A stretch of 64,000 bases of DNA from positions 1-64,000 of the forward strand of contig MWEG01000107.1 in the NCBI GenBank assembly GCA_002070945.1. The letters run 5' to 3'. Made by a program: the position numbers and the translations under genes. Origin of the DNA: Lentisphaerae bacterium ADurb.Bin082. Its GTDB lineage: Bacteria; Verrucomicrobiota; Lentisphaeria; Oligosphaerales; Oligosphaeraceae. Position 1 is the stretch's first letter. Every line of letters begins with the position of its first letter. Under the pieces are notes generated by a model. The model saw only the letters and a list, made by a program, of their open reading frames with translations. It did no database searches and was not told the DNA's origin. Below, one piece after another: positions 1 through 64,000 of this stretch.

Positions 1-114
1 TTCAGCGATGGCCTTGCGTTCAAAGGCATCTGCAACCTTCATAACCAGTTCGTCGAAGGAAAATTTGTCCTCCGAGTTGCAAAACACCAAATCCATGCTA
101 ATTTTTCCTTGCAT
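1..114 (-). CDS. N-terminal fragment of an unidentified protein (runs off left edge)
   Basis: Reading leftward from an ATG at 114 there are 38 open codons up to the window edge, starting MQGKISMDLVFCNSEDKFSF. A strong ribosome binding site (AAGGAGG) lies a few bases upstream, so this is very probably a real gene start. The visible part is a short beta-like stretch followed by an amphipathic helix (FDELVMKVADAFERKAIAE). I do not recognise the family with certainty; the pattern loosely recalls the N-terminus of UPF0236/ISLre2-type transposases, which is only an impression. It is divergent from the pseudopilin pair to its right. Confidence 0.6.
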   Translation of the reverse strand, partial: MQGKISMDLVFCNSEDKFSFDELVMKVADAFERKAIAE

Positions 115-233
115 CTGAACCTCCTTGTTTTGGTTAGGGTTAGCCTCCTTATCAAAATAAGGGTTCAGATGCACCTTGTCAAATATCGACTCCTATCACA
201 AGATCTCGCACATTAACCAAAAGGAACGCTGAC

Positions 234-1028
234 ATGAAAAAGATTTCTTTCACCTTTACCTTGATTGAATTGCTGGTGGTGATTGCGATTATCGCGATTT
301 TGGCGGCTATGCTTTTGCCGGCCTTGAGCAAGGCGCGGGAAAAGGCTCGCGCCATCAGTTGCGTCAACAACATGAAACAGGCGACGCTTGGCATGATGCT
401 GTACACCGAGGAGAACCAGGGCTTTTATCTGCCCCAGACCTACAAGGCCTACCAGAGCGCCACCTATCCCAATTACGACTTTTGGTGGTGCGAAGCAGTC
501 ACCTACTCGAATTTCTTTGGTAACAGCTCGTCAGCAGTCGGCATGAACAAGCAGTATCCCAACAACCTGTGCTATTATCATCCGTCGTTCCTCTGTCCGT
601 CCAACCCCAATCATCTCGGAGTGTGGCATGGACAGATCGTTGTGACCGACTATCTCTACAATTATTTTGCTGGGCGGACGACTTCGCCGGTGTCCGGGGT
701 GTCGGCTTTGCCCAGCCAGCCGTACTTGAAGCACAACGTGTCCCGCACCATCATGTTTTGTGAGGACTGGAAATACCAGCTGATGAATAATCTGCAGAAT
801 CGCGGCAGCGGCGCCCTCAATGCCAATGTCGCCGGCTACAATCGCTACGGCACCTCCGATACGCCTACCTGTCGGATCAATGTGGGCAATACTTACGGCG
901 CACATGGCGACCGGATGACAACCGGCTTTATGGACGGCCATGCTGAATTGATGGGTGTCATCGAAGTCAATACCAACAACTACATCAATGTCTGGGACCC
1001 AGGTACCATCAGCGCCCGCAAGAACTGA
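234..1028 (+). CDS. Pseudopilin-like secreted protein (type IV prepilin N-terminus, H-X9-DG C-terminus), copy 1
   Basis: The 264-residue protein starts with a short basic leader followed by [19 protein letters not shown] and [14 protein letters not shown], the class III (type IV prepilin) signal and hydrophobic helix recognised by prepilin peptidase. The C-terminal part carries [12 protein letters not shown], which fits the H-X9-DG motif of the DUF1559-like pseudopilins that are abundant in Planctomycetes and Lentisphaerota. The protein is expected to be an envelope or surface protein; the exact role of these expanded families is unknown. Several Cys, Tyr and Trp residues in the middle suggest a compact extracellular domain. 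It is followed after 136 bp by a near-identical copy. A ribosome binding site (AAAAGGAA) precedes the ATG. Confidence 0.9.
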
Positions 1029-1164
1029 CCTCCAGCTAGGGTGAAACGCGATCTTCTTCGAATCGTCATGCGGGATGCTGCCAGCGCCAGGTGAGCGAGC
1101 CAGGGATGGAATGAGGCATTCATTGCATGTTGGGGATGAAATTTAACTGTGAAGGAGGCCTACT

Positions 1165-1956
1165 ATGATGAGAAAAGTTTGTTTCACTCTCATCGAATTG
1201 CTGGTGGTGATTGCGATCATCGCGATTTTGGCAGCTATGCTTTTGCCGGCTTTGAGCAAGGCGCGGGAAAAGGCGCGCGCCATCAGTTGCGTCAACAACA
1301 TGAAGCAGGCGACGCTTGGCATGATGCTGTACACTGAGGAGAATCGGGGCTTTTATCTGCCCCAGACCTACAAGGCTTACCAGAGCGCCACCTATCCCAA
1401 TTACGACTTCTGGTGGTGCGAAGCAATCACCTACTCGAATTTCTTTGGCAACAGCTCGTCAGCAGTCGGCATGAACAAGCAGTATCCCAACAACCTGTGC
1501 TATTATCATCCGTCGTTCCTCTGTCCGTCCAACCCCAATCATCTCGGAGTGTGGCATGGACAGATCGTTGTGACCGACTATCTCTACAATTATTTTGCTG
1601 GGCGGACGACTTCGCCGGTGTCCGGGGTGTCGGCTTTGCCCAGCCAGCCGTACTTGAAGCACAACGTGTCCCGCACCATCATGTTCTGCGAGGACTGGAC
1701 ATACCAGTTGCTGAACAATTTGCCGAATCGCGGCAGCGGCGGCCACAATGCCTATGTCTCCAGCTACAATCGCTACGGCACCTCGGATACGCCCACCTGC
1801 CGGACTAATGTGGGCAATACCTACGGTGCGCATGGCGACCGGATGACAACCGGCTTTATGGACGGCCATGCTGAATTGATGGGCGTCATCGAAGTCAATA
1901 CCAACAACTACATCAATGTCTGGGATCCGGGCACGATCAGCGCCCGCAAGAATTGA
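1165..1956 (+). CDS. Pseudopilin-like secreted protein, near-identical tandem copy 2
   Basis: This 263-residue paralogue of the preceding gene has the same prepilin leader and H-X9-DG end ([12 protein letters not shown]). From FTLIELL onward the two differ at only about a dozen positions, clustered in one short stretch ([20 protein letters not shown] versus [20 protein letters not shown]) plus isolated changes. Leader residues differ (MKKISFTF versus MMRKVCF). The start at 1165 is supported by GAAGGAGG just upstream. The DNA is also almost identical across the middle, which points to recent tandem duplication or gene conversion. The pair is closed by a strong hairpin terminator at 1991-2032, so the two are likely one transcription unit. 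Confidence 0.9.
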
Positions 1957-1990
1957 CGGCGGTTCGCACAGTCGGATTTTTTGTGTTTGC

Positions 1991-2032
1991 GGCCCAGTGA
2001 AGGCATTTGCCTCGCTGGGCCGTGAATGTTTT
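1991..2032 (+). terminator. Rho-independent terminator after the pseudopilin pair
   Basis: GGCCCAG ... CTGGGCC encloses an inner stem AGGCA-TT-TGCCT, and the hairpin is followed by GTGAATGTTTT. It lies 35 bp after the stop codon of the second pseudopilin. Confidence 0.65.
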
Positions 2033-2116
2033 ATGGCCGATGCTCCGCTTAGAAGCACCTGCTTCGGCTCGGGTGGGGCGAATGGTGAAGGCTCCCATTC
2101 AATGCGGTTGCAGTAC

Positions 2117-2155
2117 AACAATTATAGTTTATAGTTTATCGTTATAGTTTATTGT
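2117..2155. repeat. Short TATAGTT heptamer repeat
   Basis: Several imperfect copies of a TATAGTT(T)/TTATAGT unit lie in the gap between the terminator and the next gene. The tract is AT-rich compared with the surrounding sequence. Similar heptanucleotide arrays of different sequence occur elsewhere in the window. Confidence 0.6.
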
Positions 2156-2251
2156 GCGTTAAGTTGTTATAGTAACGGCCAGGTTGGCTGCGCTTTGTTG
2201 TCCAATCGCCCTGTTTTCAAGCGGGGCGGAAAAACCACGGGGATATTCATC

Positions 2252-5206
2252 ATGATGTCTGGTCGCTGGATGATAGCCGCGATGGCGGTGTTGTTTGGAT
2301 GCGTTCACTTGTCGTCTGCCAATTTGATTCACAATGGCAGCTTTGACGGCGAGGCGGCAGCTCAGGAATTCCGCACGAATGGCGGCAAATTCAGTGTGCA
2401 TACCGAGGAGTTGACTTGGAATAAATGCGGTCGGCTTGAGATAGACCGCGTCGGTGAAAAGGATGGCGTCAAGACCCATTCTGCCGTTGTCTGGATCGGC
2501 TCCAATGGGACTGTGCCGGGCTTTGACGCTAAGCCGAATACCACTTATCGTTTTTCCATCGAGGTGCGCGGTGAAGTGGCTGGTCGGGCTAGCCTCAGCG
2601 CCAGGTGCTGGTATGGCGACAATATCTGGACTGATGGCCGGAGTGTCAGCACGAGTGTCGGCGGCTTTAAGGTGCAAAGCGGCTGGACGGTCTACAAAGG
2701 GACGTTCACGACCAGCCCGGATACTAAACGGGCGGCCTTGCAGTTGCAAATATGGGAAAGCACACAGTACGGGCCGCTGGCCTACAAGGTCGGCGACGGT
2801 ATTCTTTTTGACAATATAGAGGTGGTGGAGGATAAGCGCGACCTGGGTATGGCTGCGGCCGCCAGCGACAGCCCGGCAGTCCGGAAACGCCGGGCTGGAC
2901 GCACCGGGCGCTGCCAGGGCGCTATTGTCATAGACGGACAGCTTGACGAGGCCGACTGGCAGCAGGCGCCAGCCACTACCGACTTCCTGGCGCTTGGGAA
3001 AGATACTCCAGCTGCGGCTTCCACCACTGTCGCCATGCTTTCCGACGCGGAAAACATCTACCTCGGCATCCGTTGCCAGGAGCCGGACAAGGTCGCGGCG
3101 CAGCAGACGGCCAATGGCACGGTCATTTGGCGGGACGACGTGATTGAAGTGTTTTTCGGCCCATTGTCCAGCGATCGGCAGTTGAGCCAATTCGTCATTT
3201 GCGCTGGCGGCGGGCGCTACCAGGGCTATGGCAACGAAAGCACCCTGCCAGTGGATTATGCTGCCTGGGAGGGCAGGGCGAGCGTTAGCGACGGGTTCTG
3301 GCAGGCCGAATTGCGAATACCGTTCCGGTGCCTGGCCCAAACAGGCTTTGGCGCTGATGGCGATACGATTCCGTTCAATGTCTCTCGGCAGCGGCGCGCG
3401 GCTAAAGAGCTGTCGACCTGGTCCCGGCTGCGCGAATCGTTCCATGAAGTCGAGAATTTCGGCGTTCTGGCTCTGGTCGATTTCAATGCGGCCTTGACTA
3501 AGCTGACCGGCCAGGCTGGTGCTGATGTCGCTGATGCCGAGGCTTTTGCCCAGGCTTTGCATGACTATGACCAAAAGCAGCAGCAGGCGCGGTATGAGCG
3601 CCTGGCCAGTCGCAAATTTGCGGTGGCGCCAGTGCCGGTGACTGCCAATTTTGCGATTCCGTTTATCCCGGAAGAAGTGTTTTCGCCGGTTGACGAGATT
3701 ACGGTCACGGCGGCGGTCAATGAATTGAAAGGCGTGCCCATAGCCCTGGCGAATTTGACCGACCTCCCTGCCGAATACCAGGTCATTTTGGAGACGAAAG
3801 GTCGCTATAATGGCAGCTGGGGCTTGGAGGGATTTCCGCCTGAGCAGTTCGTCATGCGCCAGGCCGTGCGCTTCAAGGACAGTGACGACGACCCCGGCAG
3901 CCTGCGGCTCGACCCCCTCCCAAAGATGAACCAGGCCAGCACGTTGATGGTTCTGCCCAAGGAGGCTGGTCTGGTCTGGTTGGACTTTGACACTACTGGC
4001 GTCGCCCCAGGGAGCTACGAAGGCCGCCTGCGCATCATCCCGCTCAGCGAGGTGGCCAAGTGGGAGTCGATCAAAGGCGCCTACTGGAACCGCAAGTACA
4101 CCGGCGATATGCAGGACATCCCGTTTACGCTTGTCGTGCGCAATATCGTCCTGGATCGCGACCCGATCCTGCCCATGGGATTCTTCCAGGCAGCCGATAA
4201 TGAACTCTGCTTTAAGATGATGATTGACATCGGCGTCCGCAACATCGGCCTGTCGCCGTGGTCGTTCCAGTTTCCGGTTGACGACAAGGGCGACATCATT
4301 CCAGACGGCGTCACCGAGAAGCTGCAACAGCAGGGCGCCATCGTGACCCAGCACGAGGAATGGGCCCGAAAATATGGCGTCTCCCTGACGTATTTCATTG
4401 GCTTCTCAGCGTATGATGCTTTTGGACAAGTCTATGGGCTGACCAGGAAGCCTGAAAAGAAAAAGCAGGTCTGGCCGCAGTGGATCAAGGCTCTGGAAGG
4501 CTATATGCGTTCTCTGGGCGTGGCGCCGGAACGCTATGTGATCGAGACTTGGGACGAACCGCATCCAGACAAATTTCCGGAATTGCTTGAGTCGCACCAG
4601 CTGGCCAAGGCCGGTTCAAGTCGGGTGCGCCTCTCGCTGACCTTGGGAGCGCATATCATGCCAGTTGATAAAATGGCCAGCCTGGCGCCTTATACCGACG
4701 AGTGGACGCTGTGGTCGGACGGCTATTTCCAACGGCCGGAGCATTTGCAGCTTATCCGCGAACAGCAGCAGCGCGGTGTTCTTATTCGCCACTATACGTG
4801 CGACACCAGCATGCGTTCGTCCCTGGCTCGCCGCTATCGGCGCAACAACTGGTTCGGCGAATACCATCGCCTGGACGGCAACGAGATGTTCCATTTCGCT
4901 GACACCTACGGCGGCCGCGGCGCGTCTGACTGGAAGGTCACGACCCGCGGCGGCATCGTCTACAAGCTGTTTGACGAATATATGCCGTCTATCCGTTACA
5001 TGGCCTTGCGCCAGGGCATGACCGACGTCAAGTACTTGGCAGCGCTGCGGAAACTGGCGGCCGGCAATCCAGAGGCGCAGGCTTTCCTGGAGGCCGCGCC
5101 CCGGCGAGTGGTAGTCGACTTTGGCCATGACCCGGCTACGCCAGACATCGTCCGCGAGGAAGCCGTAGAATTTATTCTGAAATTGCAGGCAGGAAAGGCG
5201 AAGTAA
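2252..5206 (+). CDS. Secreted CBM / DUF4091 carbohydrate-active-like protein
   Basis: This is a 984-residue exported protein. I start it at 2252 (MMSGRWMIAAMAVLFG...) because that gives a normal signal peptide; the frame is open 19 codons further upstream. Residues ~25-205 look like a jelly-roll carbohydrate-binding module (NLIHNGSFDG at the start). Residues ~220-415 are a CBM9-like domain (IVIDGQLDEADW, then DDVIEVFFGP). After a linker rich in Ig-like strands, residues ~600-970 resemble the DUF4091 glycosidase-like family, with VIETWDEPHPD as a likely acidic active-site segment and the characteristic end (KLFDEYMPSIRYMALRQGMTDVKYL). The likely role is binding and perhaps cleavage of a polysaccharide outside the cytoplasm; the substrate cannot be told. 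An MBL-fold gene follows in the same direction. Confidence 0.8.
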   Translation: MMSGRWMIAAMAVLFGCVHLSSANLIHNGSFDGEAAAQEFRTNGGKFSVHTEELTWNKCGRLEIDRVGEKDGVKTHSAVVWIGSNGTVPGFDAKPNTTYRFSIEVRGEVAGRASLSARCWYGDNIWTDGRSVSTSVGGFKVQSGWTVYKGTFTTSPDTKRAALQLQIWESTQYGPLAYKVGDGILFDNIEVVEDKRDLGMAAAASDSPAVRKRRAGRTGRCQGAIVIDGQLDEADWQQAPATTDFLALGKDTPAAASTTVAMLSDAENIYLGIRCQEPDKVAAQQTANGTVIWRDDVIEVFFGPLSSDRQLSQFVICAGGGRYQGYGNESTLPVDYAAWEGRASVSDGFWQAELRIPFRCLAQTGFGADGDTIPFNVSRQRRAAKELSTWSRLRESFHEVENFGVLALVDFNAALTKLTGQAGADVADAEAFAQALHDYDQKQQQARYERLASRKFAVAPVPVTANFAIPFIPEEVFSPVDEITVTAAVNELKGVPIALANLTDLPAEYQVILETKGRYNGSWGLEGFPPEQFVMRQAVRFKDSDDDPGSLRLDPLPKMNQASTLMVLPKEAGLVWLDFDTTGVAPGSYEGRLRIIPLSEVAKWESIKGAYWNRKYTGDMQDIPFTLVVRNIVLDRDPILPMGFFQAADNELCFKMMIDIGVRNIGLSPWSFQFPVDDKGDIIPDGVTEKLQQQGAIVTQHEEWARKYGVSLTYFIGFSAYDAFGQVYGLTRKPEKKKQVWPQWIKALEGYMRSLGVAPERYVIETWDEPHPDKFPELLESHQLAKAGSSRVRLSLTLGAHIMPVDKMASLAPYTDEWTLWSDGYFQRPEHLQLIREQQQRGVLIRHYTCDTSMRSSLARRYRRNNWFGEYHRLDGNEMFHFADTYGGRGASDWKVTTRGGIVYKLFDEYMPSIRYMALRQGMTDVKYLAALRKLAAGNPEAQAFLEAAPRRVVVDFGHDPATPDIVREEAVEFILKLQAGKAK

Positions 5207-5351
5207 CCAGGGGCAGGCGCTGCGGAACTGGTGGCCAGCTATGTCGGCCTAGGCGTTCATCGCTTGCAATTCCCGGCCGGATGTCAGCGAAATTTGACTG
5301 GGAGCGATTTGCGCTATGCACACCACACCATCAAGCAGGAGGGTATCATTT

Positions 5352-6269
5352 ATGACCAGGAATGTTCTTGCGCTTTGTTGTTTGTGCGCATGCGGGTTGC
5401 TGCCAATCAGGGCGGCGGACGCACCTGTCGCGGGAACCATGTTCTTCCAGGGTCGGGATGGCGTGGAGATAATAGCCATCCAGGATGCGCCCGCCCGCAT
5501 GAAAGGAAACTTGTTCATAAACACCAGGCCGGATTATCCCATCATGTTCAAGCTGCCGCCGGATTGGGAGGCGTCAATCAATGTTTTCCTGGTGCGCCGG
5601 GCCGGGGAGTCGTATTTGGTCGACGCTGGCAACGCGCCGGAAAGGGGCTCGCTGGCTGCCAAGCTAGCCGCGCTTGGCGTTAAGCCGGAGCAAATTGACG
5701 CGGTGTTCATAACCCACATCCACCCAGATCATGTCGGCGGTCTCCTGTCTGGCGGGGCAGGTGCCGAGGGGGCCGCGCCGGCAGCGCAATTCCCCCGGGC
5801 GGCCTTGTATATCTCCCGCGTGGAATATGACGCCTGGAAGAACGATGAGAATCGCCAGCCCCTGGGGCGGTTCTTGCAGCCATACGCTAATCGCCTGCGG
5901 CTGTTTGCGTTTGGCGACCGGCTCCCCGGCGGCTTTACGGCGCGCTCGGCGGTCGGCCATACCCCCGGCCATACGCTCTATGCGCTGGGGCAGCTGTGGT
6001 TCATCGGCGACCTGGTGCATGCGGCAGAACACCAATTCCAGCATCCGGTTGTCTGTGCGCGCTATGACCTCGATCCAGCCCAGGCCGTCACGACCAGGAT
6101 TGAGGTGATGACTGAGGCGGCTCGGCAGAACGCGGTTGTGCTCGGCGCACATATTCCCTTCCCAGGCATCGGTACCGTCGTTGGGCCGGTGAACCTGGCC
6201 GGGGTCACTCGGCCTACCGAATGGAAGCATTTCCACTTCCTGCCAATCAAGGGCAATGAGCTGCCCTGA
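5352..6269 (+). CDS. Secreted MBL-fold metallo-hydrolase
   Basis: The 305-residue protein carries the metallo-beta-lactamase zinc motif HIHPDH at residues ~122-127 and a later HTPGHT segment, with GDLVHA supplying the bridging Asp region. The start at 5352 is chosen because AGGAGG lies just upstream and it gives a signal peptide (MTRNVLALCCLCACGLLPIRA). The fold hydrolyses esters, lactones, thioesters or phosphodiesters; the overall pattern resembles lactonase/AhlD-like enzymes, but the substrate is not predictable. It lies 145 bp downstream of the DUF4091-type gene and converges with the MFS transporter, whose stop is 20 bp away. Confidence 0.85.
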   Translation: MTRNVLALCCLCACGLLPIRAADAPVAGTMFFQGRDGVEIIAIQDAPARMKGNLFINTRPDYPIMFKLPPDWEASINVFLVRRAGESYLVDAGNAPERGSLAAKLAALGVKPEQIDAVFITHIHPDHVGGLLSGGAGAEGAAPAAQFPRAALYISRVEYDAWKNDENRQPLGRFLQPYANRLRLFAFGDRLPGGFTARSAVGHTPGHTLYALGQLWFIGDLVHAAEHQFQHPVVCARYDLDPAQAVTTRIEVMTEAARQNAVVLGAHIPFPGIGTVVGPVNLAGVTRPTEWKHFHFLPIKGNELP

Positions 6270-6289
6270 TAGTTCGCCATGCGGCCACA

Positions 6290-7588
6290 TCAGTCCTTGC
6301 TTTCGCCGGTTGTGGTGGCCAGCGGCTCTTTGGCGCTGACTTGGATAGCGTTTTTCCGGCTGGGAAGCAGGAAGCCCTCAACTAAGATGATGGCGGCAAT
6401 GCCAGCGAGGGTGGCTGGCACCAGCCAGAAAGACGTCCGCAGGCCGTAGCGGTCGCCGACAACGCCCATCAGCCAGCTGAAGAAGCCGCAGCCAGGAATG
6501 CCTGCGCAGGACAGGAGCACGAAGATCATGGTGGAATCCAAGTGCGGCAGGCGGTCGGTGCAGTAGACTTGCGTTGTCGGCCAGAATGGCGCCACGCCTA
6601 CGCCAGCCAGGAACAGACAAGGATATAAGGCATACAGGGCATGGGCGGGCGTGGAGAAATTCTCCGGTCGGATCAGCAGGATAGCCAGCGCGACCGGGAT
6701 CGTGCCCAGCGCTGACCAGAGCAGCAAGTGCTTCAGGTGAGACTGCTTGACGAGCCATCCGGCTCCAGAACGCCCGCAGAACATGCCGGCCGCCAACAAC
6801 GCTGTCCCAATGCCGCCAGCCCAGGCAGAGGCACCGAAGTTCAATTGGATGAAGCTAGCCGCCCAAAAGGTGAGGCAGAATTCACTGCCGCCATTTAGAA
6901 ACATCACTATGAAAAAGCACCAGAATTTGGGCGTCCGGACAATGGCGATGACGCGTTGCCATACGACTGCTGCAGAAGTGGTTTCTTTTGCTTCCGGATA
7001 TCGTTTGTCAGGATGCTCGCGCCACAAGAAAAGCAGGGCCGGGATGAGGGTAATCAGGCCGGTGACGCCGAGGACGATGCGCCAGGAAACTTGGCGCCCC
7101 AGGAGCGCTCCGCCAGCCAAGACAAAGACAAATAGGCCCACCGACCAGAAACTGTGCGCGGTGTTGACGTAACGGCCGCTTTCCTCAGGATGAAGAACCT
7201 GCACAAACGGCGTGGCAATGCCCTCAATCAAGCCTTCGCCAAGACCGGCTAACATCAGCAGCGGCAATAGGCATAGATAGTTGGGCGAAAAGGCCGTCAA
7301 GGCGATGCCGGCACCCATGAAGATCATGGCTGCGCCCATCAGCTTCCGCATGCCAAAGCGTCCAGCCGCAAAACCGCAGCCGGCCATGGCAATCACCATG
7401 GCGACGCTGCGGACGCCTTGCAAGAAGCCCCCAGCAGCCATGCCGCCAGACTCTAACGCAAAGTCAAGATCGCGCGCTAATTGCACCAGGCTCAAGGGAA
7501 TGATGACCGAACAGCCAGCATAACACGCAAAAGACATAAACGCAGCTAAGTCATAGCGACCTAACTTGTACGGTCGTGAACGAGACAT
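6290..7588 (-). CDS. MFS transporter
   Basis: This 432-residue protein has about twelve hydrophobic segments in two halves, the usual length for the major facilitator superfamily. A glycine-rich loop with FGMRK after TM2-TM3 fits MFS motif A (GxxxDRxGRR-like). The general layout is like sugar or small-metabolite permeases (FucP-like), consistent with the surrounding carbohydrate genes. A purine-rich patch precedes the ATG at 7588. The gene is monocistronic and convergent with the MBL hydrolase. The substrate is unknown. Confidence 0.85.
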   Translation of the reverse strand: MSRSRPYKLGRYDLAAFMSFACYAGCSVIIPLSLVQLARDLDFALESGGMAAGGFLQGVRSVAMVIAMAGCGFAAGRFGMRKLMGAAMIFMGAGIALTAFSPNYLCLLPLLMLAGLGEGLIEGIATPFVQVLHPEESGRYVNTAHSFWSVGLFVFVLAGGALLGRQVSWRIVLGVTGLITLIPALLFLWREHPDKRYPEAKETTSAAVVWQRVIAIVRTPKFWCFFIVMFLNGGSEFCLTFWAASFIQLNFGASAWAGGIGTALLAAGMFCGRSGAGWLVKQSHLKHLLLWSALGTIPVALAILLIRPENFSTPAHALYALYPCLFLAGVGVAPFWPTTQVYCTDRLPHLDSTMIFVLLSCAGIPGCGFFSWLMGVVGDRYGLRTSFWLVPATLAGIAAIILVEGFLLPSRKNAIQVSAKEPLATTTGESKD

Positions 7589-7700
7589 TGATATACCTGC
7601 AACAAGGCGCGTGATTAGAAGTAATAACCCAAAATGCCGATAGTCGATAAACTATAACCCGAAGCGGCAGGAATGCACCTAAGGGAAGGGGGAAAAGTAG

Positions 7701-7750
7701 AGGCGAGGGTCTGAATGCTGAATGGTGAATGGTGAACGCTGAAGGGCGAG
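7701..7750 (+). repeat. Heptamer element, degenerate copy (GGCGAGGGTCTGAATGCTGAATG type)
   Basis: GGCGAGGGTCTGAATGCTGAA is followed by TGGTGAATGGTGAACGCTGAAGG. The same opening is found at 44435-44534 and, inverted, at 27061-27169, so this is a short degenerate member of that family. Confidence 0.7.
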
Positions 7751-7769
7751 ATGAGTTTTGCGATGGTCG

Positions 7770-7867
7770 AGCTGTTTTATCCGCAGATGACGCTGATGAC
7801 GCAGATTTTTTTGGGGTGTGTTGCACGAGGAAACTAGCCTTGCCGCAGCAGAAACGCTCAAAGCGCG
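7770..7867 (+). repeat. TTATCCGCAGA dispersed element, copy 1
   Basis: The stretch TTTATCCGCAGATGACGCTG ... GCAGATTTTTTTGGGGTGTG ... GCAGAAACG matches 56413-56508 along nearly its whole length with scattered substitutions. Both copies are intergenic and non-coding. Confidence 0.8.
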
Positions 7868-8193
7868 AAATTAAGGTAGCCGACGTCCACCCCGTCCACC
7901 ATGTCCGCAGCTGGAAGCGCAAGGCATGGCCGCCCTGGGTAAGTTTCAGAAAAATTCGCAATTTTTTTGAAGTCATGTTTAACTCTATGCAGTTCAGGTA
8001 TTTAAGTGGTCATTTGGAGTCGTCTGAAAGGCTGTGGAAGGGTCTGTTAGGCTTTGCTTTTTTTTTGATGTGTAGTACCTTATATACGGTAGTGCAACAA
8101 CGCCAATATGCTTTCTACTGTGTTCCCAAACAGTTGTTTGTGGAAGCCCCGTGAAGGCGCAGAATTTCCGGATTTGCCAGCAAGGAGGCACCC

Positions 8194-10398
8194 ATGGCCG
8201 CCCGCCATTCGACGATTCCTGAACTTGTTCCGCAGCCGAAGAAGCTAAGCTTGACCGGAGGTGACAGCAATCTATCCATTGATGTGCGACTGTCAACCAG
8301 CAATGTGTCACCTCTGCAACGCAAAGCCATTCGTTCTATTTTGACGGATGTCGGCGTTCGGGTGGTGGCTAACAAGAAGACGTATGTTATAGAGGCCAGA
8401 GTCGAGGATGCGTCTGCCTTCGACTTGAGCGACGTTCCTGCTGCCAATCGTCGGGAGTATTATGAATTGACGATTCATGGCAGCAAGGTGACGGTTCGTG
8501 CGCCGGAGCAGGAAGGCACTGTCTGGGCCGCCCAGACGCTTGCGACCCTGTTCAAGAAGGTCATTGCTGGCGGTACGCTGCCGAATCTGTCTATTCGCGA
8601 CTGGCCGTTCCTGCCGGTGCGCGGCGTTTTCGTTGAAAACAAATGGGGTTCTGACCGGATGACGCTCATTGATTGGTGCCAGACTATCGACCGCCTGTCA
8701 GCAGTCAAGATGAATACGATGGGCATTGGCCTGTACGGTTGCTGGGGGCACTGCCGCTATGAAGGCCCTGACAAGCCGACTGAATTTCTCATGGTGCCAG
8801 TTCCCGGTCGCGATGACTTGAAAACACCCCATACCTTGCGCTGGTTCTCACCTAAAGATAACCAGTGGTGCGAAGAGACCTACCTCGCCTCCTTCATCAA
8901 CCAGGAAGACCTGCTGCGCAACGTCGTCGAATACGGTCGTGAGCGCGGCGTCACGGTCATTCCCTTTGTCAACAGCTTTGGACATAACACGTACTTTGCC
9001 CGCGTCATGCCGGAATTGTCCGCCAAGGATGCCAATGGCGATGCCAGTGGCGTCGGCTATTGCATCACCTCGCCGGAAACCCGCGAGTTTGTGGAGAAGT
9101 TCTACGAGGGGATCCTATCGCGCTATTTCTGCGGCAGGAATGGCGACGATAAAAGCATTGAGTATTTCCATATCCAGATGGACGAAGTCTGGCCCGACTA
9201 CCCATGGCCTGACGAGCCGACCAAGGTGGGCGATCCGTGGTGCAAGTGCGAGCGCTGCGCCGAAAAAAAGCCGGAGGAGAATCTGCTTGACTATGTCTTC
9301 TGGCTGACTGAGATGCTGACTAAGAAGGGCGTCAAGAAAGTCGTGATGTGGAATGATCAGTTGACCCGCCACATGAGCGCGTTTGACGCCAACTTTGTCA
9401 AGCGCCTGGAAAAGGCCGGTTTGAAGGACAAGCTCATCCTGCATTGGTGGTGGTACAGCAACGCTGCTTTGAATGACAAGACTAAGGTGTCGATTGGGAA
9501 AAAGCTCGGCATTGAGGGCTGGGTGGCGCCGATGACCTGCTACTACAACTGGAACACGTACGACTTCCGGCGCCCGAACATTGACATGATGATGCGCATG
9601 GCTGACGCCGAGGGCGCTTCCGGCGCTGTTTCCTACGCGGTTCATGATCCGTCCCATCTTGACCATGAGGCTCTGCTGGCGGTCTACGCCTGGGAATCCA
9701 CTGCTGGCCAGGACATGGAGAAAGTCCATCAGCGCTGGGCGTCTGCCATGTTTGGCGGCGAAGCCGTGGAGAGTTATGTCAGCGCCGCTGACAAGCTGCT
9801 CAAGGCCGTGCGTACGCCAGCCTACGGCTATTGCCCGAACTACATCTATACTTATTACTTCAAGGGCGGCGCCTGGCCGCGCCAGTATCCTGGCGAAGCG
9901 CTGGATGCCTTGGCCACAAAACTCGAAGGCGTAGACGTGCCAGCGCAACTGCGCGAAGCAGCCGCCATGGCCCAGGAGGCCGAAGACCTTTTCCGGGATA
10001 TTTTGGCGACGGCGACGCTGTCTAACCACGCCGAAGCCTGCTTGCAGAGCCTCTGCGGAGATGCGTTGCGCGTGCAGGCATACGCAGAGGCATTTGCGTG
10101 GTTGTTTGAATTGCGCACCGCCCTGGAACCGGGCATGGTCAAGAAGAGCATGGCGACGGCCTGCCAGAAGGCACGTGACGACTTGGCAGCCAAGATCGCG
10201 GCGTTCGAACCCTGCAAGCCGACCTGGGTCACGCCAGCCTCGCTCCAGGCACTTAGCACGCTACTGGCATTTTTCGATCAGCTCGCCGGAGAACTGAAGG
10301 CATTCGCAGCCCGCAAACGCGCCAAAGACATCAATTGGACGCTGCTGACCAAGCAGAAAGGCGACGCAGGCGAAGAGAAAAATGCTCCTAAGCAATAA
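8194..10398 (+). CDS. Glycoside hydrolase family 20-like enzyme (beta-N-acetylhexosaminidase-like)
   Basis: The 734-residue protein begins IPELVPQPKKL, typical of the small GH20 N-terminal domain. It continues with a second domain segment (APEQEGTVWAAQTL) and a TIM barrel entered at DWPFLPVRGVFVENKWGSDR (about residue 132). The likely catalytic Asp-Glu pair is FHIQMDEVW (D330/E331), corresponding to HIGGDE of hexosaminidases. A CxxC pair (CKCERCAEKK) follows. There is no signal peptide, so it should act in the cytoplasm on imported oligosaccharides. The start is fixed by CAAGGAGG seven bases upstream. The ~250-residue helical C-terminal region is larger than in minimal GH20 enzymes. GH20 is the best match I can give; other hexosaminidase-like TIM barrels (for example GH84-like) are possible. 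Confidence 0.7.
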   Translation: MAARHSTIPELVPQPKKLSLTGGDSNLSIDVRLSTSNVSPLQRKAIRSILTDVGVRVVANKKTYVIEARVEDASAFDLSDVPAANRREYYELTIHGSKVTVRAPEQEGTVWAAQTLATLFKKVIAGGTLPNLSIRDWPFLPVRGVFVENKWGSDRMTLIDWCQTIDRLSAVKMNTMGIGLYGCWGHCRYEGPDKPTEFLMVPVPGRDDLKTPHTLRWFSPKDNQWCEETYLASFINQEDLLRNVVEYGRERGVTVIPFVNSFGHNTYFARVMPELSAKDANGDASGVGYCITSPETREFVEKFYEGILSRYFCGRNGDDKSIEYFHIQMDEVWPDYPWPDEPTKVGDPWCKCERCAEKKPEENLLDYVFWLTEMLTKKGVKKVVMWNDQLTRHMSAFDANFVKRLEKAGLKDKLILHWWWYSNAALNDKTKVSIGKKLGIEGWVAPMTCYYNWNTYDFRRPNIDMMMRMADAEGASGAVSYAVHDPSHLDHEALLAVYAWESTAGQDMEKVHQRWASAMFGGEAVESYVSAADKLLKAVRTPAYGYCPNYIYTYYFKGGAWPRQYPGEALDALATKLEGVDVPAQLREAAAMAQEAEDLFRDILATATLSNHAEACLQSLCGDALRVQAYAEAFAWLFELRTALEPGMVKKSMATACQKARDDLAAKIAAFEPCKPTWVTPASLQALSTLLAFFDQLAGELKAFAARKRAKDINWTLLTKQKGDAGEEKNAPKQ

Positions 10399-10559
10399 AA
10401 ATCCCGTATTGGGGTTGTAAAACAGCTGTTTGGACTTATGGTAAGAATTGGTGGCTCCAAGTACGACACTCTGAACAAAACCACATCGGGGTCTACATGA
10501 CCTTATTTTCACTGAACTGCAGAGTGAAAATGTCTGGCGCCACCACTACTGAAGCCCAC

Positions 10560-10597
10560 GAGGCGGGAACCGAAAACGCGGTTCCCGCCTCTTTTTT
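10560..10597 (+). terminator. Rho-independent terminator
   Basis: A perfect 12-bp stem GAGGCGGGAACC / GGTTCCCGCCTC with an 8-nt loop is followed by TTTTTT. It terminates plus-strand transcription downstream of the GH20-like gene, though 160 bp after its stop. Confidence 0.9.
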
Positions 10598-10610
10598 GGG
10601 GGGGATTTTC

Positions 10611-10730
10611 GTGGACAGTGGACAATGGACGCCAGTGGACTTTCGTGGACGTAAGTAGACGATGGACTGTAGACAGAAGTGGACGTTAGTGGAGAGTGGA
10701 CGTGGACGTCAATGGACTTTCGTGGACGGT
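10611..10730 (+). repeat. TGGAC element, copy A
   Basis: About 120 bp of degenerate GTGGAC units spaced roughly 10-13 nt. The internal order (GTGGACAGTGGACAATGGAC, then AGTAGACGATGGAC, then GAGAGTGGACGTGGAC, ending GTGGACGGT) is shared with three other copies at 26924, 35838 and 37334. Lack of long open frames across it argues against coding. Confidence 0.85.
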
Positions 10731-10887
10731 GTTTGGTGGTTGTCGTACGTAAAGCCCATCTGAAAAGCATAGTCGGGTTTTATAAAGGCGGAAGGTGCCG
10801 CAGGCTCTTTTCCTCCCCTTTGCGCCTTCTCTCCCCTTTCCCGCTCTGGATGTGCAGCAGCAGTCTTCAGGCATTGAGTCCTTTGTA

Positions 10888-12447
10888 TCAGGCGGGTTGT
10901 GCGATGACTTTCATTCCGAGCCAGTTCACGCCGGAATGGAAGTCCAAGGGGTTGGCGCAGCGGATGGCATAATCGTGGTCATTGCGCAGGACGCCGCTGC
11001 CGTCGGGAAGCCACAACCCTGCGGCATAGCTGCCGGCTGGTGCTTCCTTTGGCAAGGCCACGGTCAGAGACAGCTTCTGGGATGCCCCATGGCCGGCCCA
11101 GCGCTGAATGTCCGTATCAAAGGCAAACGTATACTCTGCTTCACCTTGGCGCAGCACCAGGAAGACAGGTCGGGGATTAACCGGGCTGGCAAAGCCACAG
11201 TTGACTAACTCCACTGTCACGTCAAAGGGGTGGCCGCATTGAACCTGTTCAGGCATTTCCGCCCGGGTCAATTCCAGGCGATAGCCAAGGTGGTCGCGGA
11301 TGTATTCATAGTAGCTCCGCCATACATGCTGGCCATGCGCATCGACGAAATAGCTGTCGCTTACTGGCAGGTTTGCATCACGCAGGAACATCGGGTCGAC
11401 AGGGACTACTTTCCAGACATCGATGGAATACTTGTCACCTTCGAACAGGGAGTTGCCATGCACAAACCCGAAGGTGTCGTAATGCCAGCGCGCCAGGTGC
11501 ATGGTGGCTTCGGTCGGGAGTGCCATGCCGCACAGATCACGCCAGAACAACTCACCGTCCATAGGCAGGAAACGCCCTTCCTGGGCCAAATAGTCTTTTT
11601 CGGCATCTGCTGACACCAGGCTGTCGCTGCGGCCAAAGGTGCCGCCATGGGATTTGGAGGCCAGGAAGCCGTCGTTGAAATGACCAATCCGGGCTCGCGG
11701 CGTCATGGTGAACGCCTCGTCCTCGCGCAAAGGCTCTGATCCGTACAAGTTCATCTTCAAGACAGGATAACGCACCATGGTGCGCCGTTCTGGCGGCAAG
11801 GCCTCCAGCACGGCGGCGAACAATTCCCCGTGAAACGCCTGGTCGCGTTGCAATTGGTGGTAGCTGTTGTGCCATTCTCCGAATTGGCCGATAAAGCCGC
11901 ATTGCAGGACATAGATGACGTCGCTGTATTTTCGCAGCAGCGGCCTCAACTGGCTCAGATGCTTCAGGGTCGTGGCGGCTGTCGGTCCAGTCAAGGTCGG
12001 CGACAATTCATACGCAAAGCGCAACAGAGCCTTGACCTTGCTTTCCCGCAGTTTCAGGAAAAAGCCCTCGATGTCGTCCAGCTTGCGAGCCGGTAGATTC
12101 TGGCCATCATTGTAGCGCATCAGGAAGCAGTAGCTCTGCATGATGGTGATGCCGTCATAGCCGAAGAAGTCGAGTTCATCCTGCCATTGGCCATGGCTGA
12201 ATTCGATGCCATCCAGGCGGTTGCCGCGGATCAGGTGGTGTACGCCGGGAATGTCGATGTTCTGGAAAACAGGCTTCTCTGACCGGCCGTCGAGCTTGTT
12301 CCGCTTGTGATGGCATGAGCACATCCCGGCGACTTCACCGGGAATCGTGCTGAAATACATCTCAGTCCGAAAACCGCGTTCAGGATTGCGCAAGCCCATG
12401 CGGCCATGCCAGTCGTCGGGTCGGATGCCACGAAATGTTTTTTGCAT
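10888..12447 (-). CDS. DUF4874/DUF4832-type protein
   Basis: A 519-residue protein started at 12447 (MQKTFRG...), because TTAGGAGG lies just upstream; the frame is open 16 codons further. NPERGFRTEMYF near residue 24 is the conserved opening of DUF4874, followed by a TIM-barrel-like part with repeated aromatic and acidic patches. The C-terminal third looks like an Ig-like DUF4832 segment (FDVTVELVNCGFASPVNPRPVFLVL). The family is associated with carbohydrate-active proteins and has no assigned reaction. There is no obvious signal peptide. It is the last gene downstream of the LacI regulator on the same strand, with a small ORF between, so co-transcription is possible. Confidence 0.7.
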   Translation of the reverse strand: MQKTFRGIRPDDWHGRMGLRNPERGFRTEMYFSTIPGEVAGMCSCHHKRNKLDGRSEKPVFQNIDIPGVHHLIRGNRLDGIEFSHGQWQDELDFFGYDGITIMQSYCFLMRYNDGQNLPARKLDDIEGFFLKLRESKVKALLRFAYELSPTLTGPTAATTLKHLSQLRPLLRKYSDVIYVLQCGFIGQFGEWHNSYHQLQRDQAFHGELFAAVLEALPPERRTMVRYPVLKMNLYGSEPLREDEAFTMTPRARIGHFNDGFLASKSHGGTFGRSDSLVSADAEKDYLAQEGRFLPMDGELFWRDLCGMALPTEATMHLARWHYDTFGFVHGNSLFEGDKYSIDVWKVVPVDPMFLRDANLPVSDSYFVDAHGQHVWRSYYEYIRDHLGYRLELTRAEMPEQVQCGHPFDVTVELVNCGFASPVNPRPVFLVLRQGEAEYTFAFDTDIQRWAGHGASQKLSLTVALPKEAPAGSYAAGLWLPDGSGVLRNDHDYAIRCANPLDFHSGVNWLGMKVIAQPA

Positions 12448-12576
12448 AAGGAACCTCCTAAGAAAAAGGGACATCAACTGAAATAACGCGGGCAACCCTG
12501 CCCACTCAAAAATCCAGAAAGCGAGGCGCCGCTCCTGCGCAATGCCATCTCGACGAGGTCATCAGGCTGTCTTAGG

Positions 12577-12780
12577 TCATTCGTCTTCCAGTTCATCCAG
12601 GTCATAGCTGATCTGGAAGGTGCAGGTGATGCACTGAATTTCCTCGATGGAGGTCGCCCCCAGGCTGACTTTTTCCCAACCATTTTGACGCAGCATCCTC
12701 ATGCCGCGCTCCATGGCTGCCTTGCGCAGCTTGCGTGTCCTGCACTCGTTATTCATTATACGCATTTTTGCCGATTGCAT
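12577..12780 (-). CDS. Small ORF overlapping the end of the LacI gene
   Basis: This 67-codon frame starts at an ATG at 12780 inside the last codons of the LacI regulator (a 32-nt overlap) and ends at 12577. The product has a basic helix-forming start (RTRKLRKAAMERGMRMLRQ) followed by an acidic end (SYDLDELEDE) with a CxxC-like ITCTF. Its composition looks protein-like rather than a shadow and no other gene occupies this strand space, which suggests a translationally coupled small protein. No family is recognised. Internal ATGs offer later starts. It could be spurious. Confidence 0.4.
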   Translation of the reverse strand: MQSAKMRIMNNECRTRKLRKAAMERGMRMLRQNGWEKVSLGATSIEEIQCITCTFQISYDLDELEDE

Positions 12781-13732
12781 ATACCACCGTATTGGACTTA
12801 GGCACGAATGGGGTTTTTATCATGACTTTAACCAGCTCGGCATCAGGCTGCGCCATGCGTCTGAAAAGCAGCTCAATAAGCTTATCGACGATTTCCTCAT
12901 GGCTGATGTTGAAGGTAGGCAGGGGTTCGCAAGGCAAAATCTCAAGCAGGTTGTTGTGTCCTATGATCATCACATCTTCCGGCACCCGTCGTCCATGTTT
13001 GCGCAGGAATGCGGCGAGGGCAGCGGCCTTACCGTCATTGTGTATGAAAATTGCATCGGGAAAATCCGGTTTGTGCACCTCAGCAGCGGTTAGGTGTTGC
13101 GTAATTTCTTCCCAGGTTCCATACCAGCGAGCCGGTGGCGGCGCCTTTTTTTGGCGCAAGTATCGTGTTACCTTCTGGTAAAGCTCTCTATTTCTGATTC
13201 CCTCGATGGCGATGCGCTTTCTTTTCGCCGCCAGAAAGTGGTCTATGGCTTCCTTTAGCATGGTGTCGGTATCCAGCAGCACCACGTCATGCTTTCGGCA
13301 GTCTGGCAGCTCGTAGAGCACCTGGGGAGTGCTGCCGGCCAGGTGCGGAGTGGGATTCTGCCAGGCGATAATGCCGTCCACCTGATGATAAAGCACACTT
13401 TCATAGCATGCAGCCACCTCGCTGTAGTCGCGCCAGAAGGAAAACAGTGGCATGTAGTCGCGCTCGCGCAGTCGGCTTTGCAGGAGGCCGCAAAACAGAG
13501 AACCGTAGTAGTCTGTAGGCATGGTCATGAGAATGCCGATCAATTTGCGGTCGCAGCCGCGCAGGCTGCGCGCCATTAAACTGGGACGGTAGCCGTGCTT
13601 GTGCGCCAGACTGCGTATAAGCGCCGCTTTTTGCGCCGAGACATTGCCGCGGCCCTTGCCGTTCATGACCAATGAGACCGCAGTGCGCGAAACGCCGGCA
13701 AGCTCGGCAAGTTCACGTAAGGATATGGACAT
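12749..13732 (-). CDS. LacI-family transcriptional regulator
   Basis: The 327-residue protein opens with a classic LacI helix-turn-helix (SLRELAELAGVSRTAVSLVM, residues ~4-23) and a hinge-like region (GYRPSLMARSLRG), then a periplasmic-binding-protein-like effector domain (KLIGILM, VDGIIAWQNP, DAIFIHNDGKAAALAAFLRK). Such regulators bind palindromic operators and respond to sugars. It lies between the DUF4832-type gene and two DUF4091-like genes on the same strand and probably controls one or both. A GCAACGTTGC palindrome about 160 bp upstream is a candidate autoregulatory operator. The start at 13732 gives the normal N-terminus, though no strong ribosome binding site is visible. Confidence 0.92.
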   Translation of the reverse strand: MSISLRELAELAGVSRTAVSLVMNGKGRGNVSAQKAALIRSLAHKHGYRPSLMARSLRGCDRKLIGILMTMPTDYYGSLFCGLLQSRLRERDYMPLFSFWRDYSEVAACYESVLYHQVDGIIAWQNPTPHLAGSTPQVLYELPDCRKHDVVLLDTDTMLKEAIDHFLAAKRKRIAIEGIRNRELYQKVTRYLRQKKAPPPARWYGTWEEITQHLTAAEVHKPDFPDAIFIHNDGKAAALAAFLRKHGRRVPEDVMIIGHNNLLEILPCEPLPTFNISHEEIVDKLIELLFRRMAQPDAELVKVMIKTPFVPKSNTVVYAIGKNAYNE

Positions 13733-13840
13733 GAGAAAAACCGTTGACTATAATGAAATTTGCTTGTCGAAGGGGCTGTTGAATTATTATATGAAGGCAC
13801 ATTTTCCCAGCCAGGTCGCAGGCTTACAGAATGGTTGAAG

Positions 13841-13921
13841 AATTGTCGCCATGATATGTTGAACCGACAATTTATCAAGATGTTGTGGCGTTGCAACGTT
13901 GCGATAATGAGATTGTCGCCA
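13841..13921. promoter_or_regulatory. Candidate operator region upstream of the LacI gene
   Basis: The region contains an inverted pair AATTGTCG (13841-13848) / CGACAATT (13865-13872), a further ATTGTCGCCAT copy at 13912, and a central-CG palindrome GCAACGTTGC (13893-13902). LacI-family operators are typically palindromes around CG. Functional assignment is inference; the elements sit in the 217-bp gap between the LacI start and the end of the upstream gene. Confidence 0.4.
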
Positions 13922-13949
13922 TTCTGGCTGCGGTTCAGCGTCTTACCGC

Positions 13950-16247
13950 TCAGGGCACGGCTTGCCGCAGTGCTTTCAAGCGTAGTTGCTCAAGGTCGGC
14001 GCCGGCTTGATACTCTGCAATCAATTTGGCGACGAATTCGTGCTTGCCCTGTTGTTTGAGCAGGTTCAGCAGATTCCAGTCTTCTTTGCCTTGCCGCAGG
14101 GCTTCGGAATGGCGAGTTGGCACTACTCTGCGCCAGCCTGGATAGACGATAGAGTAATCGTTCGGCTCCTGCAAGCCTTCCCCTTTGGGGTGGCGGTCAA
14201 AATGATTCCAGGCGCTGCCTCGAGGCGAATAATACGAGTAGAATCCCCAGCCGTTGATGCCGTAGGCTAAGCTGTCCCAGGCCATTTTGCGGTATTTCTG
14301 GATTTCCGCCGCGTTTTCGGAGCGGTCCAGGTGTCCAGAGACATAGTAGTAGGCATTCACCAGGCGTTTCGCCGTGAAAGCCGGCAGGGACGCAGGCCGA
14401 TCCTCAAGCAGGAAGAACAAGGGCATTGAGATATTCACCTCTTTGGCGTACCAGTCGGCAAGGTCGGCGGCGACAAGCTGGTCTTCGGCGACAGCACCCT
14501 CGTCGAAGCCAGTCCAGTAGCAGGGATTGACATATACATTAACCCGTGGATTCACCTGGTGAATCAGCTTGCAGGCATGAGCGACTGCGGCGATGTTCTT
14601 ATGGCTCGGCTCATCACCTGTAAAGCCATACCAGTCGTCATAGTCCAGACCGAGCGCCTCCATCTCATCAACGCGTTTTTGCACCTCCTCAGCGATTTTT
14701 TCAGCGGCGTCCTCGGGAAAATCCTCGGCTTTGGTCCAGATGCCGCAATAGATATTATGGACGTATATGCTGGGGATGACACGGCCGGCCGGGAACATCA
14801 ATTTCATGCCATGCGCCTTTGCCAGGCTGATGAGCAGCTTATTTTCTTCGTTGCTGAGGCCGCGATAATCCGTGATGCCGCAATCCAGGGCGTAGCTCAA
14901 ATCTTCCTTGGCGCGCTCTTCATGCACAAATGGGAACATCCTGGTCAGATTGTCGGAGTAGGTCTTGACAAAGGCGAAAGTTTCTGGGAGCGTCACATCG
15001 ACCACCTCTATGTCAATGCGCTGGGGTTCGCCGCCTTCAATGGCAATTGTCGCTGTGTAGCGTCCTGGGACGGCATTGCGGGTCGTGAAGGTCAGCCACA
15101 AGACAGCGGCCGCTGATGGATGCAAGGTGATTTTAGGGAAATCTCGTATCTGGCGACCATTGAGCAGGAATTTATCCATCAGGCTGCTGCCCAGCATATT
15201 ATCCTGATGGAAGATCGGCCCCAGGTTATTGCCGAAACCGCGGTCGCCAATGCTGCCCATGACTCCGACCCGGGCGCTGATGTCCTGCTCATTGGCCTGC
15301 CGTCCGTCCGCAGTCAGAATTTTCGGCGCCATCACCGTGACTTCGGTGGGTTTGCTGACTTTTGTATTTTTCAGCGCGATGGCAAGGTTTTCGGTTTCAT
15401 TGCGTGCCATGACTACTGTAATTGGGCGCCCGATTTCGTCCGGTGTGGGCAACAAGGGCTGATGGCTGATGCTTCCCCAAGTCGAGACTTGAAACCATAC
15501 GGCAGGCTGAGCTTTTTGGCTCTCTGTCAATGATTTGACCCAATAGAAAGCCTCGCGGTCTGACACCGCGCTTTTGCCGACTCCGGTGATGCTCGGATAG
15601 GCTACGCCAATGGGGTATTCGCCCTTGGCCACCGGCTCAAAAATCTCAGGCTCCTCACTCAGATTCACGGCGTCGCCCCAGGCCATGACCTGGTCTAGCA
15701 GGGTCACTTTCGGCGCTTGGATGGTTAAACGCAAATAACGCCCCGGCGGCGTGGACGCTAGTTTCAGCCGATGCAGTTCCTGTTCGGGGCAGTCTTCAAG
15801 AGAGCGTTCAAAGACAGTTTTCCAGTCGTCCTGCTCTGCGACGCTGCTTAGTTCTATTCGCAGCGCTGCTTTTTTCGAGGGTGTGATCACATCAATTTCA
15901 TTGAAAACACACTGTCGTTTAAAATCGAATATCACGACTAGTGGCCGTCCGTTGCTCAAGCCAACTCCCTTGCCGCGACGGCCGTTAAGCAGGGTTCGCA
16001 ACATTTTTCCTGTGCGTCCGGGGCGGTCGTCGGCAGGTTGGTCAGGCGCAACTTCGTAGCTGTACTCTACGCCAGTCAAAACGCACTCGCCAAAGTAATC
16101 TTCGTTATCGGAAAGCAATTTTCCTGGCGGTTCGGAGGCTTCATCGACCGAGCCGTCAAACCACCGGAGTCGGGCGCTGGCAGGGCTGCTGAGGAGGAGC
16201 ATGCTGAGCAAACCCATGCTGACTGTGCTGGTGCGAATTGTTTTCAC
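13950..16247 (-). CDS. Secreted DUF4091-like glycosidase-type protein (paralogue 1)
   Basis: The 765-residue protein has a signal peptide (LLSMLLLSSPASA). Residues ~25-190 form a discoidin-like binding domain (LVVIFDFKRQCVFNEIDVI). A middle Ig-like part follows, then a TIM-barrel-like region with WYGFTGDEPSHKN as a probable acidic catalytic or structural segment. The C-terminal signature of DUF4091 proteins is present (MAWDSLAYGINGWGFYSYY, then RQGKEDWNLLNLL). It is paralogous to the gene immediately upstream. A role in extracellular polysaccharide handling is inferred; no reaction is established for this family. It lies between its paralogue (56 bp gap) and the LacI regulator. Confidence 0.75.
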   Translation of the reverse strand: MKTIRTSTVSMGLLSMLLLSSPASARLRWFDGSVDEASEPPGKLLSDNEDYFGECVLTGVEYSYEVAPDQPADDRPGRTGKMLRTLLNGRRGKGVGLSNGRPLVVIFDFKRQCVFNEIDVITPSKKAALRIELSSVAEQDDWKTVFERSLEDCPEQELHRLKLASTPPGRYLRLTIQAPKVTLLDQVMAWGDAVNLSEEPEIFEPVAKGEYPIGVAYPSITGVGKSAVSDREAFYWVKSLTESQKAQPAVWFQVSTWGSISHQPLLPTPDEIGRPITVVMARNETENLAIALKNTKVSKPTEVTVMAPKILTADGRQANEQDISARVGVMGSIGDRGFGNNLGPIFHQDNMLGSSLMDKFLLNGRQIRDFPKITLHPSAAAVLWLTFTTRNAVPGRYTATIAIEGGEPQRIDIEVVDVTLPETFAFVKTYSDNLTRMFPFVHEERAKEDLSYALDCGITDYRGLSNEENKLLISLAKAHGMKLMFPAGRVIPSIYVHNIYCGIWTKAEDFPEDAAEKIAEEVQKRVDEMEALGLDYDDWYGFTGDEPSHKNIAAVAHACKLIHQVNPRVNVYVNPCYWTGFDEGAVAEDQLVAADLADWYAKEVNISMPLFFLLEDRPASLPAFTAKRLVNAYYYVSGHLDRSENAAEIQKYRKMAWDSLAYGINGWGFYSYYSPRGSAWNHFDRHPKGEGLQEPNDYSIVYPGWRRVVPTRHSEALRQGKEDWNLLNLLKQQGKHEFVAKLIAEYQAGADLEQLRLKALRQAVP

Positions 16248-16302
16248 GTAAAGTCCTTGCCTTAGTATTTTGGTCGTGATTTCCGGGATTTAATATTAAG
16301 CT

Positions 16303-18564
16303 TTATTTAAAGGCTGCAAGAGCCCGGTTGCGCAAATCCTGCCAATTCACCTGGTTTTGGCCGGAAGCTGTCAGCAGTTCATCTAGGAGCTGCTGTTTGC
16401 CAGCGGCTCGGAGAGCGCAAAGCAGGCGGTAGTCTTCCCAGCCTTCGCGCATTGTTTCATAAATCGGCGTGATAATAGCCCCTTTAGGTCCAGGGAAAAC
16501 CATTTGGTAGCTATAGCCGAGGCTGGTCCAAGTTTTGATGTCCCAGGCATTTCCCTGGGGCGCATAGTAACAGTAATAGCCCCAGCCGTTAAAACCATGC
16601 CGGAAGGACTTCCAGGACATGCCGCGGCCCGCGCGTCGAGCCGGATGGAGGTAGTGTGCTTGAACCATGCGGGGTTTGCTCCATAATTCCTGCGTCGTGA
16701 GGTTATCGCCAACAAGGTTAGTGATAGGCACGGAAATATCAATAAGCTCGTTGTAGAAATCTTTGAGATGATCGAAAATGACTTCCTGTGGAGGGAAGCC
16801 CGGTCGCCAAAATAGCGGATTCATGTAAATGCGGATGGCGGGGTCAGCGCCCTTGATAATGCGGGCCAATTCGCCATAAAGCCGAGAGTTGCCCTCGCCG
16901 GGCTCGTCCCATAACTCCATGAACCACTTGTCATAGCCGAGGCCTAAACCCTTTGCTTCTGCTGCCAGTCGGCGCGATTCCTCGGCAATCTCCAGGCGGT
17001 CTTGCTCAGTCAGGTCTTCGACCTTGAGTTTTCCGCCATAGCCAAGATAGATATATTTCCGCGGTCGGATCATGAGATGGTGGTGGCAAGGCCCGGTTTT
17101 AGCGAAAAATTCCGCCTTGCTGCCGGGTTCAGGGAAACCATCCCAAACCGTTGCACCGAGTTTGCGGACGGTTTCCACGTCGTTCTGGACGCGCTCCAGG
17201 CTCTCGAAGGGGAATTGCTGGGTGCCGACGCCCCAAGCCCGCAGCCAGATGTCTGGCCAGGGCAGGCTCAGCGACACTACGGACAGTCCCAAGGGCATGA
17301 CGCTGAGGCGGCCATCATCCGATGCTGCCCGCAGCTGGGCCGTGTAGGTTCCAGGGATTGCCTCAACACTGCTGACTCGCAGCATGACGACCAGGCTGCC
17401 GCCGGGTGGCAGGACTACTGTGGGAAAATCGATAAGGGCTTCCGCATTAGCCAGGTAACGCTTCATCTGGCTGCGGCCCAGTTGCTGGCCTGGTGCAAAA
17501 AAAGGCAGTACCTGCATGTCGCCCTCGGGTTCGGCGTCGGGCGGCAAGTCGCCAGTGACAAAAAGGCGCAGCTGCTCTTCATTGGTCAAGGGGCGCTTAG
17601 GCCGGTTGGCCGGCAGCACGCCACCGCCGAGAAGGGTCAGTTGCAGACCAGTGCCTGATGGGCCGTCTGCTGACAAGGTCACCCGCACTGCGTGGTCAGC
17701 GGGATTTGTCAGCGTCAGGTAGCAACTCTCGATTTCATTTTGGGCCAGGGGCATCGCCAACGGCGCATTGATTATCCCCACTGCGGGCAAGACCGGCGCT
17801 GTCGGCTGGGAGGTGTCAGCGGCAGCCCATAACACTGGCAGGGCCTGGTGAACGCCCAAAGTCTTTTGCCAAGCCGCAAAGTCATCCAGGCTATAGGCGC
17901 TTGATGCGATTCCAGGCAGGGAGTAGCGCTGATCAGCCGCTAAATCCGGGACGTGGACTGGACGGATTTGTTCTGGGCAGACGTCCGAAACTTCCGCGTC
18001 ACCCCAGACAATGACTTCATCCAGACAGGTGGTGCCCTGGCCGTTGAAGCTAAGCTTGAGGTAACGCCCGCGGCTGTCAGCTGGCATTTTGGCGCGGTAG
18101 AATACGCTGCTGTCTTTCTTATCAAGCGGCTTGTCGTAGACTTTGCGCCATGGCCCATTGTCTGGATCGTCCGCAACTTCCAGCGTGAAATGGTGGGGAT
18201 TGCTGCGGAAGGCATAGAGGTCGACTTCGGTAAAGAGACAAGGACGCTTGAAGTCGAAGAGAACCAGCAAGGGGCCGCGATTTTGGCCGACCGGCACGTG
18301 CCAGTCGCCGCTAAAGCGGCCATCCAGCAGTCGGCGGCCGAAGGTATTGCTGTCACTGCGGAGGCGGTCTGGCGGGTTAGTCGGTTGACTGAGGTAGCGA
18401 TACTCCACCCCGGTCAGCGCGCAGTCACCCCAGTAGCCGTTGTTTTCGCTAAGCAGCTTGCCAGTGGGCGGGCCGTCCTGATCCCATACGCCATGAGACC
18501 ATTGAATAGGCTGGGCATAAACCACGGACACAGCAAGAAGTAGCGTCCAATAAAGTGTTTTCAT
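16303..18564 (-). CDS. Secreted DUF4091-like glycosidase-type protein (paralogue 2)
   Basis: A 753-residue protein started at 18564 (MKTLYWTLLLAVSVVYAQ), which yields a clean signal peptide; the frame extends further upstream without one. It repeats the layout of the downstream neighbour: WSHGVWDQDGPPTGKLLSEN versus WFDGSVDEASEPPGKLLSDN at the N-terminus, the discoidin-like VLFDFKRPCLFTEVDLYAF, an acidic MELWDEPGEGN segment and the DUF4091 end (FNGWGYYCYYAP, then MREGWEDYRLLCAL). The two probably arose by duplication and act on related substrates. This is likely the first gene of the minus-strand unit ending with the LacI or DUF4832 gene. Confidence 0.75.
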   Translation of the reverse strand: MKTLYWTLLLAVSVVYAQPIQWSHGVWDQDGPPTGKLLSENNGYWGDCALTGVEYRYLSQPTNPPDRLRSDSNTFGRRLLDGRFSGDWHVPVGQNRGPLLVLFDFKRPCLFTEVDLYAFRSNPHHFTLEVADDPDNGPWRKVYDKPLDKKDSSVFYRAKMPADSRGRYLKLSFNGQGTTCLDEVIVWGDAEVSDVCPEQIRPVHVPDLAADQRYSLPGIASSAYSLDDFAAWQKTLGVHQALPVLWAAADTSQPTAPVLPAVGIINAPLAMPLAQNEIESCYLTLTNPADHAVRVTLSADGPSGTGLQLTLLGGGVLPANRPKRPLTNEEQLRLFVTGDLPPDAEPEGDMQVLPFFAPGQQLGRSQMKRYLANAEALIDFPTVVLPPGGSLVVMLRVSSVEAIPGTYTAQLRAASDDGRLSVMPLGLSVVSLSLPWPDIWLRAWGVGTQQFPFESLERVQNDVETVRKLGATVWDGFPEPGSKAEFFAKTGPCHHHLMIRPRKYIYLGYGGKLKVEDLTEQDRLEIAEESRRLAAEAKGLGLGYDKWFMELWDEPGEGNSRLYGELARIIKGADPAIRIYMNPLFWRPGFPPQEVIFDHLKDFYNELIDISVPITNLVGDNLTTQELWSKPRMVQAHYLHPARRAGRGMSWKSFRHGFNGWGYYCYYAPQGNAWDIKTWTSLGYSYQMVFPGPKGAIITPIYETMREGWEDYRLLCALRAAGKQQLLDELLTASGQNQVNWQDLRNRALAAFK

Positions 18565-18640
18565 CTGCTTTTTTAACTCACTTGCAAGAGGGGGTGCTGA
18601 CCATCGTCGCTCCAGAGATCGGAAAACGCGACCGGCGGAC

Positions 18641-18913
18641 TTAGAAGAAGAAGCGGTTGTAGCAGTCCTTGTGATATCTTTTGGCATTGCCATCTGTCAG
18701 CCACGACACATGGCCATCACAGTAAGCGACATTATGCCCGTACATGGCATTGTGATTGTTGGGGGCTTGGTAGCCATTATCGGCGCCGACCCATTTGCGG
18801 CCATTCTCAAGGTTGTAGGCGTCCTGCACCGCCGGCTGCGCTGAGGGAGACAAGAAGGTGATATTTTTCCACAGCCATCCCATAGGGACTATGTTCTTGA
18901 CTGAATAACACTG
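18641..18913 (-). pseudogene. 3' remnant of a pseudopilin gene
   Basis: The reading frame (about 90 codons, last 80 from an ATG at 18883) encodes the C-terminal part of an H-X9-DG type pseudopilin: HNAMYGHNVAYCDGHVSWL is the typical end. The prepilin signal and N-terminal helix are missing, and the frame is cut by a stop at about 18914 where a transposase-bearing sequence begins. The 5' half is not found on the far side of that element, so it was probably deleted. Confidence 0.75.
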
Positions 18914-19480
18914 CTATGATACAGTAAGCGGACCCCCACTACCCAGATGTGTCTACCAAACCCAAGGAGGCAGCGTGAGTCCGCAAAAAAGTACTTTAAC
19001 CGTCATCAATCAGTTTTTCAAGTACATCCCGGGATATTTGATCACCAAGTTGGCCAGGAAGCATCAGGTTGACAAAAAGTCGAGGAGCTTCAGTCCAACC
19101 AGTCATGTTGTTTCCCTGATGTATGCCCAGCTTGCCCACTCCATCAGTTTGAATGACGTTTGTGATTCCCTGCGCAATCACAGCGGCAGCCTGGTGACTC
19201 TGCGCGGCGCCACCCGCCTAGCCGGAACGGACCCCTCCGGGCTTTTGCCGCTTTCTCCCCCAGGGCTGCGCCGGGCCTGGCGGCTCGGCTTGCCCTGGGC
19301 TTCTATGTGTCGCCCTCCGGGCTTTTGCCGCTTTGCGGCTGTGAACGTTATGGACGCTGATTGTCGTATGTAAGCCTGGCGGTTCAAAGGGCCAGCAACA
19401 TAAAAGCCCAGGGTGAGCGTAGCGAAGCCCTGGGTGAGGCGTATAATATTTTGAGCCCCGCTAGGGGTGACATATAAACG
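18914..19480. mobile_element. Insertion-sequence scar with two repeat elements
   Basis: The left boundary is near 18914, where the pseudopilin frame ends. After the transposase fragment come CCGGGCTTTTGCCGCTTT twice (about 19238 and 19319) around a GC-rich block, and then an element with AGCCCAGGGTGAGCGTAGCG (about 19407) whose ends form a CCCAGGG / CCCTGGG hairpin. Neither end of a complete IS is recognisable. Confidence 0.55.
18964..19215 (+). pseudogene. 5' fragment of an IS4-type (DUF4372) transposase
   Basis: A GTG start at 18975 preceded by AAGGAGG encodes about 80 residues matching the N-terminal DUF4372 region of IS4-family transposases: FFKYIPGYLITKLARKHQVD, SLNDVCDSLRNHSG and LVTLRGAT. 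In intact relatives the sequence then continues into the DDE domain; here it breaks right after RGAT and runs into repeat DNA, so no catalytic residues remain. The frame continues to 19373 only by chance through the repeat. Confidence 0.8.
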
Positions 19481-19518
19481 CTGACCAACCCATGCCTAAA
19501 ATTCAACTGCTTTTTACG

Positions 19519-20736
19519 TTAAAACATGGCTTTTCGCAGCATTTGCCAGTAGGCTGCTTGCAAATAGATTGGGCCATATCCAGCCGAGAAGTATTTGAAG
19601 TCGCATCGTGCTATGGCGGTTTTCAGCAGTTTCCTTTGCAGTTCGCTGAAATGAAAGTCTGGGGCCATCAGTTGCACCAGTGCGGCCTCGCCAGCTTCGC
19701 GTGCTGCTTGGTTGCTAAAGTTTTCATGCTTGGGAACGATGTAGCCGCCCACTCGGGATTTGTGCGTTGGGCATTGCCGCCAATCCTGAAACACCGGTTG
19801 TTCCTTGGGCAATGAAGGAAAGTGTCTTGCTGCCAGCAGGGTATTGAATTGAGCCCTTTCAGCTGCATCTGATAATGCTTTGCGGCACAGTGCATTATAC
19901 TCATCATATTGCGGAAATACAGTCAGCAGCAATTCCAGAGAACAAGCCATTTGCAGCAATGGATAGCTTGAGTATGGCATGGTCCAAAGCTGACAGGAGG
20001 CCTCTGCTGCTGGCTTATAGTATTTCATGCACTGCTTCTGGAAATGCCTTTCTCCGGTCACTGCAAAGGCAGCGGCATAAAACATGGGCAGGCGGGCTGC
20101 TTCGTGAGGGTCGATATTATTCAGGTCCCACATGGCGCAGACCTCTGGGGCAGGAGTGCCATCCAGCATCAGCAGGCGGTATTGGTTCTCCGGCGTCACT
20201 GATTTTTCCACAAAGCGCGCCACTGCTGCCAGGCAATCCTCAATGCCGCGTTTCATTTTCGGGTCTGCCAGCGGAGAAGTCCAGAGCTTCCAGAAACCAT
20301 GCACAAAATGCGTGAACTGGTCGCGCGAGCTGTTGTTATAGGCTGACTTTCCATCGGCAGGGCAAAGGCTGCGCGCAACAAAGCCAGGCGCACCGTGAAT
20401 GGTGGCACAGTCATAAAGTCCAGAATAGATTTTTTGGGCAGCCGCATACATCTCCTTTTCGCCGGTTACGGCAAAACGGTCGCAGATCAAGGACAGCATG
20501 GCGCCACCGTTGATGGATGAATCCTCCATGCCGGTTCCCCAGCCGCAGGGATTGGGATGCTGGCACTTGATCTCTTCCGGCGTGGGCAATTTGTCCAGAT
20601 AATGCCCTTCTTCGTAACTGGTTATGTAGTCATAAATCAGATTGGTCGAAGGCAGATAAAATCGTTTCCAGATATAGTCCCATGCCTGGTCAACCTGATT
20701 GCGAAGATGGGTTGGCGATAGATCGAATGTATCCAT
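19519..20736 (-). CDS. Alpha/alpha-barrel-like protein of unknown function
   Basis: The 405-residue protein has no signal peptide and is rich in helices with conserved aromatic and His/Glu residues (NPCGWGTGMEDSSINGGAML, TGEKEMYAAAQKIYSGL, HEAARLPMFYAAAFAVTGE). This pattern suggests a toroidal (alpha/alpha)6 fold as in glycoside hydrolases, lyases and epimerases. The GMEDSSINGG segment might hold active-site residues, but I cannot assign a family. It lies 37 bp downstream of a DUF4838 gene and is the last member of a three-gene minus-strand unit, which supports a glycan-related role. AAAGG upstream supports the start. Confidence 0.6.
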   Translation of the reverse strand: MDTFDLSPTHLRNQVDQAWDYIWKRFYLPSTNLIYDYITSYEEGHYLDKLPTPEEIKCQHPNPCGWGTGMEDSSINGGAMLSLICDRFAVTGEKEMYAAAQKIYSGLYDCATIHGAPGFVARSLCPADGKSAYNNSSRDQFTHFVHGFWKLWTSPLADPKMKRGIEDCLAAVARFVEKSVTPENQYRLLMLDGTPAPEVCAMWDLNNIDPHEAARLPMFYAAAFAVTGERHFQKQCMKYYKPAAEASCQLWTMPYSSYPLLQMACSLELLLTVFPQYDEYNALCRKALSDAAERAQFNTLLAARHFPSLPKEQPVFQDWRQCPTHKSRVGGYIVPKHENFSNQAAREAGEAALVQLMAPDFHFSELQRKLLKTAIARCDFKYFSAGYGPIYLQAAYWQMLRKAMF

Positions 20737-20773
20737 TGGGAAACCTTTCTCTGCCTTTCATTTTTCCGGGCGG

Positions 20774-22855
20774 TCAACTCGGGCTTGCGCTGCACCTGAT
20801 ATAATCTTGCGGCTTGAAGTAGGCTCCGCCGGCCGGCGTGCCATAGACCTGGGAGCCTTCAGTATAGCGATTGCGAATGATGGTGAAGCCGAAGTCCTGG
20901 CTGGCATTGATGTCGCTCAAGGGTATTTCGACTAGCAGCTCCCAGGCTTGCTCATGTCTTTTTGCTTCGACTTTGCCCTGGTGCTGCCAGGCCCAATTCC
21001 AGCGGGTGCCTTCACATTCACTGGCGACCATGCTGGCGTCAGGCGCGAAGATATAGTGATAGCACAAATCCGGGTTGTTGCCATCGTCCAGGAATAGCTC
21101 TATGCTGTCGCCAGCATACGGACTTTTGCTGTTAATCTTGAGCTTGTCTATCTGTTGTTCGTGCATGAGCATGCGGAAGAGGATTTTTCCGGCTTTGACA
21201 TCGACCCACACCTGGGTATCATTAGCAAGATTTGGCAGCTGGCTGGAGCGGTCCACCAAATAAATCGGCTGCGCCTTGCCGTCGAGTGCGCTGGACTGGA
21301 TGGCTTTTGGTGAAATATACTTTTCGCGTTCAGCGTAATTCTGACGCTGGAATTCAAATATGGCGCGCTCGGCCTCGACCAAGGGAGAATGGCCGGCTGC
21401 TTCCAAGGCCGCAGCGGCTTCTGCCTGTATGGCTGGAGTGAAAAAGTCCTTGAAGACCGCAGGCTTCTTGTCAAGACAGACATCCTTGCGCAGCACGGAT
21501 TTTTGCAGTGCGGAAAAATACTTTTTCATGGCTGCGGCATCCTTGCCGGATTGCTCCGGATACCTTGCGGCGCAGAGCTGCGTCAGGAAGGGGGCCAAAT
21601 CGCGCTTTGAATTCCAGAGCATTTTGGCTGCCAAGTAGTAGTTGCACCATTGCGTCTGCCACATTGGGTGGTCAGCGCCAGAGCATTCCGACATCCAGCC
21701 TTCCACTCCAAGCTGCTTATAGTGCTTGAAGTCGTCGATGATAGCCTGCCAGTACGGCGCCGGCAGGCGGCTCCAGTTGTACGCATAGTAGTCGTAAATA
21801 TAGACGCGGTCGATCTTTGCCAATATTTTCTGCAAGCGCTGGGCGTACTCAGGATTGACCGGGCAATCCGCAGCAAAGACCGAATGGCTGTAGCAATGGA
21901 ACATGGTGCAGGATATCAGCAGATTCTTGGGCGGCTCCGGCAGATAATCGAGGAAATTGCTGAAGTTGCTGTAGGAATAGTGCCCGAGCATCACCCCGGG
22001 AGCTGCCTGGGCAACGCGGGCACAGATATCCTGGACAAAATCAGCCAGGCGCTTGTTGATCTGATCCTTCTTCTTGTCCTCCGCAGAATCCAATGCCAGG
22101 CATTGTTCACATTCGCAGTGGCCATAGCCGTCGTTGGGGCAAAAGCCGAAAACTCCCAAGTGCGGCTTGGAGCGGATTTTTGCGAGCAGCTCCTCGGCAA
22201 ATGCTGCTCTCATCTGTTGATTCGAAAGGCAGAGCTGACCGCCGTCGTTTTGCTTGATGCGCTTGCCGCCGACTAAGGAGAAAAATTCCGGATGCGTTGC
22301 GAAATACTTTTCGTCTGGGATCAGGAGGTCGTAGGCGTGCACGGTCGTGTCTGGCCTGAGTCCTAATTCCTTCAGGCGTGTTCCGATGACATCGTCCTCG
22401 GGCAGGTGGGTAAGCTTTCGATTCATGCGATTGAAGCTCATCCAGCGGCCTACCAGGTCATCGTAATGATGTTTTCCAGCGCAAATATGCAAGCCCCGGT
22501 AGGCGAAGTCCGGCTGGTGTCGGCCTGTCAATGAACTCAAGTCGCCAGCAAAGAGCCGGTTCGGCCCGATGATGTCTTCAGCCGGGTTGAACCAATGGAA
22601 TCCCAGCTTGCCAAGCAGCGTGTAGAGTCCGCAGCGCAAGCCTTCGTCATTGCCAGTGATGCTTAAATCCTTGCCTTGCTGGCTGATTTCAAAATTGCCG
22701 TCGGATTGTTCATCGCGGAATATCAGGCTCACGCTTAATTCGGGCATGAACTGCTGATTTTTTCCCAGTAGTTCTTCTGCGGTCTTGATTGCCAGGGCGG
22801 CTTGCGGCAAGTCCCCCAGGTTGTCTGGAGCGATAATATTCAGTCGTTTCACCAT
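20774..22855 (-). CDS. DUF4838 protein, apparently cytoplasmic
   Basis: The 693-residue protein carries the DUF4838 signature: HPEFFSLVGGKRI, QLCLSNQQMR, then a CPNDGYGHCECEQCLALD segment with the conserved N-D and Cys cluster, and an aromatic TIM-barrel region (YIYDYYAYNWSRLPAPYWQ). Residues ~560-690 look like a CBM9/DOMON-type C-terminal module (VWVDVKAGKILFRMLMHE, GDSIELFLDD). DUF4838 resembles the GH67/alpha-glucuronidase-type architecture, but its reaction is not established. No signal peptide is visible, unlike its upstream partner. The start ATG overlaps the upstream stop by one base (TAATG), so the two are translationally coupled. Confidence 0.8.
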   Translation of the reverse strand: MVKRLNIIAPDNLGDLPQAALAIKTAEELLGKNQQFMPELSVSLIFRDEQSDGNFEISQQGKDLSITGNDEGLRCGLYTLLGKLGFHWFNPAEDIIGPNRLFAGDLSSLTGRHQPDFAYRGLHICAGKHHYDDLVGRWMSFNRMNRKLTHLPEDDVIGTRLKELGLRPDTTVHAYDLLIPDEKYFATHPEFFSLVGGKRIKQNDGGQLCLSNQQMRAAFAEELLAKIRSKPHLGVFGFCPNDGYGHCECEQCLALDSAEDKKKDQINKRLADFVQDICARVAQAAPGVMLGHYSYSNFSNFLDYLPEPPKNLLISCTMFHCYSHSVFAADCPVNPEYAQRLQKILAKIDRVYIYDYYAYNWSRLPAPYWQAIIDDFKHYKQLGVEGWMSECSGADHPMWQTQWCNYYLAAKMLWNSKRDLAPFLTQLCAARYPEQSGKDAAAMKKYFSALQKSVLRKDVCLDKKPAVFKDFFTPAIQAEAAAALEAAGHSPLVEAERAIFEFQRQNYAEREKYISPKAIQSSALDGKAQPIYLVDRSSQLPNLANDTQVWVDVKAGKILFRMLMHEQQIDKLKINSKSPYAGDSIELFLDDGNNPDLCYHYIFAPDASMVASECEGTRWNWAWQHQGKVEAKRHEQAWELLVEIPLSDINASQDFGFTIIRNRYTEGSQVYGTPAGGAYFKPQDYIRCSASPS

Positions 22856-25800
22856 TATCTCCCGTGTTCCGGGTCATAGACTTTTTCCAGGCTGACATCG
22901 TCAAAGGCAGTCCATGCGCCTGGCGCTTGCTTGGCAGCAGAGAGCAGGATCAGGGCAGTCGCCGGCTCATTTGGCGCGGTGAAAATCGTGCTGCATTTGA
23001 CCCATTGGTGCTCGCATTCCGGCGGATAGGCAACTGTTATGGCGCTGCCTTGGTCAAGCCAGCCTCTTTTACCCTGCATGCGCACACCGGCTGAACCCAT
23101 GCCAAAGCCTTCGTCGCCGCGGTTACGCCGCACCCAGAACGTCAGGCGATAGCGGCAATTCGGTTGCAGCCCGACGTATGAGATAATTGAACCGCCGATT
23201 TGCCGTTCGCCGATGGCGCAAGAGTATTTCCCGCTGTGCGCAGTTTCGGAATTCAGGAAGAATTTGGTTACTGAACTGGGGAAGGTCCAGGAAGACCAGC
23301 CTGGCACGCCTTGAAGGTTGATATGATCGCTCATCAAGGGCTTGTCATGGCCGGAATCAGCGCTGTCCTCAAAAGAGGGATTGCGCACTAAATTCTCAAG
23401 CTGATGTTGATGCATATAGACTTGCGTCAGCAAGGCGGCCCGGGTTCTTTCATCCGAACTGCCAGAGGCATGTTTCTGGTAGAAAGCCGCCAAGTCCTGT
23501 CCGTTTTTCAGTAGATACTCGCTAAGCCGCGCCAGAGCCGGCTCGCTGAAGTTCTCGAAATTGGGCAGTGGCAAGAGATAGGAGAAGTTTTTCAGTTGCT
23601 CCAGGCCTCGCTTTTCCGGGTCAATGAAAACCAGCTTTTGCTCTTCGTCGCTCATCGTATAAGCCTCGGAATCAGCGATGTTTTGATAGCCTCGCTTGAT
23701 AAGCTCAACCAGCTTTTCCGCTGTCGCCTTGGAGTCGATGCTTTGCATTGCCTCCAGGTCGCGGGCTAGGATATTGCCCTGAATGCGCAAGCTGGAAAAA
23801 CGCCAAAGCTTCTTTAGGACCTCAAGCCGTTTCTTAGGCAGTTCCTGCAACGTGATTTTACTGGCAGCATCCAGTTCCTGCTCCAGTTTTTGCAGGTCGT
23901 CCCAAGTATATTCATTCATTTGAGCGAATTTTTGCCTATCGCTCATGGGTGTTTTCCAATTTTTTTTGCGCAGATAGACCTGTTCGTGCAGGTCAAAGAA
24001 GCGCTTGACTGGCTGGGCGGCCTCCTGGTACATGCTGTTGAAGAAGTCATCCAGAAGCGCCTCGACATCAGCATCCATGTTCCAGGCAATTTCGTCAAGC
24101 ACATATTGTCTGGGAGCGTCAAAAACGCCGGTGGCCGGATAGAGTTCCATCCACATCGTCTCCAAGTTGTATTCTTTTTTCGCCTCTCTCCAGGCGCTCG
24201 CCATGGCTCTGGGATAATATCTCGGCGTGACATAGCCGCTGCCAAACGTGTAGATATAATCGTAGAGTCCGAAGTGTTTGATGCCGCTATCGCGCCAGGC
24301 CGGGAACAGGTTGTAGGCGCCCACTTTGCCAATGCCGGTGATTTCCACCAGGATGTTGGGCGCCATGCTGACGCCTTTAGGCGCCTGGGTGGCCGCAGCG
24401 CTGTAGGCGATGAAGCTGATCAGCTTGTCTGGATATTTTTCTGCCAATACGCCAGCTGCCATGTTATAGAACTTGGCGTATTGGTTGCCGGTCTTCTCCA
24501 GTTCGGCCTTGCAGCTTGGGCATTGGCAATCGCCGCCGCCGTCATTGACTCCCATGGGCAGGCCCAGGTTGTCTGGATGCTTGCCGAAGTATTCGTCCGC
24601 ATATTCTGCTACGAGCTTGGGCAGGTCTGGATTGCTTAGGCAGGGATTCCACGGGCCGGCGATCTTGCCATCAACGACTTTGACGCGCTCGCCGTTGATC
24701 ATGGGGAAGTAGTCAGGATGCGATTCGCCATATTTGGCCGGCGGAACCAAGCTGCTCAAGGCATGGGTGGCCTGGCAGGTCAAGCGGGAGTTGCGCCCGA
24801 AAACCGCTGCGCCGCCGCCCCAGGCCAGGATATAGGAGTGAATAGAGGGCTCTTCGCGGATTTCCAGCTTGGCGGGAAGCACGAGCTTGGGCTGCTTGGG
24901 GATAATTTCATTTAACTCCTGGGTGCCGAGAAAGCGGCGATAGCCCAGATAGCGCTTGAGAAAATCAATGACGGCGTAGTTCGTGCCTGCGTCTCTTTTT
25001 CCGGCTAGGACGAGGTTCCTGCCGTCCCGCATGACGATGTAGTAGCCGTATGGATGCAGGGAGTCGAAGTCCAGTCCCAGGCTGTTGACGTATGCCGTCT
25101 GGCCTACGTGTATCAGCAGGCTGGGTTCGCCTATGATGGGGCTGAAGTCGGCAGCCTCCAGCAGCTGCGGCAGCAGGTTGTCCAGGGGCGAGTTCCGGCT
25201 GTCTGACGCCAGCGCCAGATGCAGGACTTGGCCGTCGACGGTGACGGCTTGATTGCTCGTCGGCAAGGGGAAAAGTCGTTGCAGTTCGTTAGGCTGCATG
25301 AGACTGAGCAGCAGTTTCCTGAGCGCGTCGGCATACTCGGGCTTAGCTGCTGGGGCGTTGGAGGTGTAAACCACTGCGCCTGAACCAATGCGGTTGACGC
25401 CCAGCTTGGCGATCTTGTCCGTGCCCATGAGAACTATCATGTTGGTTAAACCACCTAAGCCGGGATTATTGTGCTCCATAGCGGCGTACGGGTTGCTCTC
25501 CGGCGTGAATAATTCTTGGGCTACGCCAAGCAGCTCGGATTTGGGATTGCTGTACACATAGCTTTTGGCGCCCAGCAAATCAGCGGCCGGGCTTAGGTCA
25601 TAGATATTCTTCCCATGAAAAGCCTGGGTAGGCGCAGCTGAGCAGAGGAAAAATATGCCGCCGTTTTGGACAAATTTCAGCAAGGCTTGCAGGTCTTCGG
25701 CTGATTGCGGCTCGTGTTTTTGCCCTAAATGGGACCAGACCAGGATTTTTGTGCCTTCAGTCGGCAAAGTGAAGTTGGGATAGGAGCCCGTTTCAGTGAA

Positions 25801-25920
25801 AAGCTCCTTAAAGGCAGCCTTGAAAGAATTGCAGTAATTGCCGGAAAACTCGGCTGGCAACGGGGTAACGGCGTGGGTGACAAATGGCAGGACAGAGAGA
25901 AAAAGAATGCGTCGCAACAT
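22855..25920 (-). CDS. Secreted DUF4838 protein with C-terminal jelly-roll module
   Basis: A 1021-residue protein started at 25920 (MLRRILFLSVLPFVTHA, signal peptide); the frame is open 11 codons further. The N-terminal part includes a glutamine-amidotransferase-like or ThuA-like stretch (KILVWSHLGQKHEPQSAEDLQ). The middle is a DUF4838 core (KRYLGYRRFLGTQELNEIIP, HPDYFPMINGERV, GVNDGGGDCQCPSC). The end is a CBM4/9-like jelly roll (LENLVRNPSFEDS ... YRLTFWVRRN). It is probably an extracellular or periplasmic glycan-active protein. It heads an operon with the coupled DUF4838 gene and the barrel-like gene. Confidence 0.8.
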   Translation of the reverse strand: MLRRILFLSVLPFVTHAVTPLPAEFSGNYCNSFKAAFKELFTETGSYPNFTLPTEGTKILVWSHLGQKHEPQSAEDLQALLKFVQNGGIFFLCSAAPTQAFHGKNIYDLSPAADLLGAKSYVYSNPKSELLGVAQELFTPESNPYAAMEHNNPGLGGLTNMIVLMGTDKIAKLGVNRIGSGAVVYTSNAPAAKPEYADALRKLLLSLMQPNELQRLFPLPTSNQAVTVDGQVLHLALASDSRNSPLDNLLPQLLEAADFSPIIGEPSLLIHVGQTAYVNSLGLDFDSLHPYGYYIVMRDGRNLVLAGKRDAGTNYAVIDFLKRYLGYRRFLGTQELNEIIPKQPKLVLPAKLEIREEPSIHSYILAWGGGAAVFGRNSRLTCQATHALSSLVPPAKYGESHPDYFPMINGERVKVVDGKIAGPWNPCLSNPDLPKLVAEYADEYFGKHPDNLGLPMGVNDGGGDCQCPSCKAELEKTGNQYAKFYNMAAGVLAEKYPDKLISFIAYSAAATQAPKGVSMAPNILVEITGIGKVGAYNLFPAWRDSGIKHFGLYDYIYTFGSGYVTPRYYPRAMASAWREAKKEYNLETMWMELYPATGVFDAPRQYVLDEIAWNMDADVEALLDDFFNSMYQEAAQPVKRFFDLHEQVYLRKKNWKTPMSDRQKFAQMNEYTWDDLQKLEQELDAASKITLQELPKKRLEVLKKLWRFSSLRIQGNILARDLEAMQSIDSKATAEKLVELIKRGYQNIADSEAYTMSDEEQKLVFIDPEKRGLEQLKNFSYLLPLPNFENFSEPALARLSEYLLKNGQDLAAFYQKHASGSSDERTRAALLTQVYMHQHQLENLVRNPSFEDSADSGHDKPLMSDHINLQGVPGWSSWTFPSSVTKFFLNSETAHSGKYSCAIGERQIGGSIISYVGLQPNCRYRLTFWVRRNRGDEGFGMGSAGVRMQGKRGWLDQGSAITVAYPPECEHQWVKCSTIFTAPNEPATALILLSAAKQAPGAWTAFDDVSLEKVYDPEHGR

Positions 25921-25959
25921 GTCTGATCCCTTGTTTTGTGCTATGGTTGTCAAAAAATA

Positions 25960-26685
25960 TCAATCAACATCATAGTGCGTATACCATGTCGGGTAGTTTG
26001 GCACCCAGGCATGGGCGGCGCGCTGGTCATTTTGGGTTTCGCGGTAAGCTGAATTGTCTGATTTCCAGGCCACGCTGCCGTCCAGCTTCAGGAAGTTGCT
26101 GCCATTGCCATGCTTGGCATAAGAATAGGAAGAAAAGCCATAGCGGCTGTAATAAATGCTGATCGCATTTAGGGCGGCTTCTTTATCGGCCTTGGCGGCT
26201 TCAGTCATGACTACCAGGGTGGAAAGCGTGGGACGGTTGATCGTGGTCGTTTTCATGCCATATTTTATGCCGCTGGCAGTATCTGTCATCGTCAGGCTGG
26301 TGTTAAACACCGTGCCGCAGTTGGCGCCATCGATATAACCGCGTGAAAGCAATGCGCCTGCACGGTGGGGATGGTTGGAACGGCAGACCCAGACCGGCGC
26401 GGAAATGCTGTTCCAGTAGGGATGATAGCCACCGCCAAGATAGGGGTCCAACGATAATTGGTAATAATACTTCCCATAAACATACCCGCCAAAGGCGTAG
26501 TCCTCGTTGTCGCACTGATATTGAACTATGGCATAGCCAATCTGCTTGAAATTATTGATGCAGGAAATGCCGTTGGCTTTTTCGCGGGCTTTCGACAACG
26601 CAGGCAAAAGCATGGCAGCCAAAATGGCGATGATGGCGATGACAACCAACAACTCAATGAGGGTGAAGTCTGAACGCTTTTTCAT
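25960..26685 (-). CDS. Pseudopilin-like secreted protein (H-X9-DG type)
   Basis: A 241-residue protein started at 26685 ([15 protein letters not shown]), where CAGGAG precedes the ATG. It has the type IV prepilin signal and helix ([16 protein letters not shown]) and ends with [13 protein letters not shown], an exact H-X9-DG motif. The mature region is Tyr-rich and unlike the pair at the left edge apart from the N-terminus and the end. It lies 39 bp upstream of the DUF4838 operon on the same strand and could be co-transcribed with it. These proteins are presumed to be exported envelope components. Confidence 0.85.
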
Positions 26686-26923
26686 GGTGGCTCCTGATTT
26701 GCGATGGTTGAAGTTGCATTTTTGGGTAAATGACAAGCAAAATGGCGTGGTTGGCGGAGCGAAAAGCGGGGTTTTTCAGTAGCTGTGAAGTCAATCTAAT
26801 GCCGAATTTTTGCAAATCAACGGCTTTATATTTTTAGTTGAGACTGGAAAAGTAATCAATCACCGATGGATACTCGGAACTACGACAAGCTGCGGAGATA
26901 GGCACACAGGGGAAAGCGCTTTA

Positions 26924-27039
26924 GTGGACAGTGGAAAATGGACGTCAGTGGACATTAATGGACGTTAGTAGACGATGGACTGTGGACAGAAGTGGGCATT
27001 AGTGGGGAGTGGACGTGGACAGAAGTGGACGGTGTGGAC
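26924..27039 (+). repeat. TGGAC element, copy B
   Basis: The order of units matches copy A: GTGGACAGTGGAAAATGGAC, AGTAGACGATGGACTGTGGA, GGGGAGTGGACGTGGAC, ending GTGGACGGTGTGGAC. Confidence 0.85.
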
Positions 27040-27060
27040 CAAGCTCACTCTTGCCCCTTA

Positions 27061-27169
27061 CGAATTATGAATTATGAATTATGAATTATGAATTATGAAA
27101 TGCGCCTCAGCATTCAGCATTCAGCATTCAACATTCAACATTCAGCATTCAGACCCTCGCCCCTCGCCC
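27061..27169 (-). repeat. Composite heptamer element, inverted copy
   Basis: Read on the minus strand it is GGCGAGGGTCTGAATGCTGA, about six TGAATGC/TGAATGT heptamers, the spacer GAGGCGCATTT, and then about five TCATAAT heptamers. The copy at 44435-44534 has the same plan but with a TCATTCA unit in the second array. It abuts the stop codon of the ABC ATPase gene. Confidence 0.85.
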
Positions 27170-27838
<669 letters not shown>

Positions 27839-28052
27839 GTTGCGTCCTTTTGCGCTGCTATTTGTCGTTGTTTTGTTTCAATATAACGATGGGTGCAGTT
27901 TTCGGCAACTGGCCTTTGTGGAATTGCCAAGAATCTCGTTCTGTCGTCGTTCGAGTTTGGCGACGCGGCGTGAAAATCATGTATATTACCCATGTCGCTT
28001 TGCCGATGTCGAATTCAGCCTTTCCAGGCCATAACCTCAGGAGGTTTTCATT

Positions 28053-29072
28053 ATGGAGACGCCCGCCCGTCCCGCAGACATCTTAGAAATCCGTCCCTAT
28101 CAGCTGCTATGTCTAGTCTGTCGGATCGGTCGCCAGAACTGCGAGCCATATTATTTCGAGGAGAAGCTGGATGAACTCCAGGAGCGCATCATGGCCAATC
28201 GCTATTGCGTGTTGAAATTGCGCTGTGACGTGGAATCGACGTTCCGCTTCCAGAACCCCGGCGACGCCTGCGACACTCCGGAAGGCAAGTCCTTCAACCT
28301 GCGGCGCGATTTGACCGTCTTGCAGCGCTTGGGACTGCTGCCAGGCGCCGAAGTGCCAGCCTGCGATCTGCTGCGACACCTGACGCGCGCTAATGTCGGC
28401 ATTGCGACTGTGCAGGACATCTGCTGCTTTGAGCAGGTGACTGCGCCTATCTGGCAGGGCTGCCGCTATGGCAACAGCGGCAACTACGAGCGCGGCCACG
28501 CCAAGGCGATTGATACGCTGATGCCGGGACGCAGTCTGGCGACGCGCGAAAAGTGCAAGAAGGAGACTGCCGAAGCCATGTACGGGCGCCGTGTCTTGCA
28601 GATTCGCCCGCATCATCTGCTTTGCATGGCCTGCTTCACCGCTAATTGCCGACCTGGAGAATACGCACCGATTTTGGAAGACAATCTCTACGAGGCCGTG
28701 GAGACGTGCCGGAGCGACCCGTCGGTTCTCATCGAATTGGTCCCAGGCCCATGCCAGATTTGCCCGCCGTGCCGCGGCTATGACCCGGACAGTGGCCTCT
28801 GCTCCATGGCCTGCGGCATGGGGCTGCGCGACCAGAAAAAGGACTTGGATGCCTTGCAGTTGCTGGGATTAGACTACGGTGCCAAAGTGCCGGCAGGACA
28901 GCTTTACCAGCTGGTGTTCGCCCGCATTCCTGATGTGAAGGCGGTTTGCGCTTTCAAGATCAATTGCCAGACCCACGAGGCGTGGTCGATCTGCGGTTCG
29001 TCCCAAACTCCGCCGGAAATAAATCGCTATCGATTAGCCGCCGCTGACAACCTGGGGCTGCCCCGGTCGTGA
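28053..29072 (+). CDS. Cys-rich protein with two DUF1284-like domains
   Basis: The 339-residue protein contains two related halves. The first opens with IRPYQLLCLVCRIG (residue ~12) and the second with IRPHHLLCMACFTANC (residue ~188). Each later carries a matching helix (DLTVLQRLGLLPGAEVPACD versus DLDALQLLGLDYGAKVPAGQ). RPHHLLC is the hallmark of DUF1284, a small protein thought to bind metal or a cluster. Many extra Cys residues (GPCQICPPCRGYD, DICCFEQ) suggest metal or Fe-S binding. There is no signal peptide. AGGAGG precedes the ATG. It is followed by an alpha/beta hydrolase gene 40 bp downstream. The function is unknown. Confidence 0.75.
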   Translation: METPARPADILEIRPYQLLCLVCRIGRQNCEPYYFEEKLDELQERIMANRYCVLKLRCDVESTFRFQNPGDACDTPEGKSFNLRRDLTVLQRLGLLPGAEVPACDLLRHLTRANVGIATVQDICCFEQVTAPIWQGCRYGNSGNYERGHAKAIDTLMPGRSLATREKCKKETAEAMYGRRVLQIRPHHLLCMACFTANCRPGEYAPILEDNLYEAVETCRSDPSVLIELVPGPCQICPPCRGYDPDSGLCSMACGMGLRDQKKDLDALQLLGLDYGAKVPAGQLYQLVFARIPDVKAVCAFKINCQTHEAWSICGSSQTPPEINRYRLAAADNLGLPRS

Positions 29073-29112
29073 GCGCCCAGCGTTTTTTTCTTTAATCCAG
29101 GAGAATTAGGCC

Positions 29113-30003
29113 GTGCATGCTGAAGAACTGAAGGCCCGATGGCTTGATGCGTTGGGCAGTCCGACGCCGCGTGTTTTTGACGCGGGCTTTACTCCGTTGC
29201 AGCGCTTTGAATGCGAAGATTACGTTGGCACCGTCGGCGTACAGTTCACGGAGCCAGACGTCCGCCAGCGCATCCTGGTGATGAAGCCGCGCTGTCTTGC
29301 CAAGCCCGCCCCGGCTGTGCTGCTGCCTTTCTACTATCCGGAGCGGATCGCCGGGATTGAATTCGACACACTGGAGCGTCGTGACAACACACCGGAAAGC
29401 AGCATCCTCGGCTTGGCGCTCGTCCGCCGCGGCTATGTGGTTTACGCGCCGGAGACGTATCACCTGAATCTGCCTAAGTGCGAGCTGGGCCGCGACGCAT
29501 GGCCGCGCTGGGCCATGGCGGCGGCAGAGCTGCAGCAACGCCATCCGGACTGGACAGGCATGGGGAAACTCGTCGCTGACGCGCGCCTGGCTCTTGACTT
29601 GATGGCTGCTGACGACGATGTCGACCCGAACCGTCTGGCTGTGGCTGGCCATTCCCTGGGCGGAAAAATCGCTTTTTTCGTCGGTACGCTTGATTCGCGC
29701 ATTAGATGCATCGTTGCCAGCGACTTCGGCATTCTCTGGGACAGCACGAATTGGCATGACGAGTGGTATTTCGGGAGAAAACTGGCTGCCATGAAAGCGG
29801 CTGGGATGCATCTTGGGCAACTGCTCGAATTGGCGCCGGCCGTGCGGTTTTTCCTGATTGCCGGACAGTATGACCACGCTGGCAGCCGCGTTGAACTGCG
29901 GGACAGCGATGGCTTCTGCAATCACGCAGCTGGCCACGCGCCAACGCCGGAAGCCTTGGCTCAGGCTTGGGGGTTTCTTGACCAATGCTTGTTGGAAGGC
30001 TGA
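29113..30003 (+). CDS. Alpha/beta hydrolase (dienelactone-hydrolase/acetylesterase-like)
   Basis: A 296-residue protein with a GTG start supported by CAGGAGAA upstream. The nucleophile elbow is AGHSLGG (S181), preceded by DDDVDPNRLAV, a typical beta-strand lead-in. The acid and His are probably in the FLIAGQYDHAGSR and NHAAGH segments. It has no signal peptide, so it is a cytoplasmic esterase or lactonase; its substrate is unknown. Related proteins occur beside glycosidases as carbohydrate esterases. It lies between the DUF1284-like gene and the giant GH2-like gene, all on the plus strand with short gaps. Confidence 0.8.
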   Translation: MHAEELKARWLDALGSPTPRVFDAGFTPLQRFECEDYVGTVGVQFTEPDVRQRILVMKPRCLAKPAPAVLLPFYYPERIAGIEFDTLERRDNTPESSILGLALVRRGYVVYAPETYHLNLPKCELGRDAWPRWAMAAAELQQRHPDWTGMGKLVADARLALDLMAADDDVDPNRLAVAGHSLGGKIAFFVGTLDSRIRCIVASDFGILWDSTNWHDEWYFGRKLAAMKAAGMHLGQLLELAPAVRFFLIAGQYDHAGSRVELRDSDGFCNHAAGHAPTPEALAQAWGFLDQCLLEG

Positions 30004-30005
30004 TT

Positions 30006-30042
30006 AAGTTAAAAATGCTGCAAGAGCATTGTTTTTGACAGA
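30006..30042 (+). promoter_or_regulatory. Shared leader motif, copy 1
   Basis: AAGTTAAAAATGCTGCAAGA followed by GCATTGTTTTTGACAGAG closely matches the sequence at 34534-34569 in front of the esterase gene. It includes a small hairpin (AATGCT / AGCATT, loop GCAAG) followed by GTTTTT, so it could be a weak terminator or attenuator, or a TTGACA-type promoter element. Confidence 0.4.
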
Positions 30043-30068
30043 GCTGATTTGCGAACATGGAGCAGAAC

Positions 30069-33000
30069 ATGAGAGCGTGGGCATGGATAGGGCTGGTGGC
30101 GTTGGCGGCTTTGACGGCTCGCGGCGAGGAATTCGTTTGGCGTTACACGATGGAATGCCTTGGTGATGCTGAAAAAGCGCAGCTGATCAAGCCTGGCGCC
30201 GAAGGCAGCGCCGCTGCCATGGCGCTGCATTACCAGCAAGGCGCGTGGTCGCGTTTCAACTGGCCGATGTTTCGGCCAGTGAAGGGCAACACCGCCCTGC
30301 GTGTGCAGCTGCGCCGCGAAGGCGCCTTGCCCAAGGCAGCATACATGCGGCTGTTGACCAGGGACGGCGTCGAATGGCAACTGAAAAAGGCTATTGCGTT
30401 GACAGAGGACTGGCAGGCGGCAGAATTGACGCCCGATGACTTCAAATTCTATCGCGGCGCCGACCCGGAAAAAGTGCTCCCGCTTTCGTTTGATCACGTG
30501 ATCCAGTACCATGTCCTCCCAGTGTCAAACCACGATGGCGCTGGTATTCTCGTGATTGATTCGTTCGGCTTTGTGCCTAACGGGCCGGTTTATACCCACG
30601 ACGCGGATGAATGGCAGCGCCCGCCGGAACCGACCGCGATGGAATACGCTCGCCTGCAAGACCTGCGCGAACGCTATCAGCTGGAGTTGGCGCAGCTGGC
30701 CGGCAGCCGCGAGCATGTCCTGGCTTGGACGCAGGAGCTGCAAGCTATCCGTGAATTGTGGGCGCAGGACTCCGACGCAGCCCGGGCGCGCCCGGCCGCG
30801 CCAACGGCGCCGTGGAAACAGCGGCCAGCAGCGGCCAGCGTCGCGTCTGCGCTCCCGGCCATGACCGAAGCGGAATTCCATGCGCATCTTGCCGCGCTGG
30901 ATGGCCGGCCGCCAACGCTGGTGAATGATTTTCGCACGCATGCAGGCGTCTCAAATTACGTGCTGTACCAAGCAGTGCCGCAGACTTCCCCCAAACGCAT
31001 TGAGGAGAACGGCGAGCTGTTTGTGCGGCAGCAGGTCATTTTTACGGGGCAACACAGCCGGCAGACAGTTTTTCTGAGCATGGTCGTGCCGGCCGGCCAA
31101 GACCGTAGCGGCTATCTTGATGTGAGCGGTCGCGTGATCGTCATGAAGGTCCGTTGTTCAGCGCGAGTCCTCCATGAGCAGCGGCCCTTTTGCCTGCGGT
31201 TGCGCAGCGAACACCCGGAAGGGCTGGAGGCTTTTTTAGACTTGCAGCCACAGTCTATGCCTGGCAAGGATTGGACAGAGTGCCGTTTCGATGTCGGCAC
31301 GTCTTTCCGGAGTGCGCGCTTTGATCCGCGCAAGGTCACCCGCATGGAATTGCGGGTGGAAAATGTTCCTGGCGAGGCTGACTCCTTTGCGCTTGACGCA
31401 GGCCCGATTTACCTGGCTTATCCCCCAGCGCTGAGTACAGCACGGGACGAATTTCTGGCCGACTGCCAGCAGCAATTGCTTGATGCGCGCATGGCCCTGC
31501 TGACTGCACGCAATGAGCTGCTGCAAGTGGAAGACGCTTTGCGCGTCATACCTGACTTGCGCAGCCTCTATTTGAGCAGCTTTAACCAGAAGTTGCGGCA
31601 GGCCGCCGTAGATGTGGCATCGCTGCCGAAGCCACTCCCGTTATACAGCGGGCCGCCAGTGGCGTCTTCGACATTTCGGACGCGGCTCGAACTCGCCGAC
31701 GGCCAGGCCGAGCTGGTTGTGTGCCTGAGTGCGGCCGCTGCGCGGCTCTGCGTGGAACTGCGTGACGCCGTAGATGTAGCCTTACTGGCCGCAGTGGATT
31801 ATCGCGACGGCGTTGACGCCTGGCAGGAGCTGCGGCTGCCGGTGAATGTCCCGCTCTGGTCGCCTGGCAATGCACATCTCTACCAGCTGCGCATGGTCGC
31901 ATACAGCGCTGACGGCACGGTGCTGGCAGCGGGTCGGCGCCAGGTGGGCTTGCGCGAATCTGCGCTGTTCGCATCGGGAATAACGCCGCTTTTGCGGCAG
32001 GAATTGACGCGGCGGCGGCCTGAATGGTTTTTCCGTTACAATGGCCAGGCGGCTTTCCCACGCACGGCGGCTTTTTCGTGGATGGAGGAGAGCCTGAAGG
32101 CATGCCCAGCGGAAACCGCGTCCATGCTGGCGGATTTGTGGGTCGAAGGCGGTCGTTTCTATGGTTTGAAGCTGAGTGAGGCGTTTTGGTCACTGTTTGA
32201 ACGCGGCGGCTATGCTCAGTTGGCCGCTTTTTATCCGTCCTACAAAGCTCTCAAGAGTTGGGATGACATGCAGCTTTTTGGCGAGCAGCTGTCTTTCATC
32301 GCCGAGCGCATGGCACAGCCGAGTTCGCATGCGTCACCCTTTGTGTTGCAAGTCGGCAACGAAGTCGAGCTGGACAGCTGGGGCGCGAGCATCAATACGG
32401 CGTTCCCAGGTACGCCCTTCCAGCCGCTGGACTATATGGCGGAGGTTTTGCGGCGCGAGCGATTGGACAGTTCGCCGATCATGTACGTCCGAGCCGGGCA
32501 TTTCAATACGGTGGTGCCTCTGCCGCACGAGGACGTCTGCGGCATCAACCAGTACACCGGGCGCTACAGCGGCCGGCTGGACGAGGTGCATCGCGACCTG
32601 GCTGAGCTGGCCGCCGAGGCCGCGCTGTTCAATCGGCCCTTGATGATTACCGAGTGGAATGGCCCGAAGTACTCCTGGGCAACCGGCGGCATCGGCGGCG
32701 TCACCATTCGCGGCGCGGCCTACTACCTCGAACGCTACTGGCGGGGACTGGCAGAGACTCCTGGCGTGGTCGGCTCGGCCGAATTCACCTTGAACTGGGT
32801 GATTGCGCCCTTCGAGGACCTGACCAATCAAAGCCGCGAGGAAGCGTGGAAGAATCGTCCGCGGCATGCGGCCTTTGGCGGCGGGCGCACTGCAGACCAC
32901 GTGCCCCTGCTGCATGCGAACCAGGTTGTTCCCGATGAATGCTATCGCTCCATGCAGGCTTTCCACGGGCCGTTCTACGTCATGGCGAAGACGCCGGGCG

Positions 33001-34523
33001 ACATCCAGCTGCTGGCAGCGCTTGGCGCCGTCGAACTGGCTTCGGCGTTAGCGCCATTGCGCGGCTTGGGCAAGGAGCTTGCCGTTGATTCCCGCAGCGC
33101 GGCCTTAGTGGCACCGACTGAGTTGCCGTGCAACCGCCACTGTGTCGTGGTGATGCCCGTGGGCAGTGGCTCGGCAGCGCTGCCGCCAGCGTGGTCGGGT
33201 CTGCTGACGCCCTTGGCAGCAGGTGCGAGCGAGCCGCTGATCCGCACTATGGTCCATCCCCATGCGCCGGATTATCTCCTCTGCGTAGTGCAGGCGGCAG
33301 ACGTCGCTGGGCTTTGGCGCGCCATTCGCCGCCTTGGCAAAAGTGCCGCAGCCTTGTTCGATTTGCGCGCAAAGGAGTCGCAGATGCGCCGGGCGGTGGC
33401 TTTAGTTGACCTTAACCGCGAACAAGTCTTTCGACTCTACGTTTTGGAGCAGGCTGGCAGGGGCTTCTTCTTCACGGGCGATGACACCCGGACAACGCTG
33501 CTGGCAGAGGACTTCTACGACGAAGCGGGCCAGCTGCTCCCCTGCTGGTCAGCGCTCTCGACGATGTACCTGGACGCGCCGCGGGCATTGACCGCAGACG
33601 AATGGTCGCTGGTCCAGCGTCTGCACGCTGGCGGTGTGACGCTGGTGATTTCATCAGGCTGCTATCAGGCCAACGCGGCGTTGCAGGCGGCATATCCGGC
33701 AACGCTGGCGGTTACTGATGACTTCAGCCAGTACTTCAGCCGGCCGCTGTCGCTGCATGCGAGTTTGCAAGGGCCAGCGCCGTTGCGTGCGCTGGGCGGC
33801 GTTGATTTCGCAGTGGTCGAACGCTTTGCGCCGGAGATGCTGAAGGCGCCAGGCGTGGGCATTCAGGCGATTCGTGCTGACGGCGCGACCGCGCTGGCAT
33901 GGGATGAGCAGGAGCAGGCAGTGATCGTGCGCTGGCCAAGCGCGGCTGCCGGGCAGGGCGCTGTGGTCTTGCTGGGTTACCAGTTGGGCGACGTCGCCCA
34001 GGTGCATTGGCGGGTGACCCATAACGGTCAGACGCACAGAATCTATGACCGCGACACGGCCTGCGGCCTGGAACGGGCGTCCCTTGCGGCCGTGAATGCC
34101 GGGTTGCCTGTGGCGCGTCCTGGCGAGTTGCTGCCGGCTTTGCAGCTGTATGCGATGCCAGAGAGCTTTCTGGTCGCGCCTGGCGAGGCAGCGCGACTGC
34201 TCATATCAGTACGTGACAGCGCTGGTCGGCCGGTGCCAGGTGCGCAGGTCAATGCGCGGGCGCGAGTCCGCCAAGACGGCCGCAATGGCGCGAACTCAGA
34301 CTACGTCCGGCTGCGCACCGATGCCGAGGGGAATTTTGCGGTGAGCTGCGTGCCTGAAAACGCGAGCGGCGGTGAAAATGTCGACACCGCGAACCTCTTG
34401 ATGTATAAGAGGCGCGACAGCAGTGCGGCGAAAGTCTCTTGCATTCTCAGTGTGCAGCTGAAAGCCTGGGCGCAGGGCTACCTGCCAGCAGACAGCGCCT
34501 GCGCATTTGTCCTCAGCGAATGA
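30069..34523 (+). CDS. Giant secreted GH2-like multidomain protein
   Basis: A 1484-residue protein started at 30069 (MRAWAWIGLVALAALTARG, signal peptide) because GGAG sits six bases upstream; the frame opens four codons earlier. The N-terminal ~500 residues hold jelly-roll-like segments. Residues ~590-640 read like a GH2 immunoglobulin-like domain (NVPLWSPGNAHLYQLRMVAY ... GLRES). Next is a TIM-barrel-like domain with FVLQVGNEVELDSWG (a GH clan A N-E acid/base candidate) and PLMITEWNGPKYSW (nucleophile Glu candidate). The C-terminus has a carboxypeptidase-regulatory-like Ig module (SVRDSAGRPVPGAQV ... TDAEGNFAVSC). It is probably a cell-envelope glycosidase of unknown linkage. The esterase gene follows. 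Confidence 0.65.
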   Translation: MRAWAWIGLVALAALTARGEEFVWRYTMECLGDAEKAQLIKPGAEGSAAAMALHYQQGAWSRFNWPMFRPVKGNTALRVQLRREGALPKAAYMRLLTRDGVEWQLKKAIALTEDWQAAELTPDDFKFYRGADPEKVLPLSFDHVIQYHVLPVSNHDGAGILVIDSFGFVPNGPVYTHDADEWQRPPEPTAMEYARLQDLRERYQLELAQLAGSREHVLAWTQELQAIRELWAQDSDAARARPAAPTAPWKQRPAAASVASALPAMTEAEFHAHLAALDGRPPTLVNDFRTHAGVSNYVLYQAVPQTSPKRIEENGELFVRQQVIFTGQHSRQTVFLSMVVPAGQDRSGYLDVSGRVIVMKVRCSARVLHEQRPFCLRLRSEHPEGLEAFLDLQPQSMPGKDWTECRFDVGTSFRSARFDPRKVTRMELRVENVPGEADSFALDAGPIYLAYPPALSTARDEFLADCQQQLLDARMALLTARNELLQVEDALRVIPDLRSLYLSSFNQKLRQAAVDVASLPKPLPLYSGPPVASSTFRTRLELADGQAELVVCLSAAAARLCVELRDAVDVALLAAVDYRDGVDAWQELRLPVNVPLWSPGNAHLYQLRMVAYSADGTVLAAGRRQVGLRESALFASGITPLLRQELTRRRPEWFFRYNGQAAFPRTAAFSWMEESLKACPAETASMLADLWVEGGRFYGLKLSEAFWSLFERGGYAQLAAFYPSYKALKSWDDMQLFGEQLSFIAERMAQPSSHASPFVLQVGNEVELDSWGASINTAFPGTPFQPLDYMAEVLRRERLDSSPIMYVRAGHFNTVVPLPHEDVCGINQYTGRYSGRLDEVHRDLAELAAEAALFNRPLMITEWNGPKYSWATGGIGGVTIRGAAYYLERYWRGLAETPGVVGSAEFTLNWVIAPFEDLTNQSREEAWKNRPRHAAFGGGRTADHVPLLHANQVVPDECYRSMQAFHGPFYVMAKTPGDIQLLAALGAVELASALAPLRGLGKELAVDSRSAALVAPTELPCNRHCVVVMPVGSGSAALPPAWSGLLTPLAAGASEPLIRTMVHPHAPDYLLCVVQAADVAGLWRAIRRLGKSAAALFDLRAKESQMRRAVALVDLNREQVFRLYVLEQAGRGFFFTGDDTRTTLLAEDFYDEAGQLLPCWSALSTMYLDAPRALTADEWSLVQRLHAGGVTLVISSGCYQANAALQAAYPATLAVTDDFSQYFSRPLSLHASLQGPAPLRALGGVDFAVVERFAPEMLKAPGVGIQAIRADGATALAWDEQEQAVIVRWPSAAAGQGAVVLLGYQLGDVAQVHWRVTHNGQTHRIYDRDTACGLERASLAAVNAGLPVARPGELLPALQLYAMPESFLVAPGEAARLLISVRDSAGRPVPGAQVNARARVRQDGRNGANSDYVRLRTDAEGNFAVSCVPENASGGENVDTANLLMYKRRDSSAAKVSCILSVQLKAWAQGYLPADSACAFVLSE

Positions 34524-34533
34524 TGAAAGCAGA

Positions 34534-34569
34534 AAGTTAGAGATACTGCAAGGGCTTTGTTTTGACAGA
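34534..34569 (+). promoter_or_regulatory. Shared leader motif, copy 2
   Basis: AAGTTAGAGATACTGCAAGG followed by GCTTTGTTTTGACAGAA aligns with 30006-30042 with about 80% identity and one gap. It lies in the short gap between the giant GH2-like gene and the esterase. A TTGACA hexamer is conserved in both copies. Confidence 0.4.
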
Positions 34570-34596
34570 ACGAAATCTCAACCAAGGAGCAAAGGC

Positions 34597-35838
34597 ATGA
34601 TCACCATCCGCGTTAAATGCACCCGGCCATCGCAGATTTTCGCCATGGCCGAGGTGGCCGAATTCGACATCAGCGTTGTTTCCGAGGCATCATTGCCAGC
34701 TGATTTGACGGTCACGGTTCAGCTCAGCTGCGACACCCAGTTGGTCTTGTCGGAAACGACGTTCCGACCAGCTGCGAATGCGACGCAGCGAGTCCAGGGC
34801 AGTATGCCGTATCCCGGCTTTTTGCGCTGCCGGGCGTTTGCAGAGGTCAACGGCGAGACCGTGCTGGGCGAATGCGGAGTCGCCTTTGCCCCGGAATGCA
34901 TCCGGCCAGTGCGGCCTGAGCCAGCCGACTTTGACGCATTCTGGGCCAATGCCCTGGCCAAGCTGGACAAGATACCGCCCAATGTCGATTGCCAGGAGGC
35001 GCCAGACTTGTCCAACGATGACTATACAGCGTACCGCGTCTCTTTGGCTAATATCGGCGGGACGCGGTTGTACGGCCTGCTGACTGTTCCGAGCGCCAAG
35101 TATGGCAGCGGGCCGTTTCCAGCCGTGTTCGAAGTCCCCAGCGCCGGGCCGCCCATTCGCAACCCGGAGAACTTTGCGTTTAGGGCGCGTCCACGCGATT
35201 ATATCATTTTCAACGTCAATGTCTTTGACTTTGATTCAATCGGTCCGGACGCGGTCGCCAGTCAGCAAGCATACGCAGAGCTCACCAAGGATAGCCCCTA
35301 CACCTGCCAAGGCCAGCAGTCGCGGGAGGAATTTTTCTATTACCGGCCGATCATCGGATGTTATCGGGCAGTGCAATGGCTGTATGAGCGTGCAGACGTG
35401 GACCGCCAGCACTTTGTCTGCTACGGCGGCAGCCAGGGCGGCGGCATGGGTTTCAACCAGGTCGCGCTCGGAGGCGGGCGGTTTACTGCCGCCTTGTTCC
35501 ATATCCCGTTCCTGTGTGACACAGCAGGTGTGCTGATGGGAAGACACCCAGGCCGGAAAATCATGGATGGAGTCGAACTCGAAACAGCGTTGCGCACCAT
35601 GGCCTATTTTGACCCGGTGCATTTTGCGCGACGAATCACGTGTCCGGTCATGGTGACGGTCGGATTTGTCGACAACACGTGTTTTCCGTCCGGCATCTAT
35701 GCGGCGTACAATCAGCTGGCCGGCGAAAAGACGGTACTCAACTGCCTGGAAAGCGGCCATGGCAAATACTTTGACTATGGCAGGCACAGAACACCGATGT
35801 ACGCCTGGCTGACAAATAGGATGAGGAGAGATTTTTAG
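34597..35838 (+). CDS. Acetylxylan esterase / cephalosporin-C deacetylase (AXE1) family protein
   Basis: A 413-residue protein started at 34597 (MITIRVKCTRP) because CAAGGAGC lies just upstream. The catalytic triad is visible: nucleophile elbow YGGSQGGG (S279), Asp in VGFVDNTCFP (D359) and His in ESGHGKYF (H388), with the usual AXE1 spacing. An N-terminal Ig-like domain (~100 residues) precedes the hydrolase (RPVRPEPADFDAFWANALAK is a family hallmark). There is no signal peptide, so it probably removes acetyl groups from imported oligosaccharides. The TGGAC element begins right at its stop codon. Confidence 0.88.
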   Translation: MITIRVKCTRPSQIFAMAEVAEFDISVVSEASLPADLTVTVQLSCDTQLVLSETTFRPAANATQRVQGSMPYPGFLRCRAFAEVNGETVLGECGVAFAPECIRPVRPEPADFDAFWANALAKLDKIPPNVDCQEAPDLSNDDYTAYRVSLANIGGTRLYGLLTVPSAKYGSGPFPAVFEVPSAGPPIRNPENFAFRARPRDYIIFNVNVFDFDSIGPDAVASQQAYAELTKDSPYTCQGQQSREEFFYYRPIIGCYRAVQWLYERADVDRQHFVCYGGSQGGGMGFNQVALGGGRFTAALFHIPFLCDTAGVLMGRHPGRKIMDGVELETALRTMAYFDPVHFARRITCPVMVTVGFVDNTCFPSGIYAAYNQLAGEKTVLNCLESGHGKYFDYGRHRTPMYAWLTNRMRRDF

Positions 35839-35959
35839 TGGACAGTGGACAATGGACGTTAGTGGACTTTAGTGGACATCAGTAGACGATGGACGATGGA
35901 CGTTAGTGGACTTTAGTGGAGAGTGGACGTGGACGTTAGTGGACTTTAGTGGACGGTGG
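35838..35959 (+). repeat. TGGAC element, copy C
   Basis: It begins at the stop codon of the esterase gene and shows the full order GTGGACAGTGGACAATGGAC, AGTAGACGATGGAC, GAGAGTGGACGTGGAC, ending GTGGACGGTGG. This copy is the most regular, with GTTAGTGGACTTTAGTGGAC repeated. Confidence 0.9.
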
Positions 35960-35985
35960 AGCAAAGACAGGAGAGGCCGTTTGAA

Positions 35986-36084
35986 TTATATATGGCAGGC
36001 TGAAGCTCCAACCAACATCAGGCGTCCATGCAAGGATTGCACGGCATTAGCGACGAGGGCAAGTATTTCCTCGGCTGGCGTCAT
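35986..36084 (-). pseudogene. Truncated AbiEii-type nucleotidyltransferase (toxin) stub
   Basis: The ATG at 36084 overlaps the antitoxin stop codon as ATGA. The frame encodes only 32 residues (MTPAEEILALVANAVQSLHG, then RLMLVGASACHI) before a TAA. The LVGASA motif is where AbiEii-like nucleotidyltransferases begin their first conserved block (VGA/GxARD). The nucleotidyltransferase active site and everything beyond are missing; TGGAC element copy C lies directly past the stop. This is best read as the decayed toxin partner of the upstream antitoxin. Confidence 0.6.
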
Positions 36085-37055
36085 TTTTCCACCTCCAGGT
36101 ATATCCGCCTGACTTCCTCAGCCGCCTCGTGACAACGGCTGTCGTCCAGAACCATCAGCCCGGCATAGACCAGCAACCATGGAACAGCTTTCGCAAGTGT
36201 CCGGCTTTCAGGCCAAAAAGCCTTTATGACCTCAATATTCCCATTGGCGTCAGCGCGCCAGCGATTTCTGGCAATAACCTTGGCAATCCCGCCCTGGCGC
36301 CAGAACTGAAGGTTGGTGCTCTTCATCAAACCGGCCATGGCGGCAGCCGTTTCCCCAGCCGGCAACAGAACCCCGTCCGCCTCCCAATGCTCCATAGTTC
36401 CCTGGTAATGCTCGATGTCCAGGCGCGGCAAAAGAATCTCAGCATAATTCGCCGTCCACAAATCAATCATTCGAGCCTTGTTCCCCCAGCGGTAGCCCTT
36501 GTCCCACTTGAGCAGGTATTGACGCCCAATCGCTTCTTGGATGACATTGCTGACCGTGCCTAGGCTAACCCCGCTTTTCTTCGCTATCTCCCGGTAGGTC
36601 CATTGCAGGGCCGATGATTCAGTCAGCAACAAGAATAACACCTTCATCCCCTGCGGATTCCAGCATCGCCCAGGAGTCACACGACGAATCAAGGCGGCCG
36701 GACGTGGACAATTCTTGACGCATAACATGTTGCCGCCCAAGCGTAAATGCAAATTCCCGGCAGTGTCGGCGTAATTGACGCAAGCGCTGCTCAAACGATC
36801 CGCAACAGCAGGTGAAAAATACGGGGCTATCGCCAATACCTTCTTCTTGCCGTGCAACTCGCAGACCTCCACGACCTTCGCGGTTGCCAGCAAAGTCGCA
36901 TCCAGCACTTCAAGACAAACGCCTTCGCCAAAATTAAATCGCTCGGCAACACCAGCACGACTCCGCAGCCTTCGGGCTTTGGCTAAACCATGTTCACCCA
37001 GAAAGTCATTTATCCTTGACAGCACCACAGTCGCTAAATTTTGTTCTTTGTCCAT
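36081..37055 (-). CDS. AbiEi-type antitoxin / winged-helix regulator (type IV TA system)
   Basis: The 324-residue protein has a conserved N-terminal half ending in VNYADTAGNLHLRLG, characteristic of AbiEi-family antitoxins. A winged-helix segment follows (WTYREIAKKSGVSLGTVSNVIQEA), and the C-terminal domain has LVYAGLMVLDDSRCHEAAEEV. AbiEi proteins repress their own promoter and counteract AbiEii nucleotidyltransferases. Here the partner survives only as a 32-residue stub starting in the ATGA overlap, so the antitoxin is effectively solitary. It may persist as a regulator or as an anti-toxin against other copies. A TTGTTGAACAA palindrome lies ~21 bp upstream. Confidence 0.8.
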   Translation of the reverse strand: MDKEQNLATVVLSRINDFLGEHGLAKARRLRSRAGVAERFNFGEGVCLEVLDATLLATAKVVEVCELHGKKKVLAIAPYFSPAVADRLSSACVNYADTAGNLHLRLGGNMLCVKNCPRPAALIRRVTPGRCWNPQGMKVLFLLLTESSALQWTYREIAKKSGVSLGTVSNVIQEAIGRQYLLKWDKGYRWGNKARMIDLWTANYAEILLPRLDIEHYQGTMEHWEADGVLLPAGETAAAMAGLMKSTNLQFWRQGGIAKVIARNRWRADANGNIEVIKAFWPESRTLAKAVPWLLVYAGLMVLDDSRCHEAAEEVRRIYLEVEK

Positions 37056-37075
37056 AATATTAGTCCTGTTTGTTT

Positions 37076-37086
37076 TTGTTGAACAA
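37076..37086. promoter_or_regulatory. Candidate AbiEi operator
   Basis: TTGTT-G-AACAA is a perfect 11-bp palindrome just upstream of the antitoxin start. A TTGCAA hexamer lies a plausible -35 distance further upstream on the minus strand. AbiEi antitoxins are known to bind inverted repeats in their own promoters; the match here is inferred. Confidence 0.35.
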
Positions 37087-37333
37087 CACTAAAATAATGA
37101 ACATGAGCTAAATTGCAAGCCGTTCCATTAGCCAATTCCTCAGTTTGTCATAAAATTATGTAATGGATCGGTCTTCTGTAGTGCCTTTACAAGGCACCAG
37201 TTTTGGGGTACGTCTATCCCCAGGCTGAAGCCTGAGGTTAAGCATGGTTAAGCGCCTACGGCACAAGGAAGCATGACTGTAAGCATGATACAATTTTGCT
37301 GGCTGGAAGCCTGTGGAGGACACGTGTCGAAAG

Positions 37334-37459
37334 CTCCACTGTTCATTAAGGTCCACTTCAGTCCACGTCCACTCACCACTAATGTCCACTTCAGTCCACA
37401 GCCCATCGTCTACTGATGTCCATAAAAGTCCATTTCCGTCCATTGTCCACTGTCCACTC
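37334..37459 (-). repeat. TGGAC element, copy D (inverted)
   Basis: On the minus strand it reads AGTGGACAGTGGACAATGGAC, AGTAGACGATGGGCTGTGGA, GTGAGTGGACGTGGAC and so on, in the same order as copies A-C. Confidence 0.85.
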
Positions 37460-37591
37460 AAGCGCACTATCTGGGAAGCCTGGCTCTGAGGCTCACCGGA
37501 ACTCCGAGTATCAATGACTGACGCATTACAAAATTATCAATGTGCAACCAGTGTCGCTGGAAGGCGCGGACGAGGGGCGGTTTTCGGCTCC

Positions 37592-37633
37592 AAAAAAAAA
37601 GGCACCGCGCCGGCTTAATGCTGGCGCGGTGTC
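37592..37633 (-). terminator. Rho-independent terminator of the Cys-rich gene
   Basis: On the minus strand a CACCGCGCC / GGCGCGGTG stem with an 11-nt loop is followed after CC by nine T residues. It lies 55 bp past the stop codon of the Cys-rich repeat protein. Confidence 0.9.
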
Positions 37634-37688
37634 TTGCTGGGGCATCATTGCTTCGAAGTAGAAGCACGTGCCGTCGTGCGAGCCGGTT

Positions 37689-38186
37689 TTACTCGGCTTT
37701 TTCCGTGGCGTTGGCTTTCGGGCAGGCCGCCTTTTGGGCAGCGCAACCGGTCTTGTCACAGGCTTTCATGCCTTGGCCTTGGCCCAGGCCTTTTCCTTGG
37801 CCTTGGCCCAGGCCGCCTTTGCCTTTGCCTTTGCCTTTGCCTTGGCCCATGGCGCAAGTACCTTCGCCCTTGCAGGCTCCTTTGCCTTCGCCCATGGTGC
37901 AAGTGCCATCGGCCTTGCAGGGGCATTCTGCCTTGCAGGCGCCTTTGGCTTCGCCCATGGCGCAAGTGCCTTCTGCCCTAGGGCATTCTGCCTTGCAGGC
38001 TCCTTTGCCTTCGCCCATGGCGCAAGTGCCTTCTGCCCTAGGGCATTCTGCCTTGCAGGCGCCTTTGGCTTCGCCCATGGCGCAGTTGGCTTTGCGACAA
38101 GTCATCGTCGCTTCAGTCTGGCTCCAAGCCAATCCAGCGGCCATTGTCAGAGCCATCGCCATCAGTAATGACATAGTTTTTTTCAT
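37689..38186 (-). CDS. Secreted Cys-rich repeat protein with Gly-Lys-Gln tail
   Basis: The 165-residue protein has a signal peptide (MKKTMSLLMAMALTMAAGLAWS, likely cut before QTEA). The mature part has tandem ~20-residue units of the form CPRAEGTCAMGEAKGACKAE, each with four Cys per period and one Met. A low-complexity GKGKGKGGLGQGQGKGLGQG block follows, then a final Cys-containing tail. In total 17 Cys are present. The repeat is encoded by near-identical 60-bp DNA units. The gene has a purine-rich ribosome binding site and a strong terminator, so it is a real transcription unit. The pattern suggests a periplasmic or surface metal-binding or disulphide-linked protein; I know no named family. 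Confidence 0.75.
   Translation of the reverse strand: MKKTMSLLMAMALTMAAGLAWSQTEATMTCRKANCAMGEAKGACKAECPRAEGTCAMGEGKGACKAECPRAEGTCAMGEAKGACKAECPCKADGTCTMGEGKGACKGEGTCAMGQGKGKGKGKGGLGQGQGKGLGQGQGMKACDKTGCAAQKAACPKANATEKAE
37861..38100 (-). repeat. 60-bp coding tandem repeat inside the Cys-rich gene
   Basis: Three full 60-bp units (37921-37980, 37981-38040, 38041-38100) are nearly identical, differing mainly at GGCGCC/GGCTCC and TGGCTT/TGCCTT. A diverged fourth unit with a 3-bp insertion precedes them. The period is a multiple of three, so the reading frame is kept and unit number can change without frameshift. Confidence 0.9.
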
Positions 38187-38520
38187 GGTGTCTCTTTCTT
38201 TCTTCCAATTATTTTGCTTCCCGACTATTAGCCACGCGGGAATCTGTGGGTGTTCACACGAACGGATGCACCAAGTAAGACCACGTTGCTATAAGACAGT
38301 TCCCGAGAAAAGACAGTTTTTCAAAAAGCGTCAAAAAGAATTTTTCAGGACGTTGGTAGGCATTTGTGGTCGTCAGGGCGGAGCAATAGTCTGTCTTTCC
38401 GGCGGCATCTGGCGTTGCTTTTTTTCTGGAATAGGTTATTGTGTCAGACTATTACCAAAAAGAGTCGGGATATGTTTTTCCGTCTTGGTTGCCGTACATC
38501 CATTAGGGGTTTGACTTGCC
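38187..38520. other. Divergent promoter region
   Basis: This 334-bp stretch separates the minus-strand Cys-rich gene from the plus-strand helicase gene and must hold both promoters. ACTGTCTT occurs twice on the minus strand ahead of the Cys-rich gene. No gene or dispersed repeat is seen. Confidence 0.5.
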
Positions 38521-41500
38521 ATGACCATGACCATGTCCGAAGCAGAGTCTGCGCAGAAAACATCTTTGGTATCCGAGGGTCTGGAGGGCGTTGCCGATGT
38601 CCAGGCTGAGACATTGTTGCTGCCGTGCGTCAATCTCGCCTTGCAGCAGAATGGCCTTAGCCTGGTGCAGGGCTTGAGGCTGCGCAACAACGGCGCTGTC
38701 GACCTCGTCAGCCTGGAAGGCGTGTTCACTTCGGAACCGGGATTTACGCAGCCTTGCACCGTGCATGCGGAACGCCTTGACGCCGGGACGGAGATTGCAT
38801 TCGGCAAGATTGACATCAAGCTCGATTTCGATTTTTTGGCGGCGGTTACGGACCTAGTCAAGGGCCGGCTAGTGTTTGAATTGCGCGCTGACGGGCAGAC
38901 GTTGCTGCGGCAGGAGTACGCGGTTGATGTCTTGGCGCCAGACCAGTGGCTTGGCCTGCACGTCATGCCCGAGTTGCTGGCGGCGTTCGTGACTCCGAAT
39001 CTTGAGACCGTGAGTTTTCTGCAAGGGCAGGCTGCCGCCGAGCTGGAGAAGACGACTGGATCGTCCGCAATGATTGGCTACCAGCGCCATGACCGCAAGG
39101 ACGCCTATGAGTTGTGCCGGGCTATCTACCGCGCCGTGCAGCAGTGGGGGGTCAACTATTCCAGATCCCTTGCGCTCTTCGGGACGCCAGGGCAGAAAGT
39201 GCGCTTTGCCGACACGATCTATACCTATAAACTGGGTTCCTGCCTGGACTTGACCCTCCTGTTCGCGTCGGTCATGGAAAGCGCTCGCCTCAATCCGGTC
39301 ATTATGCTGGAAAAGGGACATGCGTACATCGGCTGTCATCTCAAGGACTACTATTTCCCGGATGTGCCGATGGATGACTTGCAGACCGTCCGAAAACTGG
39401 TTGAACTGGATGAATTCCTGGTTTTCGAGACGACGCTGGCCACGAGCGACGCCAGCTTTGCCGCAGCCGAAGAATCGGCGCGCAGCAATTTGCTCGGCGA
39501 AGACGAGTTCTACTGTGCAATCGACATCCTGCGCGCCCGCCATAGCGGCGTCTATGCTTTGCCGTTGCGCAAGAGCGCCGGCGGCCTGGAGTTGGCGCCG
39601 TTGGCAGGGCGCAAGATTGGTGCGACAGAGGGCGAGGCCGAGCGGCAGCTGCGCCCTGAGGTCGGGCTGGCGCCGACATCGTCTACGACTGCGCTGCCAC
39701 CGGCGGCGCGCGTGTTGCGCTGGCAACAGAAGCTGCTGGACCTCTCGCTGCGCAATCGGCTGCTGAATGTGCGTGATACGCGCCTGGTTATTCCCATTAC
39801 CTGTTCGGACATCGCGTTGCTGGAAGACCAAGTCGCGGCTGACGTGCCGTTGACTCTCAACGCCCTGGAAAACTTGCTGAGCGAGAAGGACGTCCTTGAG
39901 CTGGCAGAACGCCGCAGCGAGCAGGTTGGCGGCCAGACCCGCCAGCTGCTGGCCAGCGAACTGCAGCAAAAGCGGCTGTGGAGTCCGCTGTCAGCCGCAG
40001 ACCTGAAGCGACGGCTGGTCCAGCTCTACCGGCAGTACCGACTCGACCTGGAGGAGGGCGGCGTCAACACCATTTATCTGACCCTGGGAATGCTGGAATG
40101 GAAAGTCACTGAGCGCGACAGCAAGTCCTACTTTGCCCCGATTCTGCTGCTACCCGTGCAGATCATACGTAGGTCGCTGGCTGAAGGGGTCACTATTGCC
40201 CGCGTTGACGAGGACGCTGTCATCAACGTGACGCTGCTTGAATTGCTGCGTCGTGAGCATCGGCTGGAAATCCCGGCCCTGGAGCCGCTGCCGACCGACA
40301 GCCAGGGCGTTGATGTGCCAAAGGTGATGCAGATTATGCGACACGCTGTCCGCGACCTGAAAGGCTGGGAAGTGCGGGAGGAAGTGCGCCTGGGATGTTT
40401 TTCCTTTACTAAGTTCATCATGTGGAACGACTTGAACAGTCAGCTCGAATCCTTGCGCCAGCATTCGCTGGTCAATCACCTGATTGAAGGCGGCGGTCAG
40501 TATGACGACGGGGTCGAGGTGTTCCCGGGCGCGGAAATCGGCCGCCATCTTGACTTGCAGAACCTGTTTTGCCCGCGCAACGCTGACTCCTCGCAGCTGA
40601 CGGCAGTGAAGTACTCTGAATTGGGCAAGACGTTTGTCCTGCATGGGCCGCCAGGAACAGGCAAGTCGCAGACGATTACGAACATCATCGCGCATAACCT
40701 GGCGCTGGGGCGGCGCGTCCTGTTCGTCTCCGAAAAGAAGGCCGCTTTGGACGTCGTGCATCGCCGCTTGAGCGATGTTGGCCTGAAGCCATTCTGCCTG
40801 GAGCTGCATTCCAACAAGTCTGGCAAGAAGGACGTCTTGGAGCAATTCGCTGAAGCCCTGGCAGTAGCGGACAGCGCGGTGCCGGGGGCGTGGGCGGAGA
40901 CAGCAGACCGGCTCATGACGCTGCGAGCCGAACTGAACGTTTATGTCGAAGCGCTGCATGTCACCTATCCCAATGGCTTTTCCCCGTATGACTGCTTTTC
41001 TCTGCTGCTGGGTCGGGAAACTCCGGTCGGCCAGGACTTGGTCGCCATTGACTGCTTGCGCCATGCGTCGACAGACTTGACCCGGCTGCGGGCGTACGTG
41101 GCTGACTTGGCGCAAGCATTCGCCAGCCTTGAACCAGAGCGACGACAAGCCCTGGCGCCAATCACCTTGACGGAATGGACCCCGACGGCAGAGCGTGAGC
41201 TGACGGCAAAGACGACAGCACTGAAAAACGCCGCGGAACAGCTGCTGAACTTGTTGCGCGAACAGCAGGCGTCGCTGGGGCTGGACAGCGAGGGCGACTC
41301 GCTGGACCGGGTGGCGGCCATCGTCGAACTGGCGAAAGCGCTTCCGACCCTAGGGAACATCCCGGTCGAGTTCTTGCAGCCGGAGGTTTTGCGGCACCTT
41401 CCCTTTTTGCGGGCAGCTGCACGTGACGCCCTGGCTCAGCAGGACGCTGCTGCGCAGCTGGTCGGCTTTCGCCTAGACGTCGCAGAGGAACTGGATTATC

Positions 41501-44430
41501 CGTCGCTGCGGCGCCGGATAGAGGAGAATCAGCAGCGCTCCGCGCTAGTGCGCTGGTGGCGGAATCGCAGCCTGCGAGGCGAATTGTCGTCGTTGAAGAA
41601 GCTCGGCGCTGGGAAGCTGACTATGGCTGAGCTGACTGGGTCGCTGGATGCCTTGGAGGGCTATGCCACTCGCCAGGCCGAGCAACGCCGGAATGCATCT
41701 GTTGTCGCGTCGCTCCTGCAAGAACACTGGCGTGACGGGCAGCCGGATTGGCCGGCGGTGGACGCCAACCTCGCCGCCGCTGCAACGTTGCAGGCAAAAG
41801 TGGCGGCGTGCTGCTGCGGCAAGGTCGAAGAGCAGGAGCAGGCCATGGCTAAACTGGCGACGATTATGCCGGATGCGGCTACTGCCCTGGCTGTCGGCAG
41901 CGCTATGCACCAGGGGCTGACTGAATTGACTCAAGCCTGGTCCGACTTCCAGGCCCGGAAGCAGGAGCTCATTCAGGCATTTGGCGGCGTTGGGCTGGAG
42001 AATGCCAGCATCGCCGTTGTCCGTACGGCTGGCGAACAGATTCTGGCGGCTGTCGGCGATTTGCGGCGGTATTGCATCTGGCGGCAACAGCGCACTGATC
42101 CAGCCGCCGCCCAGATTCCCGGGCTGCTGGCGCGCCTGGAAGCCGGCGAATTGGCGCCCGGCGAACTCGCGGAGGCCTTTGAAACTGCATACGTCCATGA
42201 AATGCTGACGCAAATCCTGGAGCAGACGCCGGTGCTGGCCAGCTTCATCGGCGTCCATCAAGAGGAGCGGATTCGGAATTTCTGCGCTTTGGACAACCGC
42301 CTGATGGCATTGTCCAGGGAGGTCGTGTTTGCCCGCCTGGCCGCTCGTTTGCCTGGCCGCCGGACCGGGCCATGTCCGTCGGGCACGGAACTCGGCCTGT
42401 TGCAGCGGGAATGCAGCAAAAAGACGCGCCACAAGCCAGTACGGCAGCTGCTGGCGGAGATTCCGACCTTGGCGGCCAGCCTGAAGCCGTGTTTCCTGAT
42501 GAGTCCGTTGTCAGTGGCGCAGTATTTGCCGCCTGAGGGCGCCTCGTTTGACTTAGTTGTCTTTGACGAGGCTTCGCAGATTCCGGTTTGGGACGCGATT
42601 GGCGCCGTAGCGCGCGGTCGGCAGCTCATCGTTGTCGGAGACCCGAAGCAGATGCCGCCGACCAGCTTTTTCCAGAAGAGCGGCGAGACCGAGGCGGAGC
42701 AGGAAGGCATGACGGAGGTGGTGGAAGACCTGGAGAGCATCTTGGACGAGTGCCTTGGCGCTGGTGTGCATTCGGCGTATCTGAACTGGCATTACCGCAG
42801 CCGGCATGAGTCGCTGATAGCATTCAGCAATCACTATTATTATGACGACCGTTTGTACACGTTTCCGGCTGCCTGCGACCGAGAACACCTCGGGGTGCGC
42901 CTGGAGTTCGTAGAAGGCGGCGTCTATGACCGGAGAGCGACCAGGACGAACCGTCTGGAAGCCGAGCGCCTGGTTGACTGCGTCTTTGCCCGCCTGGCCA
43001 ATCCGGCGCTGTGCAACAAGAGCATGGGCGTGGTGACGTTCAGCTTGGCGCAGAAAGATTTGATCGAGGACTTGGTGGAAGAACGCCGTTCTGGGCATCC
43101 GGAGTTCGAGGTCTTGTTCAGCGATTCCCGCGAAGAGCCTTTTTTCGTCAAGAACCTGGAGAATGTCCAAGGCGACGAGCGCGATGTAATTCTCTTTTCC
43201 GTGGGCTATGCGCCAGATTCCGAAGGCAAGTTTTCCATGAATTTCGGTCCATTGAACATGGCAGGCGGGGAGCGGCGTTTAAACGTAGCGATCACCCGAG
43301 CCAAGGAGCAGGTGCTGCTGTTCTCCTCTATCAAGGGCTATCAGATCGACTTGAACCGCACTGGCGCCGTCGGCGCCGCGCATCTGAAATTTTTCTTGGA
43401 CTATGCAGAGAAGGGCTTGCAGATCAGCGGCACGTCTGCCCTGTCGTCGGTCAGGCCTAGCCATGACGGTTTGATCGATTCCATCGCCGGATTTTTGGAG
43501 GGCGAGGGTCATCGTGTGAAACGCCATGTCGGCAGCTCGGGATTCAAGATCGACCTGGCCGTGCTTCATCCGCAGCGCACCGATGAATACCTGCTTGGCA
43601 TTGAGTGTGATGGCGTCGCGTATGCCCGGCAGTTGACAGTGCGGGATCGCGACCACCAGCGCACCTCCGTGCTCAAGGGCCTGGGCTGGCGCATGTACAG
43701 GGTATGGATCGTGGATTGGGCTCTGGACGGCGACCGCGCCCGCCAGCATTTGCGGGAAGCCGTTGACGCCGCTATCCGTAACCTCCCGGAAGAGCCGCCG
43801 CCAGCCATCACGTCAGTGCCGCCCCCCTTGCCGTCTGCCGCTGCCAAGTCAGCGCCAGCAGAGCCGCCCCCCTTGCCGCTCGTCGCTGAACCTGAGCCAA
43901 CCGCGCCGTCGTTTCCTGTTTATGAACCCTGGCAGTACCGCGAGCATGTTTTCCAGGAGACCTTCTATGACCCGCGTGGGGAAGAGCTGATCAGTCGCCA
44001 GATTAACGACATGATTGCCCAGGAAGCACCTGTTTTCGAACGACTTATTATCGATCGGATTACTAGAGCCTGGGGATTTAAGCGGAGCGGCGACAGGATT
44101 CTGGGCATCATTAAGAAATGCCTGCCGAAAAATGCTAACGTCACTGCGTGCCGCAAAGAACGTGTCTTCTGGCGGTCGGACCAAGACCCCGACGCCTATC
44201 GCGAGTTCCGCACACCGGCTGACGACGACAGCCGACGACCCATGAACCTGATCCCGCCGCAGGAAATTGCCAACGCCATGGAGCAAATCCTCCGCGACTT
44301 CCATTCCTGCGAAGTTGATGTACTCTATCGCGAAACCGTGCGGCTGTTCGGATTCAGCAGCGTCAGCGCTGCTATGCGCCCGAGCCTGGAGCAGGCGTTG
44401 AAAGTCTTGCAGAAAACAGGACGAGTCTGA
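38521..44430 (+). CDS. DUF4011-SF1 helicase-Vsr-like nuclease-DUF3320 protein (putative defence effector)
   Basis: The 1969-residue protein reads in order as follows. A transglutaminase-like segment (SCLDLTLLFASVMESA, C241, with KGHAY near H266). A DUF4011 block from ~400 (RWQQKLLDLSLRNRLLNVRD). An SF1 helicase with Walker A HGPPGTGKSQT (~707-716), Walker B VFDEAS (~1345), motif III GDPKQMPPTSF (~1373) and motif VI NVAITRAKEQ (~1588). A Vsr/MTES_1575-type endonuclease with FKIDLAVLHP and GIECDG (~1675-1697). A C-terminal DUF3320-like winged-helix region (~1815-1965). This single-gene architecture is known from candidate and tested anti-phage defence sets; DNA unwinding coupled to cleavage is the inferred activity. 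It stands alone between repeat-rich gaps. All key motifs appear intact. Confidence 0.88.
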   Translation: MTMTMSEAESAQKTSLVSEGLEGVADVQAETLLLPCVNLALQQNGLSLVQGLRLRNNGAVDLVSLEGVFTSEPGFTQPCTVHAERLDAGTEIAFGKIDIKLDFDFLAAVTDLVKGRLVFELRADGQTLLRQEYAVDVLAPDQWLGLHVMPELLAAFVTPNLETVSFLQGQAAAELEKTTGSSAMIGYQRHDRKDAYELCRAIYRAVQQWGVNYSRSLALFGTPGQKVRFADTIYTYKLGSCLDLTLLFASVMESARLNPVIMLEKGHAYIGCHLKDYYFPDVPMDDLQTVRKLVELDEFLVFETTLATSDASFAAAEESARSNLLGEDEFYCAIDILRARHSGVYALPLRKSAGGLELAPLAGRKIGATEGEAERQLRPEVGLAPTSSTTALPPAARVLRWQQKLLDLSLRNRLLNVRDTRLVIPITCSDIALLEDQVAADVPLTLNALENLLSEKDVLELAERRSEQVGGQTRQLLASELQQKRLWSPLSAADLKRRLVQLYRQYRLDLEEGGVNTIYLTLGMLEWKVTERDSKSYFAPILLLPVQIIRRSLAEGVTIARVDEDAVINVTLLELLRREHRLEIPALEPLPTDSQGVDVPKVMQIMRHAVRDLKGWEVREEVRLGCFSFTKFIMWNDLNSQLESLRQHSLVNHLIEGGGQYDDGVEVFPGAEIGRHLDLQNLFCPRNADSSQLTAVKYSELGKTFVLHGPPGTGKSQTITNIIAHNLALGRRVLFVSEKKAALDVVHRRLSDVGLKPFCLELHSNKSGKKDVLEQFAEALAVADSAVPGAWAETADRLMTLRAELNVYVEALHVTYPNGFSPYDCFSLLLGRETPVGQDLVAIDCLRHASTDLTRLRAYVADLAQAFASLEPERRQALAPITLTEWTPTAERELTAKTTALKNAAEQLLNLLREQQASLGLDSEGDSLDRVAAIVELAKALPTLGNIPVEFLQPEVLRHLPFLRAAARDALAQQDAAAQLVGFRLDVAEELDYPSLRRRIEENQQRSALVRWWRNRSLRGELSSLKKLGAGKLTMAELTGSLDALEGYATRQAEQRRNASVVASLLQEHWRDGQPDWPAVDANLAAAATLQAKVAACCCGKVEEQEQAMAKLATIMPDAATALAVGSAMHQGLTELTQAWSDFQARKQELIQAFGGVGLENASIAVVRTAGEQILAAVGDLRRYCIWRQQRTDPAAAQIPGLLARLEAGELAPGELAEAFETAYVHEMLTQILEQTPVLASFIGVHQEERIRNFCALDNRLMALSREVVFARLAARLPGRRTGPCPSGTELGLLQRECSKKTRHKPVRQLLAEIPTLAASLKPCFLMSPLSVAQYLPPEGASFDLVVFDEASQIPVWDAIGAVARGRQLIVVGDPKQMPPTSFFQKSGETEAEQEGMTEVVEDLESILDECLGAGVHSAYLNWHYRSRHESLIAFSNHYYYDDRLYTFPAACDREHLGVRLEFVEGGVYDRRATRTNRLEAERLVDCVFARLANPALCNKSMGVVTFSLAQKDLIEDLVEERRSGHPEFEVLFSDSREEPFFVKNLENVQGDERDVILFSVGYAPDSEGKFSMNFGPLNMAGGERRLNVAITRAKEQVLLFSSIKGYQIDLNRTGAVGAAHLKFFLDYAEKGLQISGTSALSSVRPSHDGLIDSIAGFLEGEGHRVKRHVGSSGFKIDLAVLHPQRTDEYLLGIECDGVAYARQLTVRDRDHQRTSVLKGLGWRMYRVWIVDWALDGDRARQHLREAVDAAIRNLPEEPPPAITSVPPPLPSAAAKSAPAEPPPLPLVAEPEPTAPSFPVYEPWQYREHVFQETFYDPRGEELISRQINDMIAQEAPVFERLIIDRITRAWGFKRSGDRILGIIKKCLPKNANVTACRKERVFWRSDQDPDAYREFRTPADDDSRRPMNLIPPQEIANAMEQILRDFHSCEVDVLYRETVRLFGFSSVSAAMRPSLEQALKVLQKTGRV

Positions 44431-44434
44431 GACG

Positions 44435-44534
<100 letters not shown>

Positions 44535-44552
44535 TAGGGGTGTTTGGTCTAC

Positions 44553-44606
44553 ATGCGGCAGCCTGAAGGCTGTACTACCTACTGCAAGCTGAAGCTGAAC
44601 TACGTG
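44553..44606 (+). repeat. GCAGCCTGAAGGCTGTACTAC element
   Basis: GCGGCAGCCTGAAGGCTGTA then CTACCTACTGCAAGCTGAAG and CTGAACTACGTGC. The same sequence with few changes lies at 56515-56613. The rest of this 251-bp gap, up to the next gene end at 44682, is a run of CGTCCAC-type units (44630-44672). Confidence 0.8.
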
Positions 44607-44681
44607 CGACTGCGTACGGCAGCCGCTGTCCACACCGTCCGCCGCGTCCACTGCGTCCACAATGTCCACAGTCGGGCGTGG

Positions 44682-47243
44682 TCACTCTGCGATATACGGC
44701 TTGAGGTTGATGAAATTGAGGAGGCGTTTCTGGCCTGTCGTGCCTTCGGCGTCCGTGAAGGTCAGGGTCGCTTTCTCGGCTGTGGCTTTGAAGACGACAC
44801 GGGTGGTGATGATTTCGCGCAAGTGCTTCCACTCGCCCCAGCCGCCGCTCCAGCCTTTCGGGTAGCGGACGTCGTAGCCCAGCTCGGGCAACACCTCGGC
44901 GTTGTCGAGGCTGACCCGAACCATAGGATGTTGAGCGACGTTTTTCGGATTTTCGATGTCTTCGGGGTCGCTAGTGGCAAAGGCCAAGGCATAGAGCCTG
45001 CCAGGCACGAGGTTGAGCGCCGTCTGGGAGAGCGTGTTGACGCCATTGGCCTGGCGCTCAAAGTAGGCGGTGGTGTCGCCGGTCTCCCGCGGCAAGCCGC
45101 GGCGTTGCAGATGCGTGCGGCCATAGTCCTTGATGGTCAGAGGACGCAGCGATTCCGGCACTGCGGGAACAGCTGTCCAGCTGGCAAAGCCGTCCTCAAA
45201 ATCGCAATTTTGCAGGTGGCCGGGGGCGTAGGTCAGCCCGTATTGCTTTGACAGCATGTCGGTGTTGCCGTCAATGCCATAGTGGCGGACCAGCTTGGCT
45301 ACCCAACGGGTCAATTCCTCGTCGCAGTGGCTGATGTTATAGCAGCCGACGCCGAAAAGACCTTTAGTAGCCGGGTCAGTCGCGAGCTTTTGGAAGAACA
45401 TGTCGAAATAATATTTGATGTCGACGTGCGGGTAGACGTTGACATTCCAGACGCCGTTGGTGGTCAGGCCAGTCATTACGAACATGACGCGGTCGGCTGC
45501 GTCTGGCGCACATTGCTTGGCATAGTGCATGATGTTGCGGATGCGCTCGTCAAGGTGGCTGTTCGCTTCTTCCTCGGAGGGCTGCGTGACGACGTAGGTC
45601 TCGAATAGGATTTTGCCTTTGCCCTGGGAGACGTTGGTGCACGCTGAAAAGACGTTTTTGTGCACCTTTGGGTTGTCCAGTTCGCAGCCGCCGCAAATCC
45701 ATGTATAGACGTATTTGTCAAAGTCTTGCAGTTCCCAGCAGGCGTCGGCGACGGTGAGGTTTTGGAACGGGAGGGCGGTGGAGCTCAATTCGTCGAGGGT
45801 CAGGCCTAATGTCGTCGGCATGTTGCGGTTAGTGCGGATGGCCTCGGCGAGTTTTTCCGGTTCGTCGCTGCTCTTCAGGTTGAGGCTGCCGATGACGCCG
45901 ATGCCGCGCTCCTTGAGTTCGGCGTCAATCGCCTGGTTGAAGGGAGTCCTGGGAATCCAGGCGCCGGTGTTGTGGAAATTGAACGAATGCCAGAGATGGC
46001 GGCGGAAGAAGTCGAGGTCATAGCGGTAGATGCCGATGTTGGTTTTTTCGGCGACGATAAGCGGATAGACCATCAGCTGAGGGACAGTGCGGACTAAGAG
46101 ACGGCTGTTGAGCGGCGGGCGTACAACCCGCAGGCGGCGTTGGCCCTGGCCCAGGAAACGCATGGTCTCGGAAGCCTCGCCAGGCCGGTGGATGACAATC
46201 GGAGAGGCGTCGTCGTCAAGGAAAATTTGCGCTTCCGGCGATGGCTTGTCAAAGCCGATGAAGACCCAGCCTTCGCGTGGGTTGACGAACTCGTGTGCGC
46301 CTTCGGTGGCGGGTATGTTGATTAGTTCGCCGACCAGGTTGTTGAGCGGCGTGACCGCAGCGGCCGGAGCCGGTTCGATGGCGCGGATGGTGTACGTGCT
46401 AGCCGTGACCACCTTGCCGGTCTCTTTGTCGATTAGTTCGGCTTGGAGTTGGCCTTGGCCGAGTTTGAGGCCGCCCAGCACAGTCTGGCAACGGTTGCCA
46501 GCCAGCATCGGGAACGCCGCTGCTGCCGAGAACTCGGCCTGACCAGCCATGCGAGTGGCGACGCGGATTTCATACGCGGCCAATTCCTTGGGCAGCTTCG
46601 GAGCATAGAAGAAATCCATGACCGGGTTGGTGATGTCAACCCGGGTAAGCATCGGATAAATCGGCACCAGGCGGTGATTGCGGTGTTCCCATTGCGGAAT
46701 CGGCTTTGATTCGGCCAGGCCCTTTTCGGTCAGCGGCATCAAAAAAGGTGCGCAGAAATCGACTGTGCCTTCGCTTTTGGTGGCGTAGATGGCGAAATAA
46801 TAGGCGTTGTCCTTGCTTTCCGGCGCCTCAATTTCGGCCTCCATTTTGAGCCAACCATCGGTTTTTTCTGGAATCAGCTTGGTGCCGACTTCCTTGGTCC
46901 AGCCAGCGTTGTAGATGATGATGGATTTGCGCGGAGCCTTGAAGCCGCTAGTGCGCACATAGCCGCCGATGCGGTATTTTTCGCCGGGGACAAGGGTGAT
47001 GCCCGGCTGCACGAAGCGGATCAGCTTAGTCAAATCAAGGCGGACGGCGTCAGTGCCGTCAACGCCATCCTTGGGCAGCAGCGTGACTGAACCAGGGTGC
47101 TTCAGCTGGTCTGTTGTCCAGTCAATGATAAAGTCGTCGTGGTCAGTCCGGAATTCTGGATTGGTGACCAGGTTGGCAGCGGTTGCGGGCAGGGCGAGAG
47201 CAAGGGCGAGGACAAGCAAGGCGGATTTGAAAAGGTTGTGCAT
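44682..47243 (-). CDS. Large secreted protein with jelly-roll ends, unknown family
   Basis: The 853-residue protein has a signal peptide (LLVLALALALPATAA). The first ~180 residues form a CBM4/9-like jelly roll (NLVTNPEFRTDHDDFIIDW). After Ig-like strands, a TIM-barrel-like middle has RRHLWHSFNFHNTGAWIPRT, LGLTLDELSS and YVYTWICGGCELDNP. The end is a second jelly-roll-like segment (NCDFEDGFASWTAVP ... GRLYALAFATSDP). It is probably an extracellular glycan-binding or glycan-cleaving protein; I cannot assign a GH family. CAGGAG precedes the ATG. A DUF4838 gene lies upstream on the same strand with a 99-bp gap. Confidence 0.6.
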   Translation of the reverse strand: MHNLFKSALLVLALALALPATAANLVTNPEFRTDHDDFIIDWTTDQLKHPGSVTLLPKDGVDGTDAVRLDLTKLIRFVQPGITLVPGEKYRIGGYVRTSGFKAPRKSIIIYNAGWTKEVGTKLIPEKTDGWLKMEAEIEAPESKDNAYYFAIYATKSEGTVDFCAPFLMPLTEKGLAESKPIPQWEHRNHRLVPIYPMLTRVDITNPVMDFFYAPKLPKELAAYEIRVATRMAGQAEFSAAAAFPMLAGNRCQTVLGGLKLGQGQLQAELIDKETGKVVTASTYTIRAIEPAPAAAVTPLNNLVGELINIPATEGAHEFVNPREGWVFIGFDKPSPEAQIFLDDDASPIVIHRPGEASETMRFLGQGQRRLRVVRPPLNSRLLVRTVPQLMVYPLIVAEKTNIGIYRYDLDFFRRHLWHSFNFHNTGAWIPRTPFNQAIDAELKERGIGVIGSLNLKSSDEPEKLAEAIRTNRNMPTTLGLTLDELSSTALPFQNLTVADACWELQDFDKYVYTWICGGCELDNPKVHKNVFSACTNVSQGKGKILFETYVVTQPSEEEANSHLDERIRNIMHYAKQCAPDAADRVMFVMTGLTTNGVWNVNVYPHVDIKYYFDMFFQKLATDPATKGLFGVGCYNISHCDEELTRWVAKLVRHYGIDGNTDMLSKQYGLTYAPGHLQNCDFEDGFASWTAVPAVPESLRPLTIKDYGRTHLQRRGLPRETGDTTAYFERQANGVNTLSQTALNLVPGRLYALAFATSDPEDIENPKNVAQHPMVRVSLDNAEVLPELGYDVRYPKGWSGGWGEWKHLREIITTRVVFKATAEKATLTFTDAEGTTGQKRLLNFINLKPYIAE

Positions 47244-47342
47244 GATGACTCCTGGCTGAGGGATGTGTGAGGCGGGTGGTGATTTTAGCCCGGCGCAGCG
47301 TGATTGTCTGGGGCGATTGCGGCTGACGCCGGGCCGTTGCGC

Positions 47343-49616
47343 TTACGGTTCAACCAGGAGGATGCGGTCGATCCAGATGTACTCCGGCTCTTCCGTGCCA
47401 GGGTAGAACTGCGGTCCGGATAACTTTGCCGAAACCCAGATGTCGTAGGTGTTGCCAATCAGCTGGGGGAGTCCGGTCTGCAACTTCGTGGTCCAAGCCC
47501 GGGAAGTGTAGACATAGCCGTCCCTGGGTATGGTCACCCTGCCCAGTTCGTACCAGTTGTAGCCCTGCTTCTGTGGAGGCTTTTCAAACGTCTTCGAGAT
47601 TAGGGTCTTCCTGGCGCCCTGATCGTAAAAGCCAATCGCGAACGGCAGGTTGTAGTAGTGGCTTTCCTTGACAGACGTGCGGAAGGCATGGCCGCAGGGG
47701 CTTTCCGGGTCAGCTATGAATGATATGGCCTTGGTGGAGTGGTTTTCAAAGAAGCCGGCGTTGAAATCGTAGAACGACCGACCGCGGAAGGCCTCTGGCA
47801 CCGAACCGGGGGGCAAAGTCGGTGTTGTAGACCGAGCCAGCTCAGCGTTGACAGCGTCCATGGCGCCCTTCCCGGCGGCAGCGTAGCGTTCGACCCACGC
47901 TGGCCAGGATTCCTGCAAGCGCTGGGCTGCGCTGCGGGAATCCAGGATGCTTTTGATGTCTTTGATCGTGCCGTCCTTGGCGCGATAGCAGAGTTCGGCG
48001 CCTTGGCGCCTGGTGGTGAGGCGGTCAAGGCCGTTGCGGGCGCGGCGCACTCGGGAGAACAGCAGCGCGTCGTTGCGCACAGCGGCTTCGGCCTTATCCA
48101 AGATAGCTTGCGCGGCAGCAACGTCCTCGTCAGCGAGGAATTGGAAGGAGCCGATGTTCGGGAACCAGCGAACCACGCCGTTATTGCGTTTGCGGGCGTC
48201 GTCAACCAACTGGCGATAGGCTAGGATGTGCGGCCCTGCCGCGCCGTAGTAGCGGTCCATGAACAGGTTGATCAAGGCGTTCACATCCTGGTCAGGATCC
48301 TCGAACAGCTTTGTTTCCAAGAAGATTTTCAACTCATACATATCAGCCATATGTGGACGCTCGTGTTCCCAGAACACACCGCTGACATTGTTGGCCCGGT
48401 AGTGCCGATAGAGGTCGCCATAGTAGAATTCGCTGGCAAACGGGAAGCCGGTGAGGCCGCGGGTGAAGGTGATGGCGTAATCCCAGATGAACAGGTGATC
48501 AGCGTAGTTCTTCCATTGCTCGACAAATTCCTTGAAGACCTTGTTTTCCTCTTCGAGGATGGACGCCGCCTGGTTGGTGAGGGTGTCGGTCAGCTTGACG
48601 ACGACGTTGGAGGCGGCGCGGATGCCGCCCTTGGGCGGCGGCTCGCTGTAGTGGTAGGCCAGGGTGCTGATGTAGATTTGCGGGTGCGTCTTGGCGACTT
48701 CGCCAGCCAGCCAGTTGATGAAGGTCAAGTACAGGCCGGAATGCTCGTGTTTTTCCACGAAGGCCATGCATTTGTCACATTCGCAGTATTTGCGGTTGTC
48801 GTTTTGGGACACGTCGTAGATGCGCGGCGCTGGTACGCCTTCGGCCTTGGCTTTTTCTTCGCCTTGGCGGATGTATTCAAGCAGGCTGTTCAGAAAGATC
48901 GGCTTCAGGGCTTCGTTAGTCAGGCAGAGCTGGCCTTTGGTCTGGCCGCCGACTCGCTGGCCGCCGACCAAGGAGAAGAATTCTGGATTACTGTCAAGAT
49001 ATTCGGCGGTTGGGACGTATCTGTCAAAGGTGTGGCAATGGTAGGGCGGGCCGTAATTGAAGGAACCGCCGTAAGCAGCCGGAATCGGCACGTCGCCGCT
49101 GCGGTTGAGGCGGACGCGGACAGCGAACTGCACCTTGTCCGCCGGATAGTTCGTGCGGTAGATGTCGCGATACAGGAAGGCCGGTTTGCCGGACTTGTTC
49201 AGGGCGGGCAGTTCCAGGGCGCTTGGCGTTGGTACGTAGTCTTCGAATTCGCTCCACCAGTGGATGTCACAGAAGTCTTCCAGGAAGTGGTAGACGGCAT
49301 AGAGCGCGCCCCGGGTGCCGCCGCCGTTGAGCAGGACTTGGTTGCCAAAGGATTTGATGTGCCATTGCTCCTCAGGCAGCTGGGTGGAGAGCAGGTTGTT
49401 GGCTTTGGCCAGCTCGGTGTCGCCGACTTGGAAGACGATGTTCTTCTGGCCGCCGATGATCAGGTCGCCGTTGATGCGCCGGCCGAGATAATCCCGCAGC
49501 TCTTGCATGGCTGTGGCCTCGTGCGGCAGCGGCGCGGCCGGGCCGGCGATGCGGTAGGTCTGAGCCGAGGCCGCACCCAGAATAATCAGACAAAAGCAGA
49601 ATAGCAGGTTGCGCAT
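47343..49616 (-). CDS. Secreted DUF4838 protein
   Basis: A 757-residue protein started at 49616 (MRNLLFCFCLIILGAASA, signal peptide) because AAGGAG lies just upstream; the open frame extends 67 codons further without support. It has the complete DUF4838 pattern: a GH67-type N-terminal domain (LNGGGTRGALYAVYHFLEDF), then NPEFFSLVGGQRV, GQLCLTNEAL, the Cys pair in QNDNRKYCECDKCMAF, and ISTLAYHYSEPPP. The helical barrel end (VNALINLFMDRYYGAAG) is followed by a C-terminal beta-rich module. Inferred to act on an extracellular polysaccharide, perhaps as an exo-acting uronidase-like enzyme; no reaction is established for the family. It is one of three DUF4838 proteins here. Confidence 0.85.
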   Translation of the reverse strand: MRNLLFCFCLIILGAASAQTYRIAGPAAPLPHEATAMQELRDYLGRRINGDLIIGGQKNIVFQVGDTELAKANNLLSTQLPEEQWHIKSFGNQVLLNGGGTRGALYAVYHFLEDFCDIHWWSEFEDYVPTPSALELPALNKSGKPAFLYRDIYRTNYPADKVQFAVRVRLNRSGDVPIPAAYGGSFNYGPPYHCHTFDRYVPTAEYLDSNPEFFSLVGGQRVGGQTKGQLCLTNEALKPIFLNSLLEYIRQGEEKAKAEGVPAPRIYDVSQNDNRKYCECDKCMAFVEKHEHSGLYLTFINWLAGEVAKTHPQIYISTLAYHYSEPPPKGGIRAASNVVVKLTDTLTNQAASILEEENKVFKEFVEQWKNYADHLFIWDYAITFTRGLTGFPFASEFYYGDLYRHYRANNVSGVFWEHERPHMADMYELKIFLETKLFEDPDQDVNALINLFMDRYYGAAGPHILAYRQLVDDARKRNNGVVRWFPNIGSFQFLADEDVAAAQAILDKAEAAVRNDALLFSRVRRARNGLDRLTTRRQGAELCYRAKDGTIKDIKSILDSRSAAQRLQESWPAWVERYAAAGKGAMDAVNAELARSTTPTLPPGSVPEAFRGRSFYDFNAGFFENHSTKAISFIADPESPCGHAFRTSVKESHYYNLPFAIGFYDQGARKTLISKTFEKPPQKQGYNWYELGRVTIPRDGYVYTSRAWTTKLQTGLPQLIGNTYDIWVSAKLSGPQFYPGTEEPEYIWIDRILLVEP

Positions 49617-49895
49617 TTTTTCTCCTTGGGTTAAAACAATGGGAAGGTATGGAGGCAGAAGTGAAAAGACGTCAGAGATAGTATAATCTACTTTGTTCAA
49701 TATACACCTTTTTTTCAGCGGCGACACGCGGATTTTGAGCCAGTGTACGCTTTTCTGCCGTTGCTGAATACGCTGGCAATTCAGCCGTGCGAATTTGCAA
49801 AGCGGTGAAAACAGCACATTTTATTGAGATTGCCTTTTGGATGCCATGCTGCGGTGCGTAACAGCGATGTATGCCATAGAATTGAGGAGAAAACG

Positions 49896-50681
49896 ATGAA
49901 GCGAAGCGTAAGTTTTGTTATTCTGTTGTTGGCGGTTGGGTTGTGTTCTTGTCGTACTGTGCCGATATCGTCGCGGCGGCAATTGTTGTTGAGCAGCGAC
50001 GCTGAAGAGCAACAGCTCGGGGCGACGGCATACGCGGAGTATAAGAAAGAATACCCTGTTTCCAGGAATCGCGTGCAGGTCGATGCCTTGAACCGGGTCG
50101 GTCAGGCGATTCAGAAAGTTGCGCAGAGGGACGACTACAAGTGGGAGTTCACGGTGCTGGAAAGCGAGACTGCGAATGCCTTCTGCCTGCCTGGCGGCAA
50201 AGTCGCGGTCTATAGCGGCATTTTCCAATTCATTGACAATGACGCAGAATTGGCGACCGTAGTGTCGCACGAAGTCGCTCATGCGTTGGCTCGGCATGGC
50301 GGTGAACGCATGAGTTGGGCCGCCATGCAGCAGCTGGGTTCGCTTGGCTTGAAAAATGCCGGCGCCGGGCCTATCGCCGAAGCGGTCTACGGCTATGGCA
50401 CCCAGCTGGGAGTGATGCTTCCATTCAGCCGAAAACATGAAAATGAAGCCGATGCCATTGGTCTGATTCTCATGGCCAAGGCCGGCTACCATCCAGCCGC
50501 CGCTATTTCCTTTTGGAAAAAGTTCGGCGGCGACCGCGCGCCATCGCTGATTGAGCAGTGGGTGTCAACGCATCCTGGCGGGCCTGAACGTGTGGCCAAA
50601 CTGCATGAACTCCAACCCCAGGCCATGGAAGTCTATAATCAAGCGCCGGTGAAATACGGCCTGGGCAAGAAACTTAAGTGA
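49896..50681 (+). CDS. M48-family metalloprotease, lipoprotein
   Basis: A 261-residue protein started at 49896 (MKRSVSFVILLLAVGLCSC) because GAGGAG sits just upstream. A lipobox-like LCSC end of the signal peptide suggests lipid anchoring. The zinc motif is HEVAH (H125-H129), with the third ligand Glu in HENEADAIG. This is the architecture of BepA/LoiP/YcaL-type outer-membrane quality-control proteases, without TPR repeats. It is likely to act on misfolded envelope proteins. It diverges from the DUF4838 gene and precedes a large secreted protein on the same strand (55 bp gap). Confidence 0.88.
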   Translation: MKRSVSFVILLLAVGLCSCRTVPISSRRQLLLSSDAEEQQLGATAYAEYKKEYPVSRNRVQVDALNRVGQAIQKVAQRDDYKWEFTVLESETANAFCLPGGKVAVYSGIFQFIDNDAELATVVSHEVAHALARHGGERMSWAAMQQLGSLGLKNAGAGPIAEAVYGYGTQLGVMLPFSRKHENEADAIGLILMAKAGYHPAAAISFWKKFGGDRAPSLIEQWVSTHPGGPERVAKLHELQPQAMEVYNQAPVKYGLGKKLK

Positions 50682-50736
50682 ACAGCCGTTAAATGCATTC
50701 ACGCGCAGCGGCAATCAACCCCTGAGGAGTACAGGC

Positions 50737-53679
50737 ATGCGACATGGTTTCATTTGGACGATGGCTGCGATCCTGGGAGTCAGCGCGGCAGCTGCCCTTG
50801 ACTTCGACCCCGGCGGGTTTTCCGTCCACATCGCCCCAGGTGGGCTTGGCGCCAGGACGGCCGAAGAGACGAACATCACCATCCGAGCGTTCCCGGCCGC
50901 GTTTTTGGACAACCAATTTGCCTTGAGTCAGAGCCAGCCCGGCGTGCTTCGGCTGGCTTTCAATAATGAGCCCGAAGTCAAAATTGGCAAGCTGACCGCC
51001 TTCTTGGAGCTGCCGAAAGCGATCCAGCTAGTCGGCCTTGGTCGCAATCAGACGTTGCTCAGCCAGGAGCCGGTCGGCGACCTGGTTCGCCTCGCCATTG
51101 ACGCCGCGCCCGCCCGGGGCACCATCACTGCCAAGGGCTACAATATCTTCGGTGCTCTGGCAGTGATGCTGACGACCGACGCTGCCCCAGGCAGCAAATG
51201 GCAGGGCGCATACTGGCTGACCCACGACCGCTATGTCTCGCCACGCCTGCCCTTGACTTTTACGGTCATTCCGACGATTCGCAGCAAACAGCCGAAGCGT
51301 TTTGAGACCGGCGTCCATTTCACTGACAATTGCATCAACTTCGAGGGTGCGCCGCTGGAAAGCTATGCGCAGTTTTACGCTGAAACCGGCTGCAATGCCG
51401 CTATGATCGTGCCTGGCGCCATGTCGCAGAAACTGCGGTCTATGGGCGTGATTCGCTACTATCAACCCTCAGGATGGCTTGTCAACGGCTACATGATTGG
51501 CAAGCCACCCCGACCTGACAACGTCAAATTCCAGTACAAGGACGGCACTCTGGCCGGCAACGGCGTCTGTCCGACCGTCATTTACCGGAAGGAAGAGCCC
51601 TATTTCAGCGCCAACCTGGCGGCGCCGTTGCGCAAGGTTTTGGTGGAAGACCGTTCGACCGATCATTTCCTGTGCAACTGGGAGCCGTTCATGTTCGATT
51701 TCAAGGGCTGCTTCTGCACCCGCTGCCAGAAGGACTTTGGGACGTTTGCCAAGTTGACGCCAGCCCAGGTGGCCGAGGTCTGGCCAGGTACTGTCACCGA
51801 AAAATACCGGGACCAGTGGATTGACTTCCGCGCCTGGCAGAACGCCCAGCTGGTTGTGACCATTGAGCAAACCGTCAATGCGATGGGCAAGGAAATCGGC
51901 ATCGACGCACATTTCGCGCCGGAAGTCCACATCAAGTCCATCACCCGGCTCTGGGATACCTCGGCCTCCTTGCGCCAATACGCCACCATGGCGTATGCTG
52001 ACCAGATTCCCTTGCTTAATGCCTGGGGCCCCTATCCCTGGCAGACGGTCATGCAGCCCTACAGCTACGTGCGCGGCTATAACCTCTCGACGCATTGCCT
52101 GACGCGCGATTCCGTTGATTACATCCGCGAACAGATTCCGGCGGCAAAGCGGCCGCGTCTGCTGGGCTTCCCACACGGCTTGCAGACCAATTTGTGGACT
52201 ACGGAGCCGGAGTCCATGGCCATCGACATTCTCACCTATTTCCTCAACGAATACGACGGCCAGCTGGTGTATGCGTTCCCCAAAGGCTATGACGCTCGCT
52301 ACTGGCGGGCACTCGCCGAGGCCAATCGCGCCATTGCCGCCTTTGAGGATTTCACCCTGGACGGCGTCGTTGGCAAAGGCCACCAAATCGCGGCTGTGAC
52401 GCCTTATCCGCAACCCTCGCCGCGTTTTCTGAAAGCGCCCTGCGGCGGCATTGACGCCGAGAAGTGGTCTGGCGCCTCTATGCTCCAGTCTTGGGAATAC
52501 CGCCTCGGTGAACGTCGGTTGATCGCAATCGCCAACTACTGGCAACGCGGCGAATGTTTTGCCCGCTTGTCATTTACCGATTTGGACGACAAGGCCAGCT
52601 ATGCCTTGCTGGAGCCGCTGCAACGCCGCATCTACGGCACGGGCCAAGGCGGCCGGGTTCTGACGGGCGCGATGCTCCGTGACGGCGTCACCATCCACAT
52701 CGGCGCTCAGCGCGTCGTTTTTCTGGTGCTGGCGCTCGCCACCTCGGCCGACCTGGCAGTGGTGCGGCCAGCCGATGTGGCGGCCGTTCAGGCTGAACGC
52801 CTGGCCAGCATCAAGAAGGCCTTTGCCGCCGAAGGCGTCGAACTCAGCCTGGGCGATTTCCAGAAGAGCTTTCAAGCCATGACCAGTGTTTCCGGAGGCG
52901 GCTTTGAACTGAAGCGGGTCGCGTCAGCCGACTTGAAGCGTGACATCTTGCAGGTGCGCTCCGCTCTCCAAGTGCTGGACATTGACGTCCTCGGCGGCGG
53001 TCGCGTGCGTTCCTGGAACGTCCAAGGCGTGGAGATGGTTAACCGGGACGAGACTTCCGGCCTGGCTGTCGATGGCTTCTGGCATCCAGCCAAAGTACTC
53101 ACCGAGCCGTTGATGCTGGACAAGGCCGAGGTGAAAGACGGGCGCGCGGTCATCGCCATGCGCCTGCCGGCTATTGGCGGACTCCCTGGACTGGAATTGC
53201 GCAAGACTATTGTCATTGATGGAAGCCAGCCAGCGTTTACAGTCCAGACGACGCTGCACAACGGCGGCGCAGCACCGCTGGAATTTTCGCATCGCTATCA
53301 TAACATGGTCGCGGCCCTGGAGGTGCGTGACGGCGCTGCTGGAACCGCTGCTTTCCAGGGCGCCAAGCCAGCGGTATTCCGCCGCGAATTCGTCCGCCAG
53401 ATGTTCACGATGGCCGGTGTGCCGGCTGATACTCTGCTCAGCAAGGCTTTTGACATGGGTAAAATGACTGCGATAGACGCCGCTGAAGTGGTGTTTTCTG
53501 CGCCGTGGCAGACTATGTCGCTGTGCGCTTCGCTGCCGTCCCGCGACTTGTATTCCGTCGTGTTCTGGGACAGCCAGGCCATGCCCTGTCCGACGTTTGA
53601 GCCGATCCATCGCCGCGTGACCCTCCAGCCAGGCCAGGATTGGCAGACGGAAATGCGCTGGAGCGCCAACGCCAAGTGA
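50737..53679 (+). CDS. Large secreted protein, TIM-barrel-like, unknown family
   Basis: The 980-residue protein has a signal peptide (MRHGFIWTMAAILGVSAAAA) and a ribosome binding site (TGAGGAG). The N-terminal ~180 residues are beta-rich. The middle resembles a TIM-barrel glycosidase with NWEPFMFDFKGCFCTRCQKD (a CxCxxC cluster also seen in DUF4838-type proteins) and IDAHFAPEVHIKS. The C-terminal part is a large beta domain (LELRKTIVIDGSQPAFTVQT) like the supersandwich of mutarotase-type or GH modules. The reaction is unknown; a role in extracellular glycan processing is inferred from context. Confidence 0.6.
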   Translation: MRHGFIWTMAAILGVSAAAALDFDPGGFSVHIAPGGLGARTAEETNITIRAFPAAFLDNQFALSQSQPGVLRLAFNNEPEVKIGKLTAFLELPKAIQLVGLGRNQTLLSQEPVGDLVRLAIDAAPARGTITAKGYNIFGALAVMLTTDAAPGSKWQGAYWLTHDRYVSPRLPLTFTVIPTIRSKQPKRFETGVHFTDNCINFEGAPLESYAQFYAETGCNAAMIVPGAMSQKLRSMGVIRYYQPSGWLVNGYMIGKPPRPDNVKFQYKDGTLAGNGVCPTVIYRKEEPYFSANLAAPLRKVLVEDRSTDHFLCNWEPFMFDFKGCFCTRCQKDFGTFAKLTPAQVAEVWPGTVTEKYRDQWIDFRAWQNAQLVVTIEQTVNAMGKEIGIDAHFAPEVHIKSITRLWDTSASLRQYATMAYADQIPLLNAWGPYPWQTVMQPYSYVRGYNLSTHCLTRDSVDYIREQIPAAKRPRLLGFPHGLQTNLWTTEPESMAIDILTYFLNEYDGQLVYAFPKGYDARYWRALAEANRAIAAFEDFTLDGVVGKGHQIAAVTPYPQPSPRFLKAPCGGIDAEKWSGASMLQSWEYRLGERRLIAIANYWQRGECFARLSFTDLDDKASYALLEPLQRRIYGTGQGGRVLTGAMLRDGVTIHIGAQRVVFLVLALATSADLAVVRPADVAAVQAERLASIKKAFAAEGVELSLGDFQKSFQAMTSVSGGGFELKRVASADLKRDILQVRSALQVLDIDVLGGGRVRSWNVQGVEMVNRDETSGLAVDGFWHPAKVLTEPLMLDKAEVKDGRAVIAMRLPAIGGLPGLELRKTIVIDGSQPAFTVQTTLHNGGAAPLEFSHRYHNMVAALEVRDGAAGTAAFQGAKPAVFRREFVRQMFTMAGVPADTLLSKAFDMGKMTAIDAAEVVFSAPWQTMSLCASLPSRDLYSVVFWDSQAMPCPTFEPIHRRVTLQPGQDWQTEMRWSANAK

Positions 53680-53762
53680 CTGCGAGTGCGGACGTATGAC
53701 ACTGTTTTCAATAGGGTTTTTCTTGGGTTTGCGAAAAAACAGGTCTCGGGCGTTAGTTCACC

Positions 53763-55241
53763 CTAAGTGTTGTCCTGGCGGCTTAGGCTGACGAGGATTT
53801 TCTGGGCTGTGTCGAGGTAGATTTGCTCCCATTCCGGGGCGAGGAAGCATTCGGTCACTTCATAGCCGCCAGCTGGATAATCCTTGGCTGGTGCGCCGTA
53901 GTGCATATAGCCGTTTGAATATGCCGCCATGTAGGTCTTGGCCAGGGGGGATTGCTTCTTGACGCTCAGGCCGATTTCAGTTAAGGCCTCGGCCGGGCAG
54001 CTGATCAGGGCCGCGTCGCCAATGCGCAGACCCAGGATTTCCGCCTCAATGCTGGTTTCCCCAGACTGCTCGTTGATGTGCAGGTGCCGGAAATAAGTCG
54101 CGATGCGGTCTTGGATGCGAGCCAGTTTTTCCATGGCTCTGACGTTGGCGATGTATTTGTCCAGGTTTCGGCGATTGACGCGGTCGAGTTCAGTCAGTCC
54201 ATTCAGGCTGAGGTCTTTTTCCCGGAGATAGCGGTATGTGTCTGCCGAGGGGTGTTCCGGGTCCAGCCGGGACGCGAGGTAGGCTGGGATAAAGCTCTTC
54301 AGGTTCATGGTCGTGTAGCGCAAGGAGTTCAGCAGTTCCTGCTGCTCCTGCCGCAATTCCGCCACTCGCTCTGGAATGTCCTGCCGCCTGGGGAAACGCA
54401 CGGTCGCGGCGGCGACATTGACGTCGGTCGGGCCTGGTTTGATCTGGCGCCAGGCTCGGATGGTACTCAGAGCCAGCGTTACGCCCACTGGTTCGGAGCT
54501 GCGTGGGCCGGTGAAGTCCTTGTTGAGCATTTCAATGATGTCGCCCCCTGCGCCTTGCAGAAACATCGCCTGCACGCCTTGGCCGAGGATGTCCTCAATC
54601 GTTCGGCACGCGAAGCCGGGAAATCCGGCGGTGACGCGGCCGTCCGGCACGCCGATCAGGGGATGGCAGGCGTAGTTGAACAGCACTGCCAGGGGGCGTC
54701 CGTCCAGGCGGTCAAAGCGGAAGACGCCGATTTCCGGGTCGACTGGGCCGAGGCTGGCGACGTCGTCGTCTGGCGGACTCGGGTTGGTGTGTCGTATTGT
54801 CCAGGCGCGGCCGTTGTTTAGGCGCAGGGTGCGGTTGAACACAATGCGCTCTTCGGAACCGGAACCGGCGCCGAAGACGACGGGCGTCAGCTGGTTTGCG
54901 GCTTGTGCTGCGGCTTTGAAGGTCTGCTCCAGGACAGCGTCTTCAGCCCGCAGCATGGGCCCGGCCGTATGCGTGTGCGAGGCATTGACCAGGATGTTGC
55001 GGGCCGGAATGCCCAGCTGCGCCTGCATGCGTTCACGTAATCGAGGGAGGAAGTCGTCGCTTAAATCGCAGATGCCGCCGATGGCGACAGCGTCCATAGC
55101 AATGATCGCGATGCGCGTGGCGCCGCTACTGAGCATCAGGACCCGGGCATACAGGGGGTCGTGGAGTTTTCCCGGCAGAAGGGTGCCGATTTCACTTCGG
55201 CCAATGCCGGCCATAAGCTGAGAGTGTGTGTTGTTGACCAT
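53763..55241 (-). CDS. Neutral/alkaline non-lysosomal ceramidase-like protein
   Basis: A 492-residue protein started at 55241 (MVNNTHSQLMAGIGRSEI) with AAGGTGA upstream; the frame opens 23 codons earlier. The opening and ILVNASHTHTAGP (metal-binding HTH segment) and LFNYACHPLIG match the N-terminal catalytic domain of the neutral ceramidase superfamily, whose bacterial members include many zinc hydrolases that do not act on ceramide. FLQGAGGDI is also typical. No signal peptide is seen, unusual for true ceramidases. The gene sits 26 bp downstream of an AEC transporter gene, so the transporter may import or export its substrate or product. Confidence 0.8.
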   Translation of the reverse strand: MVNNTHSQLMAGIGRSEIGTLLPGKLHDPLYARVLMLSSGATRIAIIAMDAVAIGGICDLSDDFLPRLRERMQAQLGIPARNILVNASHTHTAGPMLRAEDAVLEQTFKAAAQAANQLTPVVFGAGSGSEERIVFNRTLRLNNGRAWTIRHTNPSPPDDDVASLGPVDPEIGVFRFDRLDGRPLAVLFNYACHPLIGVPDGRVTAGFPGFACRTIEDILGQGVQAMFLQGAGGDIIEMLNKDFTGPRSSEPVGVTLALSTIRAWRQIKPGPTDVNVAAATVRFPRRQDIPERVAELRQEQQELLNSLRYTTMNLKSFIPAYLASRLDPEHPSADTYRYLREKDLSLNGLTELDRVNRRNLDKYIANVRAMEKLARIQDRIATYFRHLHINEQSGETSIEAEILGLRIGDAALISCPAEALTEIGLSVKKQSPLAKTYMAAYSNGYMHYGAPAKDYPAGGYEVTECFLAPEWEQIYLDTAQKILVSLSRQDNT

Positions 55242-55267
55242 GGGTTCACCTTGTAGGCGTTGTTGTT

Positions 55268-56239
55268 TCACCCCAGCGCTGCCATCCAGAAAGGCACGGT
55301 CAGAATGCAAGCCACTGTCGTGAGCAGCACTGAGGCCGCTGCGAAGTCGGTGTCAGCGTGGTAGATTTCACTGAGGGCGACGCTGGCGACGGAACAGGGC
55401 ATGACTGCAATCAGAAGGATGATGAAGCGCGATTCTGACCCTAACGGCAGCGCCCATAGCAACAGCGGCGCCGCGATGGCTGGAATTACGATCAGCCGGA
55501 GGAGCAGCAGCCAGAATTGCAACGGCTGGCTGAGGTTGCGGATGCGCAGGGTGGCCATGCGGCTGCCAGCGATAAGCATGGCCAGGGGAACAGTCGCTGC
55601 CCCGAGCGTCTCGCCGACAGAAATCAGCGCGCGCCAGCTTTCCAGCCATAGGCTGTTCTCGGCAAAGGTGAGGGGAACGACCTCGCGGAAAGCCAGGACG
55701 ACAATCGAAAGCAGAATCGCCAGCATCGGTGCGCTGAGCAGTTTTTTCAAGTCGCCGAGGCGGAAGGACGCGCCGGTGAGAGCCAGAATCCCAAACGTCC
55801 AGACGCCGATTTCCGAGCCGATGGATGACAGGGCCAATTTCCCCAATCCAGTTTCCGGCCAGAAGACCAGCACCAGCGGCAAGGGCAGGAATACGTAATT
55901 GGTGAGCGAACACTGAAAATGGAACATTCGCCGGGTCGCGCTTTCGTAGCCGCGGCTGAGAAATGAGAACAGGAAGCCGCAGCAGTAGCCAAGGGCGATG
56001 ATCAGGAACGCCCCGACTGGCAAGACCCATTCGGCCATGATGCCCTGCAGGGTGAATTTACTGACCAGGGAGGCGAAGATAGCGGCCGGATACAGCAGAC
56101 TGGTGACCAGCATGGACATGCGGCGCGTGCTGTCGTCGTTAAGGAAGTCGCGGCGACGGGCGTAATACCCCGCAGCCAGCATCAGGCAGATGGCGAACAG
56201 GCGGACAAAGATGACGCCGAATTGCTGGGAAAAACTCAT
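55268..56239 (-). CDS. AEC (auxin efflux carrier) family transporter
   Basis: A 323-residue protein started at 56239 (MSFSQQFGVIFVRLFAICLML); the frame opens 25 codons further. It has about ten hydrophobic helices in a five-plus-five arrangement, with AAGYYARRRDFL near the start and the conserved LTNYVFLPLPLVLVFWP. AEC permeases move organic anions such as malate. It precedes the ceramidase-like gene with a 26-bp gap, so the two form a small operon. Confidence 0.88.
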   Translation of the reverse strand: MSFSQQFGVIFVRLFAICLMLAAGYYARRRDFLNDDSTRRMSMLVTSLLYPAAIFASLVSKFTLQGIMAEWVLPVGAFLIIALGYCCGFLFSFLSRGYESATRRMFHFQCSLTNYVFLPLPLVLVFWPETGLGKLALSSIGSEIGVWTFGILALTGASFRLGDLKKLLSAPMLAILLSIVVLAFREVVPLTFAENSLWLESWRALISVGETLGAATVPLAMLIAGSRMATLRIRNLSQPLQFWLLLLRLIVIPAIAAPLLLWALPLGSESRFIILLIAVMPCSVASVALSEIYHADTDFAAASVLLTTVACILTVPFWMAALG

Positions 56240-56412
56240 AAATGGGTGGTTCCTGGAAACGTATGGACAGAAGAGGTCAGAAAAGCGTAATTGGGTTTTT
56301 AGCGAGGGAGGCAAGGGCAGACGAATGTCGAGGCATTAAGGTAATCGGAGGTTGCCGAGCTGGCAAGTGGGCAGGGGTGAAAACAAGGGGCGAACGGCGA
56401 GGGGCGAGAGAC

Positions 56413-56508
56413 AGTTGTTTTATCCGCAGATTACGCTGATGACGCAGATTTTTTTAGGGTGTGTTGTACGGGGAAATTAGCTGGCAGTGGCAGAAACGTA
56501 AAAGCGTG
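56413..56508 (+). repeat. TTATCCGCAGA dispersed element, copy 2
   Basis: TTTATCCGCAGATTACGCTG ... GCAGATTTTTTTAGGGTGTG ... GCAGAAACGT closely follows the copy at 7770-7867. Confidence 0.8.
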
Positions 56509-56514
56509 AAACAT

Positions 56515-56613
56515 ACGGCAGCCTAAAGGCTGTACTACATACTGCAAGCTGAAGCTTGAACTACATGCTCGTGCATGCGAGGTACATACTGCAAGTTTAA
56601 GCTTGAACTACAT
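56515..56613 (+). repeat. GCAGCCTAAAGGCTGTACTAC element with duplicated end
   Basis: GGCAGCCTAAAGGCTGTACT then TACTGCAAGCTGAAGCTTGA and ACTACATGC, with the last part repeated once (56587-56613). It is related to 44553-44606. Confidence 0.8.
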
Positions 56614-56637
56614 GCGATGTGACCGCGCTGTCCTGGT

Positions 56638-56666
56638 TTGACCGGTATGTGAGCCGCCATTACATT
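56638..56666 (+). promoter_or_regulatory. Candidate sigma-70 promoter of the FAH gene
   Basis: TTGACC, a 17-bp spacer, then TACATT. It lies 117 bp upstream of the chosen start. Confidence 0.35.
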
Positions 56667-56782
56667 AAACAGGATAACACATCAAGGGCTGGTCATTCAC
56701 TCCGCCGGCTTGAGGTTGCGGTTTTCTCCCCGTGCGCCAGGCCGTCATAAACAAGAACACGTCACGAGAACAGGCACTATCT

Positions 56783-57577
56783 ATGCGAATCATTCGTTTC
56801 CATCATGGCGGTCAATCGCACTACGGTGTTTTGGAAGGCGAGCGGGTATCTGTGCTGACCGGCGATATTTTCGCTGATTGGCGCGTCACCTCAACGCATT
56901 ATGATCTGGCTGAAGTCACCTTGCTGGTGCCAGTGCAGCCGCCCTCAATTCTTTGCATCGGCAAGAATTACAAGGCTCACATCGAGGAGTTCAAGTCAAA
57001 GCCGCCCGCTGCGCCGATTCTGTTCATCAAGGCTGCGAATAGCCTGCACGACCCCGGGGCGCCAGCGCCATTGCCAGCCCCAGAATTGACGACTCAAATC
57101 GATTATGAGGCGGAATTGGCTGTTGTCATTGGCCGCCCGGCCAGGAATGTCCCCGAAGAAAAAGCCCTGGACTACGTTTTCGGCTACACCTGCGCCAACG
57201 ACGTCACGGCTCGCGATTGGCAGGCGCAGGATGGCCAATGGGCGCGCGGAAAGTCGCTTGATGGCTTTTGCCCGATTGGACCCTGGATTGAGACGGAATT
57301 AGACCCGGCTGACCTGCGTATTGAGGGGCGTCTGAACGGCGCAGTCATGCAGAGTTCGCGGACGTCTATGCTGATTTTTTCAGTGCCGTATTTAATCAGC
57401 TACCTGTCCCGGGGCATGACCTTGCTTCCTGGAACCGTGCTCTTGACCGGCACACCCTCCGGCGTCGGCTTTGCTCGGACGCCGCCCGTCTTCCTGTGTC
57501 ATGGCGATGTCTATGAGGTCGACATCGAAGGCATCGGCGTCTTGACGAATAGCTTCTTCCTGCCAGGCAAAGACTGA
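56783..57577 (+). CDS. Fumarylacetoacetate hydrolase (FAH) family protein
   Basis: A 264-residue protein started at 56783 (MRIIRFHHGGQSHYGVLEGE); the frame opens 17 codons earlier. The core is complete: ILCIGKNYKAHIEE, the metal ligands in DYEAELAVVIG with the Asp of ANDVTARDWQ, then GKSLDGFCPIGPW and LLTGTPSGVGFART. FAH-fold enzymes cleave or decarboxylate diketo or hydroxy-keto acids, for example 2,4-diketo-3-deoxy sugar acids or oxaloacetate. Given the neighbourhood, a role in sugar-acid catabolism is plausible but unproven. It is followed 144 bp later by an ABM-domain gene. Confidence 0.9.
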   Translation: MRIIRFHHGGQSHYGVLEGERVSVLTGDIFADWRVTSTHYDLAEVTLLVPVQPPSILCIGKNYKAHIEEFKSKPPAAPILFIKAANSLHDPGAPAPLPAPELTTQIDYEAELAVVIGRPARNVPEEKALDYVFGYTCANDVTARDWQAQDGQWARGKSLDGFCPIGPWIETELDPADLRIEGRLNGAVMQSSRTSMLIFSVPYLISYLSRGMTLLPGTVLLTGTPSGVGFARTPPVFLCHGDVYEVDIEGIGVLTNSFFLPGKD

Positions 57578-57721
57578 AGCGCCGCCTGCTGCCCAAGGCA
57601 TTTCCGGCCAGGCGGATTGCAAACGTCGCCTCGCTGATTACGTTAATGGCGTGTTTATACGTGAGCGGCCGCCGCGATGGTCGGCTGCGGTTTTTATGTC
57701 TCGTTGTTGAGGAGAATTGCC

Positions 57722-58027
57722 ATGGTACATGTGATTGCCAGAATGGAAATCAAAAAAGGCCAGATGGAGAAGATGCTGGGGATTTTGACCCGGCTTGTCC
57801 CTGTGGTGCGCGCGGAAGCCGGCTGCATCCGCTATGAAGTCTGCCAGGACGCCAATATTGGCATTGGCACGCCAGCCAATCCGCAGGCGTTGACGATTGT
57901 GGAAGCCTGGGAAAGCCCCGAACACCTGGCCGCTCATTTGGCGGCGCCGCACATGGCCACTTTTCGCGATGAAGTCGGCCCGCTGCGCGAAAGCTCCAGC
58001 GTGACTGTCCTGAATCCGAAAATCTGA
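57722..58027 (+). CDS. Antibiotic biosynthesis monooxygenase (ABM) domain protein
   Basis: A 101-residue protein started at 57722 (MVHVIARMEIKKGQMEKML), where TGAGGAG precedes the ATG. It has the ferredoxin-like ABM fold markers: RLVPVVRAEAGCIRYEVCQD, IVEAWESPEHLAAHL and HMATFRDEVGPL. Such small dimers are putative quinol or heme-type monooxygenases or isomerase-like enzymes (YgiN-like). It probably shares a transcript with the FAH gene, suggesting a role in the same catabolic route. Confidence 0.88.
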   Translation: MVHVIARMEIKKGQMEKMLGILTRLVPVVRAEAGCIRYEVCQDANIGIGTPANPQALTIVEAWESPEHLAAHLAAPHMATFRDEVGPLRESSSVTVLNPKI

Positions 58028-58075
58028 ACTTTAGTCACAGCCATATCCCGCAGGCTGTGCAGGCGGTGCAAAAAA

Positions 58076-59251
58076 TCATTCTGGCGAATTGAGCAGCGCT
58101 TCGATTTTGAGCCTGGTAAAGTCCAGGATGAAGTCGTCATATTCGCTGGCAAAGTCACCGCAGGCGAGTGGATCGCCGGCATCGGCGCGCTGCTTTATCG
58201 CAATGAGGCGATTCAGGCTTTGGGTGAGCTTAGGCTGCCTGGCAATGCCGTCCTCTTTGGCGCGGACGATCAGGCTGCCCAGCTCGCAGGTGAAGAACTC
58301 GGGGTTGAAGTTCTGGAGCGCAGTCGCCTCAAAGCTGAGAGCTGTCATGTTGGCGCGCAGGCAGGAAGCGCTGTCTTGCAGTTGCTCCAGGGCGTTGGCG
58401 TTGGTCTGCTTGTTGAAATCCCAGAACATCAGGTCGGCCTGGCCCAAGGTGGGTTTCATGTCCAGGTTCGTGGTGATAGCGTAGGAGCTCAGGCTGACAT
58501 CGCCTTTGAGCAGCTGGTCGGGCGCAAAGACCATTGCGCAGGGGCCGACGCCTTTGTCGTTGGCGACATCGTAAACCGTGTCGGCGTAGAAGACAAAGGC
58601 ATCTTCGGCCGCTTGCAGTGGGATTTTGCCCTTGGCGTCGCGGTGATGCGCGGTCAGGCGCGGCGTCACTATGATACGGTCAGGGCCATGTTCAGGCTTG
58701 TTCGTGAAGAAGCTCGGATAGCAGACCAGCTTTAGCTGCACGGCTTCTACTTTCTTGTCCGCTTTTGGCGTCCAATGCAGGCGGCAGCGCAGCATATCGT
58801 CGCCAGGCAGCTGCATGAATCGGACATAGACGGTCGCTTCCGGTGTATCCCAGACCATCTGGCACAAGGCTTGCGGCGATTTCTCCAGCACGGAGAAGTC
58901 AGTCAGCGGGATAGAGCCGAGGTCCTTGCCATTGATGGCGATGAACATGAAGCCGCGATGATACCAGTTGCAGCTGCTGGGCGCGGGCATGCCGATGTAG
59001 CCTTCGTAATGATAGCTGACGCCAGGGTGAGCTTTGTCGTTGCAAGCGGAGTTTTTGATCGTGTAGCTGGTTTTTCCGCTGTTCAGCTTGATGTTTTTTT
59101 CCAGCCACTGGTGGTGCTCATGGCCTGGCAGCGATCCCCTGATTTGATACGGCTCCAGCGCGATGGCGTTAGTGTAATAGGCAGGCGGCGCACCCTCGAC
59201 CAGACAGGGTAAAGTGAAGCCCAGGACTAACCACAGAATAAGTCGTTTCAT
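58076..59251 (-). CDS. Secreted protein of unknown function
   Basis: A 391-residue protein started at 59251 (MKRLILWLVLGFTLPCLVEG, signal peptide) with GGAGTCACT upstream; the frame is open 52 codons further. The body is beta-rich with aromatic and His residues (LPGHEHHQWLEKNIKL, SYHYEGYIGMPAPSSCNWYH), suggesting a beta-sandwich, then a helical C-terminus (ADAGDPLACGDFASEYDDFI). No family is recognised. It is the last gene of the minus-strand run that starts beyond the right edge, downstream of a GH42-like giant. Confidence 0.6.
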   Translation of the reverse strand: MKRLILWLVLGFTLPCLVEGAPPAYYTNAIALEPYQIRGSLPGHEHHQWLEKNIKLNSGKTSYTIKNSACNDKAHPGVSYHYEGYIGMPAPSSCNWYHRGFMFIAINGKDLGSIPLTDFSVLEKSPQALCQMVWDTPEATVYVRFMQLPGDDMLRCRLHWTPKADKKVEAVQLKLVCYPSFFTNKPEHGPDRIIVTPRLTAHHRDAKGKIPLQAAEDAFVFYADTVYDVANDKGVGPCAMVFAPDQLLKGDVSLSSYAITTNLDMKPTLGQADLMFWDFNKQTNANALEQLQDSASCLRANMTALSFEATALQNFNPEFFTCELGSLIVRAKEDGIARQPKLTQSLNRLIAIKQRADAGDPLACGDFASEYDDFILDFTRLKIEALLNSPE

Positions 59252-59340
59252 AGTGACTCCTTTGCCGGAGTACCTCAGCGGTGTTTTCCGGTTTCTATCT
59301 TTCAATAACGCGGCGTGCCGGAGGGCATTTTGTCTGAGTC

Positions 59341-62300
59341 CTACTTCACTCGCCAGGAAGCGCGGTCTTGCTTGCCGCTGAAGAGTTCTTTGGCCGTGAC
59401 CGTCCATTTGCCGGGTTCGGTATTGAAGGCGACTGGGTAACTCACTTCGCCTCGTCCGTTTTCCAGGATAAGGACGCGCCGTCCCCAGTCTGGTTTTGCG
59501 CCTTGCGGGTCGGTCACTTCTACTAGGACAGCCACGCGGGCGGCTGCGTCTGGCGGCATCGACGCGGAAATCTTGGCGGTCGTGACGTCGCCAGGCTGGC
59601 CTGGGGTCACCTTGACGTCAAGGCCGCGAATCGGATACGGCTGGATCAGGAAGAAGTTGGCTCGGCCTTGGCGAATCGTCGTCGTGAAGTCCTGGACACG
59701 GCCGAGATTCTTGCCGGCGCGCAAGTCATAGACGTACATTTTTTCCGGCAAGGTAATTTTCGCTTTCCGGGGCGGATCAGCCAGCGTGCCGCTCTTGGGG
59801 TTGAACCAGGCGCAGCGCATCTGCCACCAGACGCCCAGAATCTGGCTGTCGCCATTGTCCCAGACGCGCGCTTCCGTGAAGGATAGCGGCGTACCATCCG
59901 GCTGCCGGACGCGGAAAGGCGCACCAACGCCGCAGGACGCCAGGAGCTCGTCCAGGAATCTGCGGTAAATGCCGTCCTGGCCTTTGTCAACGACTTGCTG
60001 GTTGCACTGGAAGTTTAGGAGAATCGCTTTCCCCTTGCCGACTTTGTTGCTGAGCAGCACGGGCTTGTCGCCTGCGGTCATGGCGGCGGTCGCGCCGGCA
60101 GCGACGATGCCGCCGTCGATTTTGACTTCGCTGATAGTGCCATACGCGCAGTCCAGGTCAGCGATTGTGGCGGGGTCGCGATTCACGCGCTTGACGCCGA
60201 ACAAATCGTCCAGCAAGCCAGCAGGGACGGGCTTGCCGTGATCGTCATACAATCCGGGCCGGACGTCGGCGATGACCGTGCCGCCATTGAGGGCGAAGTT
60301 CCTGATGGCCTTGACGTCGTCAGCGCCGAGGGCCTGGGTCATAGGCAGCAGCAGGACGGTGAATTCGTCTAAGTTCAATTCGCCTTTGCGCAGGCTTTCC
60401 GGAGTCAGGTAGCGGAAGTCCAGCCCGAGGTCGTAGATGAACTGGGCCGTGAAATCATGCGCTTGTTTGGGTTTCAGGAAGCTGGTACCGTTTTCAAAGC
60501 TTCCGGTTATGGCCGACGGCACTGAGTAGTAGATGGCGATTCGGCTGTGACGCGGCTTCAGTTTCATCAGCAGGTCGCCGAGGCCTTCGCGGACTGGCTT
60601 CATTTCCCGGGTCAGGTCAGCTGTGCAGTCATAAAAGTCAAGCGTCGGCGTCAGATAGCCGCGGTAGCTGCCAGCGCCGCTCCACATCCAGTACCAGATG
60701 CTGTCCATCTCTTTCATCACCATGCGCCAGGCGGCGTCGGACAGGGCGTCGCCGGTTTTGGAATAGCCCATCCAGTTGGCACGGATCAGGGAGCGGTCGG
60801 CAATGGAGCGCAGGATGTCGTCGCCAATGCTGGGGTAGGGCGAATAGAACGTGTTGATGCTGATGATGTTGTTGATGTCATCGCCAAAGCCGCCAGTGCC
60901 TTCGAAGCCGGTCACGGCCAGGGGGTCAAGCTCTTTGTAGGCCTTGACAAAGCGGCCCGACAAGTTCATCAGGTTCCAGCGGGCAAAGGCCTGGCGGTCA
61001 TACCAGCGGGCGAATTTGCCGGCGGCGACGGCCTGGCTTTCCATGTTGTCCTTCGGGTCGAGCAGGGCCACTTCCGCAAAGGAAGCGTATTTTTCGCCCC
61101 ATGAGTCATTGAGGCGGGCGATGGAGCCGTATTGGCGCTCCAGGTATTTCTGGTATGCCTTGATACATTCGGGATGGACGCAGCAGCCGGCAGTGACGCC
61201 TTCGTCGCCAAGGGAATAGCAGAATACCCCCTGCTGGCGGAAGGCGGTCTGGTTGGTGACGACCGTGTTCACATGCTCCATGATTTTCTCTTCATCATTC
61301 CAGCAGACTGTCTTGTTGCCGACCTTCATGTAGCCGTTTTCGTCTTTCGGGTCTAGGATGCGGGTGCTGTAGGGGACGAGGGGGATGTCGCTGGCGGCAA
61401 GGAGAGCCTGACGCTGAGATTTGCCGAAGCCGGAGAGCAGGCAGAGGCCCTGGCCGGCTTGGCGCAGCTGCTTCCAGCCATACCAGCCGATGATGCCCTC
61501 GGGGGTGTCCCATTGCAGGAAATTGAATTGATTGCGATTGCGTTTGGGAACGGTGAAGATGGCCTCAGCGCAGTCGAGGTCGCGGCCGTTGACGCCCATC
61601 GTCGCCCGGAAGCGCATCTCTATGGAGCAGGATTCGCTGGTGGTAAAGACGCAGGCAGGCTCGGGGGCGGTGAGGGCGGCTTCGCGCTGGAAGAGAATGC
61701 GGCCCCAAGTATCCAGGACTTCCCAGCGCAAGACGCTGCCAGCCGGGATGGTGTCGCCGCGCAGCGTCGCCGTGGCCTTGACGTTGCCGCCGGCCTCGGT
61801 CCAGGTCTTGTCCAGAGCCAGGCCAGCCAGGCCGACCGGCGATTCGACCGTCACATTGATGGCGCCATACGCTTCCACGCCCTGCTTGCTGCGGACGATG
61901 AGTCCGAGCAGATAGCGGCCAGCCTGCACCTGCGGCAAGTTGTCTTTGCCGGCTGGAACTGTCGTTGGGCAGGCGAATGTCACCGTTGAATTATCAGCGC
62001 TGAGCTTGTACCGGACCGGCTTTGCGCTGGCGCGCCAATCATCAGCGCAGCGATGCCATTCCGCCGCGATTTGCACATCCAGGGCGTCGCCGGCAGTGGT
62101 GAAGGCAACATCAACGCAGGGCACACCATCGACCATGCTTGTCTTCAGCGGTTTGATGGCGACTCTGCCTTCGCGCTGGGCAGCCCAATGCAGGGCGCGT
62201 CCCAGGCGCATCATCTGGTAATCGTATTCGCGCAGGCCTTCCCGACTGAACGAGTCATGGGCGCTGAGCGCCAAGGTATAGTAGTTGACAAAGACGCCGC

Positions 62301-62931
62301 GGCCTTTGCCGAGGTTGTAGGCTTCAAACGGGACTCCAGGTTTTTTGTCGGCGCTCACATTGGGGATGGCGTCGTTCAGCCAAGCGGGCAGTTCTGCCAG
62401 CTGTCGTTTCGCCACCATAAAGTCATCGGCTTTCTTGCCGACGGTCAGCAGCCCAGCGCCGCGGGCGACTTTCTCCATGATCTTGAACTGCATTTCTGCG
62501 GGCAGGGTTTTCAGGCTCACATTAGCCAGCACATAGACGTCGTACTGGTTTTCCAGCAGGCGCCGAGCCCGTTGCTCGCCGATTTCCACGCCGAGGAATT
62601 TGCTGGTTGGGTGATAGAAGAAAGCATCGCCCTCAATGTCAAAGCGTTGGATCAGTTCGACTGGCTCGCGCAGGCGGATGCCAGGCATGACCCAGTCGCC
62701 GCCGTAGCGTCCCGGTTCGACGATGAACAGTGCCTTGACCTTGCCGCCCTGGTAGTTTTTGCCCCAGGGACAGTGCGGGGTGACGAGGGTTGATTGCAGG
62801 CTTTGGTCTTCTTCCACTTCCTCCGGCGTTGTTGCCGCCTGAGCCAGCGGCATCACGGTCGCCAGCAGCAGGGCTAGGCCGTGCGTTAGTTTCCGAATCG
62901 ACCACCAAGACAAAGCGGGTTGTTTTTTCAT
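59341..62931 (-). CDS. Giant secreted GH42-like (beta-galactosidase-type) protein
   Basis: A 1196-residue protein started at 62931 (MKKQPALSWWSIRKLTHGLALLLAT...), because AAGGAG lies nine bases upstream; a second ATG at 62940 directly abuts the Shine-Dalgarno and is unlikely. The first ~420 residues are Ig-like and beta-rich. A TIM-barrel-like region has WDTPEGIIGWYG, CYSLGDEGVTAGCCVHPECI and LNDSWGEKYASFAEV (GH42-like). A class I glutamine-amidotransferase-like or GH42 trimerisation-like domain follows (FTVLLLPMTQALGADDVKAI, LNGGTVIADVRPG). The end holds more beta modules. It is likely an extracellular glycosidase; the bond is unknown. Confidence 0.65.
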   Translation of the reverse strand: MKKQPALSWWSIRKLTHGLALLLATVMPLAQAATTPEEVEEDQSLQSTLVTPHCPWGKNYQGGKVKALFIVEPGRYGGDWVMPGIRLREPVELIQRFDIEGDAFFYHPTSKFLGVEIGEQRARRLLENQYDVYVLANVSLKTLPAEMQFKIMEKVARGAGLLTVGKKADDFMVAKRQLAELPAWLNDAIPNVSADKKPGVPFEAYNLGKGRGVFVNYYTLALSAHDSFSREGLREYDYQMMRLGRALHWAAQREGRVAIKPLKTSMVDGVPCVDVAFTTAGDALDVQIAAEWHRCADDWRASAKPVRYKLSADNSTVTFACPTTVPAGKDNLPQVQAGRYLLGLIVRSKQGVEAYGAINVTVESPVGLAGLALDKTWTEAGGNVKATATLRGDTIPAGSVLRWEVLDTWGRILFQREAALTAPEPACVFTTSESCSIEMRFRATMGVNGRDLDCAEAIFTVPKRNRNQFNFLQWDTPEGIIGWYGWKQLRQAGQGLCLLSGFGKSQRQALLAASDIPLVPYSTRILDPKDENGYMKVGNKTVCWNDEEKIMEHVNTVVTNQTAFRQQGVFCYSLGDEGVTAGCCVHPECIKAYQKYLERQYGSIARLNDSWGEKYASFAEVALLDPKDNMESQAVAAGKFARWYDRQAFARWNLMNLSGRFVKAYKELDPLAVTGFEGTGGFGDDINNIISINTFYSPYPSIGDDILRSIADRSLIRANWMGYSKTGDALSDAAWRMVMKEMDSIWYWMWSGAGSYRGYLTPTLDFYDCTADLTREMKPVREGLGDLLMKLKPRHSRIAIYYSVPSAITGSFENGTSFLKPKQAHDFTAQFIYDLGLDFRYLTPESLRKGELNLDEFTVLLLPMTQALGADDVKAIRNFALNGGTVIADVRPGLYDDHGKPVPAGLLDDLFGVKRVNRDPATIADLDCAYGTISEVKIDGGIVAAGATAAMTAGDKPVLLSNKVGKGKAILLNFQCNQQVVDKGQDGIYRRFLDELLASCGVGAPFRVRQPDGTPLSFTEARVWDNGDSQILGVWWQMRCAWFNPKSGTLADPPRKAKITLPEKMYVYDLRAGKNLGRVQDFTTTIRQGRANFFLIQPYPIRGLDVKVTPGQPGDVTTAKISASMPPDAAARVAVLVEVTDPQGAKPDWGRRVLILENGRGEVSYPVAFNTEPGKWTVTAKELFSGKQDRASWRVK

Positions 62932-62999
62932 CTCTGCCATCTCCTTGATTTCAGGATATCTGAATGACGTTGAGCGTACTTAAGGATAAAAGCTTGGCC

Positions 63000-64000
63000 T
63001 TACGGCATATCTGCGTTGAGCTGTGCCAGTTTGACTTCCCAGTAGTAGGTGTTGAGCTGATTTCGGAACAATTCGTTGAACAGGATGGCTTTGGAGAGGA
63101 AGACGCCGTCAAGTTGGCTCTTAGCGGCGGCTTGCTTTTGCCAGTCGGCGAAGTCCTCGTCCAGCTTGGCGAAGTCTTTAGCGTACGGGAGGTTTGGATT
63201 GGCAGCGAAGACTTGCCGCAATTCTTGCGCTTTCGGCGGCGCGGCCTGGAAGAGGGTGCGCACCTGATCCAGGTAGGAGGAGAATTGCCCCTTGCCGTCC
63301 GGGGTGATGGTCCAGATGCCGTTTGGGGCATAGAGGAGGTTGTTGACGGCGCCCGCAGCTTGGGTGGCAATCTTAGTCATGGCGGCTGGCTCCGGCTGCC
63401 AGTTGGCTGGCACGAAGAGCAGGTGTCCGAACAGCTCTGGGGTATTGAAGTTTCGCTGCACGTCTGCCCAGTTGGCCAGTTCGCGGCTGCCGCTGGCCAG
63501 GCGCTCGCGGCAGAGGTTGAAGCCCCAGAAGTCCGCCGGTGCGATTTTCTCTACGCCGAGGGTGGCAAGGGGGATGGCCGCTTCGACGGTCCAGCGGTCG
63601 TCATAGAGTTTTGTCTTGGCGGCCCATGGCTTGCTCCAGAGTCGGTCGTGCTTCCAGCTGTCAAAACGAACGCCCTTGGCATTCACTATCAGCTGATAGT
63701 AATCGGCATGGATATGCAGCGGGTCAAAGAAGATTTCGATGCAGTCGTCGTCCCAGACTGGGCCGTCATGCTCGGTCACGTTAGTGACCAGGCTTTCCAT
63801 TTTTGATTCATAGCAGGTGACTGCGAGATAGATATTTTGGTCATCCCAGAGCAACTGCATAGCCATCGGCTCCGGAAAGATGATTTCTTTGCCGCTGTCG
63901 CGGAAGCCGCTGACCAGCGTCGCCGCATTCCAGGCCGCGTCGCCTAAGTCTCCATCGACGACAATGGCGCCAGTAGCGCGTGCGCAGGGATAGACCAGTC
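63000..64000 (-). CDS. CBM9/DOMON-like sugar-binding protein, 5' end outside window
   Basis: The frame is open from the window edge to a TAA at 63000 (333 complete codons seen). The start of the visible part, IVVDGDLGDAAWNAATLVSG followed by LLWDDQNIYLAVTCYE and DDDCIEIFFDPLH, is a CBM9-like domain like that in the secreted DUF4091-type protein at the left. LGVEKIAPADFWGFNLCRE is also a family signature. The C-terminal ~110 residues are helical. It lies 68 bp upstream of the GH42-like giant and probably shares its operon. An upstream signal peptide or further domains would be outside the window. Confidence 0.8.
   Translation of the reverse strand, partial: LVYPCARATGAIVVDGDLGDAAWNAATLVSGFRDSGKEIIFPEPMAMQLLWDDQNIYLAVTCYESKMESLVTNVTEHDGPVWDDDCIEIFFDPLHIHADYYQLIVNAKGVRFDSWKHDRLWSKPWAAKTKLYDDRWTVEAAIPLATLGVEKIAPADFWGFNLCRERLASGSRELANWADVQRNFNTPELFGHLLFVPANWQPEPAAMTKIATQAAGAVNNLLYAPNGIWTITPDGKGQFSSYLDQVRTLFQAAPPKAQELRQVFAANPNLPYAKDFAKLDEDFADWQKQAAAKSQLDGVFLSKAILFNELFRNQLNTYYWEVKLAQLNADMP

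Follow-up and report, generated by a model that had tools for sequence, protein, structure and literature searches.

A genus-restricted Cys-rich repeat protein of Lentisphaerae: evolution of its units and possible roles

Organization of the locus

The 64,000-nucleotide stretch of DNA analyzed here (the window), which comes from Lentisphaerae bacterium ADurb.Bin082 (contig MWEG01000107.1), carries on its minus strand a gene for a Cys-rich repeat protein of 165 amino acids, MKKTMSLLMAMALTMAAGLAWSQTEATMTCRKANCAMGEAKGACKAECPRAEGTCAMGEGKGACKAECPRAEGTCAMGEAKGACKAECPCKADGTCTMGEGKGACKGEGTCAMGQGKGKGKGKGGLGQGQGKGLGQGQGMKACDKTGCAAQKAACPKANATEKAE (Table 1). Its leader is followed by approximately four units of 18–20 amino acids (CPRAEGTCAMGEAKGACKAE type), then by a Gly-Lys-Gln stretch and finally by a C-terminus that is conserved; Cys residues number 17, as reported in the initial annotation. 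The leader, MKKTMSLLMAMALTMAAGLAWS followed by Q, plausibly is a Sec signal peptide, as judged by inspection and predicted from the sequence, in line with the signal peptide that the same annotation assumed, and the protein is probably exported.

Table 1. Features of the repeat protein gene and its flanks (window coordinates).
Feature	Position	Strand	Details
Gene for 165-aa Cys-rich repeat protein	37689..38186	-	ORF; ortholog in JAAZKI010000216.1
Predicted signal peptide	38121..38186	-	residues 1-22, cleavage AWS/Q; sequence reading; 21/22 residues identical in ortholog
Unit 1	38046..38099	-	CRKANCAMGEAKGACKAE, 54 bp
Unit 2	37986..38045	-	CPRAEGTCAMGEGKGACKAE, 60 bp; 58/60 identical to unit 3
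Unit 3	37926..37985	-	CPRAEGTCAMGEAKGACKAE, 60 bp
Unit 4	37866..37925	-	CPCKADGTCTMGEGKGACKG, 60 bp, diverged
Partial unit 5	37839..37865	-	EGTCAMGQG, 27 bp; 26/27 identical to units 2 and 3
Gly-Lys-Gln low-complexity stretch	37770..37838	-	hexamer-like DNA repeats; ~10 residues in ortholog
Conserved C-terminal segment	37692..37769	-	MKACDKTGCAAQKAACPKANATEKAE, three Cys; alignment with ortholog
Intrinsic terminator	37592..37633	-	hairpin + T9; fold z-scores; alignment; conserved in ortholog
Conserved 5' flank (promoter + leader region)	38187..38385	-	84% identity to AS22ysBPME_247 over 187 bp
Direct repeat in 5' flank	38293-38301, 38310-38318	-	AACTGTCTT
Block in 5' flank	38244-38272	-	GGTGCATCCGTTCGNNTGAACACCCACAG; nearly invariant between both species

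The ORF is a real gene, in agreement with the initial annotation. A syntenic ortholog whose length differences keep the reading frame and a dN/dS ratio well below 1 (see below) both support its coding status; furthermore, the overlapping 324-aa ORF on the plus strand has no uninterrupted counterpart at the ortholog locus, which supports coding on the minus strand. The gene stands alone, with a 5' flank and a terminator of its own. The strong terminator noted previously is a hairpin (37601-37633, minus strand) followed by T9, with a folding energy of -23.8 kcal/mol (z = -5.2), and is conserved in the ortholog (-27.9, z = -6.4); a generic terminator scan did not pick up this hairpin, an omission that probably reflects the A-C mismatch close to the bottom of its stem. 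The 5' flank folds no better than shuffled sequences (z = +0.7), so no riboswitch is claimed, and no Rfam match anywhere in the window reaches the gathering score, with one sub-threshold chance match near the gene. The direct repeat in this flank could be an operator; no regulator is linked here to it or to the nearly invariant block. This block occurs once in each of the two gene-bearing genomes and in 0 of 29 other genomes searched; because it is single in each genome, no regulon was found.

The neighboring genes encode an AXE1 esterase, an AbiEi_2 protein and a DUF4011 helicase, and among the neighbors examined there is no metal-transport or metal-sensor gene and no associated reductase. 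Two inverted 129-nt copies of a GTGGAC-rich repeat (window 35834-35962 and 37333-37461, 84% complementary) flank the antitoxin-like AbiEi_2 gene (36081-37055, minus strand), whereas the same place in AS22ysBPME_247 contains one GTGGAC-rich stretch and no AbiEi_2 gene, an arrangement that suggests that the AbiEi_2 island was gained by insertion or lost at this repeat. Repeats of this GTGGAC-rich type are scattered throughout the genome: of 20 stretches sampled (L050-L069), 15 carry them, often more than once, and they also occur in the window at 10611-10702, 27009-27025 and 44651-44669 and at L009:489-540 and 5939-6040. The genome also contains CTGAATG-type tandem heptamer arrays (window 44443-44526; L062:8817-8898 and 14116-14196; L063:1-117 and 3625-3710), which face each other in pairs, have units that are nearly complementary (TCATTCA, TTCATAA) and possibly form long hairpins.

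Repeat units and their evolution

TRF places the 60-bp repeat array at 37868-38084, with 3.6 copies, 91% matches and a score of 351; a second, 45-bp array of two copies overlaps it. The initial annotation described exact 60-bp in-frame units; the in-frame 60-bp periodicity holds, but exactness is overstated because it fits only the pair of units 2 and 3, itself off by two bases, whereas the other full-unit pairs are 88-93% alike over aligned bases. The 20-aa unit follows the pattern C-x6-C-A-M-G-E-x-K-G-A-C-x3-C. The distances between Cys recur as 9-4-7, and each unit has the one Met noted earlier; C-A-M is present in nearly every unit despite changes in the residues between.

A single syntenic ortholog was found, in Lentisphaerae bacterium AS22ysBPME_247 of the same genus (JAAZKI010000216.1; E 2.5e-39), where it likewise lies end to end with the AXE1 esterase gene and the upstream gene lacks a Pfam match, in place of the DUF4011 helicase gene of the window. 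The ortholog encodes 132 amino acids with 13 Cys, arranged in units of 18, 21 and 21 amino acids and a degenerate fourth unit that retains only the first Cys. It has the leader, 5' flank and terminator in common with the window gene, and the C-x8-C-x3-C spacing is the same in its units 1-3; its Gly-Lys stretch is much shorter (~10 residues compared to ~25 in the window). The comparison within the genus covers two genomes in addition to the source genome, and the second congener (G001) has no copy of the repeat gene, an absence that says little given the 64% completeness of this genome, in which no close copy of the esterase is present either.

Between the window and AS22ysBPME_247, dN/dS of the repeat gene is ~0.3 (NG86 0.10/0.35; 129 codons), which indicates some constraint on the protein. 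The values for the neighboring esterase segment are 0.019/0.26, so that dN of the repeat gene is ~5 times higher; constraint on its product is weaker than on the esterase, yet not absent. In the window gene, units 2 and 3 agree with each other at 97% but with the same-position units of AS22ysBPME_247 at only 83% and 88%, respectively, and both carry the form CPRAEG, one codon shorter than its counterparts in the AS22ysBPME_247 units and in window unit 4 (CPYKAEG, CTRRAEG or CPCKADG). This greater closeness, together with the common CPRAEG form, supports a recent duplication or conversion of a unit in the window gene, as read from two MAGs in which repeats may be misassembled. The recent expansion and variable size between relatives that were predicted from the sequence are thus supported by the two species that carry the gene, and the repeats of the close relative differ in length in frame rather than by frameshifts.

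Distribution

Searches with whole-protein and unit profiles, including the unit HMM search proposed in the initial annotation, yielded no homolog outside the genus in 388 genomes across the phylum. The same result was obtained for 29 genomes of the family (profile search), 48 genomes of the order (unit profile) and GTDB genome contigs; plasmids contain no match to the units (tblastn) and viral contigs none by pattern scan. Matches in Pfam and NCBIfam are all far below the cut-off, and those in PDB are Gly-rich tails of ribosomal proteins, similar in composition only. Hence, consistent with the earlier statement that no named family has this repeat, none of these databases holds a relative, although the low complexity of the protein sequence limits all homology searches. 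Weak genome matches (E ~0.005-0.01) were taken as compositional because the two that were inspected overlap long unrelated ORFs, presumably ispD-like (L003) and 1-phosphofructokinase-like (L008) judging from sequence, and because none outside the genus recurs in profile searches. The protein is a lineage-restricted orphan, so far confined to the genus.

The presence of the gene in only two genomes of one genus, its elevated dN and the hexamer-like repeats of the Gly-Lys-Gln stretch would be compatible with a young gene whose repeats expand and contract by slippage and whose product has a marginal or bulk function, for example, as a Lys/Gly-rich disordered filler of the envelope, with the Cys a by-product of the DNA repetition. 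This explanation appears somewhat unlikely: dN/dS is below 1, and the Cys spacing, leader, C-terminus, terminator and 5' flank are all conserved.

Thiol state and possible function

The initial annotation considered a disulfide-linked surface layer. In such an envelope or surface-layer protein, Cys-Cys bonds would link units of neighboring molecules, which agrees with the plausible export signal and the regular Cys spacing. Neither DsbB nor VKOR, the two oxidases covered by the search, was found in five genomes (the source genome, two congeners and two other family members; 64-95% complete) in which positive controls were recovered, although other oxidases or abiotic oxidation are possible. 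Furthermore, exported proteins show no excess of even Cys numbers: among proteins with 1-6 Cys in ~400 kb of genome, the number is even in 13 of 21 exported and 51 of 79 cytoplasmic proteins, in a test based on sampled stretches, home-made gene and signal-peptide heuristics and 39 exported proteins. Cys frequency among predicted proteins of the same sample is 1.8% in exported and 1.9% in cytoplasmic ones, the former raised by one giant Cys-rich protein. The Cys count is odd in both orthologs, which speaks against such a layer but would also spare thiols for intermolecular links. With no DsbB or VKOR and no even-Cys excess, free thiols are more likely than disulfides for the 17 Cys, and a crosslinked layer is unlikely. 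At L052:1800-19097 (minus strand), an open frame of 5765 residues, 205 of them Cys, is built of GTLTNCTLTGN-type repeats and resembles an exported beta-helix protein of giant size in which the Cys would be stacked.

AF2 gives no usable fold and no helices (mean pLDDT 39.5), a result that is consistent with disorder and weak because the input comprised only two sequences. In the scheme we infer, the product of this single-gene unit would be a low-complexity protein that is exported and probably unfolded. Its Cys and Met side chains would remain reduced in an anaerobic envelope and would bind ions of soft metals such as Cu(I), Zn or Cd, so that the protein would act as a metal buffer in the periplasm or outside the cell; thiolate ligands would be contributed by each 20-aa unit, and metal capacity would shift through gain and loss of units in the DNA. 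Thiols and Met in a regular array should suit soft metals, and the conserved Cys spacing, the recurring C-A-M and the constraint on the protein favor such buffering. Against it stand the lack of an adjoining metal gene, the scarcity of CxC and CC motifs (one CxC in the window protein, one CC in the ortholog), the absence of His, the Cys fraction of ~12% in the mature protein, which is low for a metallothionein, and the degenerate unit of the ortholog; its confinement to a single genus speaks against an essential role in homeostasis. Soft-metal buffering by reduced thiols is the most likely of the roles considered but is proposed only tentatively, as a possibility short of probable. Alternatively, the Met residues and the numerous thiols, which are probably free in an envelope presumed to be anaerobic, could serve as a redox or sulfur buffer against oxidants, sulfide or electrophiles, a role that seems quite improbable as nothing points to it specifically and no reductase is associated with the gene among the neighbors examined.

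If metal binding is real, a phylum whose metal handling has received little study would have a bacterial metallothionein-like protein that is exported and whose capacity is modular and evolvable, and Cys-rich exported proteins would be seen to act as ligands where the known disulfide-forming enzymes are absent. If not, the gene neatly illustrates a repeat protein of restricted lineage whose units duplicate or convert. The broadest formulation, a new genus-restricted family of exported, repeat-containing metallothionein-like proteins of anaerobic Lentisphaerae that lack known disulfide machinery, with capacity evolving by whole-unit DNA duplication, is doubtful as a whole.

Comparison with known Cys-rich proteins

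Like bacterial metallothioneins (SmtA/BmtA, MymT), the window protein is small and Cys-rich, has no predicted apo fold and is proposed to bind metal through thiolates. It differs from them in its probable export, longer Cys spacing, tandem repeats and Gly-Lys-Gln stretch, and in place of their CxC/CC clusters and high Cys fraction it shows near-absence of CxC; in Pfam and NCBIfam it has no match, the only hits being far below the cut-off. The protein would thus work in a metallothionein-like manner if metal binding is correct, and is not placed in that family given these sequence differences. Metallothioneins acquire their tertiary structure after metal binding (PMC7558416), which fits a sequence without a predicted apo fold.

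Csp1-type copper storage proteins are likewise exported, Cys-rich holders of many metal ions, properties that are predicted for the window protein; however, Csp1 carries a Tat signal and folds into a rigid bundle of four helices (PMC7558416), whereas the window protein has no Pfam match and shows no helices in its low-confidence AF2 model (mean pLDDT 39.5). The multi-domain metallothioneins of snails (Alinda biplicata) are eukaryotic and unrelated in sequence, and their modules are whole metal-cluster domains; nevertheless, their large forms consist of repeated Cys-rich modules (PMC7084494), the feature in which they resemble the window protein.
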